Shown piece after piece: positions 1-64,000 of a stretch of DNA of 64,000 nucleotides. The first letter of the stretch is position 1. Each line of letters begins with the position of its first letter. The DNA lies in assembly GCF_031598375.1 (NCBI RefSeq), contig NZ_CP123872.1, forward strand, positions 992,001-1,056,000, read 5' to 3'. The position numbers were made by a program, and so were the translations under genes. A model generated the notes under the pieces. That model did not search any database. It was not told where the DNA came from and saw nothing but the letters and a program-made list of their open reading frames with translations. The DNA is from Temperatibacter marinus. Its GTDB lineage: Bacteria; Pseudomonadota; Alphaproteobacteria; Sphingomonadales; Kordiimonadaceae.

Positions 1-1
1 T

Positions 2-403
2 GATACGACAGGTCAGCCAAACGGAGAGCCTGATTTTATGGCAAGCGTTGGTCTTGATTATGCCTATGATCTTGGGGATAATGGGGTGATTGATCTAAAT
101 ATTACTCATAGCTATAGAGCTGCAAACACTGTCAATGAAGTCTGCCAAAGCGAAGGCACTTGCGGGGTCTCCACATGGGGCCGTCAAACATGGACTACTG
201 GTGTTTCTCAAAACAGAACAAATGCCCGCATTGCTTGGACAAATAGCGATGCAGACATCAAACTTTCTGTCTACGGCAGCAACATCTTTGACAATGTCTA
301 CCGCGGCGGCGCAGGCGGACTCTTGCTTTCTACAATGTTTGCCCCACGTACAGGTCTTGGTGTCGGGGCTACATATGGCTTAGATCTTGGCTTCAAATTC
401 TAA
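2..403 (+). CDS. TonB-dependent receptor, C-terminal fragment (cut by window edge)
   Basis: The reading frame is open from the first bases of the window with no start, so this is the 3' end of a longer gene; about 133 residues are visible. The fragment alternates polar and hydrophobic residues as in outer-membrane beta-strands, has an internal N-I-F-D-N-V-Y segment like the last strands of TonB-dependent receptors, and ends in a terminal phenylalanine (GLDLGFKF), the usual barrel-assembly signal. Such receptors import siderophores, vitamins or glycans across the outer membrane using TonB energy. The substrate cannot be told from this part. A rho-independent terminator follows directly. The family call is fairly sure; an OmpA- or FadL-like barrel is the alternative. 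Confidence 0.7.
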   Translation, partial: DTTGQPNGEPDFMASVGLDYAYDLGDNGVIDLNITHSYRAANTVNEVCQSEGTCGVSTWGRQTWTTGVSQNRTNARIAWTNSDADIKLSVYGSNIFDNVYRGGAGGLLLSTMFAPRTGLGVGATYGLDLGFKF

Positions 404-430
404 GAACTCCGACAAAAAGTAAATAGGATC

Positions 431-461
431 AGGCTCGTTTTTTTAGCGGGCCTTTTCTTTT
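431..461 (+). terminator. Rho-independent terminator after the receptor gene
   Basis: A 7-bp stem (AGGCTCG with CGGGCCT, one G-U pair) closes a T-rich loop and is followed by TTTTCTTTT. It lies 28 bases past the receptor stop and separates it from dapB. Confidence 0.7.
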
Positions 462-522
462 GACTTTTATCCCATTGGCCATATGCTTAAAGGAACTATC
501 TATTCTATAGGAGGAATTGGTA

Positions 523-1317
523 ATGGCAGATCGCATACATGTAGGCATTCTCGGTGCCATGGGCCGCATGGGCCAGGAACTGGTTCAAGCAGTTCTAAAA
601 ACCAAAGGTCTTGATTTAGCTGCTGGCAGCGAAAGAGAAGACCATCGCATGGTTGGAGGGGCTATACCTGGTACAGATGCCCCCCTTTTTTCAAAAGCGA
701 AAGACGTTTTCAAAGCCTCCGATGTGGTGATTGATTTTACGAGTCCCGGCAACACTGCCGTTCATGCTGCTCTTGCTGGTGATACGAAAACCGCTTTAAT
801 CGTTGGGACAACGGGTATTTCTAAAGATGACGATGCCCTTTTGGATGAAGCTGGTAACCTTGCTGTTATTATCCAAGCAGGTAACATGAGTATGGGAGTG
901 AATCTTTTGACGGCTCTTACAAGACGTGTGGCCAAAGCCCTAGACAATGACTGGGATATAGAAGTTTATGAAGCCCATCACCGCAATAAAGTGGATGCTC
1001 CTTCTGGCACTGCGCTCATGTTAGGGGAGGCGGCGGCTGCAGGCAGAGGCGTAAATCACGATGACGTTTGTGATCGAGGTCGGGATGGCTTGACCGGTGC
1101 CCGAAAGAGGGGCGCTATTGGCTATAGCGCGATGCGCGGGGGCGGCATAGTCGGCGAACATACTGTTGGATTTTACAGCGAAAATGAACGTCTTGAACTG
1201 AGTCACAGAGCAGAAAACCGCGGCTTGTTTGCTTCGGGAGCCATGAAGGCCGCTCTTTGGTCAAAAGGCCAAAAGAATGGTCGATACGACATGCTTGATG
1301 TCCTTGGAATTGTGTAA
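523..1317 (+). CDS. dapB: 4-hydroxy-tetrahydrodipicolinate reductase DapB
   Basis: DapB reduces the DapA product to tetrahydrodipicolinate with NAD(P)H, in lysine and meso-diaminopimelate synthesis for peptidoglycan; it is cytosolic. The N-terminus carries the Rossmann nucleotide loop GILGAMGRMGQ, the middle has DVVIDFTSPG and VGTTG, and the catalytic/substrate segment EAHHRNKVDAPSGTA is intact. Its 264 residues match the family. I chose the ATG at 523 because AGGAGG at 509-514 sits 8 bases upstream; a TTG two codons earlier is less likely. The gene opens a group with the DUF350 gene (16-base gap) and the protease gene. Confidence 0.96.
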   Translation: MADRIHVGILGAMGRMGQELVQAVLKTKGLDLAAGSEREDHRMVGGAIPGTDAPLFSKAKDVFKASDVVIDFTSPGNTAVHAALAGDTKTALIVGTTGISKDDDALLDEAGNLAVIIQAGNMSMGVNLLTALTRRVAKALDNDWDIEVYEAHHRNKVDAPSGTALMLGEAAAAGRGVNHDDVCDRGRDGLTGARKRGAIGYSAMRGGGIVGEHTVGFYSENERLELSHRAENRGLFASGAMKAALWSKGQKNGRYDMLDVLGIV

Positions 1318-1333
1318 AAAAGCGAAACTAATT

Positions 1334-1750
1334 ATGAACATTCCTGAATTTGATGCCTTTCTAGCTGGGTTTCCAGTCTTTCTCACTCATAGTGCTGTGA
1401 GCCTGTTTATTCTTTTCATCGGCACCCTCATTTATATGAAACTCACGCGTCACGATGAAATGGCTTTAATCCGTGAAGGCAATATTGCTGCGAGCCTCTC
1501 ACTCGGCGCCGCTATCGTTGGCTTAGCACTCCCTCTAGCCTTCTCGCTTGCGGCGTCGGCCAGTCTCTATGATTTAATCATATGGGGTGTTGTAGCCTTG
1601 TTACTTCAAATTGTCGCTTTTCGGGTTATGGATCTCTTTTTAAAAGACTTACCAGAGCGTATCGAAAAGGGGGAAATGGGATCAGCAATATTATTGGTTT
1701 CTGTTAAGCTTGGCACAGCGATGATTAATGCGGCTGCCATCGCTGGATAG
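1334..1750 (+). CDS. DUF350 family inner-membrane protein
   Basis: A 138-residue integral membrane protein with about four hydrophobic segments, including FPVFLTHSAVSLFILFIGTL at the N-terminus, and a small-residue-rich pattern repeated in the two halves (GNIAASLSLGAAIVGLALPL and GEMGSAILLVSVKLGTAMIN). This internal duplication is typical of DUF350 (YjfL/UPF0719-like). Its biochemical function is unknown. The ATG at 1334 is preferred over an upstream start that would overlap dapB. It lies 16 bases after dapB and 5 bases before a membrane-anchored protease, so the three are probably cotranscribed. Confidence 0.8.
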   Translation: MNIPEFDAFLAGFPVFLTHSAVSLFILFIGTLIYMKLTRHDEMALIREGNIAASLSLGAAIVGLALPLAFSLAASASLYDLIIWGVVALLLQIVAFRVMDLFLKDLPERIEKGEMGSAILLVSVKLGTAMINAAAIAG

Positions 1751-1755
1751 GTTCA

Positions 1756-2631
1756 ATGAAGAAATTTGAACTTCCTTTTTATTTTATCCTCATCCTCTTT
1801 GTGATCATCAAATATTCAGGGGATTCAAGCGATGAGCCAAGAGAAAGAAGGCCCTCTCTGCCGCCCCCTTCTGTAGGGGAAACTCCCCTGCCTGACCTCT
1901 CAATGCCCAGAAATCGTTTGCAACCAAAAGAAGGATATACAGTCAATATTAAGGGCCGGCAAGGGAACGGCACAGGGACTGGCTTCGCTTATGACGGCAA
2001 AGGGCAATATGTAACAGCGCGGCATGTAACGGAAGGCTGCCGTTCTGTTTTTATTTTAACAGAAGCCCGGCGCGGCAAACGAGCAACCGTCTCCCCTATG
2101 GTGAATAGCGATTTTTCAGTTTTAGACACGGCTGATTTATCAGCCCCTCGAGTTGTTGTCGCCGCAGACAATCCCCAACGCGGCGATGTTGGCTATTTTA
2201 TGGGCTACCCACAAGGCCGCCCTGCAGATGTGGTCGCTGTCGCTTTTGGACGAAGTAATATGAATAGTGTAGGCAGCTACCGGATGCGCGAACCTGTAAC
2301 AGTTTGGCATATTAAACAACGCCTGCCCCTTGCGAGCGGCCGTGCAGCAAAAAAACAACGAGGGTCTGAGTATGATCTAGCGGGCATGTCTGGGGGGCCT
2401 GCCTTTAATAGCAACGGTGAAATTATTGGTACAGTGGTTGCAGGTCAACCACGACGCGCGCGGGTAATCACAACGGATATCAGAAATTTTAATAGAAATA
2501 CGAATTTAGCCCCAGAATCCTCTAAGACTTCTGCAATTGCACAACCCTCCCTTTCTTTAGAGAATTTCCATGTCATGGGAAAAAAGTTACGCGAAAACCT
2601 AACCATCGCGAAAATCTACTGCAAAGCTTAA
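1756..2631 (+). CDS. Membrane-anchored trypsin-like serine protease
   Basis: A 291-residue S1-like protease with an N-terminal hydrophobic anchor or signal (about residues 7-20) and a proline-rich linker (about 34-50). The catalytic triad is visible: H90 in YVTARHVTEGC, D119 in NSDFSVLD, and S212 in GMSGGPAF. There is no obvious PDZ domain, unlike DegP/DegQ, so it is a short, PDZ-less protease probably facing the periplasm. The start is 5 bases after the DUF350 stop, which suggests coupling. The stop abuts the convergent ubiquinone hydroxylase gene with no gap. Its substrate is unknown. Confidence 0.8.
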   Translation: MKKFELPFYFILILFVIIKYSGDSSDEPRERRPSLPPPSVGETPLPDLSMPRNRLQPKEGYTVNIKGRQGNGTGTGFAYDGKGQYVTARHVTEGCRSVFILTEARRGKRATVSPMVNSDFSVLDTADLSAPRVVVAADNPQRGDVGYFMGYPQGRPADVVAVAFGRSNMNSVGSYRMREPVTVWHIKQRLPLASGRAAKKQRGSEYDLAGMSGGPAFNSNGEIIGTVVAGQPRRARVITTDIRNFNRNTNLAPESSKTSAIAQPSLSLENFHVMGKKLRENLTIAKIYCKA

Positions 2632-3852
2632 TTAAGGACGGTTACCTTTTAATAATTCTGGCAATTCACCGATTGTGCCTCGCGCATGAGACATGAAGAA
2701 TTTTTTGGCCATAGGAATTTCATTCACAAGAGCTAAGCCTGCTGTTCGAGCCTGTTTTATAATCGAATGATCATTTGAGAAGAGATGTGTCAGGCCGTCG
2801 GTTACAGATAACAGCATCGCATTATCCATGCGTCGCCACATTTGGTATTCCTCTAATACGGTCAAGGACCCAATATCCATCCCCGAACGCGCATTCTTTG
2901 TTAACACCTCTACCAATGCAGCAACATCTCTTAGCCCAAGGTTCAACCCTTGACCTGCAATAGGGTGCATGCCGTGGCACGCATCCCCAATCAAAGTTAC
3001 ACGATTATCTACAAAATGATCACACCAATGTAATTGAAGCGGATAAGCCCAGCGCCCGCCAATCACAGAAACTTTGCCTAAAAAATCGCCCACTCGTCTT
3101 TGTAATTCACTTTCAAAAGCCCGATCACTTAATCCCATAACTGTGTCAACCAAATGCGTTTTTTCAGACCACACAATACTTGAGCGATTGCCTGTTAGAG
3201 GAAGAATTGCGAAAGGCCCGGAAGGTAAGAATTTCTCATGCGCAATGCCACAGTGACTTTCTTCATGTTCAATTGTACAAACAATCCCGCTTTGTTGATA
3301 AGACCAGTGAGTGAGCGGGAATTCTGCCCATTTTCTTACCATACTATGCCGCCCATCAGCACCAACGAGCAATGCCCCTGTTACCAAAGAGCCCGTTTCT
3401 AATTCAAGAGTTACCCGCCCAGTGTCACGCTCAATATTTTTAACTGATTGACCATCTAGCCACGTGACATTCTCGCACGCCTCCAAACGTTTCATCAAGG
3501 CAAGGCGGGTATGGCGATTTTCTACAAGATGTCCAAGGGGGCCGTCCCCTAATTCTTCATTATCAAAATGCAAGTGCATTAAACTTGGTCGGCGGCCATC
3601 CGTAACCCTAATTTCAAGAATTGGCTGGGCATGGTCTTTAATATAATCCCAAATTCCCAGCACATCCAAAAGCTGACACGGTGCATAGGCAAGAGCACTG
3701 GAGCGGCCATCAAAAGCTGAAAGCTCAAACTCTCCTTTAGGTAGGTGGTCAACCACTGTGACACTAAAACCAGCCTGCTCCAGGCCAATCGCTGTTGTCA
3801 GCCCTACAAGACCTCCGCCGAGGATAATTATATCAGATGAAACGACGTGCAT
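2632..3852 (-). CDS. UbiH/UbiF/COQ6-family FAD-dependent hydroxylase
   Basis: A flavoprotein monooxygenase probably hydroxylating the ubiquinone ring during coenzyme Q synthesis. Visible motifs are the N-terminal dinucleotide fold (IIILGGGLVGLTTAIGL), the family VGADGRHSMVRKW segment, and the FAD-ribose motif GDACHGMHPIAGQGLNLGLRD. The ATG start (406 residues) is preferred over a TTG seven codons upstream because AGGAAAAAG lies in front of it. It stands alone on the minus strand, convergent with the protease gene and divergent from ftsK. Which ring position it modifies (UbiH, UbiF, UbiI or UbiL type) cannot be decided here. Confidence 0.88.
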   Translation of the reverse strand: MHVVSSDIIILGGGLVGLTTAIGLEQAGFSVTVVDHLPKGEFELSAFDGRSSALAYAPCQLLDVLGIWDYIKDHAQPILEIRVTDGRRPSLMHLHFDNEELGDGPLGHLVENRHTRLALMKRLEACENVTWLDGQSVKNIERDTGRVTLELETGSLVTGALLVGADGRHSMVRKWAEFPLTHWSYQQSGIVCTIEHEESHCGIAHEKFLPSGPFAILPLTGNRSSIVWSEKTHLVDTVMGLSDRAFESELQRRVGDFLGKVSVIGGRWAYPLQLHWCDHFVDNRVTLIGDACHGMHPIAGQGLNLGLRDVAALVEVLTKNARSGMDIGSLTVLEEYQMWRRMDNAMLLSVTDGLTHLFSNDHSIIKQARTAGLALVNEIPMAKKFFMSHARGTIGELPELLKGNRP

Positions 3853-3997
3853 AACTCTTCTTTTTCCTGTCAAACTATTGCCTCACTTATGTAGTGTCTT
3901 TGGACAGGAAAGTCCAGTTAACTCAAGACTTGTCAAAAGCCCATGAAGCACAGTATGATGTTATTTCATGGGCAACTGAAATAAAGGGCATCTATAC

Positions 3998-6484
3998 GTG
4001 GCAACCTCTGGGGCAAAAACACGCAAAAAATCATCTTCAACGCAACCTTCTGCAGGGGATGAAACAAACGCACCTCTCTTACCGAAAGAGTGGATTGTTG
4101 CTTTTAAAAGCCTTGGATATCGATTGATAGGACTGCTCCTCCTGGTCCTGACACTCGGCCTTTTTGTCGCCCTCATTACGCATAGCCCAGAAGACAAAAG
4201 TCTAAACCTGTCGATAACCGATACAGGGGCTGTCTCTGTGATGAACTTGGCGGGCCCTATCGGTGCTATTGTCTCAGATATTCTTTTATCCACTCTGGGA
4301 ATGACATCTTATTTCATACTTTTACCTTTGTTTATATGGGGACAGAAAATTTTACGCATGCTTTGGTTGCCAAAGTTTTGGATGAATCTATTGGCTTTGC
4401 CTTTTGCGATGATTATTGCTCCCGTTGCCGCAGCAAACCTTGAACCCCTTCTTCTTCCGTATCTAGCAATCCCACAAGATATTGCGATCGGAGGTTTTAT
4501 TGGTCAAATTTTAGAACCTAAACTTTCCGGGCTAAATTTCCTCTCCACTATGCCTGCCTGGGTGATTGGGGCCACACTCACACTTCTTTTCATTCCCGTC
4601 TACGCTTATAGTTTTGCTATGAATTTATCGGAATGGGCTGGTGTCAGACGTGCAATCTGGGCCTTTGTAACCGGGATCTATCTTTCTCTTAAAGCCATGC
4701 TTACAGCCTTTATTCGCGGCATTGTAGGCACAGTGGAATGGATTCAAGAAAAGCGCGCCGATCGCTATGATGTCTATGATGATGACGACGAAGACTATGA
4801 AGCGATACCACCTGCTCCGTCTAAAAAAGAGAGCTTGGTCGCCACTCCTGAAGATAAAGTCGGTATTTTAAAACGGAAACGTGTAGCGAAAAAAGCCAAA
4901 CCCAAACGCGGAAAAAGAGAAGTTCAAGAAGCACAAACAACGCTGGATTTTGGCGATACAAAAGGCTTTAAACTTCCGCCCCTTACATTGCTTGAAAATC
5001 CACCTGCTGATATTGGAGAACATCGACTCTCTGAAGAAGCGCTGGATGAAAATGCAAGAATGCTTGAAAATGTTCTTGATGACTTTGGAGTCCAGGGCGC
5101 CATTGTGCAAGTGAGACCAGGTCCCGTGGTAACTCTCTATGAACTAGAACCAGCGCCAGGCGTCAAAGCAGCTCGAGTGATTGGCTTATCTGATGATATT
5201 GCCCGGTCCATGAGCGCTATATCTGCTCGCGTTGCCGTTGTGCCAGGGCGCAATGTAATCGGCATTGAATTACCTAATCAAAAAAGAGAAATGGTTTATC
5301 TCCGTGAGCTTTTGGCTTCTGGTGAATTTGAAAGCAGTCGGGGCAGTCTGCCCTTAGTTTTGGGTAAAGATATTGGGGGATCCCCTGTGGTCACCGATAT
5401 GGCTACAATGCCGCACTTATTAATGGCAGGTCGGACAGGGGCTGGTAAATCCGTCGGGGTAAACACCTTTATCCTTTCCCTCCTATACCGCCATACTCCT
5501 GAGACACTACGGTTAATCATGGTCGATCCCAAAATGCTGGAGTTGTCTGTCTATGAAGGAATTCCGCATCTTTTGACCCCTGTCGTAACCGAAGCAAAAA
5601 AAGCTGTGGTTGCTCTAAAATGGGCCGTGCGAGAGATGGAAGAGCGCTACCGGAATATGTCTAAATTAGGGGTCAGAAACCTAGCTGGATACAATAAACG
5701 AGTGCATGAAGCAAAAGCGAAAGGGGAAGCCTTAACGCGCGAAGTTCAGACAGGCTTTGATCGAGAAACAGGGGAGCCAATCTACGAAGAACAAGAATTC
5801 GATTTCGAGCCTCTACCACAAATCGTCATTATTATTGATGAAATGGCTGATTTGATGATTGTTGCAGGAAAAGATGTTGAAGCAACTGTTCAACGATTGG
5901 CTCAAATGGCCCGTGCTGCTGGCATCCATGTGATCATTGCCACACAACGTCCATCTGTTGATGTGATTACAGGCACTATTAAAGCTAACTTCCCAACAAG
6001 AATATCATTTCAGGTCACCAGCAAAATTGATAGCCGGACCATTCTAGGGGAGCAAGGCGCAGAGCAATTACTGGGCAAAGGCGATATGCTCTTTATGGGC
6101 GGGAATGGAACCATGATCCGTGTTCACGGTGCTTTTGTATCCGATGAAGAAGTTGAAGATGTTGTGAAACACCTTCAGCGTCAAGGAGCGCCTGAATATG
6201 TCGCTGAGGTCACAGAAGAGCCCGAAGAAGGCTTTGATAGTCCTTTCATTCCAGGACCTGCAGGCGATGGGAGCGATGCGGCAAACAGTTTGTATGATCA
6301 GGCTGTAGCAATAGTAGCTCGCGATAAACGCGCCAGCACCAGTTATATTCAACGTCGCTTAAAAATTGGCTATAACAAAGCGGCAAGTTTAATAGAAGAA
6401 ATGGAAGAACAAGGGGTTATTTCAGCCCCAAATCATAAAGGGCAGAGAGAAATTCTCCTGCCTGATCACGAAAATGAATTCTAA
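3998..6484 (+). CDS. ftsK: DNA translocase FtsK
   Basis: FtsK anchors at the division septum and pumps chromosomal DNA so that dif sites and XerCD meet. The 828-residue protein has about four transmembrane segments in the first 230 residues, a charged linker (about 245-320), and a RecA-like motor. Walker A is GRTGAGKS (K484) and Walker B is [10 protein letters not shown] (D614). The C-terminal winged-helix gamma domain ([22 protein letters not shown]) reads KOPS. The start is GTG at 3998, with AAAGGG 9 bases upstream. The short linker is normal for alphaproteobacteria. It is followed by lolA, a common alphaproteobacterial pairing. Confidence 0.96.
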
Positions 6485-6547
6485 ACCATTCATCCTTTAT
6501 TCATCCCAAAAGTCATAAGCTCAATAAAAATAAGAAAGCACAAGACG

Positions 6548-7246
6548 ATGAAGACAGCATCCTATTTTCTAGCTTTGGCTGGGCTCACTTGGTTGGTCAT
6601 AGGTTTAGCGCCAGAGGTGCTTGCCCAAGACACTGCTCCCGCCATTCAAGAAGAAGTAGAATTAAAAGTTGCCCCTGAAACTCAAGCGCTGGGGTCCATA
6701 GAAAAGACTTTAAATGAGCTGCAATCCATGCAAGCTCAATTTCGAATGGTGCCTCCAGAAGGCAAGCCCCTTACAGGCACCCTTTCTATGAAAAAGCCAG
6801 GCTTTATCCGATTTGACTTTGGCGAGTCGGCTAATCAGCTCTATGTCTCTAATGGAAAAACGCTTTCAGTCATTGATTATGAAATTGGCAAGGTGGAGCG
6901 TGTACCTGTCAAGGACACACCTCTTTCTCTTTTACTCTCTGAAAAATTTAGCCTTAAAAACTATAGAAGCCGGGTGATCACTAATCCAGACTCTCGCGCT
7001 GATCTTGGGTTGATGGTGGAAGACCCAAAACGCCCAGAAATGGGAATCCTCACTGTTTATTTTCGCTTTAAACAGAAAGAAACTCCCCAAATAGATCACT
7101 CCTTACTGGTTGACTATTGGACCATCGTAGACGGTCAAGGGCGACTGACATATGTGATTTTGGAGAATCAACAAATGAATGTGACTCTCTCAGATAAACT
7201 TTGGAATTTTAAGGACCCACGGGGCCGGGCACGACGCCGCAATTAA
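6548..7246 (+). CDS. lolA: LolA-like outer-membrane lipoprotein carrier
   Basis: A periplasmic chaperone of the LolA fold that shuttles lipoproteins from LolCDE to the outer membrane. A signal peptide spans about residues 1-26 (cleavage after VLA). Family traits are the Q-A-x-F-R segment (SMQAQFRM), the GTLSMKKPGFIRFDF strand pair, and LYVSNGKTLSVID. At 232 residues it is typical. It lies 63 bases after ftsK, an arrangement common in alphaproteobacteria. There is no LolB nearby, as expected for this class. Confidence 0.85.
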   Translation: MKTASYFLALAGLTWLVIGLAPEVLAQDTAPAIQEEVELKVAPETQALGSIEKTLNELQSMQAQFRMVPPEGKPLTGTLSMKKPGFIRFDFGESANQLYVSNGKTLSVIDYEIGKVERVPVKDTPLSLLLSEKFSLKNYRSRVITNPDSRADLGLMVEDPKRPEMGILTVYFRFKQKETPQIDHSLLVDYWTIVDGQGRLTYVILENQQMNVTLSDKLWNFKDPRGRARRRN

Positions 7247-7287
7247 GTCTTTTCAAGAAGAACTATTCATCTTTGATGAAATAACCT

Positions 7288-9480
7288 CTAGAATTTATAG
7301 CCAACGGCTGAGTACCATGTACGAGGCGCTCCGTAATAGCCCGTTTGAATATTGCCCAAACTTCTAAATTCTAATCCCCCTTGCAAAACAATCTTGTCGG
7401 TTACATTTCTAATTCCTGCACGAATGTAAAGGCCATTTGTAGATTGCCATTCAACACCAATATTGATGTGCTGATACGCTGGCTGATAGAGTTTGTCTGT
7501 ATTTTCTACAGAGGCAAAGTAACCCGACCGATGCTTTAGAGATCCTGAGAAACTCACTGTGCGCCCCTGAGCAAGATCCATCTTATAGCTCGCTGTTATC
7601 CCGACTGTCAGTTTTGGAGAAAAAACAGGAGTATTGCTACTGCGATCCCCGCTGTCGTCTACAAATTCTCCGTATTCGCTATGCAGATATCCCCCCGTAA
7701 AAATAAGGGACAAGGGTCCGAGTGTCGCCGTTACATCCCCTTCTAGGCCGTATATCTTTAAATCTGCAGCATTCACTGTTGGATTGTCAAAACCCACTGT
7801 TGGATCTGTGAGGTCTGCAAGGCGAGAAATTCGTGCTTGGAAATCTGTATAATCATTATAAAACGCCGCCATGTTCATCCGTATATTTGGGGCGACATAT
7901 TTGAGGCCAGATTCGTAACTCCAGACATTCTCGGGCTTATAAGGTTCACTGTCCCCTAAGGATGAAAGTCTTCCATTAAAACCACCAGAGCGAAAGCCTT
8001 TGGCAATCCGACTATAGAAGGTGACTTTATCATTCACTTGATACGACAGAGCGACCGACGGCGTTAGACTGTTCCAGTTGTCACTGCCATTAAAAGTAAA
8101 TTGACCCGTAACAACCCCGTTTAGCTGCTGGGTACTAACCCGGTAAAATGATTTTTCATCTCGAGACCATCTCAAACCTGCCTCCATTGAGAGGTGATCC
8201 GATACGCTATAACTTAAATGAGCAAAGGCGGCATAGGAACTTGTCTTATGCACATCCTCGCCAGGCTGTGAAAGGCCGAAAGACGTTCCAGCAACTTGAA
8301 CTAGGTCTTTCAAATCAGAAAATTGACGCCCTGCGCTCTCTTCTGTCAAATAATATAGACCAAAGACAGCATCCAACTGATCGCCTTTATAATTTAGATT
8401 AATCTCTTCTGAGAATTGATCTTGATCCCACCTGGCCATCACATCCGCAATGACCAATGCCGTTCCGTCCAAATCCCAATTAATAGTCGATGTCATCTCT
8501 TTATAGGCCGTAACGCTTCTCAATTGCCATTGATCCGTCATCGTCCAGTCAATGGTGGCTGCGAGGCCTTTCTGATTAAAGGTCTCATTAGCATCATCAT
8601 CAATGGATAATTCTAGTCGCCCATCAAACTCCTGTGTTGGAGCTGCTTGGGCGAGCACAGTTCCAAAGACAAGGTCTGTTATGAAAACATCATCTTCTGC
8701 CCGTTGACCAGGGGGAGCAAGTTCCATATCTGTAAGGTCTGCTGCCAACCGAATTGAGAGGGCTTCACTGGCTTGAATGTCCATTTTTACGCGCGCTGTA
8801 AAACTATCATCATCAGAATAGTCTTTGCCTGTCTTTATATCTTGATAAAAACCATCTCTGTGTGAATAAAACAAAGAAGCACTCATGCCAATTCTATCTG
8901 ACATGGGCGCTGAAAGAAAAGCACTGATCTGTTTATGACTTGCTTCTCCAATGAGCGCTTCTAGCTCGCCTTCTAGTTTATCTCCAGCCGACTTTGTCGT
9001 AATATTGACCGCACCTCCTACAGCATTTTTCCCGAAAAGCGTCCCTTGGGGGCCGCGCAGTACTTCAATTGAGTCCACATCAAAAAGCTGCAAAAATAAT
9101 CCTTGCATACGAGGATAGGGGACACCGTCCACATAAGTCGTCACCCCTTGCTCAAATGTTTGAAGACTGTCATTTTGACCAATACCCCGAATAAAAAGGG
9201 CTGTCGTTGCCCCCATACCTTGGCCATTCGTAGTTGTTAGATTGGGTATGAGCCCTGCAATATCTTTCAGGGAAACGGCCCCTGCGTTTTTAATGGCGTC
9301 AGCGTCAATCTGCGTAAGAGCGGAGGGAATTTTATTGATGGCCTCTTCGCGTTTGCGTGCGGTGACAACTATTTCTTCAACATCATCCCCAGCGTCCACA
9401 GAGTCCACAGCGGTCACAGGCTCTGACAAAGAAAGAACCGGCACAGTAAACCATGAAATGGCACCCTTGAATAAAGACAT
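7288..9480 (-). CDS. TonB-dependent receptor
   Basis: A 730-residue outer-membrane active-transport receptor. A short N-terminal hydrophobic stretch may be the signal peptide. A TonB box follows (EEIVVTARK, about residues 35-43). The plug domain has VTTYVDGVPYPR and the signature IEVLRGPQGTLFGKNAVGG, and the barrel ends in SAVGYKF with terminal phenylalanine. The style (plug of the RGPQGT type, many aromatic barrel strands) is that of the large receptor class of marine alphaproteobacteria. The substrate is not deducible. It lies downstream of three tandem periplasmic-protein genes on the same strand (86-base gap), which may mean a common substrate. Confidence 0.93.
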   Translation of the reverse strand: MSLFKGAISWFTVPVLSLSEPVTAVDSVDAGDDVEEIVVTARKREEAINKIPSALTQIDADAIKNAGAVSLKDIAGLIPNLTTTNGQGMGATTALFIRGIGQNDSLQTFEQGVTTYVDGVPYPRMQGLFLQLFDVDSIEVLRGPQGTLFGKNAVGGAVNITTKSAGDKLEGELEALIGEASHKQISAFLSAPMSDRIGMSASLFYSHRDGFYQDIKTGKDYSDDDSFTARVKMDIQASEALSIRLAADLTDMELAPPGQRAEDDVFITDLVFGTVLAQAAPTQEFDGRLELSIDDDANETFNQKGLAATIDWTMTDQWQLRSVTAYKEMTSTINWDLDGTALVIADVMARWDQDQFSEEINLNYKGDQLDAVFGLYYLTEESAGRQFSDLKDLVQVAGTSFGLSQPGEDVHKTSSYAAFAHLSYSVSDHLSMEAGLRWSRDEKSFYRVSTQQLNGVVTGQFTFNGSDNWNSLTPSVALSYQVNDKVTFYSRIAKGFRSGGFNGRLSSLGDSEPYKPENVWSYESGLKYVAPNIRMNMAAFYNDYTDFQARISRLADLTDPTVGFDNPTVNAADLKIYGLEGDVTATLGPLSLIFTGGYLHSEYGEFVDDSGDRSSNTPVFSPKLTVGITASYKMDLAQGRTVSFSGSLKHRSGYFASVENTDKLYQPAYQHINIGVEWQSTNGLYIRAGIRNVTDKIVLQGGLEFRSLGNIQTGYYGAPRTWYSAVGYKF

Positions 9481-9566
9481 AAATAATATCCTGAACTACG
9501 TGAATTTGGTGTTTTAGAGCCGAAAGGTTTCTAAATGTTTAACAACTGATACTGAACAGGTACTTA

Positions 9567-10403
9567 CTACTGACTTTGAATGAACTCTTCATGAGTATAT
9601 CCGGAAAAAGGAATTCTATGAAAGGACATTCCCTCTAATGGAACTGGTTTTGCGTATTTTGATAATATTGCTGTCAATAAACCCTTCTTTTTTAGGTCAA
9701 CAAGGCCTTTATTGAGGGATGACAGCATCTTTCTTCCAGTTTCAGAATCATTACAAGCAAAATGCGTGGTGATTTCAGTGATCAATAAATTCGGATTATA
9801 TGTATAATTTGAGTAGTCTGCTTTATCCATTATAAGGCCTTGATCAGGATTCCACCCAATGATGTAATCCGCTCTTTTACGCATCAACATCTTCGATGAA
9901 ACAAGATCATTGTTCGTGAAAAAAAGATTAATGTTATAAGATCCAAACATAGTTTCTGGTCTAAATGTTTGATTGGAAACCAACTTAGGCAATTTCTGAA
10001 TATCTTCAATTGTCTTCAGTGAGGGGGACTCTTTCCTGTGGTAAATATAAGCACTCACCACATCCACGGGTATACTATAAACTATAGAAATCTTGCTCTC
10101 GGGCAGAAAGAAACGCTCTACTCCCCGAGGGGAGACCGGAAAAAAGCATGAGTCTTTATTGTCTTGCAAATTTCTAATGGCACGATTTGTATAATTTGGC
10201 TCTATCTTTATGGGAACGTCAGAGCGTGATTGTAGATAACGCAGCAAGCGTCCATAACCGCCCGTCAGGTTTCTCTCCAGACGATTATCTTGGAAAAAAG
10301 TATAAATTATCCCCGTCTTATCTTCAGCGGTCGACGATGATGTAAAAAGGCATATTAGGATTATAATTCTGAATATCATGGACCATACTGTAGCGATGTT
10401 CAT
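9567..10403 (-). CDS. Periplasmic solute-binding-like protein, paralog 1 (family 3 type)
   Basis: A 278-residue secreted protein (hydrophobic signal, about residues 8-26) resembling the extracellular solute-binding protein family 3 fold, of the kind often annotated as transporter substrate-binding domain or TIGR02285-like. Shared marks with its two neighbours are NRLERNLTGGYGRLLRY, a SCFFP motif, a Y-N-P-N-L then TT..C segment, and a C-terminal LxxLxxxG helix. Two conserved cysteines (in CFFP and HFACND) could form a disulfide. No ABC permease or ATPase gene is nearby. It starts 16 bases after paralog 2, so the two form an operon. Confidence 0.7.
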   Translation of the reverse strand: MNIATVWSMIFRIIILICLFTSSSTAEDKTGIIYTFFQDNRLERNLTGGYGRLLRYLQSRSDVPIKIEPNYTNRAIRNLQDNKDSCFFPVSPRGVERFFLPESKISIVYSIPVDVVSAYIYHRKESPSLKTIEDIQKLPKLVSNQTFRPETMFGSYNINLFFTNNDLVSSKMLMRKRADYIIGWNPDQGLIMDKADYSNYTYNPNLLITEITTHFACNDSETGRKMLSSLNKGLVDLKKKGLLTAILSKYAKPVPLEGMSFHRIPFSGYTHEEFIQSQ

Positions 10404-10419
10404 GTCATTTGAAAACTAT

Positions 10420-11247
10420 TTATCGTCGCTCATCATCGGACGAATTTCTAAAATGAGGCAATCTTGAATAATGCTCTGATCCCGCAACAGCCGGTTGAGA
10501 AAATTCTGACATCAGCGCTTTCATTTTTCCTGACTGTTGAAGATCAATAATGAGTTTATTCGCTTGATTCATAAAATGTTCTGTCTTTTCAGTTCTTTTA
10601 CAAATAATCGCCGTGGTACTTTCAAAAAATAAAAAGTCTGGATCAAAAGTATACTCTTTGAAATTGATCGCCCGCATGCTCAACGCTATATCAGGCATGA
10701 ATGTAATCATATAATTTACACGCCCATTCACAAGCATCCGAATATTGTTTGAATCTGACGGCGCTTTGACCAATTGATTTTGCTTGATATTTGGAAAATA
10801 TCTCTTCACCAGAACTTTTCGGATGACACTGAATGTTTTACCTTTCATATCCTTAAGGGAAGAAACTAAAGGCATGCCTTTGCGGCTGATCACGCGGCCC
10901 GTCACAACATCAACTGGAACGCTAATTAGACTATTTGATTGCGAGAATTGCCCTGGGAAAAAAACATCTAATCCTGTATTGGCCATAGGAAAGAAACAGA
11001 TATTACCCTGCCCCCTTTCAAAGTTTTTCAACGCGCGCGCTAAAAAGGTAGGACGAACAATTACAGGGCTATCGACGTGATCTCGTACATATCGAACGAT
11101 CTTTCCATAATCTCCGTTTAGCTGTGTGTCCATGCGTTCCGGTTGAAGAAAAGAATGGATTGTAATAACCTTATCTTTGGTCTGCTGCGCCCAAGCCGAT
11201 AGATCAACGAAGGTAACAAGGATCAAAAAGGCCATTAAAAATTTCAT
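10420..11247 (-). CDS. Periplasmic solute-binding-like protein, paralog 2
   Basis: A 275-residue secreted protein with a clear signal peptide (hydrophobic core about residues 3-18, AWA cleavage). It is the most diverged of the three paralogs: the N-terminal motif reads MDTQLNGDYGKIVRYV, the first cysteine motif is ICFFP, and the second cysteine is in AIICKRT. The segment YTFDPDFLFFESTT matches the Y-x-P-x-L-x-x-x-E-x-T-T pattern of the others. The fold resembles amino-acid-type periplasmic binding proteins. It lies 111 bases after paralog 3 and 16 before paralog 1. The function is unknown; a sensor or scavenging role is as possible as transport. Confidence 0.7.
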   Translation of the reverse strand: MKFLMAFLILVTFVDLSAWAQQTKDKVITIHSFLQPERMDTQLNGDYGKIVRYVRDHVDSPVIVRPTFLARALKNFERGQGNICFFPMANTGLDVFFPGQFSQSNSLISVPVDVVTGRVISRKGMPLVSSLKDMKGKTFSVIRKVLVKRYFPNIKQNQLVKAPSDSNNIRMLVNGRVNYMITFMPDIALSMRAINFKEYTFDPDFLFFESTTAIICKRTEKTEHFMNQANKLIIDLQQSGKMKALMSEFSQPAVAGSEHYSRLPHFRNSSDDERR

Positions 11248-11358
11248 TGTTTACTCTTTTAACTAAGGTGGATGAAAACAGAGGACTTATTATCCCATAA
11301 ACCTTCGAAACCAAAAATGACTATAGAGTATTTTTAAGCCTGAATGCGACAAAAAGAT

Positions 11359-12195
11359 TTACTCAACTGGCTCTAGTTCAATATTAATCCCCGTGAAAGG
11401 ATAGCGAACATAAGAGCGACTTCCATACTCAACCGGATTGGCATGCTTAGAGAGAATGAAACGAATTATCCCGGATGTTTGCAGCTGTTTGATCTGAGCG
11501 TTTATCGTAGACAAGACGGCGTCATTTTCAGGAGTTTTTTTGCAAACAACATGTGTGGTGGTTTCGAAAAACTTGAGGCTAGGATCATATGAAAACTCAG
11601 TAAAATCAAGGTCTTCCGCCATCAATAAATTATCAGGAGCCCACCCAAAAACATAATTGACACGGCGACGCATTAACATATTCATATTTTGACGGTCATT
11701 TCTCACCCTGACCAGTTCAATTGTGTTTAACTTGTCCCCAAATAACGGTTCAACAATACTATCATTCAACACGCCAAATTTGAGACCCTCAACCTGTTCA
11801 AAAGACGTGATCTTAGGAACTGAACTATGACTGAATAAATGTCCCGATATATAGTCGATAGGCAACGAATACCGAACTGATTGCCCCTTCATCGATGGAA
11901 TAAGGACACCAATGGTTTCTGGGGGGCTGGGAAAGAAACACCCGCTGGGGTCATTTTCAAAATTTCGCAGAGCCCGCGTTAAGTAATAAGGCCTCATCTC
12001 AAAATTTTGGGAACTATTTTTTTGAATATACCGCAACAGTCGACCATAGCCGCCTGCTAAATTTGGCTCTAGCCGGTTTTTTTGAATGAAGGTGTGAAGA
12101 ACGATAGGCTTTTTTTGTAAGGAGCTATCTTCTTGGGCCATAGCATATGATGTCAAGAATGACACGGCAATGAGGCTCAAGATCCATTGTTTCAT
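11359..12195 (-). CDS. Periplasmic solute-binding-like protein, paralog 3
   Basis: A 278-residue secreted protein with a signal peptide (about residues 1-20, AMA cleavage). It is close to paralog 1: NRLEPNLAGGYGRLLRY, GCFFPSPPE, YDPSLKFFETTTHVVCKKT, and the C-terminal SKHANPVEYGSRSYVRYPF matches SKYAKPVPLEGMSFHRIPF. It is the first gene of the minus-strand series paralog 3, 2, 1, receptor. The family 3 solute-binding call comes from overall architecture and is not certain. The tandem triplication itself is plain from the sequence. Confidence 0.7.
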   Translation of the reverse strand: MKQWILSLIAVSFLTSYAMAQEDSSLQKKPIVLHTFIQKNRLEPNLAGGYGRLLRYIQKNSSQNFEMRPYYLTRALRNFENDPSGCFFPSPPETIGVLIPSMKGQSVRYSLPIDYISGHLFSHSSVPKITSFEQVEGLKFGVLNDSIVEPLFGDKLNTIELVRVRNDRQNMNMLMRRRVNYVFGWAPDNLLMAEDLDFTEFSYDPSLKFFETTTHVVCKKTPENDAVLSTINAQIKQLQTSGIIRFILSKHANPVEYGSRSYVRYPFTGINIELEPVE

Positions 12196-12536
12196 CGTTT
12201 AACTTTCTCGAATATGCAATCTGTACGAAGTGGTAGAATCATCTGACTATAAATCTACTCCTTCTCAAGTATGAAGCCAAGATTTGCCTTCTCATACCCC
12301 TCTAAAGGTTAAGAATGTCCTAATCTTAGATAAAATGATAGAGGTTCGTGACTTGCTAGTGATGTATTATTGCTGCGCTGCAAGAAAAACTACCGTCTGA
12401 AGGATCAAAACCAAAAGATCTGACTTGCAACAAGCGCTTTGTTCCCATAGTATACGCGCCAAATGGCTCGCTCCAGTCTAGGGTTCCTCTAGTCTAGGGT
12501 TCAGCTAAGTCTAACAATATTATCGTCAGGACTGTC
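12196..12536. promoter_or_regulatory. Divergent control region between paralog 3 and acnB
   Basis: A gap of 341 bases without a coding frame, between divergent genes, so it should hold both promoters. It contains the palindrome AAGCGCTT (12432-12439) inside AACAAGCGCTTTGTT and, nearer acnB, a 12-base direct repeat AGTCTAGGGTTC at 12475-12486 and 12491-12502 (16-base period). I could not assign a well-spaced -35/-10 pair with confidence. Confidence 0.4.
12475..12502 (+). repeat. Direct repeat AGTCTAGGGTTC x2 upstream of acnB
   Basis: Two exact 12-base copies begin 16 bases apart, ending 34 bases before the acnB start. A third, degraded start (AAGTCTAAC) follows. They would lie in the leader or promoter of acnB. 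Confidence 0.6.
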
Positions 12537-15299
12537 ATGAGTTTATATACAGAATATTTAAACGAGATCGAAACACGTCACCTTCAAGGTCTTAACCCAA
12601 AACCGATTGAAACAGGCACGTTGGTCCAAGAATTAATCAACCAGATTAACGACACTGCAAATGAGCACCGCAAACAGTCGCTCGATTTCTTTATCTCGAA
12701 CACTTTGCCTGGCACAACCAGTGCGGCAGGTGTGAAAGCGGCTTTTCTAAAAGAAATCATTCTCAGAATCTCTTCTGTTGAAGAAATATCAGTCGACTTC
12801 GCTTTTGAGCTCTTGTCTCATATGAAAGGGGGGCCTTCTGTAGAGGTTCTGATTGACCTTGCACTGGGCGGTGATGAAAAGATCGCAGCTCAAGCAGCTG
12901 GTATTCTTAAAACTCAGGTTTTCCTCTACGAAGCTGATACAGATCGACTAAAGGCTGCTTTTAAACGCGGTCATGCTGTTGCGATAGATTTACTTGAAAG
13001 CTATGCAAAAGCAGAATTTTTTACAAAACTCCCTGCCATAGAAGAAACCATTGATGTGGTCACTTTTGTATGTGCAGAAGGGGATGTATCCACTGACCTT
13101 CTATCGCCGGGGAACCAAGCTCATTCTCGCTCTGACCGTGAACTGCATGGGAAGTGTATGATTTCCGAAGCAGCTCAAGCTGAAATTCAAGACCTCCAAA
13201 AAAAGCACCCAAATAAGCGCGTGATGTTGGTTGCAGAAAAAGGCACCATGGGTGTGGGGTCTTCTCGCATGTCTGGGGTGAATAACGTTGCCCTGTGGAC
13301 AGGCAAAAAAGCCAGCCCTTATGTTCCTTTTGTGAACATTGCTCCTATTGTAGGGGGAACCAATGGTATCTCTCCAATCTTTTTAACCACTGTAGGGGTG
13401 ACTGGTGGTATTGGTCTTGATCTTAAAAACTGGGTGAAGAAAACTGACGCGAATGGCAACCCAGTTCTAGATGAAAACGGCGACCCTGAACTTCAGCAGG
13501 AATATTCCATTGATACAGGCACTGTGTTGACCATCAACACGAAAGAAAAGAAATTATATGATGCCTCAGGTAAAGAGCTTGCGGATATTTCAAGTGCGCT
13601 GACCCCACAAAAAGTGGAGTTCATCAAAGCAGGCGGCTCATACGCCATCGTCTTTGGTAAAAAGCTACAGAATTTTGCAGCTGCGACACTTGGCATTGAC
13701 CTTCCTTCTGTCTTTGCAGCTTCTAAAGAGATCTCCCATGAGGGACAAGGGCTCACCGCTGTAGAGAAGATTTTCAATAAAAACGCTGTTGGCACAACAC
13801 CTGGCGCCGTTTTGCACGCGGGTTCTGATGCGCGTGTACAAGTGAATATTGTCGGATCACAAGATACAACAGGCTTGATGACCTCCCAAGAACTAGAAGC
13901 AATGGCTGCAACAGTGATATCTCCTGTTGTTGACGGCGCCTATCAATCTGGGTGTCACACGGCATCCGTTTGGGACAGTAAAGCACAGACAAACATTCCA
14001 AAGCTGATGAAGTTTATGAATAAATTTGGCCTGATAACTGCCCGCGACCCTAAAAATTCCTATCACGCCATGACCGATGTCATCCACAAAGTTTTGAATG
14101 ATATCACGGTTGATGACTGGGCTATTATTATTGGTGGCGATAGTCACACACGAATGTCTAAAGGTGTGGCGTTTGGTGCTGATTCAGGAACTGTGGCTCT
14201 GGCACTGGCGACCGGTGAAGCAACCATGCCAATTCCAGAATCAGTCAAAGTTACTTTTAAAGGGGCTTTGAAAGATCATATGGACTTCCGCGACGTGGTT
14301 CATGCAACTCAAGCGCAAATGCTCAAACAATTTGGCGACAATGTTTTCCAGGGCCGTGTTATTGAAGTCCATATTGGAACCCTTCTTTCAGACCAAGCCT
14401 TTACCTTTACGGATTGGACCGCTGAAATGAAGGCAAAAGCCTCTATTTGTATTTCTGAAGATGGCACATTAATCGACTCTCTTGAGATCTCTAAAAGCCG
14501 TATACAGATTATGATAGATAAAGGCATGGATAACGATAAAGGCGTGTTGCAAGGACTTATTGATATTGCTGATAAGCGGATTAATGAAATTAAGTCAGGG
14601 GAAAAACCAGCTCTTACCCCTGACTCTAGTGCCAAATATTTCGCAGAGGTTGTCGTTGACCTTGATGAAATCATAGAACCAATGATTGCGGATCCTGATG
14701 TGAACAATGAAGATGTTTCTAAGCGATATACCCATGATACTATTCGCCCCGTTTCCTTCTACGGTGGTGATAAGAAAGTTGACCTTGGTTTCGTAGGTTC
14801 TTGTATGGTTCATAAAGGCGATATGCAAATTATTGCTCAAATGTTGAGAAACCTTGAAAAGCAAAATGGTTCAGTAACATTTAAAGCGCCGCTCGTCGTT
14901 GCCCCGCCTACATATAATATTGTTGATGAGCTCAAAGCAGAAGGCGACTGGGAAGTCTTACAAAAGTATGCAGGCTTTGAATTTGACGATACTAACCCTA
15001 AAAATGCAGCTCGTACTGACTATGAGAATATCCTCTATCTAGAGCGTCCGGGATGTAACCTCTGCATGGGGAACCAAGAAAAAGCATCAAAAGGCGACAC
15101 CGTCATGGCAACTTCTACCCGTCTATTCCAAGGGCGAGTTGTGGAAGATTCCAATGAGAAAAAAGGGGAGTCCTTGCTCTCTTCAACCCCTGTTGTTGTT
15201 CTTTCAACAATTCTCGGCCGAACACCGACGATTGATGAATATACAGCTGCAGTTGAGGGCATTAACCTTACCAAATTTGCCCCGCCCCTAGCGAGCTAA
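12537..15299 (+). CDS. acnB: Aconitate hydratase B (long form)
   Basis: Interconverts citrate and isocitrate (TCA cycle) and, in this family, can also hydrate 2-methylaconitate. The N-terminal HEAT-like domain (about 1-160) marks AcnB rather than AcnA. The [4Fe-4S] ligands are visible as C756 (VGSCMVHKGD), C840 and C843 (GCNLCMG). Its 920 residues exceed the roughly 865 of the enterobacterial enzyme. The extra length includes a segment of about 80 residues after GLDLKNWVKK, with a D-x-N-G-N-P-V-L-D-E-N-G-D turn and a strand-rich stretch. Many alphaproteobacteria use AcnA instead, so acquisition or retention of AcnB is notable. It is monocistronic with its own terminator. Confidence 0.95.
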   Translation: MSLYTEYLNEIETRHLQGLNPKPIETGTLVQELINQINDTANEHRKQSLDFFISNTLPGTTSAAGVKAAFLKEIILRISSVEEISVDFAFELLSHMKGGPSVEVLIDLALGGDEKIAAQAAGILKTQVFLYEADTDRLKAAFKRGHAVAIDLLESYAKAEFFTKLPAIEETIDVVTFVCAEGDVSTDLLSPGNQAHSRSDRELHGKCMISEAAQAEIQDLQKKHPNKRVMLVAEKGTMGVGSSRMSGVNNVALWTGKKASPYVPFVNIAPIVGGTNGISPIFLTTVGVTGGIGLDLKNWVKKTDANGNPVLDENGDPELQQEYSIDTGTVLTINTKEKKLYDASGKELADISSALTPQKVEFIKAGGSYAIVFGKKLQNFAAATLGIDLPSVFAASKEISHEGQGLTAVEKIFNKNAVGTTPGAVLHAGSDARVQVNIVGSQDTTGLMTSQELEAMAATVISPVVDGAYQSGCHTASVWDSKAQTNIPKLMKFMNKFGLITARDPKNSYHAMTDVIHKVLNDITVDDWAIIIGGDSHTRMSKGVAFGADSGTVALALATGEATMPIPESVKVTFKGALKDHMDFRDVVHATQAQMLKQFGDNVFQGRVIEVHIGTLLSDQAFTFTDWTAEMKAKASICISEDGTLIDSLEISKSRIQIMIDKGMDNDKGVLQGLIDIADKRINEIKSGEKPALTPDSSAKYFAEVVVDLDEIIEPMIADPDVNNEDVSKRYTHDTIRPVSFYGGDKKVDLGFVGSCMVHKGDMQIIAQMLRNLEKQNGSVTFKAPLVVAPPTYNIVDELKAEGDWEVLQKYAGFEFDDTNPKNAARTDYENILYLERPGCNLCMGNQEKASKGDTVMATSTRLFQGRVVEDSNEKKGESLLSSTPVVVLSTILGRTPTIDEYTAAVEGINLTKFAPPLAS

Positions 15300-15327
15300 A
15301 TAGAAAATAGCCTCTCTAAACCTTCTT

Positions 15328-15360
15328 AAAACCCTGGAATTTTTCTCCAGGGTTTTTCTT
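15328..15360 (+). terminator. Rho-independent terminator of acnB
   Basis: Stem ACCCTGG (15331-15337) with CCAGGGT (15347-15353) and a following TTTTTCTTT tract, 30 bases past the acnB stop. Confidence 0.85.
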
Positions 15361-15505
15361 TGCTTATCTCTTTTTTTCTGAATTTATGTTTCTCTACCTC
15401 TCGCACTAGCAGAAAATTTTTAAGGTCTCAGTGTAAATAGTCAGCCTTATTCTGCCCTTTTCTATCAAATTACTGCCTTATTCAGGGCTTTATCATGACA
15501 ATATT

Positions 15506-15522
15506 GGTCAATACTATTGACC
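15506..15522. promoter_or_regulatory. Operator-like palindrome GGTCAAT-N3-ATTGACC
   Basis: A perfect 7-bp inverted repeat with a 3-base centre, in the non-coding stretch between the acnB terminator and the micro-ORF. It lacks a T-tract, so it is not a terminator; size and symmetry suit a dimeric repressor such as a GntR or TetR type. The rest of 15361-15572 shows no gene. Confidence 0.45.
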
Positions 15523-15572
15523 CTGACAGCAAAAGAAGTGTCTGAAAAAAATGAATAAAAAGGATCATAAAA

Positions 15573-15680
15573 ATGACGGATTTCACTCTAATCGACCTTA
15601 TCGCTAGTTTTATACTATTCACCACAGCCATCATGGGGATTGGCTTCACGCATTACCATAGTAATAAATGGTATAAATAA
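15573..15680 (+). CDS. 35-residue single-pass membrane micro-protein (putative)
   Basis: ATG at 15573 opens 35 codons ending TAA at 15678. The sequence is one hydrophobic helix (about residues 5-24, LIDLIASFILFTTAIMGIG) preceded by D3 and D8 and ending in a polar tail (THYHSNKWYK). AAGGA lies 8 bases upstream, a good ribosome-binding spacing. It sits 54 bases before the secreted HExxH gene on the same strand and downstream of an operator-like palindrome. No homolog is known to me; a chance reading frame is possible given its size. Confidence 0.45.
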   Translation: MTDFTLIDLIASFILFTTAIMGIGFTHYHSNKWYK

Positions 15681-15734
15681 TCTACTTTAAACAGTAAGAT
15701 CACCCGAGAGAGAGTTGGGGGAGGTTTTACGACA

Positions 15735-16931
15735 ATGGTTTTACTTAGGGTTTTGACCCTCATGGTCAGCTTTCTTCTGCTTCTTGAAGCTTCTTCCCTT
15801 CGGGCCGAAGAAAGTCCCTACACTGTTATCTATTCTAAAAACTTGCCCGATTGGATTAAAGGCGCGGCTAAATCCCATTTAGAGAAAAGCTTTCATACCT
15901 ATTCACAGGTCTTTTCTATCCAACAAGACACTCCCATCAATATCTTGATAGAATATCACCCAGAAGGGGATCTTTCTTCTGCATATGTCCAAACCAAACA
16001 GGGGATGCGGATCACTTTACGTGGCAGCATCTGGGAAAATAAAAAAACCGAAAAACTAGAACAGCTCCTTGAAAAATTTATCTGGCATGAGGGGTTTCAT
16101 GTTTGGCATATCTTTTATTTTCCTCGAATTAATAAAGGGATTGATAGCTTTCTAATGGAAGGGGCAGCCGAATATTTTCATTGGAAATTTGCAGCCTCTG
16201 ATAAAAATAAAACCCAGGATACTGTTGCTTGGCTTCAAGGGTGCGTGCTGAGCACGGCAGACCGTTCATTAATTAATGTATCAAAATATATTCCAGCCAA
16301 AGCCAACTATCTGTGCGGCGTTTTCATACAGTGGATGCTTGATCAATGGCTGGATCACTATTCAAAAGGGAATCTATCCGTTGAAAAATTATGGCAACAT
16401 TTATTTACCTCCTCTCTCTCTTCTGATTTTAGAGAAAGACAACTCTTAGTCCGAATTTTCAGATATTTAGAATCTAGAGCGGAAACAGCTCATCTTTCAG
16501 AGAAATTACATCAATTTATTTTTGAAGAGGGCTCAATGAGGTGGCAAAAAATGGATGAATATTTTGCTCAAACTGGAATCAATATCAGGCTAAAAAAACT
16601 CGATGAATATCAACCGGACACATTAATTGAAACCATCATCCAAAATATAATTCAAAGAGAATGTACGTCTATTGCGCCGTGGATTTGGTCAGAAAACCGT
16701 GTCAGCACCCTTAATTCTAGATCCTGCGGGCTGCTCTCAAAATTAAATAATGTTAAAACAATCAATGGTGTTATTGTCCCCAAAGATGCCCCGAAAGCTT
16801 TTCTGCTCATCAAGCAGACCTGTGCAGAAAATGGGTATATTCTCCTTGGGCGCGGCAAAAAATTGGCCGCGCTAAAGTTTCAATGCGAAGAGGGTATAAA
16901 ACATCCCCCTGCCGAATTTATCTATGGATAG
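15735..16931 (+). CDS. Secreted HExxH (gluzincin-like) putative metallopeptidase
   Basis: A 398-residue protein with a signal peptide (about residues 1-24, ending LRAEE). The centre carries a zinc-binding HExxH: H118-E119-G-F-H122 within FIWHEGFHVWH, followed 19 residues later by MEGAAEYF with E142 and E146 as candidate third ligands. This is the gluzincin arrangement seen in M1 and similar clans. The rest (about 160-398) has no motif I recognise, with cysteines late in the protein (RECTS, RSCGLL, KQTCAEN, KFQCEEG). It starts after a purine-rich leader (GAGAGAGTTGGGGGAGG). Substrate and true peptidase activity are unknown; some gluzincin-like proteins are inactive. Confidence 0.65.
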   Translation: MVLLRVLTLMVSFLLLLEASSLRAEESPYTVIYSKNLPDWIKGAAKSHLEKSFHTYSQVFSIQQDTPINILIEYHPEGDLSSAYVQTKQGMRITLRGSIWENKKTEKLEQLLEKFIWHEGFHVWHIFYFPRINKGIDSFLMEGAAEYFHWKFAASDKNKTQDTVAWLQGCVLSTADRSLINVSKYIPAKANYLCGVFIQWMLDQWLDHYSKGNLSVEKLWQHLFTSSLSSDFRERQLLVRIFRYLESRAETAHLSEKLHQFIFEEGSMRWQKMDEYFAQTGINIRLKKLDEYQPDTLIETIIQNIIQRECTSIAPWIWSENRVSTLNSRSCGLLSKLNNVKTINGVIVPKDAPKAFLLIKQTCAENGYILLGRGKKLAALKFQCEEGIKHPPAEFIYG

Positions 16932-16938
16932 AACGACT

Positions 16939-17235
16939 TTATATGGTCCCCGTGCATTCCATGCTAAGGGCGTGAATTTGACCACTTCGCACTTCTTCCT
17001 TTAAGGCTGCGTTCACGAGCCGCTGACAGTGCACACGGCCTTTCCCATTAAAGAGTTCACTCACAATAATGACGTGAAAATGACTCTCACGGTCACCGTC
17101 TGGATTTCCTGCGTGGCCAGCATGACTTGCACTGTCATCAATGACCTTTAAATCAGCCGGATTAAGAGCCGCTGATAATTTTTCTACTATTTTTTGCCCT
17201 ACAGGGCCCAATTCTATGTGATCAGATGTTGCCAT
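16939..17235 (-). CDS. BolA family protein
   Basis: A 98-residue BolA/IbaG-type protein. BolA proteins pair with monothiol glutaredoxins around [2Fe-2S] clusters and may bind DNA. Family marks are the SHFHVIIVSELFNGKGRVHCQRLV core, with conserved His and the F-x-G-x-x-x-V-x-R/Q-H segment, and an upstream DDSASHAGHAG loop. It is convergent with the HExxH gene (7-base gap) and divergent from cobS. BolA next to cobST is a recurrent alphaproteobacterial arrangement. Confidence 0.92.
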   Translation of the reverse strand: MATSDHIELGPVGQKIVEKLSAALNPADLKVIDDSASHAGHAGNPDGDRESHFHVIIVSELFNGKGRVHCQRLVNAALKEEVRSGQIHALSMECTGTI

Positions 17236-17335
17236 TTCGCACTCCTAAGCCTAGGTTATGGAGAAATTAATATACCCATAGATAGGAGCACCCTGTCTTC
17301 AGGACAAGGGTTGAAAGAGACTAGAGGATAGTTTT

Positions 17336-18331
17336 ATGGAAATGAGTAAACAGATGGAAGCTGTAGGCTTGCCGGATACCACTGTAACTGTTAGGGAAGT
17401 TTTTGGCCTTAACATTGAAATGGATGTCCCAGCTTTCAGTCAAAGAACGCAACATGTGCCTGAAGTGGATGAAAACTATGTTTTCGATCACGATACAACA
17501 CTTGCGCTTCTCGCAGGCTTTGCTCATAACCGCCGCGTGATGGTTCAAGGTTATCATGGGACTGGCAAATCAACCCATATTGAACAAGTCGCCGCTCGGC
17601 TGAACTGGCCTTGTGTCAGGATTAATCTCGACAGTCATGTGAGTAGAATTGATTTGGTTGGAAAAGATGTCATCGTTCTTAAAGACGGGAAACAAGTCAC
17701 AGAATTCCAAGAAGGGATCTTACCATGGGCGCTCCAAAATTCTGTGGCGCTGGTTTTTGACGAATATGATGCCGGTCGCCCTGATGTCATGTTTGTCATT
17801 CAACGTATCCTTGAAGTTTCTGGAAAACTCACTTTACTTGATCAAAACCGAGTTATTCATCCTCACGGTTCTTTTCGGCTTTTTGCTACGTCCAATACCG
17901 TTGGTCTAGGCGACACAACAGGCCTCTATCATGGCACCCAGCAAATAAACCAAGGACAGATGGACCGGTGGAATATTGTCACCACCCTTAACTACCTACC
18001 CCATGACGTTGAAACAAAAATCATTCTTGGGAAAGAAACAGACTATAATGATACAGCAGAAGGGCGCGATACCATTGCCAAAATGGTGCGGGTTGCTGAC
18101 TTAACACGAGAGGGTTTTATGGCTGGGGATATATCGACAGTCATGAGCCCAAGAACTGTCCTTTCTTGGGCTGAGAACGGTCGTATTTTTGGTTCCATTG
18201 GCTTTGCCTTCCGCGTTTCTTTCCTTAATAAATGCGACGAAGCTGAGCGTCCAATGATTGCAGAATATTATCAACGCTGCTTTGGAGAAGACCTGCCTGA
18301 AAGTGCCATGAATTTGGTGACAGAGGCCTAA
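17336..18331 (+). CDS. cobS: Cobaltochelatase subunit CobS (AAA+ ATPase)
   Basis: CobS and CobT form the AAA+ chaperone-like part of the aerobic cobaltochelatase that inserts cobalt into hydrogenobyrinic acid diamide with CobN. Walker A is GYHGTGKS (residues 72-79), Walker B is [11 protein letters not shown], and the MoxR-like sensor segment [11 protein letters not shown] is present. At 331 residues it is of family length. An in-frame ATG two codons later is an alternative start. It overlaps nothing and is followed by cobT after one base. No other cobalamin genes lie in the window. Confidence 0.93.
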
Positions 18332-18332
18332 T

Positions 18333-20210
18333 GTGGCCCCTTTAGATAAACATAAAGGTCGTCAGTATTTTGAAGAGGCCCTTGCGGGAACCGTCCGGGC
18401 AATGACGGAAGAAAGTGACTTAGATGTTATTTTCACTGCTGACATTCCTGGTCAAGCTGGCCTTCAAGTTCGCCTACCACACTTACCCCACAAGGCCTCT
18501 GCTCGAGATGTCTCAGAAGTCCGAGGAATTGGTGATTCTATAGCCTTGAAACATCTTCACCACGACGAACAATTGCATAGAAAGCTTACTCCAGCGGGGA
18601 AAGTATCAAAACAAGTTTTTGATACACTAGAGCAAGTCCGATATGAAAGTATCGGTGCCCGTCAAATGCAAGGTGTTAAGGAAAATATCCGTATTCATAC
18701 AGAACAACGGACACTGGAGGCTGGGCTGGGTCGGGCAGCACAAGAACCCCACCAACATCTTGCCCCTGTGATCGGCTTACTGGCACGTGAAAAACTTTTG
18801 GGGGAAGAAATACCATCCTCTGTCGCAACAATTGTTGCACGACATCGGTTGAAGCTAGATCCTATATTAGAACCTTTTTTCAATGATTTAGATAATAAGA
18901 TTGAGAGCCAAAAAAGCGCTTCTGTTGTTCTAAGAACTCTTATTTCTGAGCTGCTGGGCGGGGTTGATGGAGAAGAGGCAGACGGTGATAACCAACAGTC
19001 TGATGAGAGCGACGAGTTCGGTGATGACCCTGACAACGGTCAAGAAGATCAACAAGGCTGCGATGACGGGGAAAATGGGGAAGGCGAAGGGGAAGAACAA
19101 TCAGGAGACGGTCAGCCAGACGGCGATGACAATGAAAATGGGGATGATGTTGCCGTTAGCGATGAGGATATGACTGATGCTGAAACTGGAAAAGGAGCCA
19201 CTGAAGGCGCTATTCCATGGCGACCCAATCGACCTTTTGAAGAAATCACTGACCCTGACTTTTACAAAATCTATACGGAAGAATTTGATGAAACTATTCG
19301 GGCTGAAGAATTAAGCGACACTGAAGAATTAGACCGACTCCGGAAATATTTAGACAACCAAATGGCTCATCTTGGCGGCGTTGTCTCTAAACTTGCAAAC
19401 CGGTTACAACGCAGGCTCTTGGCGCAACAACAACGTCATTGGCAATTTGATCTAGAAGAAGGCTATTTAGATCCTGCCCGTCTTGTACGCGTTGTTACAA
19501 ACCCAACACATGCCTTGTCATATAAAAAAGAAAGTGAAACTGACTTTAAGGATACTGTTGTAACACTTCTCCTTGATAATTCTGGCTCTATGCGAGGCCG
19601 TCCTATCTCAATTGCAGCCATCTGTGCAGATATTCTTTCGCGAACATTAGAGCGGTGCGGCGTGAAAGTAGAAATTCTTGGTTTCACCACTCGTGCATGG
19701 AAGGGGGGACAGTGCCGTGAGAAATGGCTAAAAGCAGGTCGCCCAGAAACACCCGGTCGCTTGAATGATTTAAGACATATCATCTATAAAAGAGCGGATG
19801 CCCCGTGGCGCCGCGCCCGACGCAATTTAGGTTTAATGATGCGGGAAGGTCTGCTGAAGGAAAATATTGATGGGGAAGCTCTCATGTGGGCTCATAATCG
19901 CCTCATAGGTCGCTCTGAAGAGCGCCGTATTATGATGGTGATTAGTGACGGCGCTCCTGTGGATGACAGTTCTCTAAGTGTGAATTCTGGTACCTATCTT
20001 GAAAACCACCTTAGGCAGGTTATTGATGTTATTGAAAAAAAATCTCCTGTAGAACTGTTAGCTATTGGAATAGGTCACGATGTGACACGCTACTACTCGA
20101 AAGCTGTGACCATTGTCGATGCTGAACAATTGGGCGGGGCTATGACCGAACAATTAGCCGCCTTATTTGAGGATGTCTTACCGACACCTGCCGGAACAAA
20201 GCGTCGATAA
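18333..20210 (+). CDS. cobT: Cobaltochelatase subunit CobT (VWA domain)
   Basis: Partner of CobS. A 625-residue protein with an N-terminal helical part, a strongly acidic low-complexity middle (about 210-285, rich in D, E, G, N and Q) and a C-terminal von Willebrand A domain whose metal site is DNSGSM (D415). VISDGAPVD carries the later MIDAS aspartate. The GTG start at 18333 lies one base after the cobS stop, implying translational coupling. Length and domain order are those of alphaproteobacterial CobT. Confidence 0.93.
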
Positions 20211-20252
20211 CCACTAGAACCATAAATCTATTTTTAAAGAAAAGGCAGTTTC

Positions 20253-21365
20253 ATGACTATAAAACCAATCAGTAGAATCCGCATCTTCTTTAGAAGTTTA
20301 TTGCTTATAATTCCCCTCTCTCTTGCAGGATATTTTTTATGGCCCGCTGCTCCGTTAGAGCCACTAAAGCCTGTTACATCCCAGGAAAAAACAACAAACA
20401 ATGCAGCTTATGTTCAATCTGTAAATCAATCCGGTAAAGATATTGCCGTATCAGTAAGTCCTTGGGTTTTAAACCCTGATAACCCAGAGCAAGCTCAATT
20501 TGGATCCTTGTCGTTGAATTGGGCGAAACGTCTCGAGACCACAGATCCTGAATTTGGTGGCGTTTCTGGGCTAAGCCTTATCGAAGCAACGAACCAAATA
20601 GTGTCTTTTAGAAGCATCACTGATACAGGATACGTCTTTTCCCTTCATGTATCAGAGCCTCGACAAGGGGACATGATGTCCATTAGCCACTTCAGACCTG
20701 TCCTTAATCGCGGTGAAGAAAAGGGTGATAGTGACAGTGAAGCAGTGATCGTAATGCCTTTTGGTTTTGATTTGATCACATATGAGCGTAATCACCGTAT
20801 TATGGTTGGTGATATCCGTCTTAAAAACCCCCCAAGAATTGATCTTCTTCCCCTCAACGGCGGTATAGAATCTGCAGATATTTCACCGCTGACTAAGCGT
20901 CTAACCCTCTTGGCAGAAGACCCTCGAGAGGGCGAAGAGTATATCCCCCTTTGGATCAGCCGGATGCCACTTGATGAAGGCCGTGTAGACCTCACATATG
21001 ATGAATATAAATATAATAGCCCTGAAGGGTATAAACCCACCGATATCACTTTTCTTCCTGATGGATCGATGCTTATTCTTCATCGGCGCTGGACACCTCT
21101 GGAAGGAACCAGCGCTAAGATCACCCATGTACCTGTGACCCAACTACAGAAACCGGAGGGTTCCTTAATCCAATCCATACTTCTTGCAGATCTTTCCAAA
21201 GAAATGGCTGTGGATAACTTCGAAGGATTAGAAGTTATAGAAGGAGAGGGTTTTTATACGCTTTTCATCATTAGTGATGATAATTTTAGAGACGCACAAG
21301 AAACCCTCCTGCTCTCTTTCCGCCTCGATAAGGCGATCTTGGAAAATATTAAAATTGACCCATAA
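20253..21365 (+). CDS. Phytase-like esterase domain protein, membrane-anchored or secreted
   Basis: A 370-residue protein with one N-terminal hydrophobic segment (about residues 9-27) and a beta-propeller-like body. EFGGVSGLSLIE, FLPDGSMLILHRRW and VDNFEGLEVIEGEG are typical of the esterase-like activity of phytase domain (PF13449-like). The enzymatic role of this family is poorly defined. It lies 42 bases after cobT on the same strand, though its link to cobalt chelation is unclear. It is probably periplasmic. Confidence 0.75.
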   Translation: MTIKPISRIRIFFRSLLLIIPLSLAGYFLWPAAPLEPLKPVTSQEKTTNNAAYVQSVNQSGKDIAVSVSPWVLNPDNPEQAQFGSLSLNWAKRLETTDPEFGGVSGLSLIEATNQIVSFRSITDTGYVFSLHVSEPRQGDMMSISHFRPVLNRGEEKGDSDSEAVIVMPFGFDLITYERNHRIMVGDIRLKNPPRIDLLPLNGGIESADISPLTKRLTLLAEDPREGEEYIPLWISRMPLDEGRVDLTYDEYKYNSPEGYKPTDITFLPDGSMLILHRRWTPLEGTSAKITHVPVTQLQKPEGSLIQSILLADLSKEMAVDNFEGLEVIEGEGFYTLFIISDDNFRDAQETLLLSFRLDKAILENIKIDP

Positions 21366-21481
21366 AATTCATAGAATTTCTATTGTCCAAACTTATAAAT
21401 TTGATTACTGTGCCGGCCTAAGGGTGCATGAATGAATTTAAAGGGCTGTTGAGACTGAGTGGGTCTCACATAGAGACGATC

Positions 21482-22732
21482 ATGGCAAACCAAAACAATT
21501 CTGAGACATCGGCAAATTCTGGTAAAAAGTCTGGACCTCTAGACGGTGTAAAAATAGTTGAATTTACCAGTGTCGTGCTGGGTCCGTGGGCCTCTCAAAC
21601 ATTAGGGGACATGGGGGCAGACATCATTAAAGTTGAAGCGCCTCGTCATGACAGCAATCGAAACATGGGGGCCTATCACAAGCATGAAGACCTTAAGGCT
21701 CTTTATTTAACGTCAAACAGAAATAAACGCTGTATTGCCCTTGATCTTAAAGTTAAGGAGGGCTTAGACATTGCCCTTCAACTCTGTAAAGAGGCTGATG
21801 TTATCCTCCACAACCAACGCCCCCAAACTATTGAACGATTGGGTTTAGGCTATGATGCTATAAAAGCTATAAATCCTAAGGTTATTTACTGTGGCTCTTA
21901 TGGCTATGCAAAAGACGGCCCCTACGGCGATAAAAGCGCTATGGATGACGCGATCCAAGCTGCCTCAGGCCTCGCCAATTTGATGGAGAAAGTTTACGGA
22001 GAGCCCCGATATTTACCTACTGTTGTTGCTGATAAAACCACAGCGATGGCTGTCGTACAGGGCATTCTGGCAGCCCTCTTCCATAGAGAGAGAACTGGTG
22101 AGGGGCAGGCAGTAGAAGTCCCCATGTTTGAGACGATGGTGCACTGGGTTCTTTGCGAGCATTCTTGGGGGCAAACCTTCGACCCCCCTAAAGGCCCTGC
22201 CGGCTACGATCGTATTATGGAAAAAGGTCGAAAACCATTTAAAACAAAAGACGGGCATATCGCCATGCTGCCTTATATGGACCATCAATGGCAATTATTT
22301 GCAGACTTGGCCCAGTGTCCTGAATTGGTACAATCTTCGCTTTTTGCTACAATGGAAAGCCGTTTGAAACATGGAAAAGAGACCAATCAAGCTGTGGCAA
22401 AGATTGTGGCAGAAAAAACAACGAATGACTGGATTGCTCTTCTGAAAGACACCAGCATTCCGCATATGCGAGTCAATAGTTTGGATGATGTTTTTTCTGA
22501 CCCCCACTTGCAACAAACCGGCTTTTTTGAAACCCACAAGCATGAGGACCATGGCATATTAAAAATGCCGCGCACTCCAATTAATTTTTCAAAAACACCG
22601 GTTTCTATTCAACGGATGCCGCCGCGCTATGGTCAGCATAGTAAAGTCATATTACAAGAGCTTGGGTATGATGAAGAAACAATCAACAGTCTTCTTTCTG
22701 AAAAAACTGTCCAAACCCCTGAAGATTTTTAG
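21482..22732 (+). CDS. CaiB/BaiF class III CoA-transferase
   Basis: Class III enzymes move CoA between carboxylic acids by an aspartyl-CoA thioester path. Characteristic segments are LDGVKIVEFTSVVLGPWASQ, LGDMGADIIKVEAP, LYLTSNRNKRCIALDLK, and the catalytic-aspartate region DGPYGDKSAMDDAIQAASG. The substrate is not predictable. I placed the start at the ATG preceding ANQNNSETS (416 residues). An in-frame ATG at 21428 adds 18 residues, but its AAGGG is only 3 bases away. The gene ends before a terminator-like hairpin (CACTC/GAGTG, 22738-22755) and an unusual palindrome. Confidence 0.88.
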   Translation: MANQNNSETSANSGKKSGPLDGVKIVEFTSVVLGPWASQTLGDMGADIIKVEAPRHDSNRNMGAYHKHEDLKALYLTSNRNKRCIALDLKVKEGLDIALQLCKEADVILHNQRPQTIERLGLGYDAIKAINPKVIYCGSYGYAKDGPYGDKSAMDDAIQAASGLANLMEKVYGEPRYLPTVVADKTTAMAVVQGILAALFHRERTGEGQAVEVPMFETMVHWVLCEHSWGQTFDPPKGPAGYDRIMEKGRKPFKTKDGHIAMLPYMDHQWQLFADLAQCPELVQSSLFATMESRLKHGKETNQAVAKIVAEKTTNDWIALLKDTSIPHMRVNSLDDVFSDPHLQQTGFFETHKHEDHGILKMPRTPINFSKTPVSIQRMPPRYGQHSKVILQELGYDEETINSLLSEKTVQTPEDF

Positions 22733-22772
22733 CACTTCACTCCTTTTATAGAGTGGGTGTTCTATGATATGA

Positions 22773-22804
22773 TTTTAACATACCGAACGATCGGTTGGTT
22801 AAAA
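22773..22804. promoter_or_regulatory. 32-bp near-palindrome, TetR-operator-like
   Basis: Outer arms TTTTAAC (22773-22779) and GTTAAAA (22798-22804) and inner arms ACCGA (22782-22786) and TCGGT (22791-22795) share one centre; 13 of 16 half-site positions match. The ACCGA-N4-TCGGT core resembles TetR-family operators. There is no T-tract after a GC-rich stem, so it is a poor terminator. It lies between the 3' ends of two convergent genes. Confidence 0.5.
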
Positions 22805-22892
22805 TAACCACAGCCTATAACGCTTTCACCAGGAAAAATTCACATCAATAGACCAAGACTTTGTTACGTGCTACGCTGATAAATGTAAATTT

Positions 22893-23576
22893 TTAAGTCG
22901 AAATACGCGCACCAAAAATTGCAGTTCCCACACGTATATCCGATGATCCCATAGCTGCGGCAAGGTCATAATCTCCGCTCATACCCATAGAAAGTTTTTC
23001 ATAGCCATAGATTGTCGCCAATTTTTTCAATAAATGAAAGTGAAGACTTGGGTCTTCTCCTGCAGTCGGAATACACATTAATCCTACTACATTAAGATCT
23101 AAAGCCTCACACTCAGCAACTAATGCATTCAAATCCTGAGGCAGGCACCCGCCTTTTTGCTCTTCACACCCTGTATTCACTTGGATCATAAGAGGTATGT
23201 TTTTGCCTTGATTGGTCATTTCTTTTTTTAAGGAGCGTGCGAGTTTAATACGATCTAAGGACTGAATCTCATCAAAAAGAGCAACTGCATTTGACACTTT
23301 ATTAGTTTGTAAGCTGCCAATTAAGATCAAAGTCAAATCTTTATAGGCCTCACGCCGCGGTGCCCAGCGCTCCTCTGCCTCTTGAACTCTATTTTCGCCA
23401 AAAACTCTCTGTCCTACCTCTAGTGCAGCATCAATTTTTTCTATTGGTTGTACTTTTGAAACTGCGATTAACCGCGGTTCGGAGTGATTCAGCAGAGAAT
23501 AAGCGATTTTAGACGCAGTTTTATCACGGACTGTTTGAATATTTTTCTGAATTTCTTCTACAAGCTTACTGGCCAT
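22893..23576 (-). CDS. YggS/PLPBP family pyridoxal phosphate homeostasis protein
   Basis: A non-catalytic PLP-binding TIM-barrel protein that buffers PLP. The PLP lysine is K41 in RLIAVSKVQP. Other family marks are FGENRVQEAEERW, LIGSLQTNKV (normally HxIGxLQxNK) and SMGMSGDYDLAAAMGSSDIRVGTAIFG at the C-terminus. Its 227 residues are normal. The histidine usual before IGxLQ is leucine here (LTLILIGSLQ), a mild deviation. It is divergent from the ThiE-like gene. Confidence 0.93.
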   Translation of the reverse strand: MASKLVEEIQKNIQTVRDKTASKIAYSLLNHSEPRLIAVSKVQPIEKIDAALEVGQRVFGENRVQEAEERWAPRREAYKDLTLILIGSLQTNKVSNAVALFDEIQSLDRIKLARSLKKEMTNQGKNIPLMIQVNTGCEEQKGGCLPQDLNALVAECEALDLNVVGLMCIPTAGEDPSLHFHLLKKLATIYGYEKLSMGMSGDYDLAAAMGSSDIRVGTAIFGARIST

Positions 23577-23665
23577 TGATCTCTACCTGTCTTCATAGTA
23601 AATCTAAGGGGGATCCACCTTCTCATTGCTTTATACTGATACCCTTTCAAAAAGGAAACCATTTG

Positions 23666-24250
23666 ATGGGCCTCTTCCCTGAAAAAATAGACCACCCTTT
23701 ATGTGCGGCTGCTAATGTTAAGGGGTTGATTTATATGACAGATGAAAAACGCACAGGCCCTACGGAATTCATCATCCCTGAACTCCCAAAAAATACAGTT
23801 ATTCTTTATAGAGAGTATGAAAAAATCAACAGGGCTGAGGAGGCCTCCAAGCTGCAATATCTATCACTTAGTGCAGGGTGTCGGTTTTTTGTAGCTGGAG
23901 ATATCCCTCTTGCTCGCTCTTTGAATGCTGAAGGTGTCCATATCCCACACTGGCTACTTGAGACAGTTAAACAAGACGATCTTTTGGGTTTGAAAACGAC
24001 TGTTGCTTGTCATGATCAACAGGCTTTACATCGCGCAGAAGAGCTCAAACTGACCATGGCTTTGGTCTCTCCCGTTTTCCCAACATCAAGCCATCCTGGG
24101 GCGCCGGTTCTTGGAATAGATATGTTGACCAACCTGAGTGCCAACGCCAAGATTGAACTTGCTGCGCTCGGGGGGATCACAAAAGACACAGCGCCCCTCT
24201 TAAAAAATCTTTCTCTTTCGGCAATAGCAGGTGTATCAGCGTTTGTTTAA
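23666..24250 (+). CDS. ThiE/TenI-like TIM-barrel protein, divergent
   Basis: A 195-residue protein of the thiamine phosphate synthase/TenI superfamily: AEGVHIPHWLL aligns with the ADGVHLGQ segment, ALVSPVFPTSSHPGAPVLG with the GPVFPT segment, and AALGGITKDT with the phosphate-binding AIGGI. The N-D-R substrate motif is replaced (FFVAGDIPLA) and GQ becomes PH, so normal thiamine phosphate synthase activity is doubtful. The ATG at 23666 has AAGGA 9 bases upstream and is preferred to a start overlapping yggS. The real reaction is unknown. Confidence 0.7.
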   Translation: MGLFPEKIDHPLCAAANVKGLIYMTDEKRTGPTEFIIPELPKNTVILYREYEKINRAEEASKLQYLSLSAGCRFFVAGDIPLARSLNAEGVHIPHWLLETVKQDDLLGLKTTVACHDQQALHRAEELKLTMALVSPVFPTSSHPGAPVLGIDMLTNLSANAKIELAALGGITKDTAPLLKNLSLSAIAGVSAFV

Positions 24251-24359
24251 AAAATCGTTCATTTCCTGTTCAGGCGTCCTCACTATACTTAGACTTGATG
24301 AGATTAATATTGACCCCTAAGACCGACACTATAGACTAGGGCGTTAAATATATCAGGGG

Positions 24360-24968
24360 ATGATGATGAAAAAAATTAAACTAGTAACGGCAACAATGAT
24401 GGCTTTTGCCCTTTCTGCTTGCCTCAATACCTTTAATAGTGATGTGACAACTTTCCATCAACTTCCCGCCGCAAAAGGGGAAAAGGTCAGCATTGTCCCA
24501 ATAGACCCCTCTAAAGAAAAATCTTTGGAATTCGCCGCCTATGCTGCCCAAGTAGGTAAACAACTGACTCAGCTGGGCTATATCCCTGCCAAAGATGCAA
24601 AGCCGGACCTGATTGTTGGCCTTGATTATGGCATTAACGATGGCCGTGAAAAAATCTCAACAGTTCCCGCAGTTAACAGTCACCTTTTCTGGAATCGTTG
24701 GTATGGGTTTGGATATTGGCACCGGTATGACCCCTTCTTTGATGATAAATTTGATAACGAATTAAGAGCTAAAACGGTCTATAAAACCACGTTGAATTTG
24801 GAAATTCGCAATCCTGATGGCAGCAAACTCTACGAAGGTAGAGCGGAAAGTGAAACGAGAGACAATAGCTTGCCCGTCCTCGTTCCCAAATTGGTGGAAG
24901 CCATTTTCATCAACTTCCCAGGTGAATCAGGCAAAACAACAAAAGTAATTGTTAAGCCTGCTGAATAA
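24360..24968 (+). CDS. DUF4136-like lipoprotein
   Basis: A 202-residue lipoprotein: signal peptide with lipobox LSAC (Cys at residue 21), then VTTFHQLP and a DUF4136-type body (DLIVGLDYGI, a W/Y/G-rich loop around FWNRWYGFGYWHRYDPFF, and LYEGRAES). Members are periplasmic-facing lipoproteins of unknown role. ATG at 24360 follows AGGGGATG; a second ATG at 24363 is possible. A rho-independent terminator follows. Confidence 0.78.
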   Translation: MMMKKIKLVTATMMAFALSACLNTFNSDVTTFHQLPAAKGEKVSIVPIDPSKEKSLEFAAYAAQVGKQLTQLGYIPAKDAKPDLIVGLDYGINDGREKISTVPAVNSHLFWNRWYGFGYWHRYDPFFDDKFDNELRAKTVYKTTLNLEIRNPDGSKLYEGRAESETRDNSLPVLVPKLVEAIFINFPGESGKTTKVIVKPAE

Positions 24969-24990
24969 ATCTGATGTGACAACGGAAAAG

Positions 24991-25015
24991 AAGCGCCTCT
25001 TAGGGCGCTTTTTTT
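24991..25015 (+). terminator. Rho-independent terminator after the DUF4136 gene
   Basis: AAGCGCC stem with GGCGCTT, loop of about 6 bases, then a T-tract to 25015. It also lies at the 3' end of the convergent gshB. Confidence 0.85.
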
Positions 25016-25019
25016 ATGA

Positions 25020-25961
25020 CTAAACTTTGCTTTCAACCGCGTCCCAAATCATTCCAGCTACATTCACACCCTCAAAGTCTTTAATCCCCATCAAGCCTGT
25101 CGGGGATGTGACATTAATTTCTGTAAGATAATCACCAATCACATCAATGCCTACAAACAACAAGCCCCGACGCTGCAACTCCGGCTTTAGGCGTTCGCAA
25201 ATCTCGCGCTCTCTGTCAGTCAGGCCTGTTTTTGCGGCACGCCCCCCCACAGCTAAGTTAGATCGAACCTCTCCTTCCGCTGGGATGCGGTTGATTGCCC
25301 CAGCAACTTCACCGTCCACTAGGATGATACGTTTATCGCCGTATTTTACTTCTGGTAAAAATTGTTGAGCGATCAGCTGCTCACGAGAAGACGCAAAGAA
25401 AAGCTCTGTCAGGCTATGTAAATTGCTGTCTTCAGGGCGCAGATGAAAGACCCCAGCGCCGCCCATACCATAAAGAGGTTTGACAATAATATCCCCGTAT
25501 TTTTTTCGGAAAGCTTCGATATCACCGACATGGCGTGTGATCATAGTTGCTGGCATTAAATCACGGTACTGGGTGACAAAAAGCTTCTCTGGAGCGTTTC
25601 TTACCTCAACAGGATTATTAATAACCAATGTTTGATCTGCAATTAACTCTAAAAGGTGCGTGATTGTAATATAGTGCATATCAAAAGGAGGGTCTTGACG
25701 CATTTGGATCACATCGACATCTTGAGCAAGGTCCAAACGAATGGGGTCCCCAAAAGTATAATGATCCCCCTCTTCATATCGGACAGTTACCGGATGGGCA
25801 TGCGCTGTCACTTTTCCTTCTTCATACGTCAGAGCATCAGGGAGATAATGATAAAGAGTATGACCCCTAGATTGAGCCTCCTCCATTAATGCAAAAGTGC
25901 TATCCCCTGCAAGATTAAGCCCGTCCATAGGGTCCATCTGAAATGCAATATTTAAAGCCAT
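25020..25961 (-). CDS. gshB: Glutathione synthetase
   Basis: Joins gamma-glutamylcysteine and glycine with ATP to make glutathione; cytosolic ATP-grasp enzyme. The N-terminus IAFQMDPMDGLNLAGDSTFALM, the ATP-grasp loop DIIVKPLYGMGGAGVF, VDGEVAGAINRIPAEGEVRSNLAVGGRA, and ITEINVTSPTGLMGIK-like C-terminal region are all diagnostic. The 313 residues match. It follows yraN and rsmI on the same strand, a conserved alphaproteobacterial grouping. Confidence 0.97.
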   Translation of the reverse strand: MALNIAFQMDPMDGLNLAGDSTFALMEEAQSRGHTLYHYLPDALTYEEGKVTAHAHPVTVRYEEGDHYTFGDPIRLDLAQDVDVIQMRQDPPFDMHYITITHLLELIADQTLVINNPVEVRNAPEKLFVTQYRDLMPATMITRHVGDIEAFRKKYGDIIVKPLYGMGGAGVFHLRPEDSNLHSLTELFFASSREQLIAQQFLPEVKYGDKRIILVDGEVAGAINRIPAEGEVRSNLAVGGRAAKTGLTDREREICERLKPELQRRGLLFVGIDVIGDYLTEINVTSPTGLMGIKDFEGVNVAGMIWDAVESKV

Positions 25962-26009
25962 ACTCTGTTCCTCGCTTTTAATTTATACTCTATATAAGGA
26001 TAAAACCCT

Positions 26010-26360
26010 CTAGCGCCAAGCTGCCTCTATATGTTTCACAAAAAAATGATCGTCTGCCTTAACCATCGCATCAAATCTTACCGCCCCTTTATGATAAATT
26101 TTTTGACAATAAAGCAGGGCGGCTCTCTTAATTCTATCTTTTTGTCTATAGCTAATAGAGGCTAGTCCAGCATCAATTGTGGCCCGCGCTTTAACTTCAA
26201 CAAAAACGAGGAGATGACCCTGTTTTGCAATTAAATCAATCTCGCCAACAGGTGTTTTATACCGTTGCTCTAAAATTTTATACCCTTTGAAGCGGAGGGT
26301 CCAAGCGGAATATCGTTCAGCCCACCGGCCTTTTTGCTCAGCTCTTCTCCGCTGTCTCAC
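26010..26360 (-). CDS. YraN family (UPF0102) endonuclease-like protein
   Basis: A 116-residue protein of the restriction-endonuclease-like fold: GRWAERYSAWTLRFKGYKILEQRY, then VGEIDLIAKQGHLLVFVEVKARA, which carries the E/D-(x)n-E-x-K catalytic-type pattern. Its physiological function is unsettled. The GTG start overlaps the rsmI stop by 4 bases (GTGA), so the two are translationally coupled. Confidence 0.92.
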   Translation of the reverse strand: MRQRRRAEQKGRWAERYSAWTLRFKGYKILEQRYKTPVGEIDLIAKQGHLLVFVEVKARATIDAGLASISYRQKDRIKRAALLYCQKIYHKGAVRFDAMVKADDHFFVKHIEAAWR

Positions 26361-27244
26361 CGGTCTTTCATTTCTAAGGCTTTTTTGTACAAGTCTTTTT
26401 TCTTTTCACCTGTGAGAGAAGCAACAAAAGCACTGGCATCTTTCACGGAAAGATAGGTCAAAGCTTTAGTGAGAAGAGTTTCAGAATCCAACCCAATTTG
26501 CTCTGCTTTGCTCTGTGCAGCTGCACGGTCGATCACCAAAACCACCTCTCCTTTTGGATTGCCTACTTCTTCATAATAAGCGATCAATTCATTTAAAGGG
26601 CCCCTTTTTACTTCTTCAAATTTTTTTGTCAGCTCTCGGCATACTGCCGCTTGTCGCGACCCAAGAATTTGTTCAGCGTCTTTCAAACTCTCTGTTAAAC
26701 GGCGAGCACTTTCATAAAAAACAAGGGTTGCCTGATTGTCTTTGACACTCTCGTAAAAACTCTGACGTGCGCCAGATTTATTAGGAGGAAAACCCGCGAA
26801 AAGAAAACGATCTGTGGGCATGCCTGACAAGGTTAAAGCCATTATCATTGCAGAGGGTCCAGGGCAGGCTGTGACATAATAGCCCTCTTCCTGAGCTTCA
26901 TGGACAAGCTTATATCCAGGATCTGAAATGAGGGGTGTACCTGCATCACTGACCAGAGCGACAATCTCACCGCGGTCCATTGCATCCATAATTTTTGGCC
27001 GTTGGAGGTCACCATTATGTTCATGATAAGCAATTAATCGAGACTTTACACCATAAGCGGTTAAAAGCTTTGCTGTGACACGCGTGTCTTCACAGGCAAT
27101 AAGATCCGCTTGTTTCAGTGTTTTTAACGCTCGTGAAGATAAATCACCTAAATTTCCAATTGGTGTTGAAACGATATATAAGCCACTACGTAGGTGATCT
27201 TCTATCAATCGATCTTGTTTAAAACTATTTTCATCACTTGCCAT
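26357..27244 (-). CDS. rsmI: 16S rRNA (cytidine(1402)-2'-O)-methyltransferase RsmI
   Basis: Methylates the 2'-hydroxyl of C1402 in 16S rRNA with SAM, fine-tuning the decoding centre. Motifs are LYIVSTPIGNLGDLSSRALKTL, IACEDTRVTAKLL, LVSDAGTPLISDPGYKLV, and CPGPSAMIMALTLSGMPTDRFLFAGFPP. The ATG with AGGGA upstream gives 295 residues; a GTG ten codons earlier is the alternative. It is divergent from lpoA with a short promoter gap. Confidence 0.95.
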   Translation of the reverse strand: MASDENSFKQDRLIEDHLRSGLYIVSTPIGNLGDLSSRALKTLKQADLIACEDTRVTAKLLTAYGVKSRLIAYHEHNGDLQRPKIMDAMDRGEIVALVSDAGTPLISDPGYKLVHEAQEEGYYVTACPGPSAMIMALTLSGMPTDRFLFAGFPPNKSGARQSFYESVKDNQATLVFYESARRLTESLKDAEQILGSRQAAVCRELTKKFEEVKRGPLNELIAYYEEVGNPKGEVVLVIDRAAAQSKAEQIGLDSETLLTKALTYLSVKDASAFVASLTGEKKKDLYKKALEMKDR

Positions 27245-27336
27245 AATTTCATCCCTGAAATATTGTCTACTCACGGTATGGCGCTGATTTGATCAGCTCG
27301 CAAGTTTTTTTGTGGTTAACGATAGGAATAGCCTAG

Positions 27337-28809
27337 ATGGCAAACACTAATAAACCTTTGTTTTTTCTCTTCCTGATTCCTATTCTCATCCTTCTGAGCG
27401 GTTGCGGCGGTGAAACGCGCCCTGAACCAAAAAGATCAACTCTTCATACCCCCCCGCCAGCAGAAGTTCTGACAAAGATAGACGGGGATCAAAGTGAAGA
27501 CGAATTAGACGCATCGGCACCACTCCAACCTCTTTTGACTGACACATCAAAGATTAACGTGGCAGTCCTCTTGCCCCTTTCTGGCGCAAATAAGGAAATT
27601 GGCAGTGCTATGTTAAATGCTGTGATGATGGCCTTATTTGACAGCTATGACCCACGCATCACCCTCTTTCCTTTTGATACTAAAGGGACATCGGCTGGGG
27701 CTGTACAGGCAGCTGAGCGTGCCATAGACATCAAAGCAAGAATTGTGATTGGTCCACTTTTGTCGAACAATGTGCAAGCGGCAGGGCATGTCCTTTCCCA
27801 AGATAACATCCCGCTCATTGGCTTATCCAATGATCGTCGCGTTGCCGCACGCAATCGCTACCTTCTTGGATTCTTACCTGAAAGCGAAGTAGACCGAGTA
27901 GTGTCTTATGCGCTCTCTCAAAACAAAAAAAAGATGGCGGCTCTTATTCCTGAAAATGCCTATGGTGATCGAGTTCTATCTCGTTTTGGACGCTCACTCG
28001 ACACTTTTGGTGGTGAAATTAAAGCCGTTGAAACTTACCCAATTGATGCAGATAATGTTCAGGAGTCTGTACGCCGCGTGAGTAATTATGATCGTAGACG
28101 ACGGGACTATCAGGCGGAAATTAATTTTCTTCGCGGTCTACAACGCGATTTATCAGACCGTATTGCAGCAGACCTAGCACGCGCCGAACAAATTCAAGAG
28201 CCTGATTTTGACGCCATCCTCATCCCTGAAGGGGGAGATTTGCTTAGAACTCTTGTGCCTCTCCTACCTTTTTATGAGGTAGACCCTAAAAAGATTCAAT
28301 TCATGGGTACAGGATTGATGAATGATCCTGATATTATGAACGACCCCCCTCTTCAAGGCACTTGGTTTGCAGGCATTCCTCCCCAAAACCTTGCGGCTTT
28401 CACTACACGCTATGAACAAACATTTAACGAGTCACCTCCTAGACTAGCCTCGTTGGCATATGACGCAATGGGATTGGTGGCAACTGTCTTGAGAAATGCG
28501 CTTGAAGAAAGACTACAAAGCGACAAAAGCACATCACCTATTGAGAGTTCAAGTGACCCAATTTTTACATATAAGACACTTGAAAACGCTCAAGGGTTTA
28601 TGGGGGTGAATGGACTTTTCCGTTTCTTGCCTGATGGCACGAACGAGCGGATGCTTGCAATCCTTGAGATTAATAGTCGAGGGTTAAGGGTTGTGGATAC
28701 AGCCCCAGCTCAATTCCCTGCCTTTGGCTATATCCTGCAAACTGTTGAAGATAACCAATTGATGGGTCAACCCCCAACTAAAGAAGAATCTTCTCCAGAA
28801 GGTGATTAA
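27337..28809 (+). CDS. LpoA-like penicillin-binding protein activator (lipoprotein)
   Basis: A 490-residue outer-membrane-type lipoprotein: signal with lipobox LLSGCGG (about Cys 23), a proline-rich linker, and a type I periplasmic-binding fold (INVAVLLPLSGANKEIGSAMLNAVMMAL ... RIVIGPLLSNNVQAAGHVL) as in the C-terminal part of LpoA. It lacks the long TPR-like N-terminal domain of E. coli LpoA, as is usual in alphaproteobacteria. It probably stimulates peptidoglycan synthesis. Its last 32 bases overlap the 3' end of the convergent hemW. Confidence 0.82.
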   Translation: MANTNKPLFFLFLIPILILLSGCGGETRPEPKRSTLHTPPPAEVLTKIDGDQSEDELDASAPLQPLLTDTSKINVAVLLPLSGANKEIGSAMLNAVMMALFDSYDPRITLFPFDTKGTSAGAVQAAERAIDIKARIVIGPLLSNNVQAAGHVLSQDNIPLIGLSNDRRVAARNRYLLGFLPESEVDRVVSYALSQNKKKMAALIPENAYGDRVLSRFGRSLDTFGGEIKAVETYPIDADNVQESVRRVSNYDRRRRDYQAEINFLRGLQRDLSDRIAADLARAEQIQEPDFDAILIPEGGDLLRTLVPLLPFYEVDPKKIQFMGTGLMNDPDIMNDPPLQGTWFAGIPPQNLAAFTTRYEQTFNESPPRLASLAYDAMGLVATVLRNALEERLQSDKSTSPIESSSDPIFTYKTLENAQGFMGVNGLFRFLPDGTNERMLAILEINSRGLRVVDTAPAQFPAFGYILQTVEDNQLMGQPPTKEESSPEGD

Positions 28810-29974
28810 GCACAGGCAGGCCGTGTCTGGTCAGTTTAACAGAGGACTCTGACACTGTTATATATAATGGATCTAAGTGATCCTTATTGAGAAGTGTCAG
28901 CACATCACAGCCAAAAATTAGCCGGAATTTGGCGCGATTTATCCCCTCGGTTAACCGCAGCCCCATCATAACAGCCTCAATCATTCGGTCCTCATGATTA
29001 ATTGGATCTACATGGCCAGTCCCCACCCCTTTCAGGGCAACTTGTTTAACCCAATCTTCAGGGCGCTTCATTTGAAAATGTGCTTGAGAGAATATCTCTG
29101 TCTGTAGGGGGCCAGGAGCACGCCCATGAGCCCCAGGACCAAGGCCAAGATATGGATCCCCTTGCCAGTAAGCGAGGTTATGCTGACTTTCTTGTCCGAG
29201 ACCCGCATGATTTGAAATCTCATATGCAGGTAACCCTGCTGCGTTTGTGATGTCTTGAGTGAGGGCATATAAGTCCGCTGCCGCATCTTCATCAGGTAAT
29301 GAAAATTGGCCCCGTTCATATTGATGATGAAAAGCGGTGCCTTCTTCAATGGTTAATTGATAAAGCGACAAATGCGATAAATCAAAGTCGAGAGCACGCC
29401 GCAGCTCATCTTCCCAGGAGTGATCTCTAAAATCAGGCCGTGCATAGATTAGATCAATGGAAACACGATCAAAAATTGAGCGCGCAATTTTTAAAGCAGC
29501 CAACGCTTCCTCGCTAGAGTGCAACCGCCCTAAAAACTTTAAGGCGTCATTATGAAGGCTTTGCACGCCCATAGAGAGACGATTCACACCTGCAGCTTTA
29601 TATCCTTGAAAACGACTGGCTTCCACACTTGATGGGTTGGCCTCTAAGGTCACCTCAATAGAAGAACTTACCCCCCATGCTTGATCAATATCGTTGATGA
29701 GTTGTGCCACTGTCGCCGCTTCCATTAACGAGGGTGTTCCCCCGCCGAAGAAAATACTTTTAGGCTTCAGGTTTGGAAAGAGCCTCGCAAAACTTTTGAC
29801 TTCGAAGGAAAAAGACTTTCGCCACTCTTCCTGGTCAACACTATCTCTCACATGGCTGTTAAAGTCACAGTAAGGACATTTTTTAAGACAGAAAGGCCAA
29901 TGAATATAAAGAGCTGCAGGCCCTGCGTACTCTGAGGCCTGCAACGGCGTTTGATTATAAGCTGTGCGAACCAA
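28778..29974 (-). CDS. hemW: HemW-type radical SAM protein (heme chaperone)
   Basis: A 398-residue radical-SAM protein related to oxygen-independent coproporphyrinogen oxidase. The cluster motif is C29-x3-C33-x2-C36 (FCLKKCPYCDFN). Other marks are SIFFGGGTPSLM, VTLEANPSS, NRLSMGVQSL and a C-terminal HemN-like domain. HemW members lack coproporphyrinogen oxidase activity and deliver heme. The TTG start lies 6 bases after rdgB, with AGGAAAAG in front. It belongs to the rph-rdgB-hemW series. Confidence 0.93.
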   Translation of the reverse strand: MVRTAYNQTPLQASEYAGPAALYIHWPFCLKKCPYCDFNSHVRDSVDQEEWRKSFSFEVKSFARLFPNLKPKSIFFGGGTPSLMEAATVAQLINDIDQAWGVSSSIEVTLEANPSSVEASRFQGYKAAGVNRLSMGVQSLHNDALKFLGRLHSSEEALAALKIARSIFDRVSIDLIYARPDFRDHSWEDELRRALDFDLSHLSLYQLTIEEGTAFHHQYERGQFSLPDEDAAADLYALTQDITNAAGLPAYEISNHAGLGQESQHNLAYWQGDPYLGLGPGAHGRAPGPLQTEIFSQAHFQMKRPEDWVKQVALKGVGTGHVDPINHEDRMIEAVMMGLRLTEGINRAKFRLIFGCDVLTLLNKDHLDPLYITVSESSVKLTRHGLPVLNHLLEKILL

Positions 29975-29980
29975 CTTTTC

Positions 29981-30580
29981 CTACTTTCTAAAACAAGCCG
30001 AAATGAGTTGCTGAAAAGCGTCCGCACGGTGGGACATGGCGTGTTTTTCCTGCGGCTCCATTTCAGCAAAGGTTATGGCATGGCCATTTGGTACAAAAAT
30101 AGGATCATACCCAAACCCTTTTTTGCCGCGCATCGGCCATGTTAGAGTTCCAAAAACTTTACCTTCAAAACTTTCCATATGCCCATCAGGCCATGCAAGT
30201 GTTAAAGCACAGACAAAATGAGCGCCCTTGCTCTGGTCCCCCACTTCTGACATGACCCTTTGCATCGCCACAGAAAAATCCTTGGTTGGCCCTGCATAGC
30301 GGGCACTATAGATCCCTGGGGCTCCGTCAAGTGCATCAACGGAGAGACCACTGTCATCTGAAAGAGCAGGTAAACCTGAAGCCTTCGCGGCTGCTAATGC
30401 TTTAATTTGGGCATTGCCAATAAAAGTATCTGCATCTTCAACAGGCTCAGGCAAGTCAAGATCACCTGCTGAAATTGTTTCAACTCCGAACGGGGCTAGT
30501 AATTCACCAATTTCACGCACTTTGCCTTTGTTATGGCTGGCGATAACTAATCTAGAATCTGAAAAGTAACGCTGCGACAT
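29981..30580 (-). CDS. rdgB: dITP/XTP pyrophosphatase RdgB
   Basis: House-cleaning enzyme that hydrolyses dITP, XTP and ITP to monophosphates, keeping non-canonical purines out of DNA. Motifs are [41 protein letters not shown], and [12 protein letters not shown] with the C-terminal [14 protein letters not shown]. At 199 residues it is standard. It lies 2 bases after rph, in an operon with hemW. Confidence 0.96.
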
Positions 30581-30582
30581 TC

Positions 30583-31308
30583 TTATTTCCCAATCGCTTT
30601 GAGCTGGGCTTTCTCAATAGATTGACAGCCGATACGAGCTAACCGCATAAGGCGTAAAAACTCTTCTTCAGAGAAAGGCTCTTCTTCTGCAGTACTTTGA
30701 ATCTCTACAATGCCGCCTTTCCCTGTAAGAACAAAATTAGCATCCGTTTCGGCTGCGCTATCCTCAGGATAATCCAGATCTAAAACTGCCGCCCCCTCAT
30801 AAATACCGCAGCTGATCGCCTGAATTGTATCTGTGAAAGGAATACTGTTTAAATACCCTTCATTATAGGCCCATTCAAAACACTGATAAAGCGCCACATA
30901 AGCGCCCGATATTGAGGCTGTTCTTGTGCCACCATCAGCTTGAATAACATCACAATCAATGCGTATTTGCTTCTCGTTCATTTTTGATAAATCAACAACA
31001 GCGCGCATTGACCGTCCAATCAACCGTTGAATCTCTTGTGTACGACCTGACTGCTTTCCGGATGTTACTTCACGGCGCATGCGACTATGTGTGGAGCGGG
31101 GTAACATACCATATTCTGCGGTGATCCACCCTTTCCCTGTATCTCTTAACCAACTGGGGGCTTTGTCTTCGAAGCTTGCGGTTACAAGAACATGAGTATC
31201 TCCAAATTTGACAAAACAGCTGCCCTCCGCATGTTTGGCAAACCCTGGGATCATTTCGATAGAGCGCATTTCATCGACGCGACGACCTGATGGACGAGTA
31301 ACTGACAT
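30583..31308 (-). CDS. rph: Ribonuclease PH
   Basis: Phosphorolytic 3'-5' exoribonuclease that trims tRNA 3' ends. Visible are [72 protein letters not shown] split over the catalytic face, [22 protein letters not shown], and [20 protein letters not shown]. The 241 residues match the family. It is divergent from hrcA, 98 bases apart. Confidence 0.97.
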
Positions 31309-31406
31309 AAGAATTTCCTTGGTTTTTGCTAATTATTAGGTTTTCTTTTATTTAGACCTTTCGCAAACTCTTGGCAACGGGCGTCTTACCTATTACATAA
31401 AGAATT

Positions 31407-32447
31407 ATGAAACTTAGTGAATTAAATGATCGATCCCAATTTATCTTTCGCCATATTGTCGAGAGCTACCTTGACACGGGAGACCCTGTGGGATCGCGCA
31501 CCTTGTCAAAAGCGGATGGAATTTCAGTCTCCCCTGCGACAGTACGAAATGTCATGGCTGACCTTGAAGAGGTAGGCTTGTTAATGAGCCCTCATACCTC
31601 TGCAGGCCGTATTCCAACAGAGTCCGGGCTGCGGTTATTTGTTGACGGTCTGATGCAGGTGGGCGGCCTCACAGAAGAAGAAAGAGAGTCGATTAAAGGA
31701 CAATGCAACGCTACAGGTCAAAGTTTTGATGCAACCCTTTCGGACGCCACCAAAGCGCTTGCGGGTCTTTCTAATTGTGCCTCTATGGTGATGGCCCCAA
31801 AAGAGGACGATCTTTTGATCCGTCATATAGAATTCGTTCCACTGGGCTCTGGCCAAGCTCTAGTTGTATTAGTGGGCGAAGATGGCAGTGTAGAAAATCG
31901 TATTATAAACCTACCTCTCGGCTTGCCGGCCCCCGCGTTGGTTCAGGCGGGTAATTATATGAGCGCCCGCCTAGCAGGAAAAACTCTTGATCAAGCAAAA
32001 CGACAAATCAATCAGGAGTTAATACAACGCCAGCAAGAGATTGATACCCTCACAGCAACTGTCATTGAAAAAGGCCTTGCAGTCCTCAGTGAAAATACAA
32101 GTGGTGAACCCATGTTAATTGTATCCGGGACAAGTCATTTACTCAAAGACGACGAATCAATTGAAAATATGGATCGCCTAAAACTTCTTTTTGACGAACT
32201 TGAAAATAAAAAAGAACTTGTCAATTTGCTCTCAGCAGCGCAAACAGGCGCTGGTACACGGATTTTTATTGGGTCTGAGAGCAATTTATTTTCACTTTCG
32301 GGTTCAAGTCTTGTAATTAGTCCCTATATGAATGGGGCAAATAAAATTGTTGGTGTCGTCGGTGTGATTGGCCCAACACGTTTAAATTATGCTCGTATAA
32401 TTCCTATGGTGGATTATACGGCTAAAGTAATAACAAAAATGTTGTAA
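31407..32447 (+). CDS. hrcA: Heat-inducible transcription repressor HrcA
   Basis: Represses chaperone genes by binding CIRCE operators, with activity set by GroEL. The N-terminal winged helix (FRHIVESYLDTGDPVGSRTLSK, SPATVRNVMADLEEVGLL) and GRIPTESGLRLFVD are diagnostic; 346 residues. It is followed by grpE after 16 bases. I see no CIRCE inverted repeat upstream of hrcA, grpE or dnaK in this window, so its target is likely groESL elsewhere. Confidence 0.96.
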   Translation: MKLSELNDRSQFIFRHIVESYLDTGDPVGSRTLSKADGISVSPATVRNVMADLEEVGLLMSPHTSAGRIPTESGLRLFVDGLMQVGGLTEEERESIKGQCNATGQSFDATLSDATKALAGLSNCASMVMAPKEDDLLIRHIEFVPLGSGQALVVLVGEDGSVENRIINLPLGLPAPALVQAGNYMSARLAGKTLDQAKRQINQELIQRQQEIDTLTATVIEKGLAVLSENTSGEPMLIVSGTSHLLKDDESIENMDRLKLLFDELENKKELVNLLSAAQTGAGTRIFIGSESNLFSLSGSSLVISPYMNGANKIVGVVGVIGPTRLNYARIIPMVDYTAKVITKML

Positions 32448-32463
32448 AGTTAGAGTTAGTCAC

Positions 32464-33069
32464 ATGACCGAAGAAACAAAGAATGATCTCCCTGAGAATG
32501 AAGAAGTTGAGGTAAAGGCCCCTTCTGAAGAAACAGAAGCGCCTGCAGAAGAGAGCTCTGTTGAAGAAGATGCTGTTGATCCTGTTGAGGCCTTAACTAT
32601 AGAAGTAGCAGACCTGAAAGATCGCCTCCTGAGAGCCATGGCTGAAACTGAAAATGTTCGCCGCCGTGCAGACCGTGATAAAACAGATGCCAGCGCTTAT
32701 GCTGTCACCGGTTTCGCCCGTGATATGCTAGATGTTGCCGATAATTTAGGCCGTGCATTGGACAGTCAGCCAGATGAGATTGCCGATGATATGACTCCTT
32801 TTGTTGAAGGGGTTGATATGACAAAAAGAAACCTCCTACAGACTTTAGAAAAACATGGCATCAAAGAAGTAAATCCAGAGATTGGTGAAAAATTTGATCC
32901 CAATTTACACCAAGCTATGTTCGAAGTCCCTGTTCCGCCAGAAAACCCCGGAGGGGCTGTAATGCAGGTTGTTGCAAAAGGCTATGTCATTAAAGATCGC
33001 TTACTTCGCCCTGCGATGGTCGGCGTCTCTAAAGCCGCGCCTGCACAAAAGGTTGATCAAGAAGCTTAA
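32464..33069 (+). CDS. grpE: Nucleotide exchange factor GrpE
   Basis: Releases ADP from DnaK. The first 45 residues are an acidic, glutamate-rich tail; a long coiled-coil helix follows (LTIEVADLKDRLLRAMAETENVRRR split). The beta-domain signature is EVNPEIGEKFDPNLHQAMFEV and ends with VVAKGYVIKDRLLRPAMVGVSK. The 201 residues are typical. It is cotranscribed with hrcA and closed by a strong terminator. Confidence 0.96.
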   Translation: MTEETKNDLPENEEVEVKAPSEETEAPAEESSVEEDAVDPVEALTIEVADLKDRLLRAMAETENVRRRADRDKTDASAYAVTGFARDMLDVADNLGRALDSQPDEIADDMTPFVEGVDMTKRNLLQTLEKHGIKEVNPEIGEKFDPNLHQAMFEVPVPPENPGGAVMQVVAKGYVIKDRLLRPAMVGVSKAAPAQKVDQEA

Positions 33070-33100
33070 GAATGATTTAGACGTCAGTAAAGACACATCG

Positions 33101-33128
33101 AAAGCCCTGCCTAGTGCGGGGCTTTTTC
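33101..33128 (+). terminator. Rho-independent terminator of hrcA-grpE
   Basis: AAAGCCCTGC pairs with GCGGGGCTTT (one G-U) around a 5-base loop and is followed by T residues. Confidence 0.88.
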
Positions 33129-33245
33129 TTTTCCGTGAACAAATCTCCCCCAAGAGCTTCACAACTGTTGACAGCAGCCACGTTCTGCTGAATAGTTAGG
33201 AAAATCTTCTTATACATACTTTTTAGGCATACTGAGGAGGGCCCA

Positions 33246-33611
33246 ATGAGTTTAACGCTACAGCAAGAAGCCGTATTAAAAACAATTTCTGTTATGACCC
33301 ATGTTGACACCAACATTCATCCCGTTGAAGTGGAAATGGTTCAGGATATTATGAAACAAGATGTTGGGGTAGAGGTTGAATCTAAAGACGTTTATATCGC
33401 AGCAAAATCAGAATATATCGATGATGAAGATGTAGATAAATATCTTAAATCCATTAGAAAAGAATTAGGCGCTGATGATAAAGCACTTATCATTCGATCG
33501 TTAAAAAAAGTGGTTCTTGCGGATGGCAAGGCTCATAGTTATGAGCTAACGCTTTTCAATAAAGTGTGTGCAGCTCTAGAATACACACCTGCAGATATTA
33601 TTCAGCTTTAA
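33246..33611 (+). CDS. TerB-like helical protein
   Basis: A 121-residue all-helical protein resembling TerB/DjlA-N-type domains: VLKTISVMTHVDTNIHPVEVEMV is the first repeat and LIIRSLKKVVLADGKAHSYELTLF, with the D-G-x-x-x-x-x-E pattern, is the second. Acidic residues in these loops could bind metal. Family roles range from tellurite response to chaperone partners. GAGGAGG just upstream is a strong ribosome-binding site. It lies between grpE and the convergent dnaJ, so a link to the DnaK system is possible but only by position. Confidence 0.7.
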   Translation: MSLTLQQEAVLKTISVMTHVDTNIHPVEVEMVQDIMKQDVGVEVESKDVYIAAKSEYIDDEDVDKYLKSIRKELGADDKALIIRSLKKVVLADGKAHSYELTLFNKVCAALEYTPADIIQL

Positions 33612-33630
33612 ATTAATTCTATCGCAAAAG

Positions 33631-33664
33631 AAAAAGCCCCATCATCTCCTGATGGGGCTTTTTT
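33631..33664. terminator. Bidirectional terminator between the TerB-like gene and dnaJ
   Basis: A perfect stem AAGCCCCATCA/TGATGGGGCTT with A-run on the left and T-run on the right, serving both convergent genes. Confidence 0.9.
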
Positions 33665-33689
33665 ATATTCAAACTCAAACAGCCTTCGC

Positions 33690-34832
33690 TTAATCAACAA
33701 ATAAGTCTTTCACTTTGTCAAAAAAGCCTTTGGTTTGTGGTGATACCTCATCACCGCCTTCTCGAGCGAACTCCTCAAGAATTTCACGCTGTGCAGAAGA
33801 TAAGTTGGTTGGTGTTTCAACCGCAGCTTCCAAAATCATATCGCCTACAAATCCTCCTGAATTTAAAGCTGGCATCCCCTTGCCCCGCAAGCGAAACTGA
33901 CGGCCCGACTGAGTTCCTTCAGGCACCTTAACAGAAACACGGCCTCCGCCAATTGTGGGGACCTCAATCTTACCGCCAAGAGCGGCTGTCGTCATTGGAA
34001 TAGGGACTTCACAAAAAAGCATCTCAGCATCGCGTTTGAAGATTTGATGAGGCTGAACACTCAAGAAAATATATAGGTCTCCAGTAGGCCCGCCTCTTAA
34101 GCCAGCTTCGCCACTGCCGCCGATGCGCAACCGTGTTCCGTCTTCTACCCCTTTTGGAATATTAACTTCTAATGTTTTTTCTTTAGAAATCCGACCCGCA
34201 CCTGAACAAGGTCGGCAAGGGTTCTTAATGATCATACCCTGACCACCACATGAGTGGCAGGTGCGCTCTACCATGAAAAAGCCTTGGCTGGCACGCACTT
34301 TTCCGTGACCGCCGCACGTACCACAAACTTCTGGCTGACTGCCTTTTTCGGCGCCTGATCCACTACACTCACCGCAACTTTCAGACGTTGGCACGGTAAT
34401 TTGTTCTTGCTTACCTGAAAAAGCGTCTTCAAGGCTAATTTCCATATTATAACGAAGGTCAGACCCGCGTGTAGCGCTTTGACCACCAGGCCCCCGCCGT
34501 CTTCGACCGCCGCCGCCCATGCCACCGCCAAAAAACTCTTCAAAAATGTCGCCGAAATCAAATCCTTCTTGGCCGCCAAAACCACCGCGGCCGCCGCCCA
34601 TGCCGCCCTCAAAGGCTGCATGACCATATTGATCATAAGCCGCACGCTTTTCAGCATCTTTTAGAACATCATACGCTTCGTTAATTTCTTTGAATTTTGC
34701 TTCAGCCTCTTCATCACCAGGATTACGGTCTGGGTGATATTTCATTGCCTTTTTACGATAAGCAGACTTCAGCGTTTTATCGTCCGCGCTGCGGTCTACC
34801 TCTAATAATTCATAAAAGTCTTTTTTGGACAT
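33690..34832 (-). CDS. dnaJ: Chaperone DnaJ
   Basis: Hsp40 co-chaperone that hands clients to DnaK and triggers its ATPase. The J domain has HPD ([11 protein letters not shown]), then a G/F-rich region (about 70-125), four zinc-finger repeats ([32 protein letters not shown]) and C-terminal client-binding domains. Starting at [12 protein letters not shown] gives 380 residues, the family length; an upstream in-frame start would add 11 unusual residues. It follows dnaK on the same strand. Confidence 0.97.
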
Positions 34833-34906
34833 CAGTAATCTCTCTAGACCAAGAAACGCCACCACAAAGTGTAGCAGCGTTATCTTGTCTATCTTTCAAA
34901 AGGCAT

Positions 34907-36835
34907 TTAGTCTTTCTTGTTGCCGTCAACTTCTTCGAAGTCAACATCAACAACATCATCTTCAGGGGCACCGTCTTGAGCCTCACCAGCTTGTGAAGGA
35001 TCAAATCCTTCAGCGCCGCCAGCTTCAGATTGCTGTGCTTTATAGATCTCTTCACCGAGTTTCATAGAGGCTTGCGCCAATGCTTCCGTCTTTGCTTTGA
35101 TCTCTTCTGCATCATCCCCCTCAAGGGCTGTTTTCAATTCAGCAATTGCTGTTGTAATCGCCGCCTTGTCTTCTTCACCAATCTTATCTCCGTGCTCTTC
35201 AAGAGATTTCTCAGTGCTGTGGACAAGAGCTTCCCCTTGGTTTTTCGCTTCGACAGCCTCTTTACGCTTTTTATCTTCTTCAGCGTTCGCTTCAGCGTCT
35301 TTTACCATGCTTTCAATATCATCATCGCTTAGACCGCCCGATGCTTGGATACGGATTTGTTGCTCTTTGCCTGTGCCTTTATCTTTTGCACTCACAACAA
35401 CCAAACCGTTGGCATCAATATCAAAAGTCACTTCAATTTGCGGTACACCGCGTGGCGCTGGTGGAATACCTACAAGGTCAAACTGACCGAGAATTTTATT
35501 GTCTGCAGCCATTTCACGTTCCCCTTGGAAAACGCGCAGTGTCACAGCGCCTTGATTATCTTCTGCTGTAGAGAAAATCTGAGACTTTTTCGCTGGAATT
35601 GTTGTATTCCGGTCAATCAATCGGGTGAAGACACCGCCAAGTGTTTCAATACCAAGAGAAAGAGGCGTTACATCAAGAAGAAGGACATCTTTCACATCCC
35701 CTTGCAGAACGCCCGCCTGAATAGCCGCGCCCATCGCAACAACTTCATCAGGGTTCACACCTTTATGCGGCTCTTTTCCAAAGAAACCTTGAACAACTTC
35801 TTGAATTTTTGGCATCCGTGTCTGACCGCCCACAAGAATAACATCATCAATTTCGCCTGCAGAAATACCGGCGTCAGACAATGCTTTTTTGCATGGCTCA
35901 AGTGTCCGCTTTACAAGATCTTCTACAATACTCTCAAGTTTCGCGCGTGATAATTTAAGCTGCAAGTGCTTTGGACCTGAGGCATCGGCTGTAATAAAAG
36001 GTAGGTTTACTTCTGTTTGTGTAGACGACGACAGCTCGATTTTTGCTTTCTCTGCTGCTTCTTTTAAGCGCTGGAGAGCTAATTTATCGCTCTTTAGGTC
36101 AATGCCATTTTCCTTTTTGAATTCTTCAGCGAAATATTGAACAAGACGCATGTCAAAATCTTCACCACCTAGGAATGTGTCACCGTTTGTAGACTTCACT
36201 TCGAAAACACCGTCAGCAATTTCGAGAATTGATACGTCAAATGTACCGCCGCCAAGGTCATAAACAGCAATTGTATGGCTGGCTTCTTTTTCAAGGCCGT
36301 ACGCAAGGGCAGCCGCTGTAGGCTCATTGATAATTCTTAGAACTTCAAGGCCTGCGATTTTACCTGCATCTTTTGTCGCTTGACGTTGAGCATCATTAAA
36401 ATAAGCAGGAACAGTAATAACCGCCTGATCGACAGGCTCCCCAAGATAGGCTTCTGCTGTTTCTTTCATTTTTGTCAGAATCATTGCAGAAATTTGAGAA
36501 GGACTATAGTTTTCGCCTTTGGCTTTAACCCACGCGTCTCCGTTATCCGCTTTAACAATGTCATAAGGCACCATGTCGATGTCTTTTTTAGTTGTCGGAT
36601 CATTAAAGGTACGACCAATAAGACGTTTAATTGCGAAAAGAGTGTCAGTCGGGTTTGTGACCGCTTGACGTTTTGCGCTTTGACCAACAAGGCGTTCCCC
36701 ATCGTCTGTGAACCCAACCATTGACGGGGTTGTCCGTGCGCCTTCAGAGTTTTCGATTACTTTTGGCTTTGAGCCATCCATGATAGAGACACAAGAGTTT
36801 GTTGTCCCCAAATCAATACCAATTACTTTACCCAT
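34907..36835 (-). CDS. dnaK: Chaperone DnaK
   Basis: Hsp70 ATPase for protein folding. [19 protein letters not shown] opens the nucleotide domain; [18 protein letters not shown] and [16 protein letters not shown] are the other Hsp70 signatures. The C-terminus is acidic and ends in [13 protein letters not shown]. The 642 residues are standard. A sigma-32-type promoter lies 117 bases upstream. The dnaK-dnaJ pair reads leftward. Confidence 0.98.
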
Positions 36836-37189
36836 TTTTCTACCTTTTGACTTTTCCTCGGCGATCTATGGCTTGCCCATATAGGCGCATGGCCTAGACC
36901 CCTCGGGTAGTTAATTACTAATTACATGTGCAAGACACGCTTGCTTCAGGGCCTATATAGGGAGCAGCAATCCTTGTCGCAAGGGCTAAAATCGTAAAAT
37001 AGTTGCAGTTTTTTATTTTATTTTTGAAAAAACAGCTTATTTAGGGGTCGAAACACTAAAAATGGCTTAAATGTCACACAAAATGTGTAAGCAATAGTCA
37101 GCAAAGATAGAAATCGTGCCTTTTGGTTGCCACTTTTGTTTTATATCGCCTAACTATACAGACAATAATTAATTATCGGATTCTTTTTT
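36836..37189. promoter_or_regulatory. Divergent promoter region between dnaK and lepB
   Basis: A non-coding gap of 354 bases. The left part is the dnaK leader and its heat-shock promoter. The right part is AT-rich and includes a perfect 12-bp palindrome ATAATTAATTAT at 37165-37176, just before lepB. No short coding frame with a ribosome-binding site was found. Confidence 0.6.
36952..36983 (-). promoter_or_regulatory. Sigma-32 (RpoH) promoter of dnaK
   Basis: Read on the minus strand: CTTG, 18 bases, then CCTATATAGG. This matches the alphaproteobacterial RpoH consensus CTTG-N17/18-CYTATNTNNG at every defined position. It predicts a transcript start near 36945 and a leader of about 110 bases before dnaK. 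Confidence 0.82.
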
Positions 37190-37930
37190 ATGATCAGCAA
37201 GGAAACTAAAAACCTCATCAAGGATATCGTCTATATCGTTGCCTTCTTCCTTGTCTTCATAACGTTCGGCTGGATAGCCTTCCATATTCCGTCCAGCAGC
37301 ATGGAACCAACCCTGGAAGTTGGGGATCGAATTTTTGTTTCTAAGTGGGCTTATGGGTACAATCGCTATAGTGTGCCAGGCGACCCCAGCTTCATCGGAG
37401 AAGGGCGCCTTTTTGAAGACATGCCTAGTCGCGGAGAAGTGGCTGTCTTTACAAAAAAGGGCGTAGATTATATTAAGCGCGTGATCGGTGTTCCTGGGGA
37501 TAAAATCCAAGTCAAAGAAGGGCGCCTTTATATCAACGGTGTTCGGGTTCATAGAACGTTAATTCGTGAAGTTGATTATATTGACTACCGAGGCATTCCA
37601 AGAAGTATGAAAGAATATAATGAAACCCTCCCATCAAGTGAGGGGGGGGAGCCTGTTATTCACCGCATTTATGAAGCGTCTGATTATAACGATAATGACG
37701 ACACCGTTGTTTTTACTGTGCCTGCAGATCATTTTTTTATGATGGGGGATAACCGCGATGTTTCCAAAGATAGTCGAGCAATGTGGAATGGAATTGGCTT
37801 CATCAGGAAAGAAGAGCTTGTTGGCCGTGCCCAAGTCACAACATTTAGTCTCTATGATTGTGATCAAGGAAAGCCCATTTATTGTCCAATGAGTGTGCCG
37901 CTCGGTCGATTCTTTAATGTGATTGACTAA
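37190..37930 (+). CDS. lepB: Signal peptidase I
   Basis: Membrane serine protease that removes signal peptides after Sec/Tat export. One N-terminal transmembrane helix (about residues 11-31) precedes the catalytic serine S37 (PSSSMEPTLEVGD). The lysine base is K96 (VDYIKRVIGVPGDKI), and the conserved GDNRDVSKDSR box is present. The 246 residues are typical. The stop codon overlaps the start of the GNAT gene (37930). It is divergent from dnaK. Confidence 0.97.
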   Translation: MISKETKNLIKDIVYIVAFFLVFITFGWIAFHIPSSSMEPTLEVGDRIFVSKWAYGYNRYSVPGDPSFIGEGRLFEDMPSRGEVAVFTKKGVDYIKRVIGVPGDKIQVKEGRLYINGVRVHRTLIREVDYIDYRGIPRSMKEYNETLPSSEGGEPVIHRIYEASDYNDNDDTVVFTVPADHFFMMGDNRDVSKDSRAMWNGIGFIRKEELVGRAQVTTFSLYDCDQGKPIYCPMSVPLGRFFNVID

Positions 37931-38418
37931 TGACAGAGGCGCTATCTATCCGCTTTGCCACACGAGAAGATGTACCTATCATTTTTTCATTTATCAAAGC
38001 CTTAGCAGACTACGAAAAACTCAGCCATGAGGTTGTCGCCTCAGAATCAGATATTGATCATTCCCTTTTCGGAGCACCACAAGGTCAGCCCGAAGTTATC
38101 CTTGCACGCCTAAACGGCAAAGATGTTGGCTTCGCGCTTTTTTTCCATAACTACTCAACTTTTTTAGGTCGCAAGGGAATATATTTAGAAGACCTTTTTG
38201 TCTTGCCTGAATACAGAGGAAAAGGTGTCGGTAAAAATCTTCTCTCCCGCTTAGCAGCCATTGCCGTTGAACGCGACTGTGGTCGACTGGAATGGTCTGT
38301 CCTGGATTGGAACACCCCAAGTATAGAGTTTTATAAATCCCTTCACGCTGAAGCTATGGATGAATGGACTGTCTATCGACTGACGGGCGATGCTCTTAAA
38401 AATTTGTCTCAACTGTGA
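37930..38418 (+). CDS. GNAT family N-acetyltransferase
   Basis: A 162-residue acetyl-CoA-dependent acyltransferase. The acetyl-CoA loop is YRGKGVGKNLLSRLA, preceded by the strand GIYLEDLFVLPE and followed by CGRLEWSVLDWNTPSIEFYKSL, the arrangement of spermidine/diamine acetyltransferase-like members. Substrate is not predictable with certainty. It is coupled to lepB by a one-base overlap. Confidence 0.88.
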   Translation: MTEALSIRFATREDVPIIFSFIKALADYEKLSHEVVASESDIDHSLFGAPQGQPEVILARLNGKDVGFALFFHNYSTFLGRKGIYLEDLFVLPEYRGKGVGKNLLSRLAAIAVERDCGRLEWSVLDWNTPSIEFYKSLHAEAMDEWTVYRLTGDALKNLSQL

Positions 38419-38445
38419 TAGACTATCTCAAACAAGGAGAGTGTT

Positions 38446-38679
38446 ATGGCGGAGAATCAAGAAAACCAAGAAGAATCAGCTCCAGATATCTCAAAAAGCG
38501 CTTTACCAATCGGCTTATCCCTAGGGGCCGGGATTGGTGTTTGTTACGGAGCAGTCTTCGGCATGGTTTTTGATAATATCGGCCTTGGCATGTCTATTGG
38601 TATCAGTATGGGTGTTGGCACAGGGTTGGCTTTTTATTATGCTTTCAAAAATAAAAAAAACCGCCCCCCAAAAGATTAA
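38446..38679 (+). CDS. Small glycine-rich two-helix membrane protein
   Basis: A 77-residue protein: polar acidic N-terminus (about 1-18), then two hydrophobic segments rich in G-x-x-x-G (IGLSLGAGIGVCYGAVFGMV and GLGMSIGISMGVGTGLAF), and a basic tail (KNKKNRPPKD). The glycine-zipper pattern suggests tight helix packing or oligomers. Function is unknown. AAGGAGAG 8 bases upstream supports translation. It follows the GNAT gene by 27 bases. Confidence 0.75.
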   Translation: MAENQENQEESAPDISKSALPIGLSLGAGIGVCYGAVFGMVFDNIGLGMSIGISMGVGTGLAFYYAFKNKKNRPPKD

Positions 38680-38707
38680 ATATGGGTGAGATCAAATCAT
38701 TCTAATT

Positions 38708-40822
38708 TTAGCGCCAAGGATTTCCATTAACAAGTACCATCATGGCTCCTGCTTTGACATGAACTTTGGTTTGATCTTTTAAAACAACAGGCTCTAAATT
38801 AGAAGACCCACTGTCTAGTTCAATCGTCCAGGCTTGTTTTTTCATCATAGGTGGTAAGACAAAATCCTGATCAATCGCACCTGCATTAATGGCAAACATT
38901 ACTGCATTTTTCTCCGTACACTCTTCTTTAAAAAGCATCACCAAATGACGATGAGCTACAAATTGCCATTGATCGTCTCGGATAGCGTTTCCATCATGAT
39001 TTAACCATTCAATCCAATGGTCTAGTCCTTTGTTTTGCTCTGAAAAATGATCTGTATATTGATACAGATTCAATGCTTTTCTTAGCGCAAGCGTTTTGGA
39101 AACAAAGGCATGTAAATCTGCCCCTTGAGGTGTCTCTAGTAATTCCCAATTTAACCAATTAATGCTGTTATCCTGACAATAGGCGTTATTAGAGCCTAAC
39201 TGTGAGCGACCAAACTCATCTCCCCCAAGAATTAACGGGGTTCCCACAGATAAAAGTGCCGACGCTAGGAGTGACTTTGATCGACGGTGACGCAATTCAC
39301 GAATAAATGGATCTTGTGAAGGCCCTTCTTGCCCAAAATTGTCTGATAAATTGTGACTATCTCCATCGCGATTATTTTCACCGTTCTGCCAATTATGTTT
39401 TTCTTGATATTGGGTCAAATCAGCCAGGGTAAACCCATCGTGACAGGCCACAAGATTAACACTGGACTGAGGCTGTCTGTTCTGCCCTTCAAATAAATCT
39501 GATGAGCCTGAGAGGCGCTGAGCAAAGTCTCCTATGGTGGTTCCGCTGTTTTTCCAAAACCCCCTGTAAGTCATTCTGGCTTTATCATTCCATTCTGCCC
39601 ACTCTTTTGGAAACCGCCCCAGCGCATAATCAACGGGTGCAGCACACCATGGCTCTGCTATCATCTTTGTATTTTTTAAAGTCTTAGATTTTTTAAGAGC
39701 TTTAAAGAATTTATCTTTCCGGGAAAAGGGGCCTTTTCCATTTCCAAGAACAGGAGCAAGGTCAAATCGAAACCCATCAATACCGTATGAATTTACCCAA
39801 TGCTCTAAACTGTCAATAAACATCTGACGCACCACTTTATTGCCCGTGTTTAATGTGTTCCCGCAACCTGTAATATCATCATAACAATGCGGTGAGTCTT
39901 TATTGACGCGGTAATATAAATGATTATCAATCCCTCGAAAAGATAAGGTCGGCCCTGTTGCAGCACTTTCCGCTGAATGATTATAAACTACATCAAGAAC
40001 CACCTCTAATCCCTTTTCATGCGCAGCATGGGTAAATTGACGGATAGATTGAGACCCTTCGGCACCTAGATAAGCTGGATGCGGCGCAAAATAATTTAAT
40101 GTGTTATAGCCCCAATAATTCTTGAGACCCATCTGATGAAGAAAGTGATCATTTAAATAACAATGAACCGGTAATAATTCGATTGCAGTAATCCCTAATG
40201 CTTTCAAATAATCTAGCATTTGAGGAGCTTTAAGGCCGTCAAATGTACCTTGCTCCTTACGGGTTAAGTCTGCCCTTAATTTTGTAAACCCTTTAAGGTG
40301 AGTTTCGTAAAAAACTGTCTCTTCCATCTTATTGTAAGGGTGATTTTGACAATTTAAGGCTTGCTTTGGGTCAACAACAATCCCTTTGGTCATGAAGGCT
40401 GCATTATCACGACTATCAAGAATGCCATCCAGAACATCCGTCCCTTTTTGATATGAAAAATGCGCGCCCCGCCAACTGAATCCTTGATCAATCTCTAATG
40501 CATAAGGGTCAAGCATGAGTTTGTGAGGGTTGTGAAACAAACCTTTTTCAGGGGCGTATTCTCCATGAACTCTATAGCCATACTTCTGACCCGCTTTTAT
40601 CCCAGGAACAAAAGTTGACCAATATCCATCGCCTGACTTTTCAAGTGGTTTTTGCTTTTCTTGACCAGAGAGATCAAACAGACATAACGTCACAGCCTCT
40701 GCAGAAGTTGATATTAAGCCAAAAAAACACCCATCATCAATTAAATGCGCCCCTAAATCCATAGTTGAATGAGTCTTGTGGCTTCTTAAAAATTCTACGA
40801 TATTCATCAGAGGTTTATCCAA
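38708..40822 (-). CDS. glgX: Glycogen debranching enzyme GlgX
   Basis: GH13 isoamylase-type enzyme that cleaves alpha-1,6 branches of glycogen. An N-terminal CBM48-like domain is followed by the catalytic barrel: VVYNHSAES, DGFRFDLAPVLG (nucleophile Asp), TKMIAEPW (acid/base Glu) and NLVACHDGFTLADL. The 704 residues are of family length. Its start overlaps the glgB stop by 8 bases, so it is the second gene of a glgB-glgX operon. Confidence 0.94.
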   Translation of the reverse strand: MDKPLMNIVEFLRSHKTHSTMDLGAHLIDDGCFFGLISTSAEAVTLCLFDLSGQEKQKPLEKSGDGYWSTFVPGIKAGQKYGYRVHGEYAPEKGLFHNPHKLMLDPYALEIDQGFSWRGAHFSYQKGTDVLDGILDSRDNAAFMTKGIVVDPKQALNCQNHPYNKMEETVFYETHLKGFTKLRADLTRKEQGTFDGLKAPQMLDYLKALGITAIELLPVHCYLNDHFLHQMGLKNYWGYNTLNYFAPHPAYLGAEGSQSIRQFTHAAHEKGLEVVLDVVYNHSAESAATGPTLSFRGIDNHLYYRVNKDSPHCYDDITGCGNTLNTGNKVVRQMFIDSLEHWVNSYGIDGFRFDLAPVLGNGKGPFSRKDKFFKALKKSKTLKNTKMIAEPWCAAPVDYALGRFPKEWAEWNDKARMTYRGFWKNSGTTIGDFAQRLSGSSDLFEGQNRQPQSSVNLVACHDGFTLADLTQYQEKHNWQNGENNRDGDSHNLSDNFGQEGPSQDPFIRELRHRRSKSLLASALLSVGTPLILGGDEFGRSQLGSNNAYCQDNSINWLNWELLETPQGADLHAFVSKTLALRKALNLYQYTDHFSEQNKGLDHWIEWLNHDGNAIRDDQWQFVAHRHLVMLFKEECTEKNAVMFAINAGAIDQDFVLPPMMKKQAWTIELDSGSSNLEPVVLKDQTKVHVKAGAMMVLVNGNPWR

Positions 40823-43028
40823 AACGATAAAGCGTGGTTGAAAGCGGCGGTACAGTAAGGCAAAGGCTTTCGCTTTCGCCGTCCCATGCCACAGTCTCTG
40901 ACATCACGTGGTCTTTTGCTTCAATGGCAGACCCTCCATACTGAACAGCATCTGTATTCAGCAGGAGACTCCACTGGCCTGCTTTTGGGACACCAATACG
41001 GTAATCTGTGCGCTCGAGAGGTGTGAAGTTACATATAACCAGCACTGGGCTGTGAAAGCTTTTATCAAATCTAACAAAAGCAATAATAGAGTCCTCTGGT
41101 CTTTCCCATTGTAGCCACCGGAACCCTTCTTCTGCACAATCTAACTCGTGGAGAGCGGGAGAAGATTTATAAACCTTATTTAATGCCGAAATTAGGGATT
41201 TTGTTTGTTGATGAGGTGCGTGATCAAGAAGCCACCACTCTAATTCCTTATCATGATTCCATTCGCTGCTTTGACCAAATTCACACCCCATAAAGAGCAA
41301 CTTCTTACCTGGATGGGCCCACATAAAAGCATAATAAGCGCGCAGGTTAGCAAATTTTTGCCAGTCATCCCCAGGCATTCTATCCAGGATGGATCCTTTT
41401 CCATGAACAACTTCATCGTGTGACAGGGGAAGAATAAAATTTTCCGTAAAAGCATAATTAAGACTAAATGTTATTTTTTCATGATGATGCTGGCGATGAA
41501 GGGGGTCTTCTTTCATATAGGTAAGGCTATCGTTCATCCAGCCCATATTCCATTTATACCCGAAGCCCACTCCCCCTAAATCCACTGGCGTTGTTAATCC
41601 AGGCCATGCTGTACTTTCTTCAGCAATTGTAATGACCCCATCGAAATTGCCATAGGCATGTATATTCATTTTTTGCAAAAGACTGATGGCTTCTAAATTT
41701 TCATGACCGCCGTTTATGTTCGGGATCCACTCACCTTCTTCACGGCTGTAATTCAAATAAAGCATTGAAGAAACCGCATCCACACGTAGGCCGTCTATAT
41801 GGAACTCATCAAGCCAAAATAATGCACTTGAGATCAGATAATTCACCACTTCATTTCGGCATAAATTAAAAATTCCCGTATTCCAGTCTGGATGATATCC
41901 TTGACGGGGGTCCTCATGTTCATAAAGACATGTGCCATCAAACTTAGCCAGACCATGTGCATCAAGAGGAAAGTGAGCCGGCACCCAGTCAAAAAGAACC
42001 CCAATCCCTGCTTTATGACAAGCATTTACAAAATATTTGAAATCTTCAGGAGTTCCAAACCTTGCTGTTGGTGCAAAAAGTCCTACAGGTTGATACCCCC
42101 AAGAACCATCAAAAGGGTATTCACTAATGGGCATGGTTTGAATATGTGTGAAGCCCATTTCCTTCACATAGGGAATAAGACGATCAGCAAGAGAACGATA
42201 ATTTAGAAACTCTTCTCCATCACGGTTCCAAGATCCCATTTGTATTTCATAGATGGACATGGCTGCATCTAAATTTTGAAGGGCACCGCGCTTCTTAATC
42301 CAAGCCGTGTCTTCCCATGTAAATTCTTCAGCAACATAGGTGATACTTGCGTTAGAAGGGCGCAATTCTCCCCGGCGCCCATAAGGATCAGCCTTTAGGG
42401 GTAAAAGGCCTCCATCTGCCGCTTGAATTTCATACTTATATATCTCTCCCGAGGACATCCCTGGAATGAAAGCTTCAAAAACACCCGCTTCATGGCGTTT
42501 CCTCATAAGATGTTTACGTCCATCCCAAAGATTAAACTCTCCTACGATTGCAACACGCTTGGCGCTGGGGGCCCATAATGAAAACCGCATGCCAGATATG
42601 CCGTTTATGGTCTCTTGGTGACATCCGAAATACCGATAGGCATCAATTAAATCACCCTGCGTAAATTGGGTAAGTATTTCAGAGTTTAACAAGAGAGGAA
42701 CACTATAGATATCTTCAACAAAATATGCCTTTTTATTCCCTTTGTACCAAACTTTATACAAAAATGAGGGTTGTCTTTTTCTATAGCTTAAATCTGCAAG
42801 AAAAAACCCATCTTCATGAATGCACTGCATTTCAACGATGCGTCTTTTACTGCCGCGCTGAACCAACTCGACTTTCTCTGCCGCAGGAATAAAAGCACGC
42901 ACAATAAACCCACCCCCCGAAAGAGAGTGAATCCCCATAAATCCATAGGGGTTTTCGTGGTGTCCTTTTACGATTGCATCAACTTGTAAAGAATCTGCTG
43001 CGCAGTCTAACGCTAGGGATAGGGTCAT
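40815..43028 (-). CDS. glgB: 1,4-alpha-glucan branching enzyme GlgB
   Basis: GH13 transglycosylase that creates alpha-1,6 branches in glycogen. It has two N-terminal beta-sandwich modules (GlgB N and CBM48: FSLWAPSAKRVAIVGEFNLWDG) and the barrel motifs GVLFDWVPAHFP, DGLRVDAVSSMLYLNY (nucleophile), ITIAEESTAWPG (acid/base) and ILPLSHDEVVHGKGS. The 737 residues are standard. glgC, glgA and glgP are not in the window, so glycogen synthesis genes must lie elsewhere or be absent. Confidence 0.96.
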   Translation of the reverse strand: MTLSLALDCAADSLQVDAIVKGHHENPYGFMGIHSLSGGGFIVRAFIPAAEKVELVQRGSKRRIVEMQCIHEDGFFLADLSYRKRQPSFLYKVWYKGNKKAYFVEDIYSVPLLLNSEILTQFTQGDLIDAYRYFGCHQETINGISGMRFSLWAPSAKRVAIVGEFNLWDGRKHLMRKRHEAGVFEAFIPGMSSGEIYKYEIQAADGGLLPLKADPYGRRGELRPSNASITYVAEEFTWEDTAWIKKRGALQNLDAAMSIYEIQMGSWNRDGEEFLNYRSLADRLIPYVKEMGFTHIQTMPISEYPFDGSWGYQPVGLFAPTARFGTPEDFKYFVNACHKAGIGVLFDWVPAHFPLDAHGLAKFDGTCLYEHEDPRQGYHPDWNTGIFNLCRNEVVNYLISSALFWLDEFHIDGLRVDAVSSMLYLNYSREEGEWIPNINGGHENLEAISLLQKMNIHAYGNFDGVITIAEESTAWPGLTTPVDLGGVGFGYKWNMGWMNDSLTYMKEDPLHRQHHHEKITFSLNYAFTENFILPLSHDEVVHGKGSILDRMPGDDWQKFANLRAYYAFMWAHPGKKLLFMGCEFGQSSEWNHDKELEWWLLDHAPHQQTKSLISALNKVYKSSPALHELDCAEEGFRWLQWERPEDSIIAFVRFDKSFHSPVLVICNFTPLERTDYRIGVPKAGQWSLLLNTDAVQYGGSAIEAKDHVMSETVAWDGESESLCLTVPPLSTTLYRFG

Positions 43029-43120
43029 TTAAGTGGCCTCGCCTCATGTTTTAATAAACAATCTTTGAGGCGAACTATAGGTCTTGAAAAGAAGATAATG
43101 CAAGAAATATTTATTTTTGC

Positions 43121-43180
43121 ATAAATTTACATAGTTTTTGCACAAACAATGGTGCTTTTTGTCAATCGATGTAAATTTAT
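43121..43180. repeat. 12-bp perfect inverted repeat at the dnaQ-glgB junction
   Basis: ATAAATTTACAT (43121-43132) and ATGTAAATTTAT (43169-43180) are exact reverse complements 36 bases apart; the right arm covers the dnaQ stop codon. Inside them is a small GCAC/GTGC hairpin followed by TTTTT on the plus strand. It may act as a cruciform, operator or weak terminator. Confidence 0.5.
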
Positions 43181-43860
43181 CGACCCCACAGAGGGTCTTT
43201 AAGGGCCATAATATAATCCTTATGGGCTTCCAATTCTGCGTCGGTTAAAGGAAAACTGCGCGGTTCTCTTTTCTTTTTTTCTGTTTGAACAAAAGCTTTT
43301 TTCTTCTCCACCGTTAATTCTAGGCCTGTTTGCCGCCCCCCTTCAAGCTCAACATAAACATCCGCTAAGATTTCACTATCAAGAAGTGCGCCGTGCAGCG
43401 TTCTGTGTCCATTTTCAATCCCAAATCGCCGACATAGAGCATCGAGAGAGTTTTGCGCCCCAGGATATTTACCGCGAGCAATCGCAAGCGTATCTTTAAA
43501 TTGAGCAGCCGGGATAGGCTTGCGACCCGCATTTTCTAATTCCCAATTGATGAATTTCTTATCGAATTCAGCATTATGAGCCACCAGAATGTCGTCTCCA
43601 ACAAAATCTAAAAATTCATCCATAACGTCTTCAAAATAAGGCTTGTCTGCCAGCATTTCCGCTGTCAGTCCGTGCACCTTTACGGCGCTTTCGGGGACGT
43701 CACGACGGGGATTACAATATCTATGAAATTGATTTTCCTCCCCAGTTTGGACAATTTTATTTATTAACACAACACATCCAATTTCAATGACTCGGTCTCC
43801 TGAAAATGGATCAAAGCCGGTTGTCTCTGTATCAAAAACAATTTCTCTGATGCTATTCAT
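43177..43860 (-). CDS. dnaQ: DNA polymerase III epsilon subunit (3'-5' proofreading exonuclease)
   Basis: Proofreading subunit of the replicative polymerase. DEDDh exonuclease motifs are D10-x-E12 (VFDTETTGFDP), ILVAHNAEFDKKFINWEL, and HRTLHGALLDSEILADVY. The 227 residues match alphaproteobacterial DnaQ. Its start overlaps the coaE stop by 8 bases, the last step of a ppsR-maf-aroE-coaE-dnaQ run reading away from the origin. Confidence 0.96.
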   Translation of the reverse strand: MNSIREIVFDTETTGFDPFSGDRVIEIGCVVLINKIVQTGEENQFHRYCNPRRDVPESAVKVHGLTAEMLADKPYFEDVMDEFLDFVGDDILVAHNAEFDKKFINWELENAGRKPIPAAQFKDTLAIARGKYPGAQNSLDALCRRFGIENGHRTLHGALLDSEILADVYVELEGGRQTGLELTVEKKKAFVQTEKKKREPRSFPLTDAELEAHKDYIMALKDPLWGR

Positions 43861-44482
43861 TCTTTAATCCTTGTCTAATGGTCGCTAAAATATGTTCAAC
43901 TTGTTGCTGAGCGGCCTCTTTTCCGTGACTGGTATCTATCACAAAATCTGCTCGGTGCACTTTTTCTTGGTTTGGTAATTGTTTGGATAGTATGTTTTGA
44001 AATTTTTCTTCTGTCATGCCTATGCGGGAGAGCACTCTTTCGCGCTGAACATCTAGAGGTGCATCCACAACAATGACGAGATCAACAGCCTGATCACCCC
44101 CTGTTTCAAAAAGTAAGGGGACATCAACTAAAACAATATCTTTTCCCTTGCGAAGCGCATGAGCAAAAAAATTTCTACGCCGCTCGTGCAAAAGAGGGTA
44201 AATAATATTTTGTAGACGCTCTAACTTCTTCTGCTCTTTAAATACTAATTCCCCTAAGGCCAATCGGTCAAGAACACCTTTCTGAACAACACCGTGAAAT
44301 TCTGCTTCAATGTGGGGTAAGGCCTCCCCCCCGGGAGCTTGCATACGGTGCACCATTGCATCACTATCAAAGACAGGGACACCGGCGGACTGAAACATGT
44401 TTGCCGTTGTGGTTTTTCCCATGCCAATAGAGCCCGTTAAGCCAATAATTGTCAGCTCTTTTGTAAAATCAGTGCGTTGCAT
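43853..44482 (-). CDS. coaE: Dephospho-CoA kinase
   Basis: Phosphorylates dephospho-CoA at the ribose 3' position, the final step of CoA synthesis. The P-loop is GLTGSIGMGKTT (about residues 14-25), with VFDSDAMVHRM and VLVDVPLLFETG following. The 209 residues are normal. It lies 8 bases after aroE and overlaps dnaQ. Confidence 0.96.
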   Translation of the reverse strand: MQRTDFTKELTIIGLTGSIGMGKTTTANMFQSAGVPVFDSDAMVHRMQAPGGEALPHIEAEFHGVVQKGVLDRLALGELVFKEQKKLERLQNIIYPLLHERRRNFFAHALRKGKDIVLVDVPLLFETGGDQAVDLVIVVDAPLDVQRERVLSRIGMTEEKFQNILSKQLPNQEKVHRADFVIDTSHGKEAAQQQVEHILATIRQGLKNE

Positions 44483-44490
44483 AAATCCCT

Positions 44491-45345
44491 CTATAATGCT
44501 GCAAGCAGTTTTTCTTTTAACTGACTGTCATAGTCAGGGTCAACGCCGAACCAAATCTTAAAAGCCCCCGCCGCTTGATAAACAAGCATACCGAGGCCGT
44601 CTACGGTACGCAGCCCTCGGTCTTTTGCGCTTTTCAACAAGGGCGTTTCTAAAGGTTTATAAACAATGTCGTAAACCACAGTCTCGGGATCTGCATGGGA
44701 GAGATCTAATTCAAGAGGGGGTTGCCCAACCATGCCGAGCGAACTGGTGTTGACAACAACACCTGCGCCAGTGACAGCATCATGACGGTCATCCCAATCA
44801 ACAACCGTAACGCGCCCTTGCCCCAGCTCATTAGCCAAAACTTCCGCTTTAGCCTTTGTTCGGTTTGAAAGCATAATAAACGGCACTTCTGTACTTAAAA
44901 ATGCTGAAATTGTTGCTCTAGCTGCCCCGCCTGCTCCCAAAATTAGAACAGGCCGCTCTTTTGGCCAATCTGGTACTGTTACGTCCAATTGTTTTTTCAA
45001 GCCTGTAATATCTGTGTTAAATCCTGTCGTCACACCGTCTTTGATCATCACTGTATTCACCGCCCCTAACCTTTTCGCCATCGGGGCTACTTTATCGAGG
45101 AAAGGAATAACCTTTTCTTTATGAGGAACGGTAATATTAAAACCATCCAAGCCATCAGGAATGAATTCATTTCCTCTAATAAATCCTTGAAGGGCCGTTT
45201 CTAAATGGTCTGGCTCCACTGCAATTTTCCTGTATTCACCAGCAATTTCATAGCGTTCAAACCAATGCTTATGGATCAAAGGAGAAAGGCTTTGGCCAAT
45301 AGGCCAGCCGATAACTGCAGCTCTTTTTATGGATGAATATGTCAT
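44491..45345 (-). CDS. aroE: Shikimate dehydrogenase
   Basis: NADPH-dependent reduction of 3-dehydroshikimate to shikimate in aromatic amino acid synthesis. The shikimate site (GWPIGQSLSPLIHKHW), catalytic-lysine motif FNITVPHKE, nucleotide loop ILGAGGAARATI and the C-terminal GLGMLVYQAAGAFKIWFG are intact. The 284 residues are typical. It sits between maf and coaE with gaps of 7 and 8 bases. Confidence 0.96.
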   Translation of the reverse strand: MTYSSIKRAAVIGWPIGQSLSPLIHKHWFERYEIAGEYRKIAVEPDHLETALQGFIRGNEFIPDGLDGFNITVPHKEKVIPFLDKVAPMAKRLGAVNTVMIKDGVTTGFNTDITGLKKQLDVTVPDWPKERPVLILGAGGAARATISAFLSTEVPFIMLSNRTKAKAEVLANELGQGRVTVVDWDDRHDAVTGAGVVVNTSSLGMVGQPPLELDLSHADPETVVYDIVYKPLETPLLKSAKDRGLRTVDGLGMLVYQAAGAFKIWFGVDPDYDSQLKEKLLAAL

Positions 45346-45352
45346 AAATACC

Positions 45353-45940
45353 TCATTTTAAGAGTGTGCCCCTGTCTTGAAGAAACTTTAGAAGAGGCAA
45401 AAGCGGCAGCCCTAAAATTGTAAAATAGTCTCCTGTCACCTTATGAAAGAGTTGTGCTCCTAATCCTTCAAGATGATAACAGCCAACGGAAGTATAAAGC
45501 CTGTCACCAAGTGTGTCGCAGTATGTATTGATAAAGTCTTTGCTTAAGCGGCGAACCTCTAGCTGTGCCTTGTCATAGCCCCGCCAAATCACACGCCCTC
45601 CTTCGGCAACAACGGCCCCAGAAATCAATTGATGCTTCTGACCTGATAGTTTTGACAGAGTTTTTTCAGCCTCAGCGCGGGTTGTGGCTTTTGATATATA
45701 ATCCCCTTTAAGGTCTAAAAGTTGATCTGCACCGATGACTAATGCGTCTGGCATTATTCTAGAAATAGAGAGTGCCTTGACCTCAGCAAGCGCAATCGCA
45801 AGATCAAGAGCTGTCACCCCTTCCTCAATCAACGCTTGTTTAATCCCGTCTTCGTCAGCAAGGGGGTGTTTTGCTGTGATATCAAGACCAGCATTCTTCA
45901 AAAGCATAAGTCGTGTTTCACTGCCAGAGGCTAAAATCAT
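45353..45940 (-). CDS. maf: Maf family nucleotide pyrophosphatase
   Basis: Hydrolyses modified or pyrimidine nucleoside triphosphates and is linked to septation control. The N-terminal signature ILASGSETRLMLLKNAGL, the catalytic-acid segment ALVIGADQLLDLKGD, and the GCYHLEGLGAQLFHKVTGDYFTILGLPLLPLL-type end (split by turns) are present. The 195 residues fit the YceF/YhdE range. It is 3 bases after ppsR. Confidence 0.93.
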   Translation of the reverse strand: MILASGSETRLMLLKNAGLDITAKHPLADEDGIKQALIEEGVTALDLAIALAEVKALSISRIMPDALVIGADQLLDLKGDYISKATTRAEAEKTLSKLSGQKHQLISGAVVAEGGRVIWRGYDKAQLEVRRLSKDFINTYCDTLGDRLYTSVGCYHLEGLGAQLFHKVTGDYFTILGLPLLPLLKFLQDRGTLLK

Positions 45941-45943
45941 GCC

Positions 45944-46771
45944 TTATCCTTTATTTTCTTCATTCCAGAGGTGGAATTTATTAATAATCGCAGCAGCTGT
46001 TTCCTCAACAGAGCGCCGTGTGACATCTAGCACCTGCCAATTTCTCTCTCTACAATATTTGCGGCATTCTTTCACTTCATCTTGAATGCTGTCTATTGCA
46101 GCATAATCTGTAACCCCTTTTTCATTCAAGCTGTTGAGGCGGTTGGTTCTTATCTGACTGAGGCGGTCCGGACTTGTGGTCAATCCCATGACAAAAGTAT
46201 TATGCAAATGATCTAAATCTTCTGGCATCGGACAGCCTGGAACAAAAGGAACATTTGCCGTTTTAAACCCCTTGTTCGCAAGATATATACTTGTCGGGGT
46301 TTTGCTTGTTCTCGATACTCCCACAAGAATAATATCCGCCATATGTAAATCTTCTGTCAACTGTCCATCATCATGAGCCATCGTATAATCTAATGCTTCG
46401 ATGCGAGAGAAGTAATTTTCATCCATAGCATGTTGGCGGCCTGCAAGACCCGTCGGCTTCACCCCGAAATAGGATCCCAAAAGATTAATGAGAGGGTCCA
46501 TGATAGCAAGGACTGGAAAGCCAAGATCGCGACAGCCATCTTCTAGTGTTCTACGAATATCTTCATTTACAATTGTATAGAGAACAAGCCCTCGATTTTC
46601 TGATATATCTTGGATAATTCTTTCCATTTGTTTTGGGGACCGCATCAAAGGCCAGTTATGTTTGACCACGTCAACACCATCAAATTGCACAAGAGCTGCT
46701 TGCAACAGTCCATCAAGGGTTTCTCCTGTAGAGTCTGATACTAAATGCAAGTGAAGTTGTTGTGTTTCCAT
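45944..46771 (-). CDS. ppsR: Pyruvate, phosphate dikinase regulatory protein (DUF299, PpsR/PDRP)
   Basis: Bifunctional kinase/phosphorylase that switches PPDK or PEP synthase by ADP-dependent phosphorylation. Signatures are LHLVSDSTGETLDGLL at the start and the P-loop-like ILVGVSRTSKTPTSIYLANKG. The 275 residues match. It lies directly left of the origin-like gap; in Caulobacter and Rickettsia a gene of this family also flanks the origin opposite hemE. Confidence 0.94.
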   Translation of the reverse strand: METQQLHLHLVSDSTGETLDGLLQAALVQFDGVDVVKHNWPLMRSPKQMERIIQDISENRGLVLYTIVNEDIRRTLEDGCRDLGFPVLAIMDPLINLLGSYFGVKPTGLAGRQHAMDENYFSRIEALDYTMAHDDGQLTEDLHMADIILVGVSRTSKTPTSIYLANKGFKTANVPFVPGCPMPEDLDHLHNTFVMGLTTSPDRLSQIRTNRLNSLNEKGVTDYAAIDSIQDEVKECRKYCRERNWQVLDVTRRSVEETAAAIINKFHLWNEENKG

Positions 46772-46820
46772 AATAATTTTTCTTTCATTCCTCTTTTAGG
46801 TCTACCCCTCTTGATAACCC

Positions 46821-46829
46821 TGTGGATAA
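46821..46829 (-). promoter_or_regulatory. Perfect DnaA box
   Basis: TTATCCACA on the minus strand, within the origin-like gap. Confidence 0.85.
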
Positions 46830-47095
46830 CTTACTTATAGGTCTGTGGTCTACTTTCTTATTCCTTTTTATCCCCACACTCCAACTTTTTTCATCAGAGT
46901 TATACTTTTTATCCCTTGATAAAGATAATGGGGATAGTTTTTTCAAGGAACCACGAGATATACCCATTTTGGGCTTACTTTATACAAAGTATAGATCTAT
47001 CAATCTATCCTTTCTTGAGAGTCGCATCTTTAGATGACCTCCTAAGAAAATATGTAAAGTATATTTTTAAACAAAAGTTTAGCTGTGCAAAACCA

Positions 47096-47104
47096 TGTGG
47101 ATAA
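47096..47104 (-). promoter_or_regulatory. Perfect DnaA box, paired with an opposite near-perfect box
   Basis: TTATCCACA on the minus strand; 4 bases further lies TTATCCCCA on the plus strand (47109-47117), so the two boxes face opposite ways near the AT-rich stretch. Confidence 0.85.
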
Positions 47105-47149
47105 CTTTTTATCCCCATGATTCACAGGGTACAAATACAACTACTATTT

Positions 47150-47175
47150 CTCTATAAATATATATATTTATTTGT
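47150..47175. other. AT-rich stretch, candidate DNA-unwinding element
   Basis: Almost only A and T (TATAAATATATATATTTATTT), 45-70 bases from the paired DnaA boxes and just upstream of hemE. Confidence 0.55.
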
Positions 47176-47224
47176 TAGTAAGAAGCTCGTGTATAAAATT
47201 GAGTTCAAATAATAGGCAAAGAAG

Positions 47225-48259
47225 ATGACAAAAAGACTTTTAAACGTTCTTCAAGGAAAGAAAGAAGATCAAATCCCTTTTTGGTTTATGCGTCAAGCTG
47301 GGCGTTATTTACCAGAATATAGAGAAGTAAGAGCCACCTGTCCTTCTTTTATGGAATTTTGTTATACCCCTGCTAAGGCTGCGGAAGTGACCCTGCAACC
47401 TATCCGGCGTTATGGTATGGACGGGGCTATTCTCTTTGCCGATATTCTTGTCGTACCGGATGGACTTGGACAGAAAGTTTGGTTCGAAACAGGAAAAGGG
47501 CCTCAATTAGAGCCTGTGCATGATGCTCAAACATTAGCAGCCTTATCACTTGATGGCTTTCACCAAAGAGTGGGTAATGTTTATGAAACTTTAGCACGTT
47601 TGAAGCAAGATCTTCCCAAAGAGACCACATTAATTGGTTTTGCTGGTGCGCCTTGGACTGTTGCAACTTATATGCTTGAGGGGGCGGGCAGTAAAGATCA
47701 TGCAACTGCAAAGAAATTTGGTTATATGAACCCTGATCTTATGACAGGGTTACTTGACCTTCTCGTAGAAAGTACGGCTGAATATTTGATTAAGCAAATT
47801 GATGCCGGTGCAGATGCAGTGCAAATCTTTGATAGTTGGGCAGGATCTCTGTCTGAAGTAACATTTCGCGATTGGGTGATTGCACCCACAGTTAAAATAA
47901 TTGAAAAAGTCAGAGCCGCTCATCCTGAAACCCCTATTATTGGATTTCCTCGTCTTGCAGGGCCTATGAGTCAGGACTATTTGTCTGCAACGAAAGTGGA
48001 TTGTATTGGTCTAGATACAAGTATGTCTCTTCAGTGGGCTAAGGATAACTTACAATCCAGCGGTGTCTGCGTTCAGGGTAACCTAGATCCTCAACTTGTT
48101 GTTGCTGGGGGGGCAAGGATGCTCGAAGAGGCAGAGCGGGTCCTAGAGAGCTTTAAATACGGTCGTCACATCTTTAATCTTGGTCATGGGTTTACACCAG
48201 ATTGTCCTCCTGAGCATGTGGCTGCTCTTTCAGAATTTATTCAAAATTACAGAAGGTAA
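47225..48259 (+). CDS. hemE: Uroporphyrinogen decarboxylase
   Basis: Decarboxylates uroporphyrinogen III to coproporphyrinogen III in heme synthesis; cytosolic. The signatures PFWFMRQAGRYLPEYR and GFAGAPWTVATYMLEG are complete, with FDSWAGSLS and GNLDPQLVVAGG later. The 344 residues are standard. It is the first gene right of the origin and is followed by hemJ after 6 bases, so the pair is a heme operon. Confidence 0.97.
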   Translation: MTKRLLNVLQGKKEDQIPFWFMRQAGRYLPEYREVRATCPSFMEFCYTPAKAAEVTLQPIRRYGMDGAILFADILVVPDGLGQKVWFETGKGPQLEPVHDAQTLAALSLDGFHQRVGNVYETLARLKQDLPKETTLIGFAGAPWTVATYMLEGAGSKDHATAKKFGYMNPDLMTGLLDLLVESTAEYLIKQIDAGADAVQIFDSWAGSLSEVTFRDWVIAPTVKIIEKVRAAHPETPIIGFPRLAGPMSQDYLSATKVDCIGLDTSMSLQWAKDNLQSSGVCVQGNLDPQLVVAGGARMLEEAERVLESFKYGRHIFNLGHGFTPDCPPEHVAALSEFIQNYRR

Positions 48260-48265
48260 CACCAG

Positions 48266-48706
48266 ATGGATCTGCTGACAGATTATTACAGCGTTATAAA
48301 AGCGCTTCATATTATCTTTGTAATCTATTGGATGGCAGGATTGCTAATGATACCACGGTTTTACGTTTATCATCACCAATCTGCGCTAAATAGTGATGAA
48401 GATGCTCTGTGGATGGATAGAGAAAGCAGATTGTTTAAAATCATACTTAATCCAGCAATGATTATTAGTTTGGTCTTTGGATTGCTTTTGGTTGGGATCA
48501 CGCATGTGGAGGGGCAGGGTTGGTTTCAACTTAAATTTTTATTGGTCATAGGATTGATGATTTTCCATATGATGATGGCAGCTCAACGGAAAAAATTTGC
48601 AGCTCAAAACCGACCAAGATCTGAAAAATATTTCCGGATGATGAATGAAGTACCATCGATTTTAATTTTGGGAATAGTTCTTTTAGCCGTTGTAAAACCC
48701 TTTTAA
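48266..48706 (+). CDS. hemJ: Protoporphyrinogen oxidase HemJ
   Basis: Membrane enzyme converting protoporphyrinogen IX to protoporphyrin IX. Four transmembrane helices are visible over 146 residues. The conserved N-terminal histidine is H15 in IKALHIIFVIYWMAGL, and the RMMNEVP segment precedes the last helix. The hemE-hemJ-rho order is common in alphaproteobacteria. Confidence 0.94.
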   Translation: MDLLTDYYSVIKALHIIFVIYWMAGLLMIPRFYVYHHQSALNSDEDALWMDRESRLFKIILNPAMIISLVFGLLLVGITHVEGQGWFQLKFLLVIGLMIFHMMMAAQRKKFAAQNRPRSEKYFRMMNEVPSILILGIVLLAVVKPF

Positions 48707-48740
48707 AAAAGGGCGTTCGAAAAAGCTTTGCATTTAGAAT

Positions 48741-48791
48741 TTCTATGATAGAATAGGGGTCTATTCACCCTTATGTCGTTCGACATGTTTT
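48741..48791 (+). promoter_or_regulatory. Hairpin-rich rho leader
   Basis: Three short inverted repeats in a row: TTCTA-TGA-TAGAA (48741-48753), GAATAG-GGGT-CTATTC (48751-48766, overlapping the first, hence mutually exclusive) and ATGTCG-TT-CGACAT (48773-48786) followed by GTTTTTC. They end about 27 bases before the rho start and may form an attenuator. Confidence 0.45.
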
Positions 48792-48817
48792 TCACAAGAA
48801 AATAAATGGAACTCTCC

Positions 48818-50074
48818 ATGCATCTTAAAGATTTAAAAGAAAAGTCACCAGCAGACCTATTAGCCCTGGCTGAAGAAGTCGGCGTTGAAAATGCCTCTAC
48901 TATGCGCAAACAGGATATGATGTTTGCCATCCTTAAACAAATGGCTGATGATGATAAAGAAATCAGCGGCGGTGGGGTGATTGAAACGCTCTCTGACGGG
49001 TTTGGTTTCTTACGCTCTCCGGAGGCGAATTACTTGCCAGGTCCTGATGATATTTACGTATCTCCCTCGCAAATTAGACGCTTTGGTTTAAGGACAGGAG
49101 ATACGGTTGAAGGTCAAATTAGAGCGCCCAAGGATGGAGAACGATATTTTGCCCTTCTAAAGGTTAGTAAAATTAACTTTGAAGAGCCTGAAAAATCGCG
49201 TCATAAAATTAATTTTGATAATTTAACTCCGCTTTATCCTGATCAGCGATTTAAGTTGGATCCAGATGATCCAACAGTGAAAGATAAATCTCCGCGCGTG
49301 ATTGACCTTGTCGCACCGATTGGTAAAGGACAGCGAGCACTGATTGTTGCGCCTCCGCGGACAGGGAAAACAGTATTACTGCAGAATATAGCGCAAAATA
49401 TTACTCGGAATCACCCAGAATGTTACCTTATCGTCTTGTTGATTGATGAAAGACCAGAAGAAGTGACAGATATGCAGCGTAGTGTGAATGGTGAGGTGGT
49501 TTCTTCAACTTTTGATGAGCCAGCAAGCCGTCACGTTCAAGTTTCTGAAATGGTCATTGAAAAAGCGAAACGTCTTGTTGAACACGGCAAGGATGTGGTT
49601 ATTCTTCTCGATAGTATCACACGTTTAGCACGGGCCTATAATACTTGTGTGCCTTCTTCAGGTAAGGTCTTAACAGGCGGTGTAGATGCCAATGCTCTTC
49701 AACGTCCGAAGCGATTCTTCGGTGCGGCACGAAATATTGAAGATGGCGGATCTCTTTCTATTATTGCGACGGCGCTAATTGAAACCGGTTCTCGTATGGA
49801 TGAAGTGATTTTTGAAGAATTTAAAGGCACAGGCAACAGTGAAGTTGTTCTTGACCGTAAAGTTGCGGATAAACGGGTCTTTCCTGCGATTGATATTCTT
49901 AAGTCCGGAACTCGAAAAGAAGAATTGCTTGTGGATCAAGCGACGCTTGCAAAAATGTGGGTGCTTCGCCGTATTCTGACACCGATGGGTACTGTGGATG
50001 CCATGGAATTCTTGCTTGGTAAATTGAAGGATACCCAGAATAACGAAGAGTTTTTCAATCAAATGAACAATTAA
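48818..50074 (+). CDS. rho: Transcription termination factor Rho
   Basis: Hexameric RNA-dependent ATPase that ends transcription. The N-terminal helix bundle ([20 protein letters not shown]), the RNA-binding OSB fold with [27 protein letters not shown], Walker A (APPRTGKT), [14 protein letters not shown] and the Q-loop region [22 protein letters not shown] are intact. I start at the ATG before HLKDLKEK (418 residues), as in relatives; an in-frame ATG at 48806 adds four residues. A clear terminator follows. Confidence 0.97.
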
Positions 50075-50100
50075 GAAAACCCGTGTTTCTTTTTTGTAGA

Positions 50101-50129
50101 AAAGGTCTGATCTAGTCAGGCCTTTTTTT
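50101..50129 (+). terminator. Rho-independent terminator of rho
   Basis: AAAGGTCTGA pairs with TCAGGCCTTT (one G-U) around TCTAG, then a T-run to 50129. Confidence 0.85.
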
Positions 50130-50247
50130 GTTAAGTCTCAGTATCCCACCGTGCCCCTAAGAGGGTAGGGAGATGTGATTAAAAGTAAAACTATCTTTTT
50201 CTACTAGATCTAGCTAAAAGAGCAGAAAAATTAGACAAGGAACTGAC

Positions 50248-50907
50248 ATGCATTTGATCCTCTTTGATGTTGATGGTACTCTCGTAAATTCACAGTCTTT
50301 TAGTGATACTTTATTCAAACGTGCTATCGAAGAATGTCTAGAGATAGACAGTCCTGATGATTGGGAGGGTATCTCTCATTTGACGGGAACAGGCATTTTG
50401 GCTGAAGTTTATATGAAAGCTAAAGAAGAAGCATTGTCTGAGAAGAAACACGATTTAGTAAGAGATCATTATTTAGATTTAGTGATGGAAAAACTAATGG
50501 ATGAGCCAACACTTTGTCCTGCAATTTCTGGAGGACCAGACCTTGTTAATCGCTGTCTTTCAAATGAAAATTACGTTGTCGCTTTTACGTCTGGAGATTG
50601 GGGTCCAAGTGCTTGCTTCAAATTATCATCTGCAGGATATGATATTTCTAAAGCCGTGATCGCCAGTAGCGATGATCATTATGATCGCATGGAAATTTTG
50701 CTTTTGGCTCGGGAGAGAGCCGAAGAAATGTTTGAGGATGGGGAAGGTTTTGAAACCATCACTTATGTGGGGGATAGCAAATGGGATATGCTGGCAGCTG
50801 AGGGGCTTGGATGGCGTTTTATAGGTCTTGGTGATTTGGTTTCAGATGCAGAGATGCATGTGACATCTTTTGAACAATCACAGGCTTTGGTCATGGGCTT
50901 GAATTAG
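50248..50907 (+). CDS. HAD superfamily hydrolase
   Basis: A 219-residue haloacid-dehalogenase-type phosphatase. Motif I is LFDVDGTLVNS, with the nucleophile Asp at residue 6; motif II is the serine/threonine in VVAFTSGDWG, and motif IV is TYVGDSKWDMLAAEGLGWRFIG. A helical cap lies between motifs I and II. It resembles phosphoglycolate phosphatase-like members, but the substrate is not predictable. It is monocistronic. Confidence 0.85.
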   Translation: MHLILFDVDGTLVNSQSFSDTLFKRAIEECLEIDSPDDWEGISHLTGTGILAEVYMKAKEEALSEKKHDLVRDHYLDLVMEKLMDEPTLCPAISGGPDLVNRCLSNENYVVAFTSGDWGPSACFKLSSAGYDISKAVIASSDDHYDRMEILLLARERAEEMFEDGEGFETITYVGDSKWDMLAAEGLGWRFIGLGDLVSDAEMHVTSFEQSQALVMGLN

Positions 50908-50987
50908 GGGAACGCTGTTTGAAAATTTGACAACGAAAGTTTATCTGCTAACTTCTCACTATAGTAGAATTTTTATAGGAGAGTAGT

Positions 50988-52331
50988 ATGAGGAATTTGT
51001 TGTTGTCTACTGTAGTAACTGCGGGCTTACTTTTAAACCCCGTTCAGGCTGCAGACAGTGTTAAAGATGCTGTATCAAAAGATTATAATGAGTATTTGAA
51101 AGAACTTTTTGTTCATTTTCATAAAAACCCAGAATTATCTCTCATAGAAAATAAGACGGCAGCCCGCATGGCCAAAGAGCTTGGGGCTGCTGGCTTTGAA
51201 GTTCATGAATCTGTCGGTGTTCCTGTTGATGGCTTTAAGCCTACTGGAATCGTTGCTATTATGAAAAATGGCGATGGGCCACTTGTGATGATGCGGGCCG
51301 ATATGGACGGCTTACCTGTCCAAGAAAAAAGCGGCCTTGATTACGCATCTAAGGCGACACAGAACTCGCCTATAACGGGTAAAGAGGTGCCTGTAATGCA
51401 TGCATGTGGACACGATGTTCATATAACCAGCATGGTGGGCACAGCGCGGCATATGGCTGCGAATAAAGACAAATGGTCTGGAACATTAATGTTGATCGTT
51501 CAACCTGCTGAAGAGCGTGTGTTGGGTGCTAAGGCTATGATGGATGCCAATATTTGGAGTCGTTTTGGTCAGCCTGATTATGGCCTTGCCTTTCATGTTA
51601 CCTCTACAGGTGAGCTTGGTAAAGTGAATGTATTAGCAGGCGCTCCTTATGCTGGTGTTGATTCTGTAGATATTATTATCCACGGGGTCGGCGCTCATGG
51701 TGCCAGTCCGCATAGTGGAAAGGATCCGATTGTTCTTGGATCGCAAATTGTTTTGGGCCTTCAAACATTAGTATCGCGTGAATTAAGTCCGCGCCAGCCT
51801 GGTGTCGTGACAGTAGGATCCTTTCATTCTGGTTTGAAGCATAATATTATTTCTGATCGTGCAGTGCTTCAATTGACTGTGCGTAATACCAATGAAGAGA
51901 CACGGAAACTTCTTCTCGCTGGCATTAAACGGATCGCTGAAAATATGGGCCGTGTTGCAGGATTGCCTGAAGATAAACTTCCAGAAGTGAAAGTATCTAA
52001 AGAGTGGTCGCCACCAATGGTGAACGATGACGATCTTGCTAACCACTTGAAGGCGCTTTGGCAAGATAAGATGGGTGAAGAGCGTGTTGTCTCAATTCCG
52101 CCTACAGGGATGGGTGCGGAAGATTTTCCTTTCTTTGTTATTCAACCAAAACTCAAATCTGTTTATTGGGCTGTTGGCGGGACACCGAAGTCTGAAATGG
52201 ATGCCGCTGCAAATGGTGGTGATCCTATTCCCTCGCACCATAGTCCGATCTTCAAAGTTCATCCTGATAGTGTGAAGGTTGGCGTTGAATCGACCGTACA
52301 TGCCCTTATGGACCTAATGTCGAAAAAATAG
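50988..52331 (+). CDS. Secreted M20 family amidohydrolase/peptidase
   Basis: A 447-residue metalloenzyme of the M20D type (hippurate or N-acyl-amino-acid hydrolase-like) with a signal peptide (about residues 1-21, VQAAD), so it acts in the periplasm. Metal and catalytic segments are MMRADMDGLPVQE, MHACGHDVHITSMVG and QPAEERVLGAKAM. The dimerisation domain follows (GVGAHGASPHSGKDPI), and the late ligand region is GMGAEDFPFF. It likely releases amino acids from N-acyl or peptide substrates outside the cytoplasm. A strong terminator follows. Confidence 0.9.
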   Translation: MRNLLLSTVVTAGLLLNPVQAADSVKDAVSKDYNEYLKELFVHFHKNPELSLIENKTAARMAKELGAAGFEVHESVGVPVDGFKPTGIVAIMKNGDGPLVMMRADMDGLPVQEKSGLDYASKATQNSPITGKEVPVMHACGHDVHITSMVGTARHMAANKDKWSGTLMLIVQPAEERVLGAKAMMDANIWSRFGQPDYGLAFHVTSTGELGKVNVLAGAPYAGVDSVDIIIHGVGAHGASPHSGKDPIVLGSQIVLGLQTLVSRELSPRQPGVVTVGSFHSGLKHNIISDRAVLQLTVRNTNEETRKLLLAGIKRIAENMGRVAGLPEDKLPEVKVSKEWSPPMVNDDDLANHLKALWQDKMGEERVVSIPPTGMGAEDFPFFVIQPKLKSVYWAVGGTPKSEMDAAANGGDPIPSHHSPIFKVHPDSVKVGVESTVHALMDLMSKK

Positions 52332-52355
52332 ATTATTTATACTAAAAAAAATCGA

Positions 52356-52389
52356 CCCTCTCTATTATTTTAGAGAGGGTATTTTTTTG
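52356..52389 (+). terminator. Rho-independent terminator of the M20 gene
   Basis: ACCCTCTCT pairs perfectly with AGAGAGGGT around an 8-base loop and is followed by ATTTTTTT. Confidence 0.88.
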
Positions 52390-52578
52390 CCTTTAAAATC
52401 AATAGGTTATAAGTTAAATCTATGACTTAAAATAAAGACCAAGAAGACTCGAACTCCCTACATCCCTGTATGATTACCTTCAAAAGGGCAGTTAGACTCT
52501 CTAAGGGCTTTAAAATGCGAAATTGAAGACTTTTAGTTTTTCCTCAATTTTGGAAGAGCTTTCTTTATGGATTTCCTT

Positions 52579-53055
52579 TTAGAAGAGTTCAGGTTCTAAA
52601 ATTTCTTCTAAAATGAGTAGGGCTTTCTTAGTCCAAATGCCTCCATCGCCAGAATATCCACCGAGCCATTTTTCGCTGCCTTTCTCACCTGTCGCCACAA
52701 CACGATGGCAGGGTAGAATGATGGGGATTGGATTTCTGCCACAGGCAGTTCCTACAGCCTGAGCGCTGGAAGAAAGGTTTTTTGCTAATGCGCCATAACT
52801 CATAGTTTCCCCATACTGAATAGATGCCATACGAGTCCAAACACGTTTTTGATGATCTGTTCCATAAGGATCCAGAGGTAAGTCAAACGATGTTAACTGG
52901 CCATCAAAATAGGCATCTAATTGGTTTTTTGCTTCTAGTAAAAGAGGACTCTTTTCTTGATCCTCAACCCAACCCCAATCAAGAGCCACTATTTTCTCTT
53001 GATGTTCATAGAGTGTGATATCAGCTATAGGTGTATGAAGAGAGAGTTGCGGCAC
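52579..53055 (-). CDS. ogt: Methylated-DNA-[protein]-cysteine S-methyltransferase
   Basis: Suicide repair protein taking alkyl groups from O6-alkylguanine. The acceptor is C116 in IILPCHRVV, preceded by the helix-turn-helix region YGETMSYGALAKNL and AVGTACGRNPIP. The 158 residues match Ogt. The start is GTG. It is divergent from the DUF6489 gene. The 247-base gap to its left holds a terminator for the M20 gene and otherwise no gene. Confidence 0.93.
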   Translation of the reverse strand: MPQLSLHTPIADITLYEHQEKIVALDWGWVEDQEKSPLLLEAKNQLDAYFDGQLTSFDLPLDPYGTDHQKRVWTRMASIQYGETMSYGALAKNLSSSAQAVGTACGRNPIPIILPCHRVVATGEKGSEKWLGGYSGDGGIWTKKALLILEEILEPELF

Positions 53056-53130
53056 AGTGAGACTTTCAGAATTATCTAGACCTAAAAATTTAATCCGTTA
53101 TAGCAAAGATATAAGTCAGGAGACAGGATA

Positions 53131-53376
53131 ATGGAAATTAAAATTACTATAGACTGCACCCCAGAAGAAGCGCGACGCATGATGGGTCTCCCGGATGTAA
53201 CCCCTCTTAATGAGGCGCTTATTGATAAAATGAAAGAGCGCATGGAAGACGGGTTTGATGTATCAAATTTAGATTCTTTAATGAAATCATGGACGGAGGG
53301 AGCAACCGGAGCTAGCCAAAACATGGCCGACTTTCAGAAAATGTTTCTTGGCATGCTGGGAGGTCAAAAAGACTAA
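53131..53376 (+). CDS. DUF6489 family protein
   Basis: An 81-residue protein (KITIDCTPEEARRMMGLPDVTPLNE at the N-terminus) that in alphaproteobacteria is typically found just before mnmE. No function is established. The helix-rich C-terminal half ends FQKMFLGMLGGQKD, with some resemblance to PHA-granule-associated or phasin-like helices, an uncertain likeness. Its stop is immediately followed by the mnmE start (no gap), suggesting coupling. Confidence 0.85.
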   Translation: MEIKITIDCTPEEARRMMGLPDVTPLNEALIDKMKERMEDGFDVSNLDSLMKSWTEGATGASQNMADFQKMFLGMLGGQKD

Positions 53377-54738
53377 ATGACGGCTCAAAAAACCATTTAT
53401 GCTTTGTCGTCTGGGGCAGGGACCGCAGGCGTTGCTGTTATTCGCCTCAGCGGTCCAGATAGTTTTGAAGCCCTAACAACGTTGACTGGACGACATGATT
53501 TTGAACCAAGGGTTGCAACATTATGTAAGTTGAAAGACCCGGACGATAGGTCTCATCTTGATCACGCTCTCGCATTACCTTTCAAGGAGCCGTATAGCTT
53601 TACAGGGGAAGATGTTGTCGAGCTTCATATTCATGGCGGCAGGGCAGTGACGGAAGGGGTGCTCTCAACCCTTCATAAAAACAAATCTTTGCGCATGGCA
53701 GAGCCCGGGGAATTTACAAGACGGGCCTTTGAAAACGGGAAAATGGACCTGACGGAAGCAGAAGGGTTGAACGATTTAATTCATGCTCAAACGGCAGCTC
53801 AAAGACAGTTGGCGCTGCGGCAAATGGACGGAGCTCTTCGTCATTTATATGAAGGTTGGCGCCGTGACTTAGTTTCTCTTCTTGCACATTTAGAAGCCGA
53901 CATTGATTTTCCAGATGAAGACCTTCCGGAGGGTGTTGCCGAGGCAGCCCGCCCGAAAATAAGGACTCTCTGCTCAGACCTTAAGGGCCATTTGGATGAT
54001 AATAACAAAGGACAAGCTCTTAGAAATGGATTTACCATTGTTATTTTAGGAGCCCCAAACGCAGGCAAGTCATCTCTTATGAATGCGTTGGCTCAATCAG
54101 ATGTTGCTATTGTTTCAGATGAAGCGGGCACAACAAGAGATGCAATAGAGGTCAACTTAGATCTTGGGGGGTATCCCGTACGATTCATTGATACAGCAGG
54201 GATTAGAGAGAATGCAGGAAAAGTTGAGAGTGAAGGCATTAAAAGAGCTCTTAACAAAGCAGAACAAGCCCACTTGAAGCTGATTACAATTAGAGCAGAT
54301 GAATGGCCAGATGTTTCACGTGAAACACTGGAGCTTATTGACGACCGAAGCTTCGTTGTTTTTTCTCAGAGCGATAAAGCTGATTTGGATCCGGCGATGT
54401 TTCACGTGAAACATCCATCCTTGAGACCTGTTGAAGTGACAACAACCTCTAGTGTGACACAGCAAGGAATTTCAGACCTACTGGAGAAGGTGGAGCGCTA
54501 TTCTGTAGCGCAAATGGAGATTAATGAAGCGCCTATATTAACCAGAATGCGCCACCGAACTGCTTTAGAAGAATGTATAAGCCACTTAGAGCGATTTGAT
54601 CAATCAGCCACCTTAGACGCTGTTCTTGCAGCTGAAGACGTGCGCATGGCAGCGCGCTGTCTTGGATCCATCACAGGTTTAATTGATGTTGAAGAATTGC
54701 TTGATGTAATTTTTTCAGACTTTTGTATTGGAAAATAA
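53377..54738 (+). CDS. mnmE: tRNA modification GTPase MnmE
   Basis: With MnmG, installs 5-carboxymethylaminomethyl or aminomethyl groups at U34 of certain tRNAs. The N-terminal folate-binding domain is followed by the G domain: G1 is GAPNAGKS (K231), G2 is AGTTRD, and G3 is DTAGI. The C-terminus ends FCIGK, the conserved C-(I/L/V)-G-K. The 453 residues match. Two parS sites are embedded in the G domain coding region, encoding DVSRETL and MFHVKHP. Confidence 0.97.
   Translation: MTAQKTIYALSSGAGTAGVAVIRLSGPDSFEALTTLTGRHDFEPRVATLCKLKDPDDRSHLDHALALPFKEPYSFTGEDVVELHIHGGRAVTEGVLSTLHKNKSLRMAEPGEFTRRAFENGKMDLTEAEGLNDLIHAQTAAQRQLALRQMDGALRHLYEGWRRDLVSLLAHLEADIDFPDEDLPEGVAEAARPKIRTLCSDLKGHLDDNNKGQALRNGFTIVILGAPNAGKSSLMNALAQSDVAIVSDEAGTTRDAIEVNLDLGGYPVRFIDTAGIRENAGKVESEGIKRALNKAEQAHLKLITIRADEWPDVSRETLELIDDRSFVVFSQSDKADLDPAMFHVKHPSLRPVEVTTTSSVTQQGISDLLEKVERYSVAQMEINEAPILTRMRHRTALEECISHLERFDQSATLDAVLAAEDVRMAARCLGSITGLIDVEELLDVIFSDFCIGK
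54312..54327. promoter_or_regulatory. parS site 1 (in mnmE)
   Basis: Perfect 16-bp palindrome TGTTTCACGTGAAACA, the ParB-binding parS consensus, inside mnmE. Confidence 0.93.
54398..54413. promoter_or_regulatory. parS site 2 (in mnmE)
   Basis: A second perfect TGTTTCACGTGAAACA, 86 bases from site 1, in another reading frame of mnmE (encodes MFHVKH rather than DVSRET). Confidence 0.93.
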
Positions 54739-54848
54739 TCTAGTGACCCAGGATGGGACGCTGCTTCCAAGCCTGTTATTATTGACTTTTGGCGTCCTCG
54801 TCTATATCAGATCACACAGATGAAATGATCTTACCTCAAGGACATGTG

Positions 54849-56735
54849 ATGGCTCCTATTGACTATGATGTTATTGTGATCGGCGGCGGTCATGCAGGAT
54901 GTGATGCAGCTGCAGCTTCTGCACGGGCTGGAGCGTCAACACTCCTTCTCACCCATAAACTCGAAACAGTAGGGGAAATGTCTTGTAATCCGGCGATTGG
55001 TGGTTTGGGCAAGGGACATCTTGTGCGTGAAATTGACGCTCTTGATGGCTTGATGGGTCGGGTAGCAGATCTATCTGGTATACAATTTCGCCTACTTAAT
55101 CGGCGTAAAGGCCCTGCAGTACAAGGGCCGAGATGTCAAAGCGATCGCAAACTATATAAAGAAGCCATGCAAAAGATTTTGTTTTCCTATCCAAACCTAA
55201 AGGTGGAAGCTGCAAGTGTGGAAGATTTGCTGATTGACAAAAAGGAAGACCGGTATTCGGTTCAGGGCGTTGTTCTGGGAGACGGGCAGAAGATCTCTTC
55301 AAAAGCTGTAATTTTAACAACAGGAACCTTTTTGAGGGGAATGATCCATTTGGGAGAGAAGAAAATTCCAGCGGGGCGGGCAGGAGAAGATCCTGCGCTG
55401 GGACTCTCGGCCACTTTAGAGAAAATTGGGTTTAGTTTAGGGCGTCTTAAAACAGGTACACCAGCCCGTCTTGATGGGCGCACCATTGACTGGGACCAGT
55501 GTATTCCTCAGCCAAGTGATGAAGAACCTTATGCTTTTTCTTTTCTGACCGATGAAATTCAAGTACCCCAAATCCCTTGCTATATTACAAGAACCACCAA
55601 GGAAACCCATGAAATTATTCAAGAGAATATTCATAGGTCCCCCATGTATAGTGGTCAAATTGAAAGTTCTGGACCGAGGTATTGTCCATCCATAGAGGAT
55701 AAGATTGTTCGCTTTAGTGACAAGGATAGTCATCAGATATTCCTTGAACCAGAAGGGCTTGACGACCATACAGTCTATCCGAATGGAATTTCAACAAGCT
55801 TGCCCGAGGATGTTCAAGATAAATTGATAGCATCAATCCCAGGACTTGAGACTACCAAGATTATTCAGTATGGCTATGCTATTGAATATGATTTCGTCGA
55901 CCCGCGCGAATTAAAACCAACACTTGAAACCCATAAAGCCCAAGGCTTATATCTAGCAGGCCAAATTAATGGAACCACCGGCTATGAAGAGGCTGCAGCC
56001 CAAGGCTTGATGGCAGGGGTAAATGCTGCACACACCTCTCAGGATAAAGAGCCATTCTTGTTAGATCGAGCAGACGCTTATATTGGGGTGATGATTGACG
56101 ACTTAGTCACTCAAGGCACGAAAGAGCCTTATAGAATGTTTACCAGTCGAGCTGAATATAGACTTCACTTGAGAGCGGATAATGCAGACCAAAGACTAAC
56201 AGAGAAGGGTGTTAGGGCAGGCTTGATCAGCCCGGTCCGGCACAAAACTTACCGCCTGAAGAAGCAAGCGATTGACGACGCAAGCGCTATTCTTAAGTCT
56301 TTAACCCTAACACCGAACGAGGCAGAAACTTTTGGTATTCGGTTAAACAAGGACGGAGTAAGACGCAGCGGAGAAACTTTACTGGGTTTCAATAGTGTTT
56401 CTTTTGATGATTTGCTGCGCGTATGGCCAAAAGAACTCACAGATATTAAGCCCGCCGTTCGAAAACAGCTTGAAATAGACGCACTCTACGCAGGGTATTT
56501 AGAACGTCAAAAAGCGGATATTGATAACTTTAGAAAAGATGAAGCTCTCGTAATTCCTGACGATCTTGACTATAGCATTGTGGCGGGGCTTTCAAATGAA
56601 ATGAAAGAAAAGCTATCACAAAGTCGTCCAGCTACTTTAGGCGCTGCAGCCCGTGTTGCCGGTGTGACGCCAGCGGCCTTAACAATTTTACTAACACACA
56701 TACGTCGGCCTAAATCTGCAAGCTCTGCGGCATAA
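54849..56735 (+). CDS. mnmG: tRNA uridine 5-carboxymethylaminomethyl modification enzyme MnmG (GidA)
   Basis: FAD-dependent partner of MnmE in U34 modification. The FAD fold is [21 protein letters not shown], and the GidA signatures [15 protein letters not shown] and [17 protein letters not shown] are complete. The ATG at 54849 has AAGGA 6 bases upstream and gives the usual 628 residues; earlier in-frame ATGs would add an atypical tail. It follows mnmE by 110 bases and precedes rsmG by 10. Confidence 0.96.
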
Positions 56736-56745
56736 GCGAGGTTCT

Positions 56746-57363
56746 ATGTCTATAGATATCATAAAAGCACATTTAGATGTTTCACGTGAAACATGTGACA
56801 GTCTTGAGAAATATGCAGCGTTACTTCAAAAGTGGCAGCCAGCAAAAAACCTCATTGCAAACTCAACGCTACCAGACCTTTGGGAAAGGCACTTTTTAGA
56901 CAGTGCACAACTCTACCCTCTTATTCGAAAAATACATGGAGAGAGAGAACTTACCTACCTAGATATTGGATCCGGCGCGGGGTTTCCTGGACTGGTCCTT
57001 TCTGCAATGGGGTTGGGGCAAGCCCACATGGTCGAATCGAATCATAAAAAGGCAATTTTTATGGGCCAAGTTGCCAGATCTAACAAATTACAGGCGAAAG
57101 TTCACAATGAAAGAATAGAAGATCTCGATGTTTTTCCTGTTGACCTCATAACAAGCAGGGCTTGTGCAACTATAGAGAAACTCTTAGATTGGACGAGGCC
57201 GTTCATAGGAGAGGCTACTGAGATGTGGCTTTTAAAGGGCGCAATCGCAGATGATGAATTGACCTTAGCAAAAAAGTCATGGACTATGGAAATTGAAAGA
57301 TTTGAAAGCCTAACAGATTCAAGTGGGGTGATCTTAAGGTTATACAATATTAAAAACATCTAA
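56746..57363 (+). CDS. rsmG: 16S rRNA (guanine(527)-N7)-methyltransferase RsmG (GidB)
   Basis: Methylates N7 of G527 in 16S rRNA with SAM. The SAM motif is YLDIGSGAGFPGLVLSAMG, preceded by WERHFLDSAQL; VESNHKKAIFMGQVAR and SRACATIEKLLDW follow. The 205 residues are typical. The third parS site lies near its 5' end, encoding DVSRET. Confidence 0.95.
   Translation: MSIDIIKAHLDVSRETCDSLEKYAALLQKWQPAKNLIANSTLPDLWERHFLDSAQLYPLIRKIHGERELTYLDIGSGAGFPGLVLSAMGLGQAHMVESNHKKAIFMGQVARSNKLQAKVHNERIEDLDVFPVDLITSRACATIEKLLDWTRPFIGEATEMWLLKGAIADDELTLAKKSWTMEIERFESLTDSSGVILRLYNIKNI
56778..56793. promoter_or_regulatory. parS site 3 (in rsmG)
   Basis: Perfect TGTTTCACGTGAAACA inside the 5' part of rsmG, about 620 bases from parA. 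Confidence 0.93.
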
Positions 57364-57416
57364 GTTGTTGATATTAAAAGAAAATATTTTAAAAAACACT
57401 TAGGGATCGGGTTAGA

Positions 57417-58208
57417 ATGTCTACAAATCATATAATTGCTGTTGCTAATCAAAAAGGCGGGGTGGGTAAAACCACCACTGCGATAAACCTTGCTACAGCG
57501 ATGGCAGCTGTTGGTAAATCTGTGCTTGTGATAGATCTAGATCCTCAAGGAAATGCCAGCACAGGGTTTGGAATTGACCGGGCTAGCCGAGAAATAACAT
57601 CCTATGACGTTGTTTTGGGTGTCGCAGCTATGGCTGATGCCATCGTAGAAACATCAGTTAAAGGGCTATTCCTTGTGCCCTCAACAGTTGATTTGTCAGC
57701 AGCAGACCTCGAATTGGCTGAAATGCCGCAGCGGAACTATAGACTAAAACAGGCTATTGAAAAAGTTGTCTCAGAGCAACATTTTGATTTTATCTTCATA
57801 GACTGTCCGCCGTCTTTGTCCCTGCTCACACTGAATGCTCTTGTTGCGGCATCAGGGGTGCTTGTTCCTTTACAAACTGAATTTTTTGCACTTGAGGGTC
57901 TAAGTCTTTTATTGAATACAATTCAGCAAGTTCAGGGCGCACTAAATCCAGATCTCGAGATCAATGGTGTTGTCTTAACAATGTATGATAGACGGAGCAA
58001 CTTATCCGCTCAAGTAGAGGAAGATGTAAGAGATTACCTTGGTGATAGAGTTTATACGACGGTTATTCCAAGAAATATTCGGGTAACAGAGGCACCCAGC
58101 CACGGTGTGCCGGTTCTCATGTATGATCATAGCTGCCCAGGAAGCCGCGCCTATATTCAATTGGCAACAGAAATGTTAAAACGAACAGGCACTTCTATTG
58201 CCGCATAG
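57417..58208 (+). CDS. parA: Chromosome partitioning ATPase ParA (Soj)
   Basis: Deviant-Walker ATPase that forms the nucleoid gradient pulling ParB-parS complexes. The motif is AVANQKGGVGKTTTAINLAT (signature Lys at residue 13, Walker Lys at 18), with VIDLDPQGNAS, FIDCPPSLSLLTLNAL and PRNIRVTEAPSHGVPVLMYD. The 263 residues are chromosomal-type Soj. It is 47 bases before parB. Confidence 0.97.
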   Translation: MSTNHIIAVANQKGGVGKTTTAINLATAMAAVGKSVLVIDLDPQGNASTGFGIDRASREITSYDVVLGVAAMADAIVETSVKGLFLVPSTVDLSAADLELAEMPQRNYRLKQAIEKVVSEQHFDFIFIDCPPSLSLLTLNALVAASGVLVPLQTEFFALEGLSLLLNTIQQVQGALNPDLEINGVVLTMYDRRSNLSAQVEEDVRDYLGDRVYTTVIPRNIRVTEAPSHGVPVLMYDHSCPGSRAYIQLATEMLKRTGTSIAA

Positions 58209-58255
58209 GTGAAACCAATCTTGTAAAAAAGAAACCATAAGAAAAAGAGAGATTT

Positions 58256-59173
58256 ATGGCAGGTATCAAGAAAAAAGGATTAGGAAAAGGTCTGTCCGCA
58301 TTGATCGGTGATGCAGCGCCTGTTGTTCAAACAGCGTCTGATGCGGTTCCCGCTACAGAACTTGCAGCAGGAGAAAAGGCAGAGGGTAGACGGCGTCTTC
58401 CTATAGAATATCTTGTCCGCAATCAAAAACAACCACGCTTAATGTTTGATGAAGCAGCCATTGAAGAATTATCCGCTTCAATCAAAACCAAAGGCCTCTT
58501 GCAACCTATTTTAGTGAGGGAGTTGGCTAAGGATAAATTTGAGATCGTTGCCGGGGAGCGCCGATGGCGTGCCGCTCAAAAGGCAGGTGTCTATGAAGTT
58601 CCTGTTGTTATTCGAGACTTGGATGATGGGGAAGTTCTTGAAATCGGGTTGATTGAAAATATTCAGCGTCGTGATTTAACACCAGTAGAAGAAGCAATTG
58701 GCTACCGCCGTCTGATGAATGAATTTGGCCATACACAAGAAGTCGTTTCAAAGCTTGTCTCTAAAAGCCGTTCTCATGTGGCAAACCTTCTTCGTTTATT
58801 AACATTACCGGATAGCGTTCAAGAGATGGTTAATGAAGGTCAACTTTCTATGGGTCATGCACGCGCTCTTATCGGAGCAGCTGATCCGGCTGTTCTTGCG
58901 CGCCGTGTTTTGGCCGAAGGGCTTTCCGTTAGACAGACAGAAGAACTTGCGAAAGAAGTTAAAGGCAAAGGCAAACGGGAACCTCGGCCTGGCGGCACGT
59001 CTGGAAAGTCAAAAGACGCTGACACCTTAGCTCTTGAAAAAGATTTATCAGAGACTGTTGGAATGAAAGTTACGATTGATCATAAAGGCGAAGCGGGCAA
59101 ACTTTCTATCGACTACTTAACCTTAGAGCAGTTAGATGATATTTGTGCGCGCTTAGGCGTTAGTTTGATGTAA
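58256..59173 (+). CDS. parB: Chromosome partitioning protein ParB (Spo0J)
   Basis: CTP-dependent clamp that loads at parS and spreads. It begins KKKGLGKGLSALIGD, the usual ParA-stimulating N-terminus, then carries IEELSASIKTKGLLQPILVRE, the CTP-binding GERRWRAA and ENIQRRDLTPVEEA motifs, the helix-turn-helix QEVVSKLVSKSRSHVANLLRLL (split by a turn), and a C-terminal dimer domain. The 305 residues are normal. Its likely targets are the three parS sites 2-4 kb upstream. Confidence 0.97.
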   Translation: MAGIKKKGLGKGLSALIGDAAPVVQTASDAVPATELAAGEKAEGRRRLPIEYLVRNQKQPRLMFDEAAIEELSASIKTKGLLQPILVRELAKDKFEIVAGERRWRAAQKAGVYEVPVVIRDLDDGEVLEIGLIENIQRRDLTPVEEAIGYRRLMNEFGHTQEVVSKLVSKSRSHVANLLRLLTLPDSVQEMVNEGQLSMGHARALIGAADPAVLARRVLAEGLSVRQTEELAKEVKGKGKREPRPGGTSGKSKDADTLALEKDLSETVGMKVTIDHKGEAGKLSIDYLTLEQLDDICARLGVSLM

Positions 59174-59198
59174 GGGATGTGCCTGAGACTTAGAAAGT

Positions 59199-59228
59199 AA
59201 AAAGCCCTGCAACAACAGGGCTTTTTTT
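59199..59228. terminator. Bidirectional terminator between parB and carD
   Basis: AAAAGCCCTG and CAGGGCTTTT stem around CAACAA, with A-run left and T-run right. Confidence 0.9.
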
Positions 59229-59251
59229 AATTTAAAAGGCGAGGCATATTA

Positions 59252-59764
59252 CTATGCAGCGCTGAGTTCTTGCTCAAGCTTTGAAATAGCCGCTTCTTCA
59301 TCGATATCTTCTACTGCAGCTAATTCCCGCGCCAAACGACCAAGAGCACTTTCATAAATTTGACGCTCAGAATATGATTGCTCTGGCTGATCTTCTTTAC
59401 GATGGAGATCTCTGACAACTTCAGCAATTGAAATAAGGTCACCACTATTGATTTTGGCTTCATATTCTTGAGCACGGCGTGACCACATTGTCCGCTTAAT
59501 CCGTGCGCGGCCTTTAAGTGTTGTGAAAGCTTCTTGAAGTTTACTCTCGTTAGAAAGGCGACGCATGCCACTTGAGCGAACTTTATTCATTGGAACCCTT
59601 AGGGTCATGCGTTCTTTTTCAAAACGGATAACATAAAGCTCTAATGAAATGCCGGCAATTTCTTCTTTTTCAATATCGATAATATGTCCTACCCCATGCT
59701 TAGGGTACACAACATAATCGCCAACATTATATGAATTTTTTTCAGACTTAGACGCCATGGTCAT
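59252..59764 (-). CDS. carD: CarD family transcriptional regulator
   Basis: RNA-polymerase-binding regulator that stabilises open promoter complexes. The N-terminal Tudor-like RID domain reads YNVGDYVVYPKHGVGHIIDIE, then LYVIRFEKERMTLRVPMNK. The helical DNA-binding C-terminal part includes KRTMWSRRAQEYEAKINSGDL and the conserved tryptophan. The 170 residues match. It is preceded by an unusual hairpin-bearing leader. Confidence 0.95.
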   Translation of the reverse strand: MTMASKSEKNSYNVGDYVVYPKHGVGHIIDIEKEEIAGISLELYVIRFEKERMTLRVPMNKVRSSGMRRLSNESKLQEAFTTLKGRARIKRTMWSRRAQEYEAKINSGDLISIAEVVRDLHRKEDQPEQSYSERQIYESALGRLARELAAVEDIDEEAAISKLEQELSAA

Positions 59765-59851
59765 TCTAATCCTTTACATTGATGTATCTATTTGGTCTTT
59801 CTTATGGTCTGCTGAGCATCAGCACCAAGAGGCAGAAAGTCTATAGACACT

Positions 59852-59900
59852 AAAAAAAGCCCTATCGCTAAGTATGTGTTAGCGAGATAAGTTCAGGCTT
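59852..59900 (-). terminator. Hairpin with T-tract in the carD leader (attenuator candidate)
   Basis: Perfect inner stem TCGCTAA-N7-TTAGCGA (59865-59885), outer pairing AAGCC/GGCTT, then seven T on the minus strand. It lies 88 bases before the carD start and just after a TATAAT at 59905-59910. Confidence 0.55.
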
Positions 59901-59959
59901 ATACATTATAACTCAATCACTCTCTTCAGGGGTGAATGCCGCTGACCGTGATTGGAGCC

Positions 59960-60002
59960 AAAAAAAACAGCGGAAGGCCTCTTTCAGGCTGGTTTCTGCT
60001 GT
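59960..60002 (-). terminator. Second minus-strand terminator-like hairpin
   Basis: Minus strand ACAGC, GAA, GCCT / AGGC, TTC, GCTGT pair with small internal loops, followed by eight T. It does not close any annotated gene, because fdxA already has a terminator upstream of it; it may end a short RNA. Confidence 0.5.
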
Positions 60003-60069
60003 AACAAGGAACATTGTAACATAAATGTCACCTTTTTAACAGGCCCATATTGAAATAAAATTACTCAAC

Positions 60070-60098
60070 AAAAAAAGCCAGGGAAACCCTGACTTTTT
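60070..60098 (-). terminator. Rho-independent terminator of fdxA
   Basis: Minus-strand stem GTCAGGG-TTT-CCCTGGC followed by seven T, 31 bases past the fdxA stop. Confidence 0.85.
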
Positions 60099-60128
60099 GT
60101 ATATTTTTCAATTATTTAGAAGTGAGAC

Positions 60129-60464
60129 TTAATCACCATCCCCAGGGTTTTCGCTCAACAGCTCTTTTTTATCATCTTTTCCATCCCAGTCCTCGGCATC
60201 TGGCATTGGATCCTTTTGAACTGTGATATTTGGCCATGATTCGGAGAATTTTGTATTGATTTCTAGCCATTCATCAAGGCCATCCTCTGTATCTGGCAGA
60301 ATAGCTTCGGCGGGACACTCTGGTTCACAGACACCACAATCAATACATTCATTGGGGTTAATGACCAGCATGTTTTCGCCTTCATAAAAACAATCAACAG
60401 GGCAAACTTCTACGCAATCTGTATATTTACAGTTAATGCAGGCTTCTGTAACCACATAGGTCAT
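60129..60464 (-). CDS. fdxA: 7Fe ferredoxin FdxA
   Basis: Small electron carrier with one [3Fe-4S] and one [4Fe-4S] cluster. Cysteines are at 9, 12, 17, 21 and 25 ([17 protein letters not shown]) and 40, 43, 46 and 50 ([11 protein letters not shown]). Starting at [12 protein letters not shown] gives 111 residues, the family size; an in-frame ATG 11 codons upstream would add an unusual tail. A Fur-box-like sequence lies about 130 bases upstream. Confidence 0.95.
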
Positions 60465-60591
60465 GGAACATCTCCGATTTTTATAATCCTGACTCACCCT
60501 ATAGGCTGGTGAGCCGTCGATATTTTATATGCACAAAAATTTAAAACATCACAACAGAAATATGCGCAAACCGTTGAATTTCCTGTTTTTT

Positions 60592-60610
60592 GAGAATGGT
60601 TATCATTAAT
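60592..60610. promoter_or_regulatory. Fur-box-like sequence upstream of fdxA
   Basis: The 19 bases match the classical Fur box at 14 positions (core GAGAATGGTTATCATTA). It lies between the S4-protein stop and fdxA. Confidence 0.3.
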
Positions 60611-60616
60611 AAGAAC

Positions 60617-61009
60617 TTATTCTTGGCTCTCTGTCAGTTTCTCATAAGCCCGACGGTCTTTTTTCGTGGGCCGGCCCATTCCTTGTTCGCGTGCAGGGTT
60701 ATATCGTCTATCTTTATTGGCGTGTTTAGGAACGGGGTCTGGAGATAGGTCTTCATAAAGTTCTTTTGCTTCGCTGTAGGGACCTCGGTGTGTCGAGAGA
60801 GCTTTGATTTCTATAATTCGAACATCCCCCTCCTTAACGAAGGTTAAGACATCACCCACACTGATAGAGCTGCTTGGTTTGCTAATCACAGTACCGTTCA
60901 CGCGGACTTTTTTAGCTTTAACAAGTTTGGTCGCTATGGACCGAGTTTTAAAAAAACGGGCATGCCAAAGCCAGATATCCACTCGCTCTTTCATGCCCGC
61001 TTCTGTCAC
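60617..61009 (-). CDS. S4-domain RNA-binding protein (Hsp15-like)
   Basis: A 130-residue protein with an N-terminal S4 RNA-binding fold: RVDIWLWHARFFKTRSIATKLVKAKKVRVNG and then SVGDVLTF, as in heat-shock protein 15, which binds stalled 50S-peptidyl-tRNA complexes. The C-terminus is basic (NKDRRYNPAREQGMGRPTKKDRRAYEKL). It lies between the helicase and fdxA on the same strand, the conserved alphaproteobacterial order. Confidence 0.92.
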   Translation of the reverse strand: MTEAGMKERVDIWLWHARFFKTRSIATKLVKAKKVRVNGTVISKPSSSISVGDVLTFVKEGDVRIIEIKALSTHRGPYSEAKELYEDLSPDPVPKHANKDRRYNPAREQGMGRPTKKDRRAYEKLTESQE

Positions 61010-61029
61010 TTTCTGTCTCCCTAGGAGGG

Positions 61030-63921
61030 TTATTTCTTCAAGGCATCTTTCAGGCTGGCTAGGGCAGCAAAAGGGCTATCAGGATCAGCAACTTTTTCCT
61101 TCTTTTTAGGATGAGAAGGTCGAGACTGTTGTTTTCCGCCTTTTTGTCCGGGCTTTTTGCCTTTGAATGGCTTTTTACCTGTTGGCTTACCACCACGCGG
61201 TTTCGCAGAGAAACGTTTTGGCGCCCACTTAAAGAAGAAGCGCTCTACTTTTTCTTCTTCTGTCGCTTCATTCTGTTCAGAGTTTGTTTCAGCTGGGGTC
61301 GGGTCTGGCTCAATTGTATCAGAAGCCGCGACATCAACAGGCTTTTCAGCTTCTTCAGTAGGGGTGTTTACAATCGCTGTTTCGTCAGAAACTTCGGTCG
61401 GTGTTGCTTCAGCATTGGTTTCTGTAGCGTCGCCTTCTTTTTCGATTTTTACTGGGTCAAGTTGTCTCACTTCATGGCTGTAGCCAATGGCAGTCATGAC
61501 TTCAGCAAAGTCACTTCCGGAAAGACCAACGAGTCCCATAATTTCTGGAGATACTTCAAAGAAACCATCAAAGTCAGCAGCATCAATATCTTCCGGCTTC
61601 ATTCCTAGAGGGCGAACGGCATCCGCAAGACGCTCAAACATATCCATACGAATGGCTTTTGTGCCAGTCACGATAAACCCAGCAAGTTCGTAAAAGGCAC
61701 GAGGAGCTGATTTTTCAACATCTACCCAGACCATACCAGGAGTTGGGAGCGTCGGAAGACTGTCATGACCATTCTTTTGTGCCCACATCATCAACCGCAT
61801 TTCTGTGGCATGGGGCTTAAGAATTAAAGGAATGTAAAGACTGTTTGTTCCGATCCGAATACCAAACCGTCGTAAGCCTTTACGAGCTTCTTGATCCAGT
61901 TGACGCAGTTCTGCACCAACGGCAGACCTTGGGAGGACACCAAAGTTTTCAAAGACTTGGTAGGCTATACCACGTGTTATGCCTGAGAGAGGTTCTGTCC
62001 CTTCTGGGGCTTCAATCTCGCCGTTTAGCTCTTGGCCAAGTTTAACAAGATTTTCCATTTTCTCAGCAATGCGCTCATCAAGCCATTTTTGAATCAACTC
62101 TTGAACAGTGGTGCTATTTTCCCCTTCTAAAAGGGTGCCTTCAAGCATTTTTACGCGGGGCGCAAACATCGCACTGGAATCTGTTACTGTGGCAAGGGGC
62201 GAGCCTTCCCATACAAGCCGGGGGGCATGCAAACCATTGTCAAAATTAAATTCAAGGGTTTTGACCCCAACATTACCAAAGAGTTTAACACGACGGGTCA
62301 TTTCTGAAGCGAGAGCTTTCTTTGCTTCTTCCATGAGTTTAGCATGGTCATCGCGAGCAGGGCCGCCTTCTGTAACAAAGGTAAATCCCTTAAGTTCGCC
62401 AATTTCAAGGCCGTCAACACTCACCTTGTTTGTTTCGTTATTGATATCCACTTTTAATATGCCTTTTTGACGCAGCGACTTTAACAGTACCGCTGTTCGT
62501 CGGTCTACAAACCGCTGCGTTAATCTTTCATGCAATGCGTCAGATAGTGAATCTTCAACACTGCGGGTTACATGGGCCCAATGCTCAGCATCTTTAAGCC
62601 AGTTTTTTCTATGCGATATATAAGTCCATACACGGATAGACGCCAATCGCTGGGCCAAGGTATCTATATCCCCGCCCTTATTGTCAAGTCGCTTTACACT
62701 TCTTGCCATAAAGTCTTCATCAATTACGCCTTTTGTGCCCATAAGGTCACAGTATATGCGGGATAGAAGGCTGTAATGGTCTGCATCAGAGATTTTTCTA
62801 AAGTCAGGAATTTGACAAACAGACCAGAGAGTTTGAACGGCCCCACTATGAGACGCTTTTTTTGCGATATCGTCATTTTGAGAAAGGGCCTTAAGGGCCT
62901 TCACATCAACACTATCACGAGTTAGATAAAGACCCTCTGTCATAGGTTTTTGCTCAAGAGATTTTATTAGCCGAAGAGGGGATGCAAAATCTAATTTGCT
63001 GGACCGCCATTGAAGTGCTTTCACAGGATCAAACTTATGGTCTTCAATTTTACTGACAATATCCAAATCCAATTGATTACCATCGCCTTGGCCAGCAAGT
63101 GTCGTGAATTTCCCATTTGTTCGATAGCGGCCAGCACGGCCTGCAATTTGACCCAGTTCAGCAGGGCGGAGTTGTCTAACGCGTTCGCCGTCAAATTTTG
63201 TGAGGCCAGAAAAAACAATAGTATCAATTTCCATGTTTAGCCCCATGCCAATAGCATCGGTTGCCACTAAATAATCAACTTCACCATTTTGGTAAAGCTC
63301 AACCTGAGCATTGCGGGTTCTAGGGCTAAGGGCACCCATGACAATGGCAGCCCCTCCTTTTTGGCGACGTAAAATTTCGGCGAAAGCATATACATCATCC
63401 GAGGAGAAACCAACAAGAGCGGTCCGTCTCGGTAGTTTTGAAACCTTCAAAGGTTTGCAATATGAAAGAATAGAAAAACGATCGCGGCGCAGAATTTCAA
63501 TAGTAGGAACCAATCGACGGATCATCCGCTCCATGGTATCTGATCCTAGAAAGAGAGTTTCTTGTGATCCTCTAGAATGAAGAAGGTGTTCCGTAAAAAC
63601 ATGTCCGCGCTGTTTGTCCTCACACATTTGAATTTCATCGATTGCTACAAAATGAGCCCCTGAATGACGCGGCATCGCTTCTACAGTCGCTAAAGTATAG
63701 CGCGCGCCGTCCGGTATGATACGCTCTTCCCCGGTGATAAGGGCGACTTGGTTTTTGCCTTTGGCGGCAACAACACGGTCGTAGACTTCCCTGGCAAGGA
63801 GACGGAGAGGAAAACCCATAACTCCAGATTGGTGTGCGAGCATGCGCTCGATAGCATAATGGGTTTTGCCAGTATTTGTTGGGCCAAGAACGGCCTTAAT
63901 CGCAGACATGATTGTGCTCAT
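61030..63921 (-). CDS. SUV3-like DEAD/H helicase
   Basis: A 963-residue superfamily 2 helicase of the mitochondrial SUV3/MgpS type. Walker A is AVLGPTNTGKTHYAIERM, motif II is FVAIDEIQMCED, the C-terminal RecA-like part has IVMGALSPRTRNAQVELY, and motif VI is LGQIAGRAGRYRTNGKFT. The middle is a long helical region. The last about 150 residues are a low-complexity acidic then basic tail (GGKPTGKKPFKGKKPGQKGG), probably disordered and RNA-contacting. The family acts in RNA turnover in mitochondria; the bacterial role is less clear. An ATG four codons later is an alternative start. The final 79 bases of the window show no gene. Confidence 0.9.
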   Translation of the reverse strand: MSTIMSAIKAVLGPTNTGKTHYAIERMLAHQSGVMGFPLRLLAREVYDRVVAAKGKNQVALITGEERIIPDGARYTLATVEAMPRHSGAHFVAIDEIQMCEDKQRGHVFTEHLLHSRGSQETLFLGSDTMERMIRRLVPTIEILRRDRFSILSYCKPLKVSKLPRRTALVGFSSDDVYAFAEILRRQKGGAAIVMGALSPRTRNAQVELYQNGEVDYLVATDAIGMGLNMEIDTIVFSGLTKFDGERVRQLRPAELGQIAGRAGRYRTNGKFTTLAGQGDGNQLDLDIVSKIEDHKFDPVKALQWRSSKLDFASPLRLIKSLEQKPMTEGLYLTRDSVDVKALKALSQNDDIAKKASHSGAVQTLWSVCQIPDFRKISDADHYSLLSRIYCDLMGTKGVIDEDFMARSVKRLDNKGGDIDTLAQRLASIRVWTYISHRKNWLKDAEHWAHVTRSVEDSLSDALHERLTQRFVDRRTAVLLKSLRQKGILKVDINNETNKVSVDGLEIGELKGFTFVTEGGPARDDHAKLMEEAKKALASEMTRRVKLFGNVGVKTLEFNFDNGLHAPRLVWEGSPLATVTDSSAMFAPRVKMLEGTLLEGENSTTVQELIQKWLDERIAEKMENLVKLGQELNGEIEAPEGTEPLSGITRGIAYQVFENFGVLPRSAVGAELRQLDQEARKGLRRFGIRIGTNSLYIPLILKPHATEMRLMMWAQKNGHDSLPTLPTPGMVWVDVEKSAPRAFYELAGFIVTGTKAIRMDMFERLADAVRPLGMKPEDIDAADFDGFFEVSPEIMGLVGLSGSDFAEVMTAIGYSHEVRQLDPVKIEKEGDATETNAEATPTEVSDETAIVNTPTEEAEKPVDVAASDTIEPDPTPAETNSEQNEATEEEKVERFFFKWAPKRFSAKPRGGKPTGKKPFKGKKPGQKGGKQQSRPSHPKKKEKVADPDSPFAALASLKDALKK

Positions 63922-64000
63922 TAAATTATAGTCCTAGAAAAGCACATAGCAGGCTAGAGACAAGGATAAAATTAAAAAATCATATAGGGTTAAAGAAATA

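Follow-up and report, generated by a model that had tools for sequence, protein, structure and literature searches.

The window analysed here is a 64,000-nucleotide stretch of the Temperatibacter marinus chromosome (contig bases 992,001-1,056,000), whose assembly consists of one contig of 3,184,799 bases (3.18 Mb). Within it, a 453-base intergenic gap (46772-47224) separates ppsR (45944-46771, minus strand), encoding the pyruvate phosphate dikinase/PEP synthase regulator, from hemE (47225-48259, plus strand). Among named relatives, the nearest HemE proteins come from Kordiimonadaceae / Kordiimonas, in keeping with membership of that family. The gap has a G+C content of 31.6%, compared with about 44% in its surroundings, and the flanking genes read outward from it as described in the initial annotation, with minor exceptions such as a minus-strand open reading frame at 52579-53055. 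No Rfam family scored above threshold in or around the gap.

Two perfect DnaA boxes of sequence TTATCCACA lie on the minus strand of the gap, one distal (46821-46829) and one within what we refer to as the core (47096-47104), together with two single-mismatch TTATCCCCA boxes on the plus strand (46868-46876 and 47109-47117), the former of which includes the Caulobacter W-box hexamer TCCCCA (PMC4285127). The initial annotation had listed exactly these four boxes, for which Markov shuffles of the gap give an expectation of 0.04, and weaker boxes that it also mentioned are readily found, with 10 boxes having at most two mismatches against 1.9 expected from the shuffles. The weak boxes include CTATCCCCA (two mismatches; 46929-46937, minus strand) and TTTTGCACA (47084-47092, minus strand), the latter forming the outer half of the left, or mirror, arm of the core. 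Directly abutting the core forward box TTATCCCCA is a proximal box, TGATTCACA (47118-47126, plus strand), which differs from the E. coli consensus at two positions and from the Caulobacter G-box TGATCCACA at one. The spacer GGGTACAAATA (47127-47137, plus strand), with a conserved GG, leads from this box into a run of trinucleotide repeats, CAA CTA CTA TTT CTC (47138-47152, plus strand), corresponding to DnaA-trios that read 3'-GTT GAT GAT AAA GAG-5' on the bound strand, and these are followed by an AT-rich tract (47153-47190) that is a candidate unwinding element, the G+C content being 15% across 47132-47171. TTATCCMCA sites number 77 genome-wide, and the gap is the only place with more than two of them within 300 bases.

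GC skew, sampled on 43 stretches of the chromosome and not base by base, is negative from approximately 2.64 Mb through the contig end to 1.0388 Mb and then positive to approximately 2.58 Mb, the one exception being a stretch with near-zero skew at 1.36 Mb. The switch of skew that the initial annotation had anticipated at this site is therefore seen at the resolution of the sampled stretches, with a sign change in the gap and the opposite change at the antipode. Within the window, the cumulative G-C minimum falls at 47152, inside the gap, while the cumulative maximum on the chromosome lies at 2,630,007 relative to a calculated antipode of 2,631,552, and the strand bias of GGGNAGGG flips together with the skew. 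A stringent dif pattern gave no match. When the two dif arms were scanned under relaxed conditions around the skew maximum, the best dif-like site was AAATCGCATAATTTATATTATGGGAAAT (2,639,046-2,639,073), which carries four arm mismatches, compared with six for the best site elsewhere. This candidate is 9 kb from the skew maximum, and the implied length difference between the two replichores is about 15 kb. In two other closed Kordiimonadaceae chromosomes the skew also flips at the core (between 170 and 172 kb in G009, and between 548 and 550.5 kb in G020) and back near the antipode. Only three parS sites with at most two mismatches occur in the genome, all of them perfect and positioned 7-10 kb from the gap (54312-54327, 54398-54413 and 56778-56793), close to a putative parA (57417-58208, plus strand; named from its sequence) and parB (58256-59173, plus strand). 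Two of the three parS sites (54312-54413) are contained in mnmE.

The ppsR/hemE gap is kept in 27 genomes of the same family, where it measures 415-622 bases and harbors both the distal reversed box and the core. The distal box is perfect in 25 of the 27 family members and has no more than one mismatch in any, and its distance to the core box is 253-303 bp in most of them. The order of the core elements is likewise retained, running from the reversed box through N4, TTATCCCCA, an abutting TGATTCACA-type box, the GG spacer and the trinucleotide repeats to the AT-rich tract, and the family block can be written as TGTGnATAA - N3 - TGTGGATAA - N4 - TT[A/T]TCC[A/C]CA - NN - ATTCACAGG - spacer - C-N-A repeats - AT-rich tract, with TTCACAGG of the proximal box nearly invariant. 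A profile built from sequence only, covering a 100-base block around the core reversed box, returned one strong match in the T. marinus genome (E 1e-19) with the next distinct place at 0.1, a second match (6e-4) being the core's own mirror at the same place. Among 290 Alphaproteobacteria genomes, 109 were matched and 181 gave no match at E ≤ 0.001; of the four genomes of the same order in this set, two were among the 181. The matches are thus biased towards origins that resemble those of this family.

Of the 76 profile matches for which hemE coordinates were listed, 73 precede hemE on its own strand at a distance of 2-247 bp (median 59); across the class the matches are thus almost always placed directly upstream of hemE, the gene that the initial annotation had named as the origin neighbor in Caulobacter and Rickettsia. 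In 29 of the 30 best loci, hemE or rho adjoins the core and the other side is mostly occupied by ppsR, maf, aroE, coaE or dnaQ, while in two of these loci, which have no adjacent hemE, the core lies between rho and coaE/dnaQ or maf/aroE. A short DNA profile can mark hemE-linked origins in more than one third of the sampled Alphaproteobacteria, including draft assemblies in which skew is unreadable.

Since the skew switch with its antipodal terminus, the parS sites, the synteny and the conservation of the core all agree, we identify 46772-47224 as the single chromosomal origin, oriC, with a probability of about 0.96, in accordance with the initial reading of the gap. The site shares with the known hemE-linked origins (Caulobacter Cori, Rickettsia and Wolbachia; PMC1914354) the adjacent hemE, a box cluster in an AT-rich gap, a conserved flank, parAB with parS a few kilobases away, and both W-box (TCCCCA) and G-box-like (TGATTCACA) sites. 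It differs from them in having neither a full CtrA site nor an IHF-consensus site and in its left flank of ppsR-maf-aroE-coaE-dnaQ, and it is further distinguished from Caulobacter, with its TGATCCACA boxes, by the strong TTATCCACA boxes. This Kordiimonadales origin is the expected kind of alphaproteobacterial site, ordinary yet very well supported.

The core is arranged in the same way as the basal unwinding system (BUS) published for B. subtilis (PMC6669920, PMC8287927, PMC10721633), with which it has in common a co-oriented box pair whose more conserved member is upstream, a GG spacer, in-register trinucleotides, an AT-rich tract and a distal box. The published rule specifies one or two co-oriented boxes with at most two and at most four mismatches, and here TTATCCCCA (one mismatch) abuts TGATTCACA (two mismatches); the first NTN trio is found 14 bp from TGATTCACA, where the rule allows 0-16 bp; and the pattern (.A.){3,}, which calls for at least three trios with a central adenine on the bound strand, is present in the window as CTA CTA TTT CTC. 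Unlike the B. subtilis system, the core here has an extra pair of reversed boxes oriented to the left. The core profile also gives a weaker, minus-strand match at 47051-47122 (23 bits), but a mirror BUS there was rejected, as the match mostly reflects the inverted boxes and no clear repeats were seen on that side. The inverted tandem boxes at 47051-47122 also point left and might serve the second helicase.

From this likeness we consider it likely that the origin opens by a BUS-like mechanism. DnaA would occupy the core boxes (47084-47126) as well as the distal box on the opposite side of the gap (46821), and a DnaA-ATP filament starting from the co-oriented TTATCCCCA-TGATTCACA pair would grow rightwards across the GG spacer, engage a single strand of the repeats (47138-47152) and pull that strand out, such that the AT-rich tract would open up to hemE and helicases could load there for two forks. 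The B. subtilis distal box can act across hundreds of bases through a DNA loop (PMC6669920), which is the basis for assigning a candidate role to the conserved box at 46821, where a similar loop probably delivers DnaA to the core. The same gap could instead be opened by ssDUE recruitment of the E. coli type, in which the DNA is bent so that DnaA sitting on the boxes can capture a T-rich strand by its TTGT/TTATT motifs, and the layout offers this reading some encouragement, with boxes in both orientations beside an AT-rich element, as in E. coli oriC, and the other strand of the CAA repeats reading TTGTTG and so containing the TTGT that E. coli DnaA needs (PMC5742627). We nevertheless regard it as unlikely, because the gap is without an IHF-consensus site and because the order of boxes, spacer and repeats is fixed, the repeats running in a 3-base register beside co-oriented abutting boxes in the manner of a BUS and not of E. 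coli oriC.

The likeness to BUS becomes less complete when the repeats themselves are compared. Bacillus trios have a conserved middle adenine on the bound strand that is contacted by Asn187 of DnaA, and a T in its place makes for a weaker origin (PMC10721633). The repeat conserved in the origins examined here is C-N-A on the top strand, equivalent to 3'-GNT-5' on the bound strand, and in-register runs of at least three C-N-A units occur in 17/27 family and 18/29 class genomes, where shuffles give about 0.1. Anchoring of the class rows was partly automatic and seems to be wrong in at least L136, L139, L144, L146 and L147, an error that would have lowered the repeat count rather than raised it. 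The centre of the top-strand trio is T in 42, A in 32 and C in 15 cases in the family, and A in 42, T in 37 and C in 12 in the class set, with the trios of some genomes being almost pure 3'-GTT-5'. By comparison, the central-adenine pattern (.A.){3,} is found in only 6/27 family and 7/29 class genomes, fewer than in shuffles, leading us to drop it as a detector in relatives and indicating that the central adenine is not the feature conserved among them. For T. marinus alone nothing unusual needs to be invoked, as its own CAA CTA CTA TTT CTC satisfies the published rule.

A corresponding difference is seen in the initiator. Alignment with the B. subtilis protein in structure 8btg, numbered through the Asn187/Ile190/Ile193/Arg202 spacing (PMC10721633), places Leu at the Asn187 position in the T. 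marinus protein, Tyr in 27 of 30 class DnaAs and Asn in one. These origins therefore depart from the B. subtilis BUS both in a trio centre that is T or A in relatives and in the aligned residue, and they look like natural exceptions to the central-adenine rule with a matching change in DnaA. We hypothesize that residue and repeat are linked, and suggest tentatively, at somewhat less than even odds, that Alphaproteobacteria use a variant trio, 3'-GNT-5' with T or A at its centre, that is read by a Tyr- or Leu-bearing DnaA in place of Asn. If so, trio specificity would rest on the flanking bases, unlike in Bacillus, where the central adenine has that role, a distinction that bears on how DnaA recognises single-stranded origin DNA, as the central-adenine rule rests on Bacillus. 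The new point is a modest one, comprising non-adenine trios and a DnaA that lacks the adenine-contacting Asn, within a conserved unwinding core that is otherwise of a known kind.

The initial annotation had also taken GANTC sites and one near-CtrA site as a hint of CcrM/CtrA-type control. The sites themselves are present but are no more frequent than chance predicts, and so do not support the hint: GANTC occurs at two places in the gap (P 0.38), one overlapping the proximal box, and the near-CtrA sequence TTAA-N7-TTTA at 47067 contributes to two strand matches against 2.9 expected. A Caulobacter-like scheme, with CtrA repressing initiation and CcrM methylation timing it, draws some plausibility from the gene content, as the genome encodes a ctrA product that shares 77% identity with the CtrA query and exceeds the NCBIfam CtrA cut-off, as well as a CcrM-like protein that aligns to the full NCBIfam CcrM model with a score below the cut-off. 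We judge such control improbable, given that the full site TTAA-N7-TTAA is absent from the gap and that none of the family gaps tested contains a full CtrA site (N6 or N7), whereas Caulobacter Cori carries five (PMC6399470). CtrA sites are likewise scarce or absent in the origins of some intracellular Alphaproteobacteria (PMC1914354), and control by other means may operate here. The origin gaps of G008 (L021) and G011 (L024) carry 13 GANTC sites, far above other family members.

DnaA boxes at promoters are known in other bacteria and the boxes here sit in a shared promoter region, yet the idea that the cluster is merely a DnaA-titration site or a DnaA-regulated promoter of ppsR or hemE, with the origin elsewhere, is very improbable in light of the skew switch inside the gap, the antipodal terminus, the parS linkage, the AT-rich tract with its repeats, and the persistence of the core beside rho where hemE is not adjacent. 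Taking the gap as oriC fixes where replication starts on a closed Kordiimonadales chromosome, and no paper in the literature collection searched names both Kordiimonas and a replication origin. The deposited record begins elsewhere, at the ctrA ATG (base 1; ctrA 1-687), 1.04 Mb from the origin, and the dnaA gene is 140 kb from the gap. The single exception to the flanking pattern among the 30 best loci is L127 (G153), where a strong hit to the core profile is flanked by none of the origin genes queried; it may represent an origin that has moved within a reduced genome.
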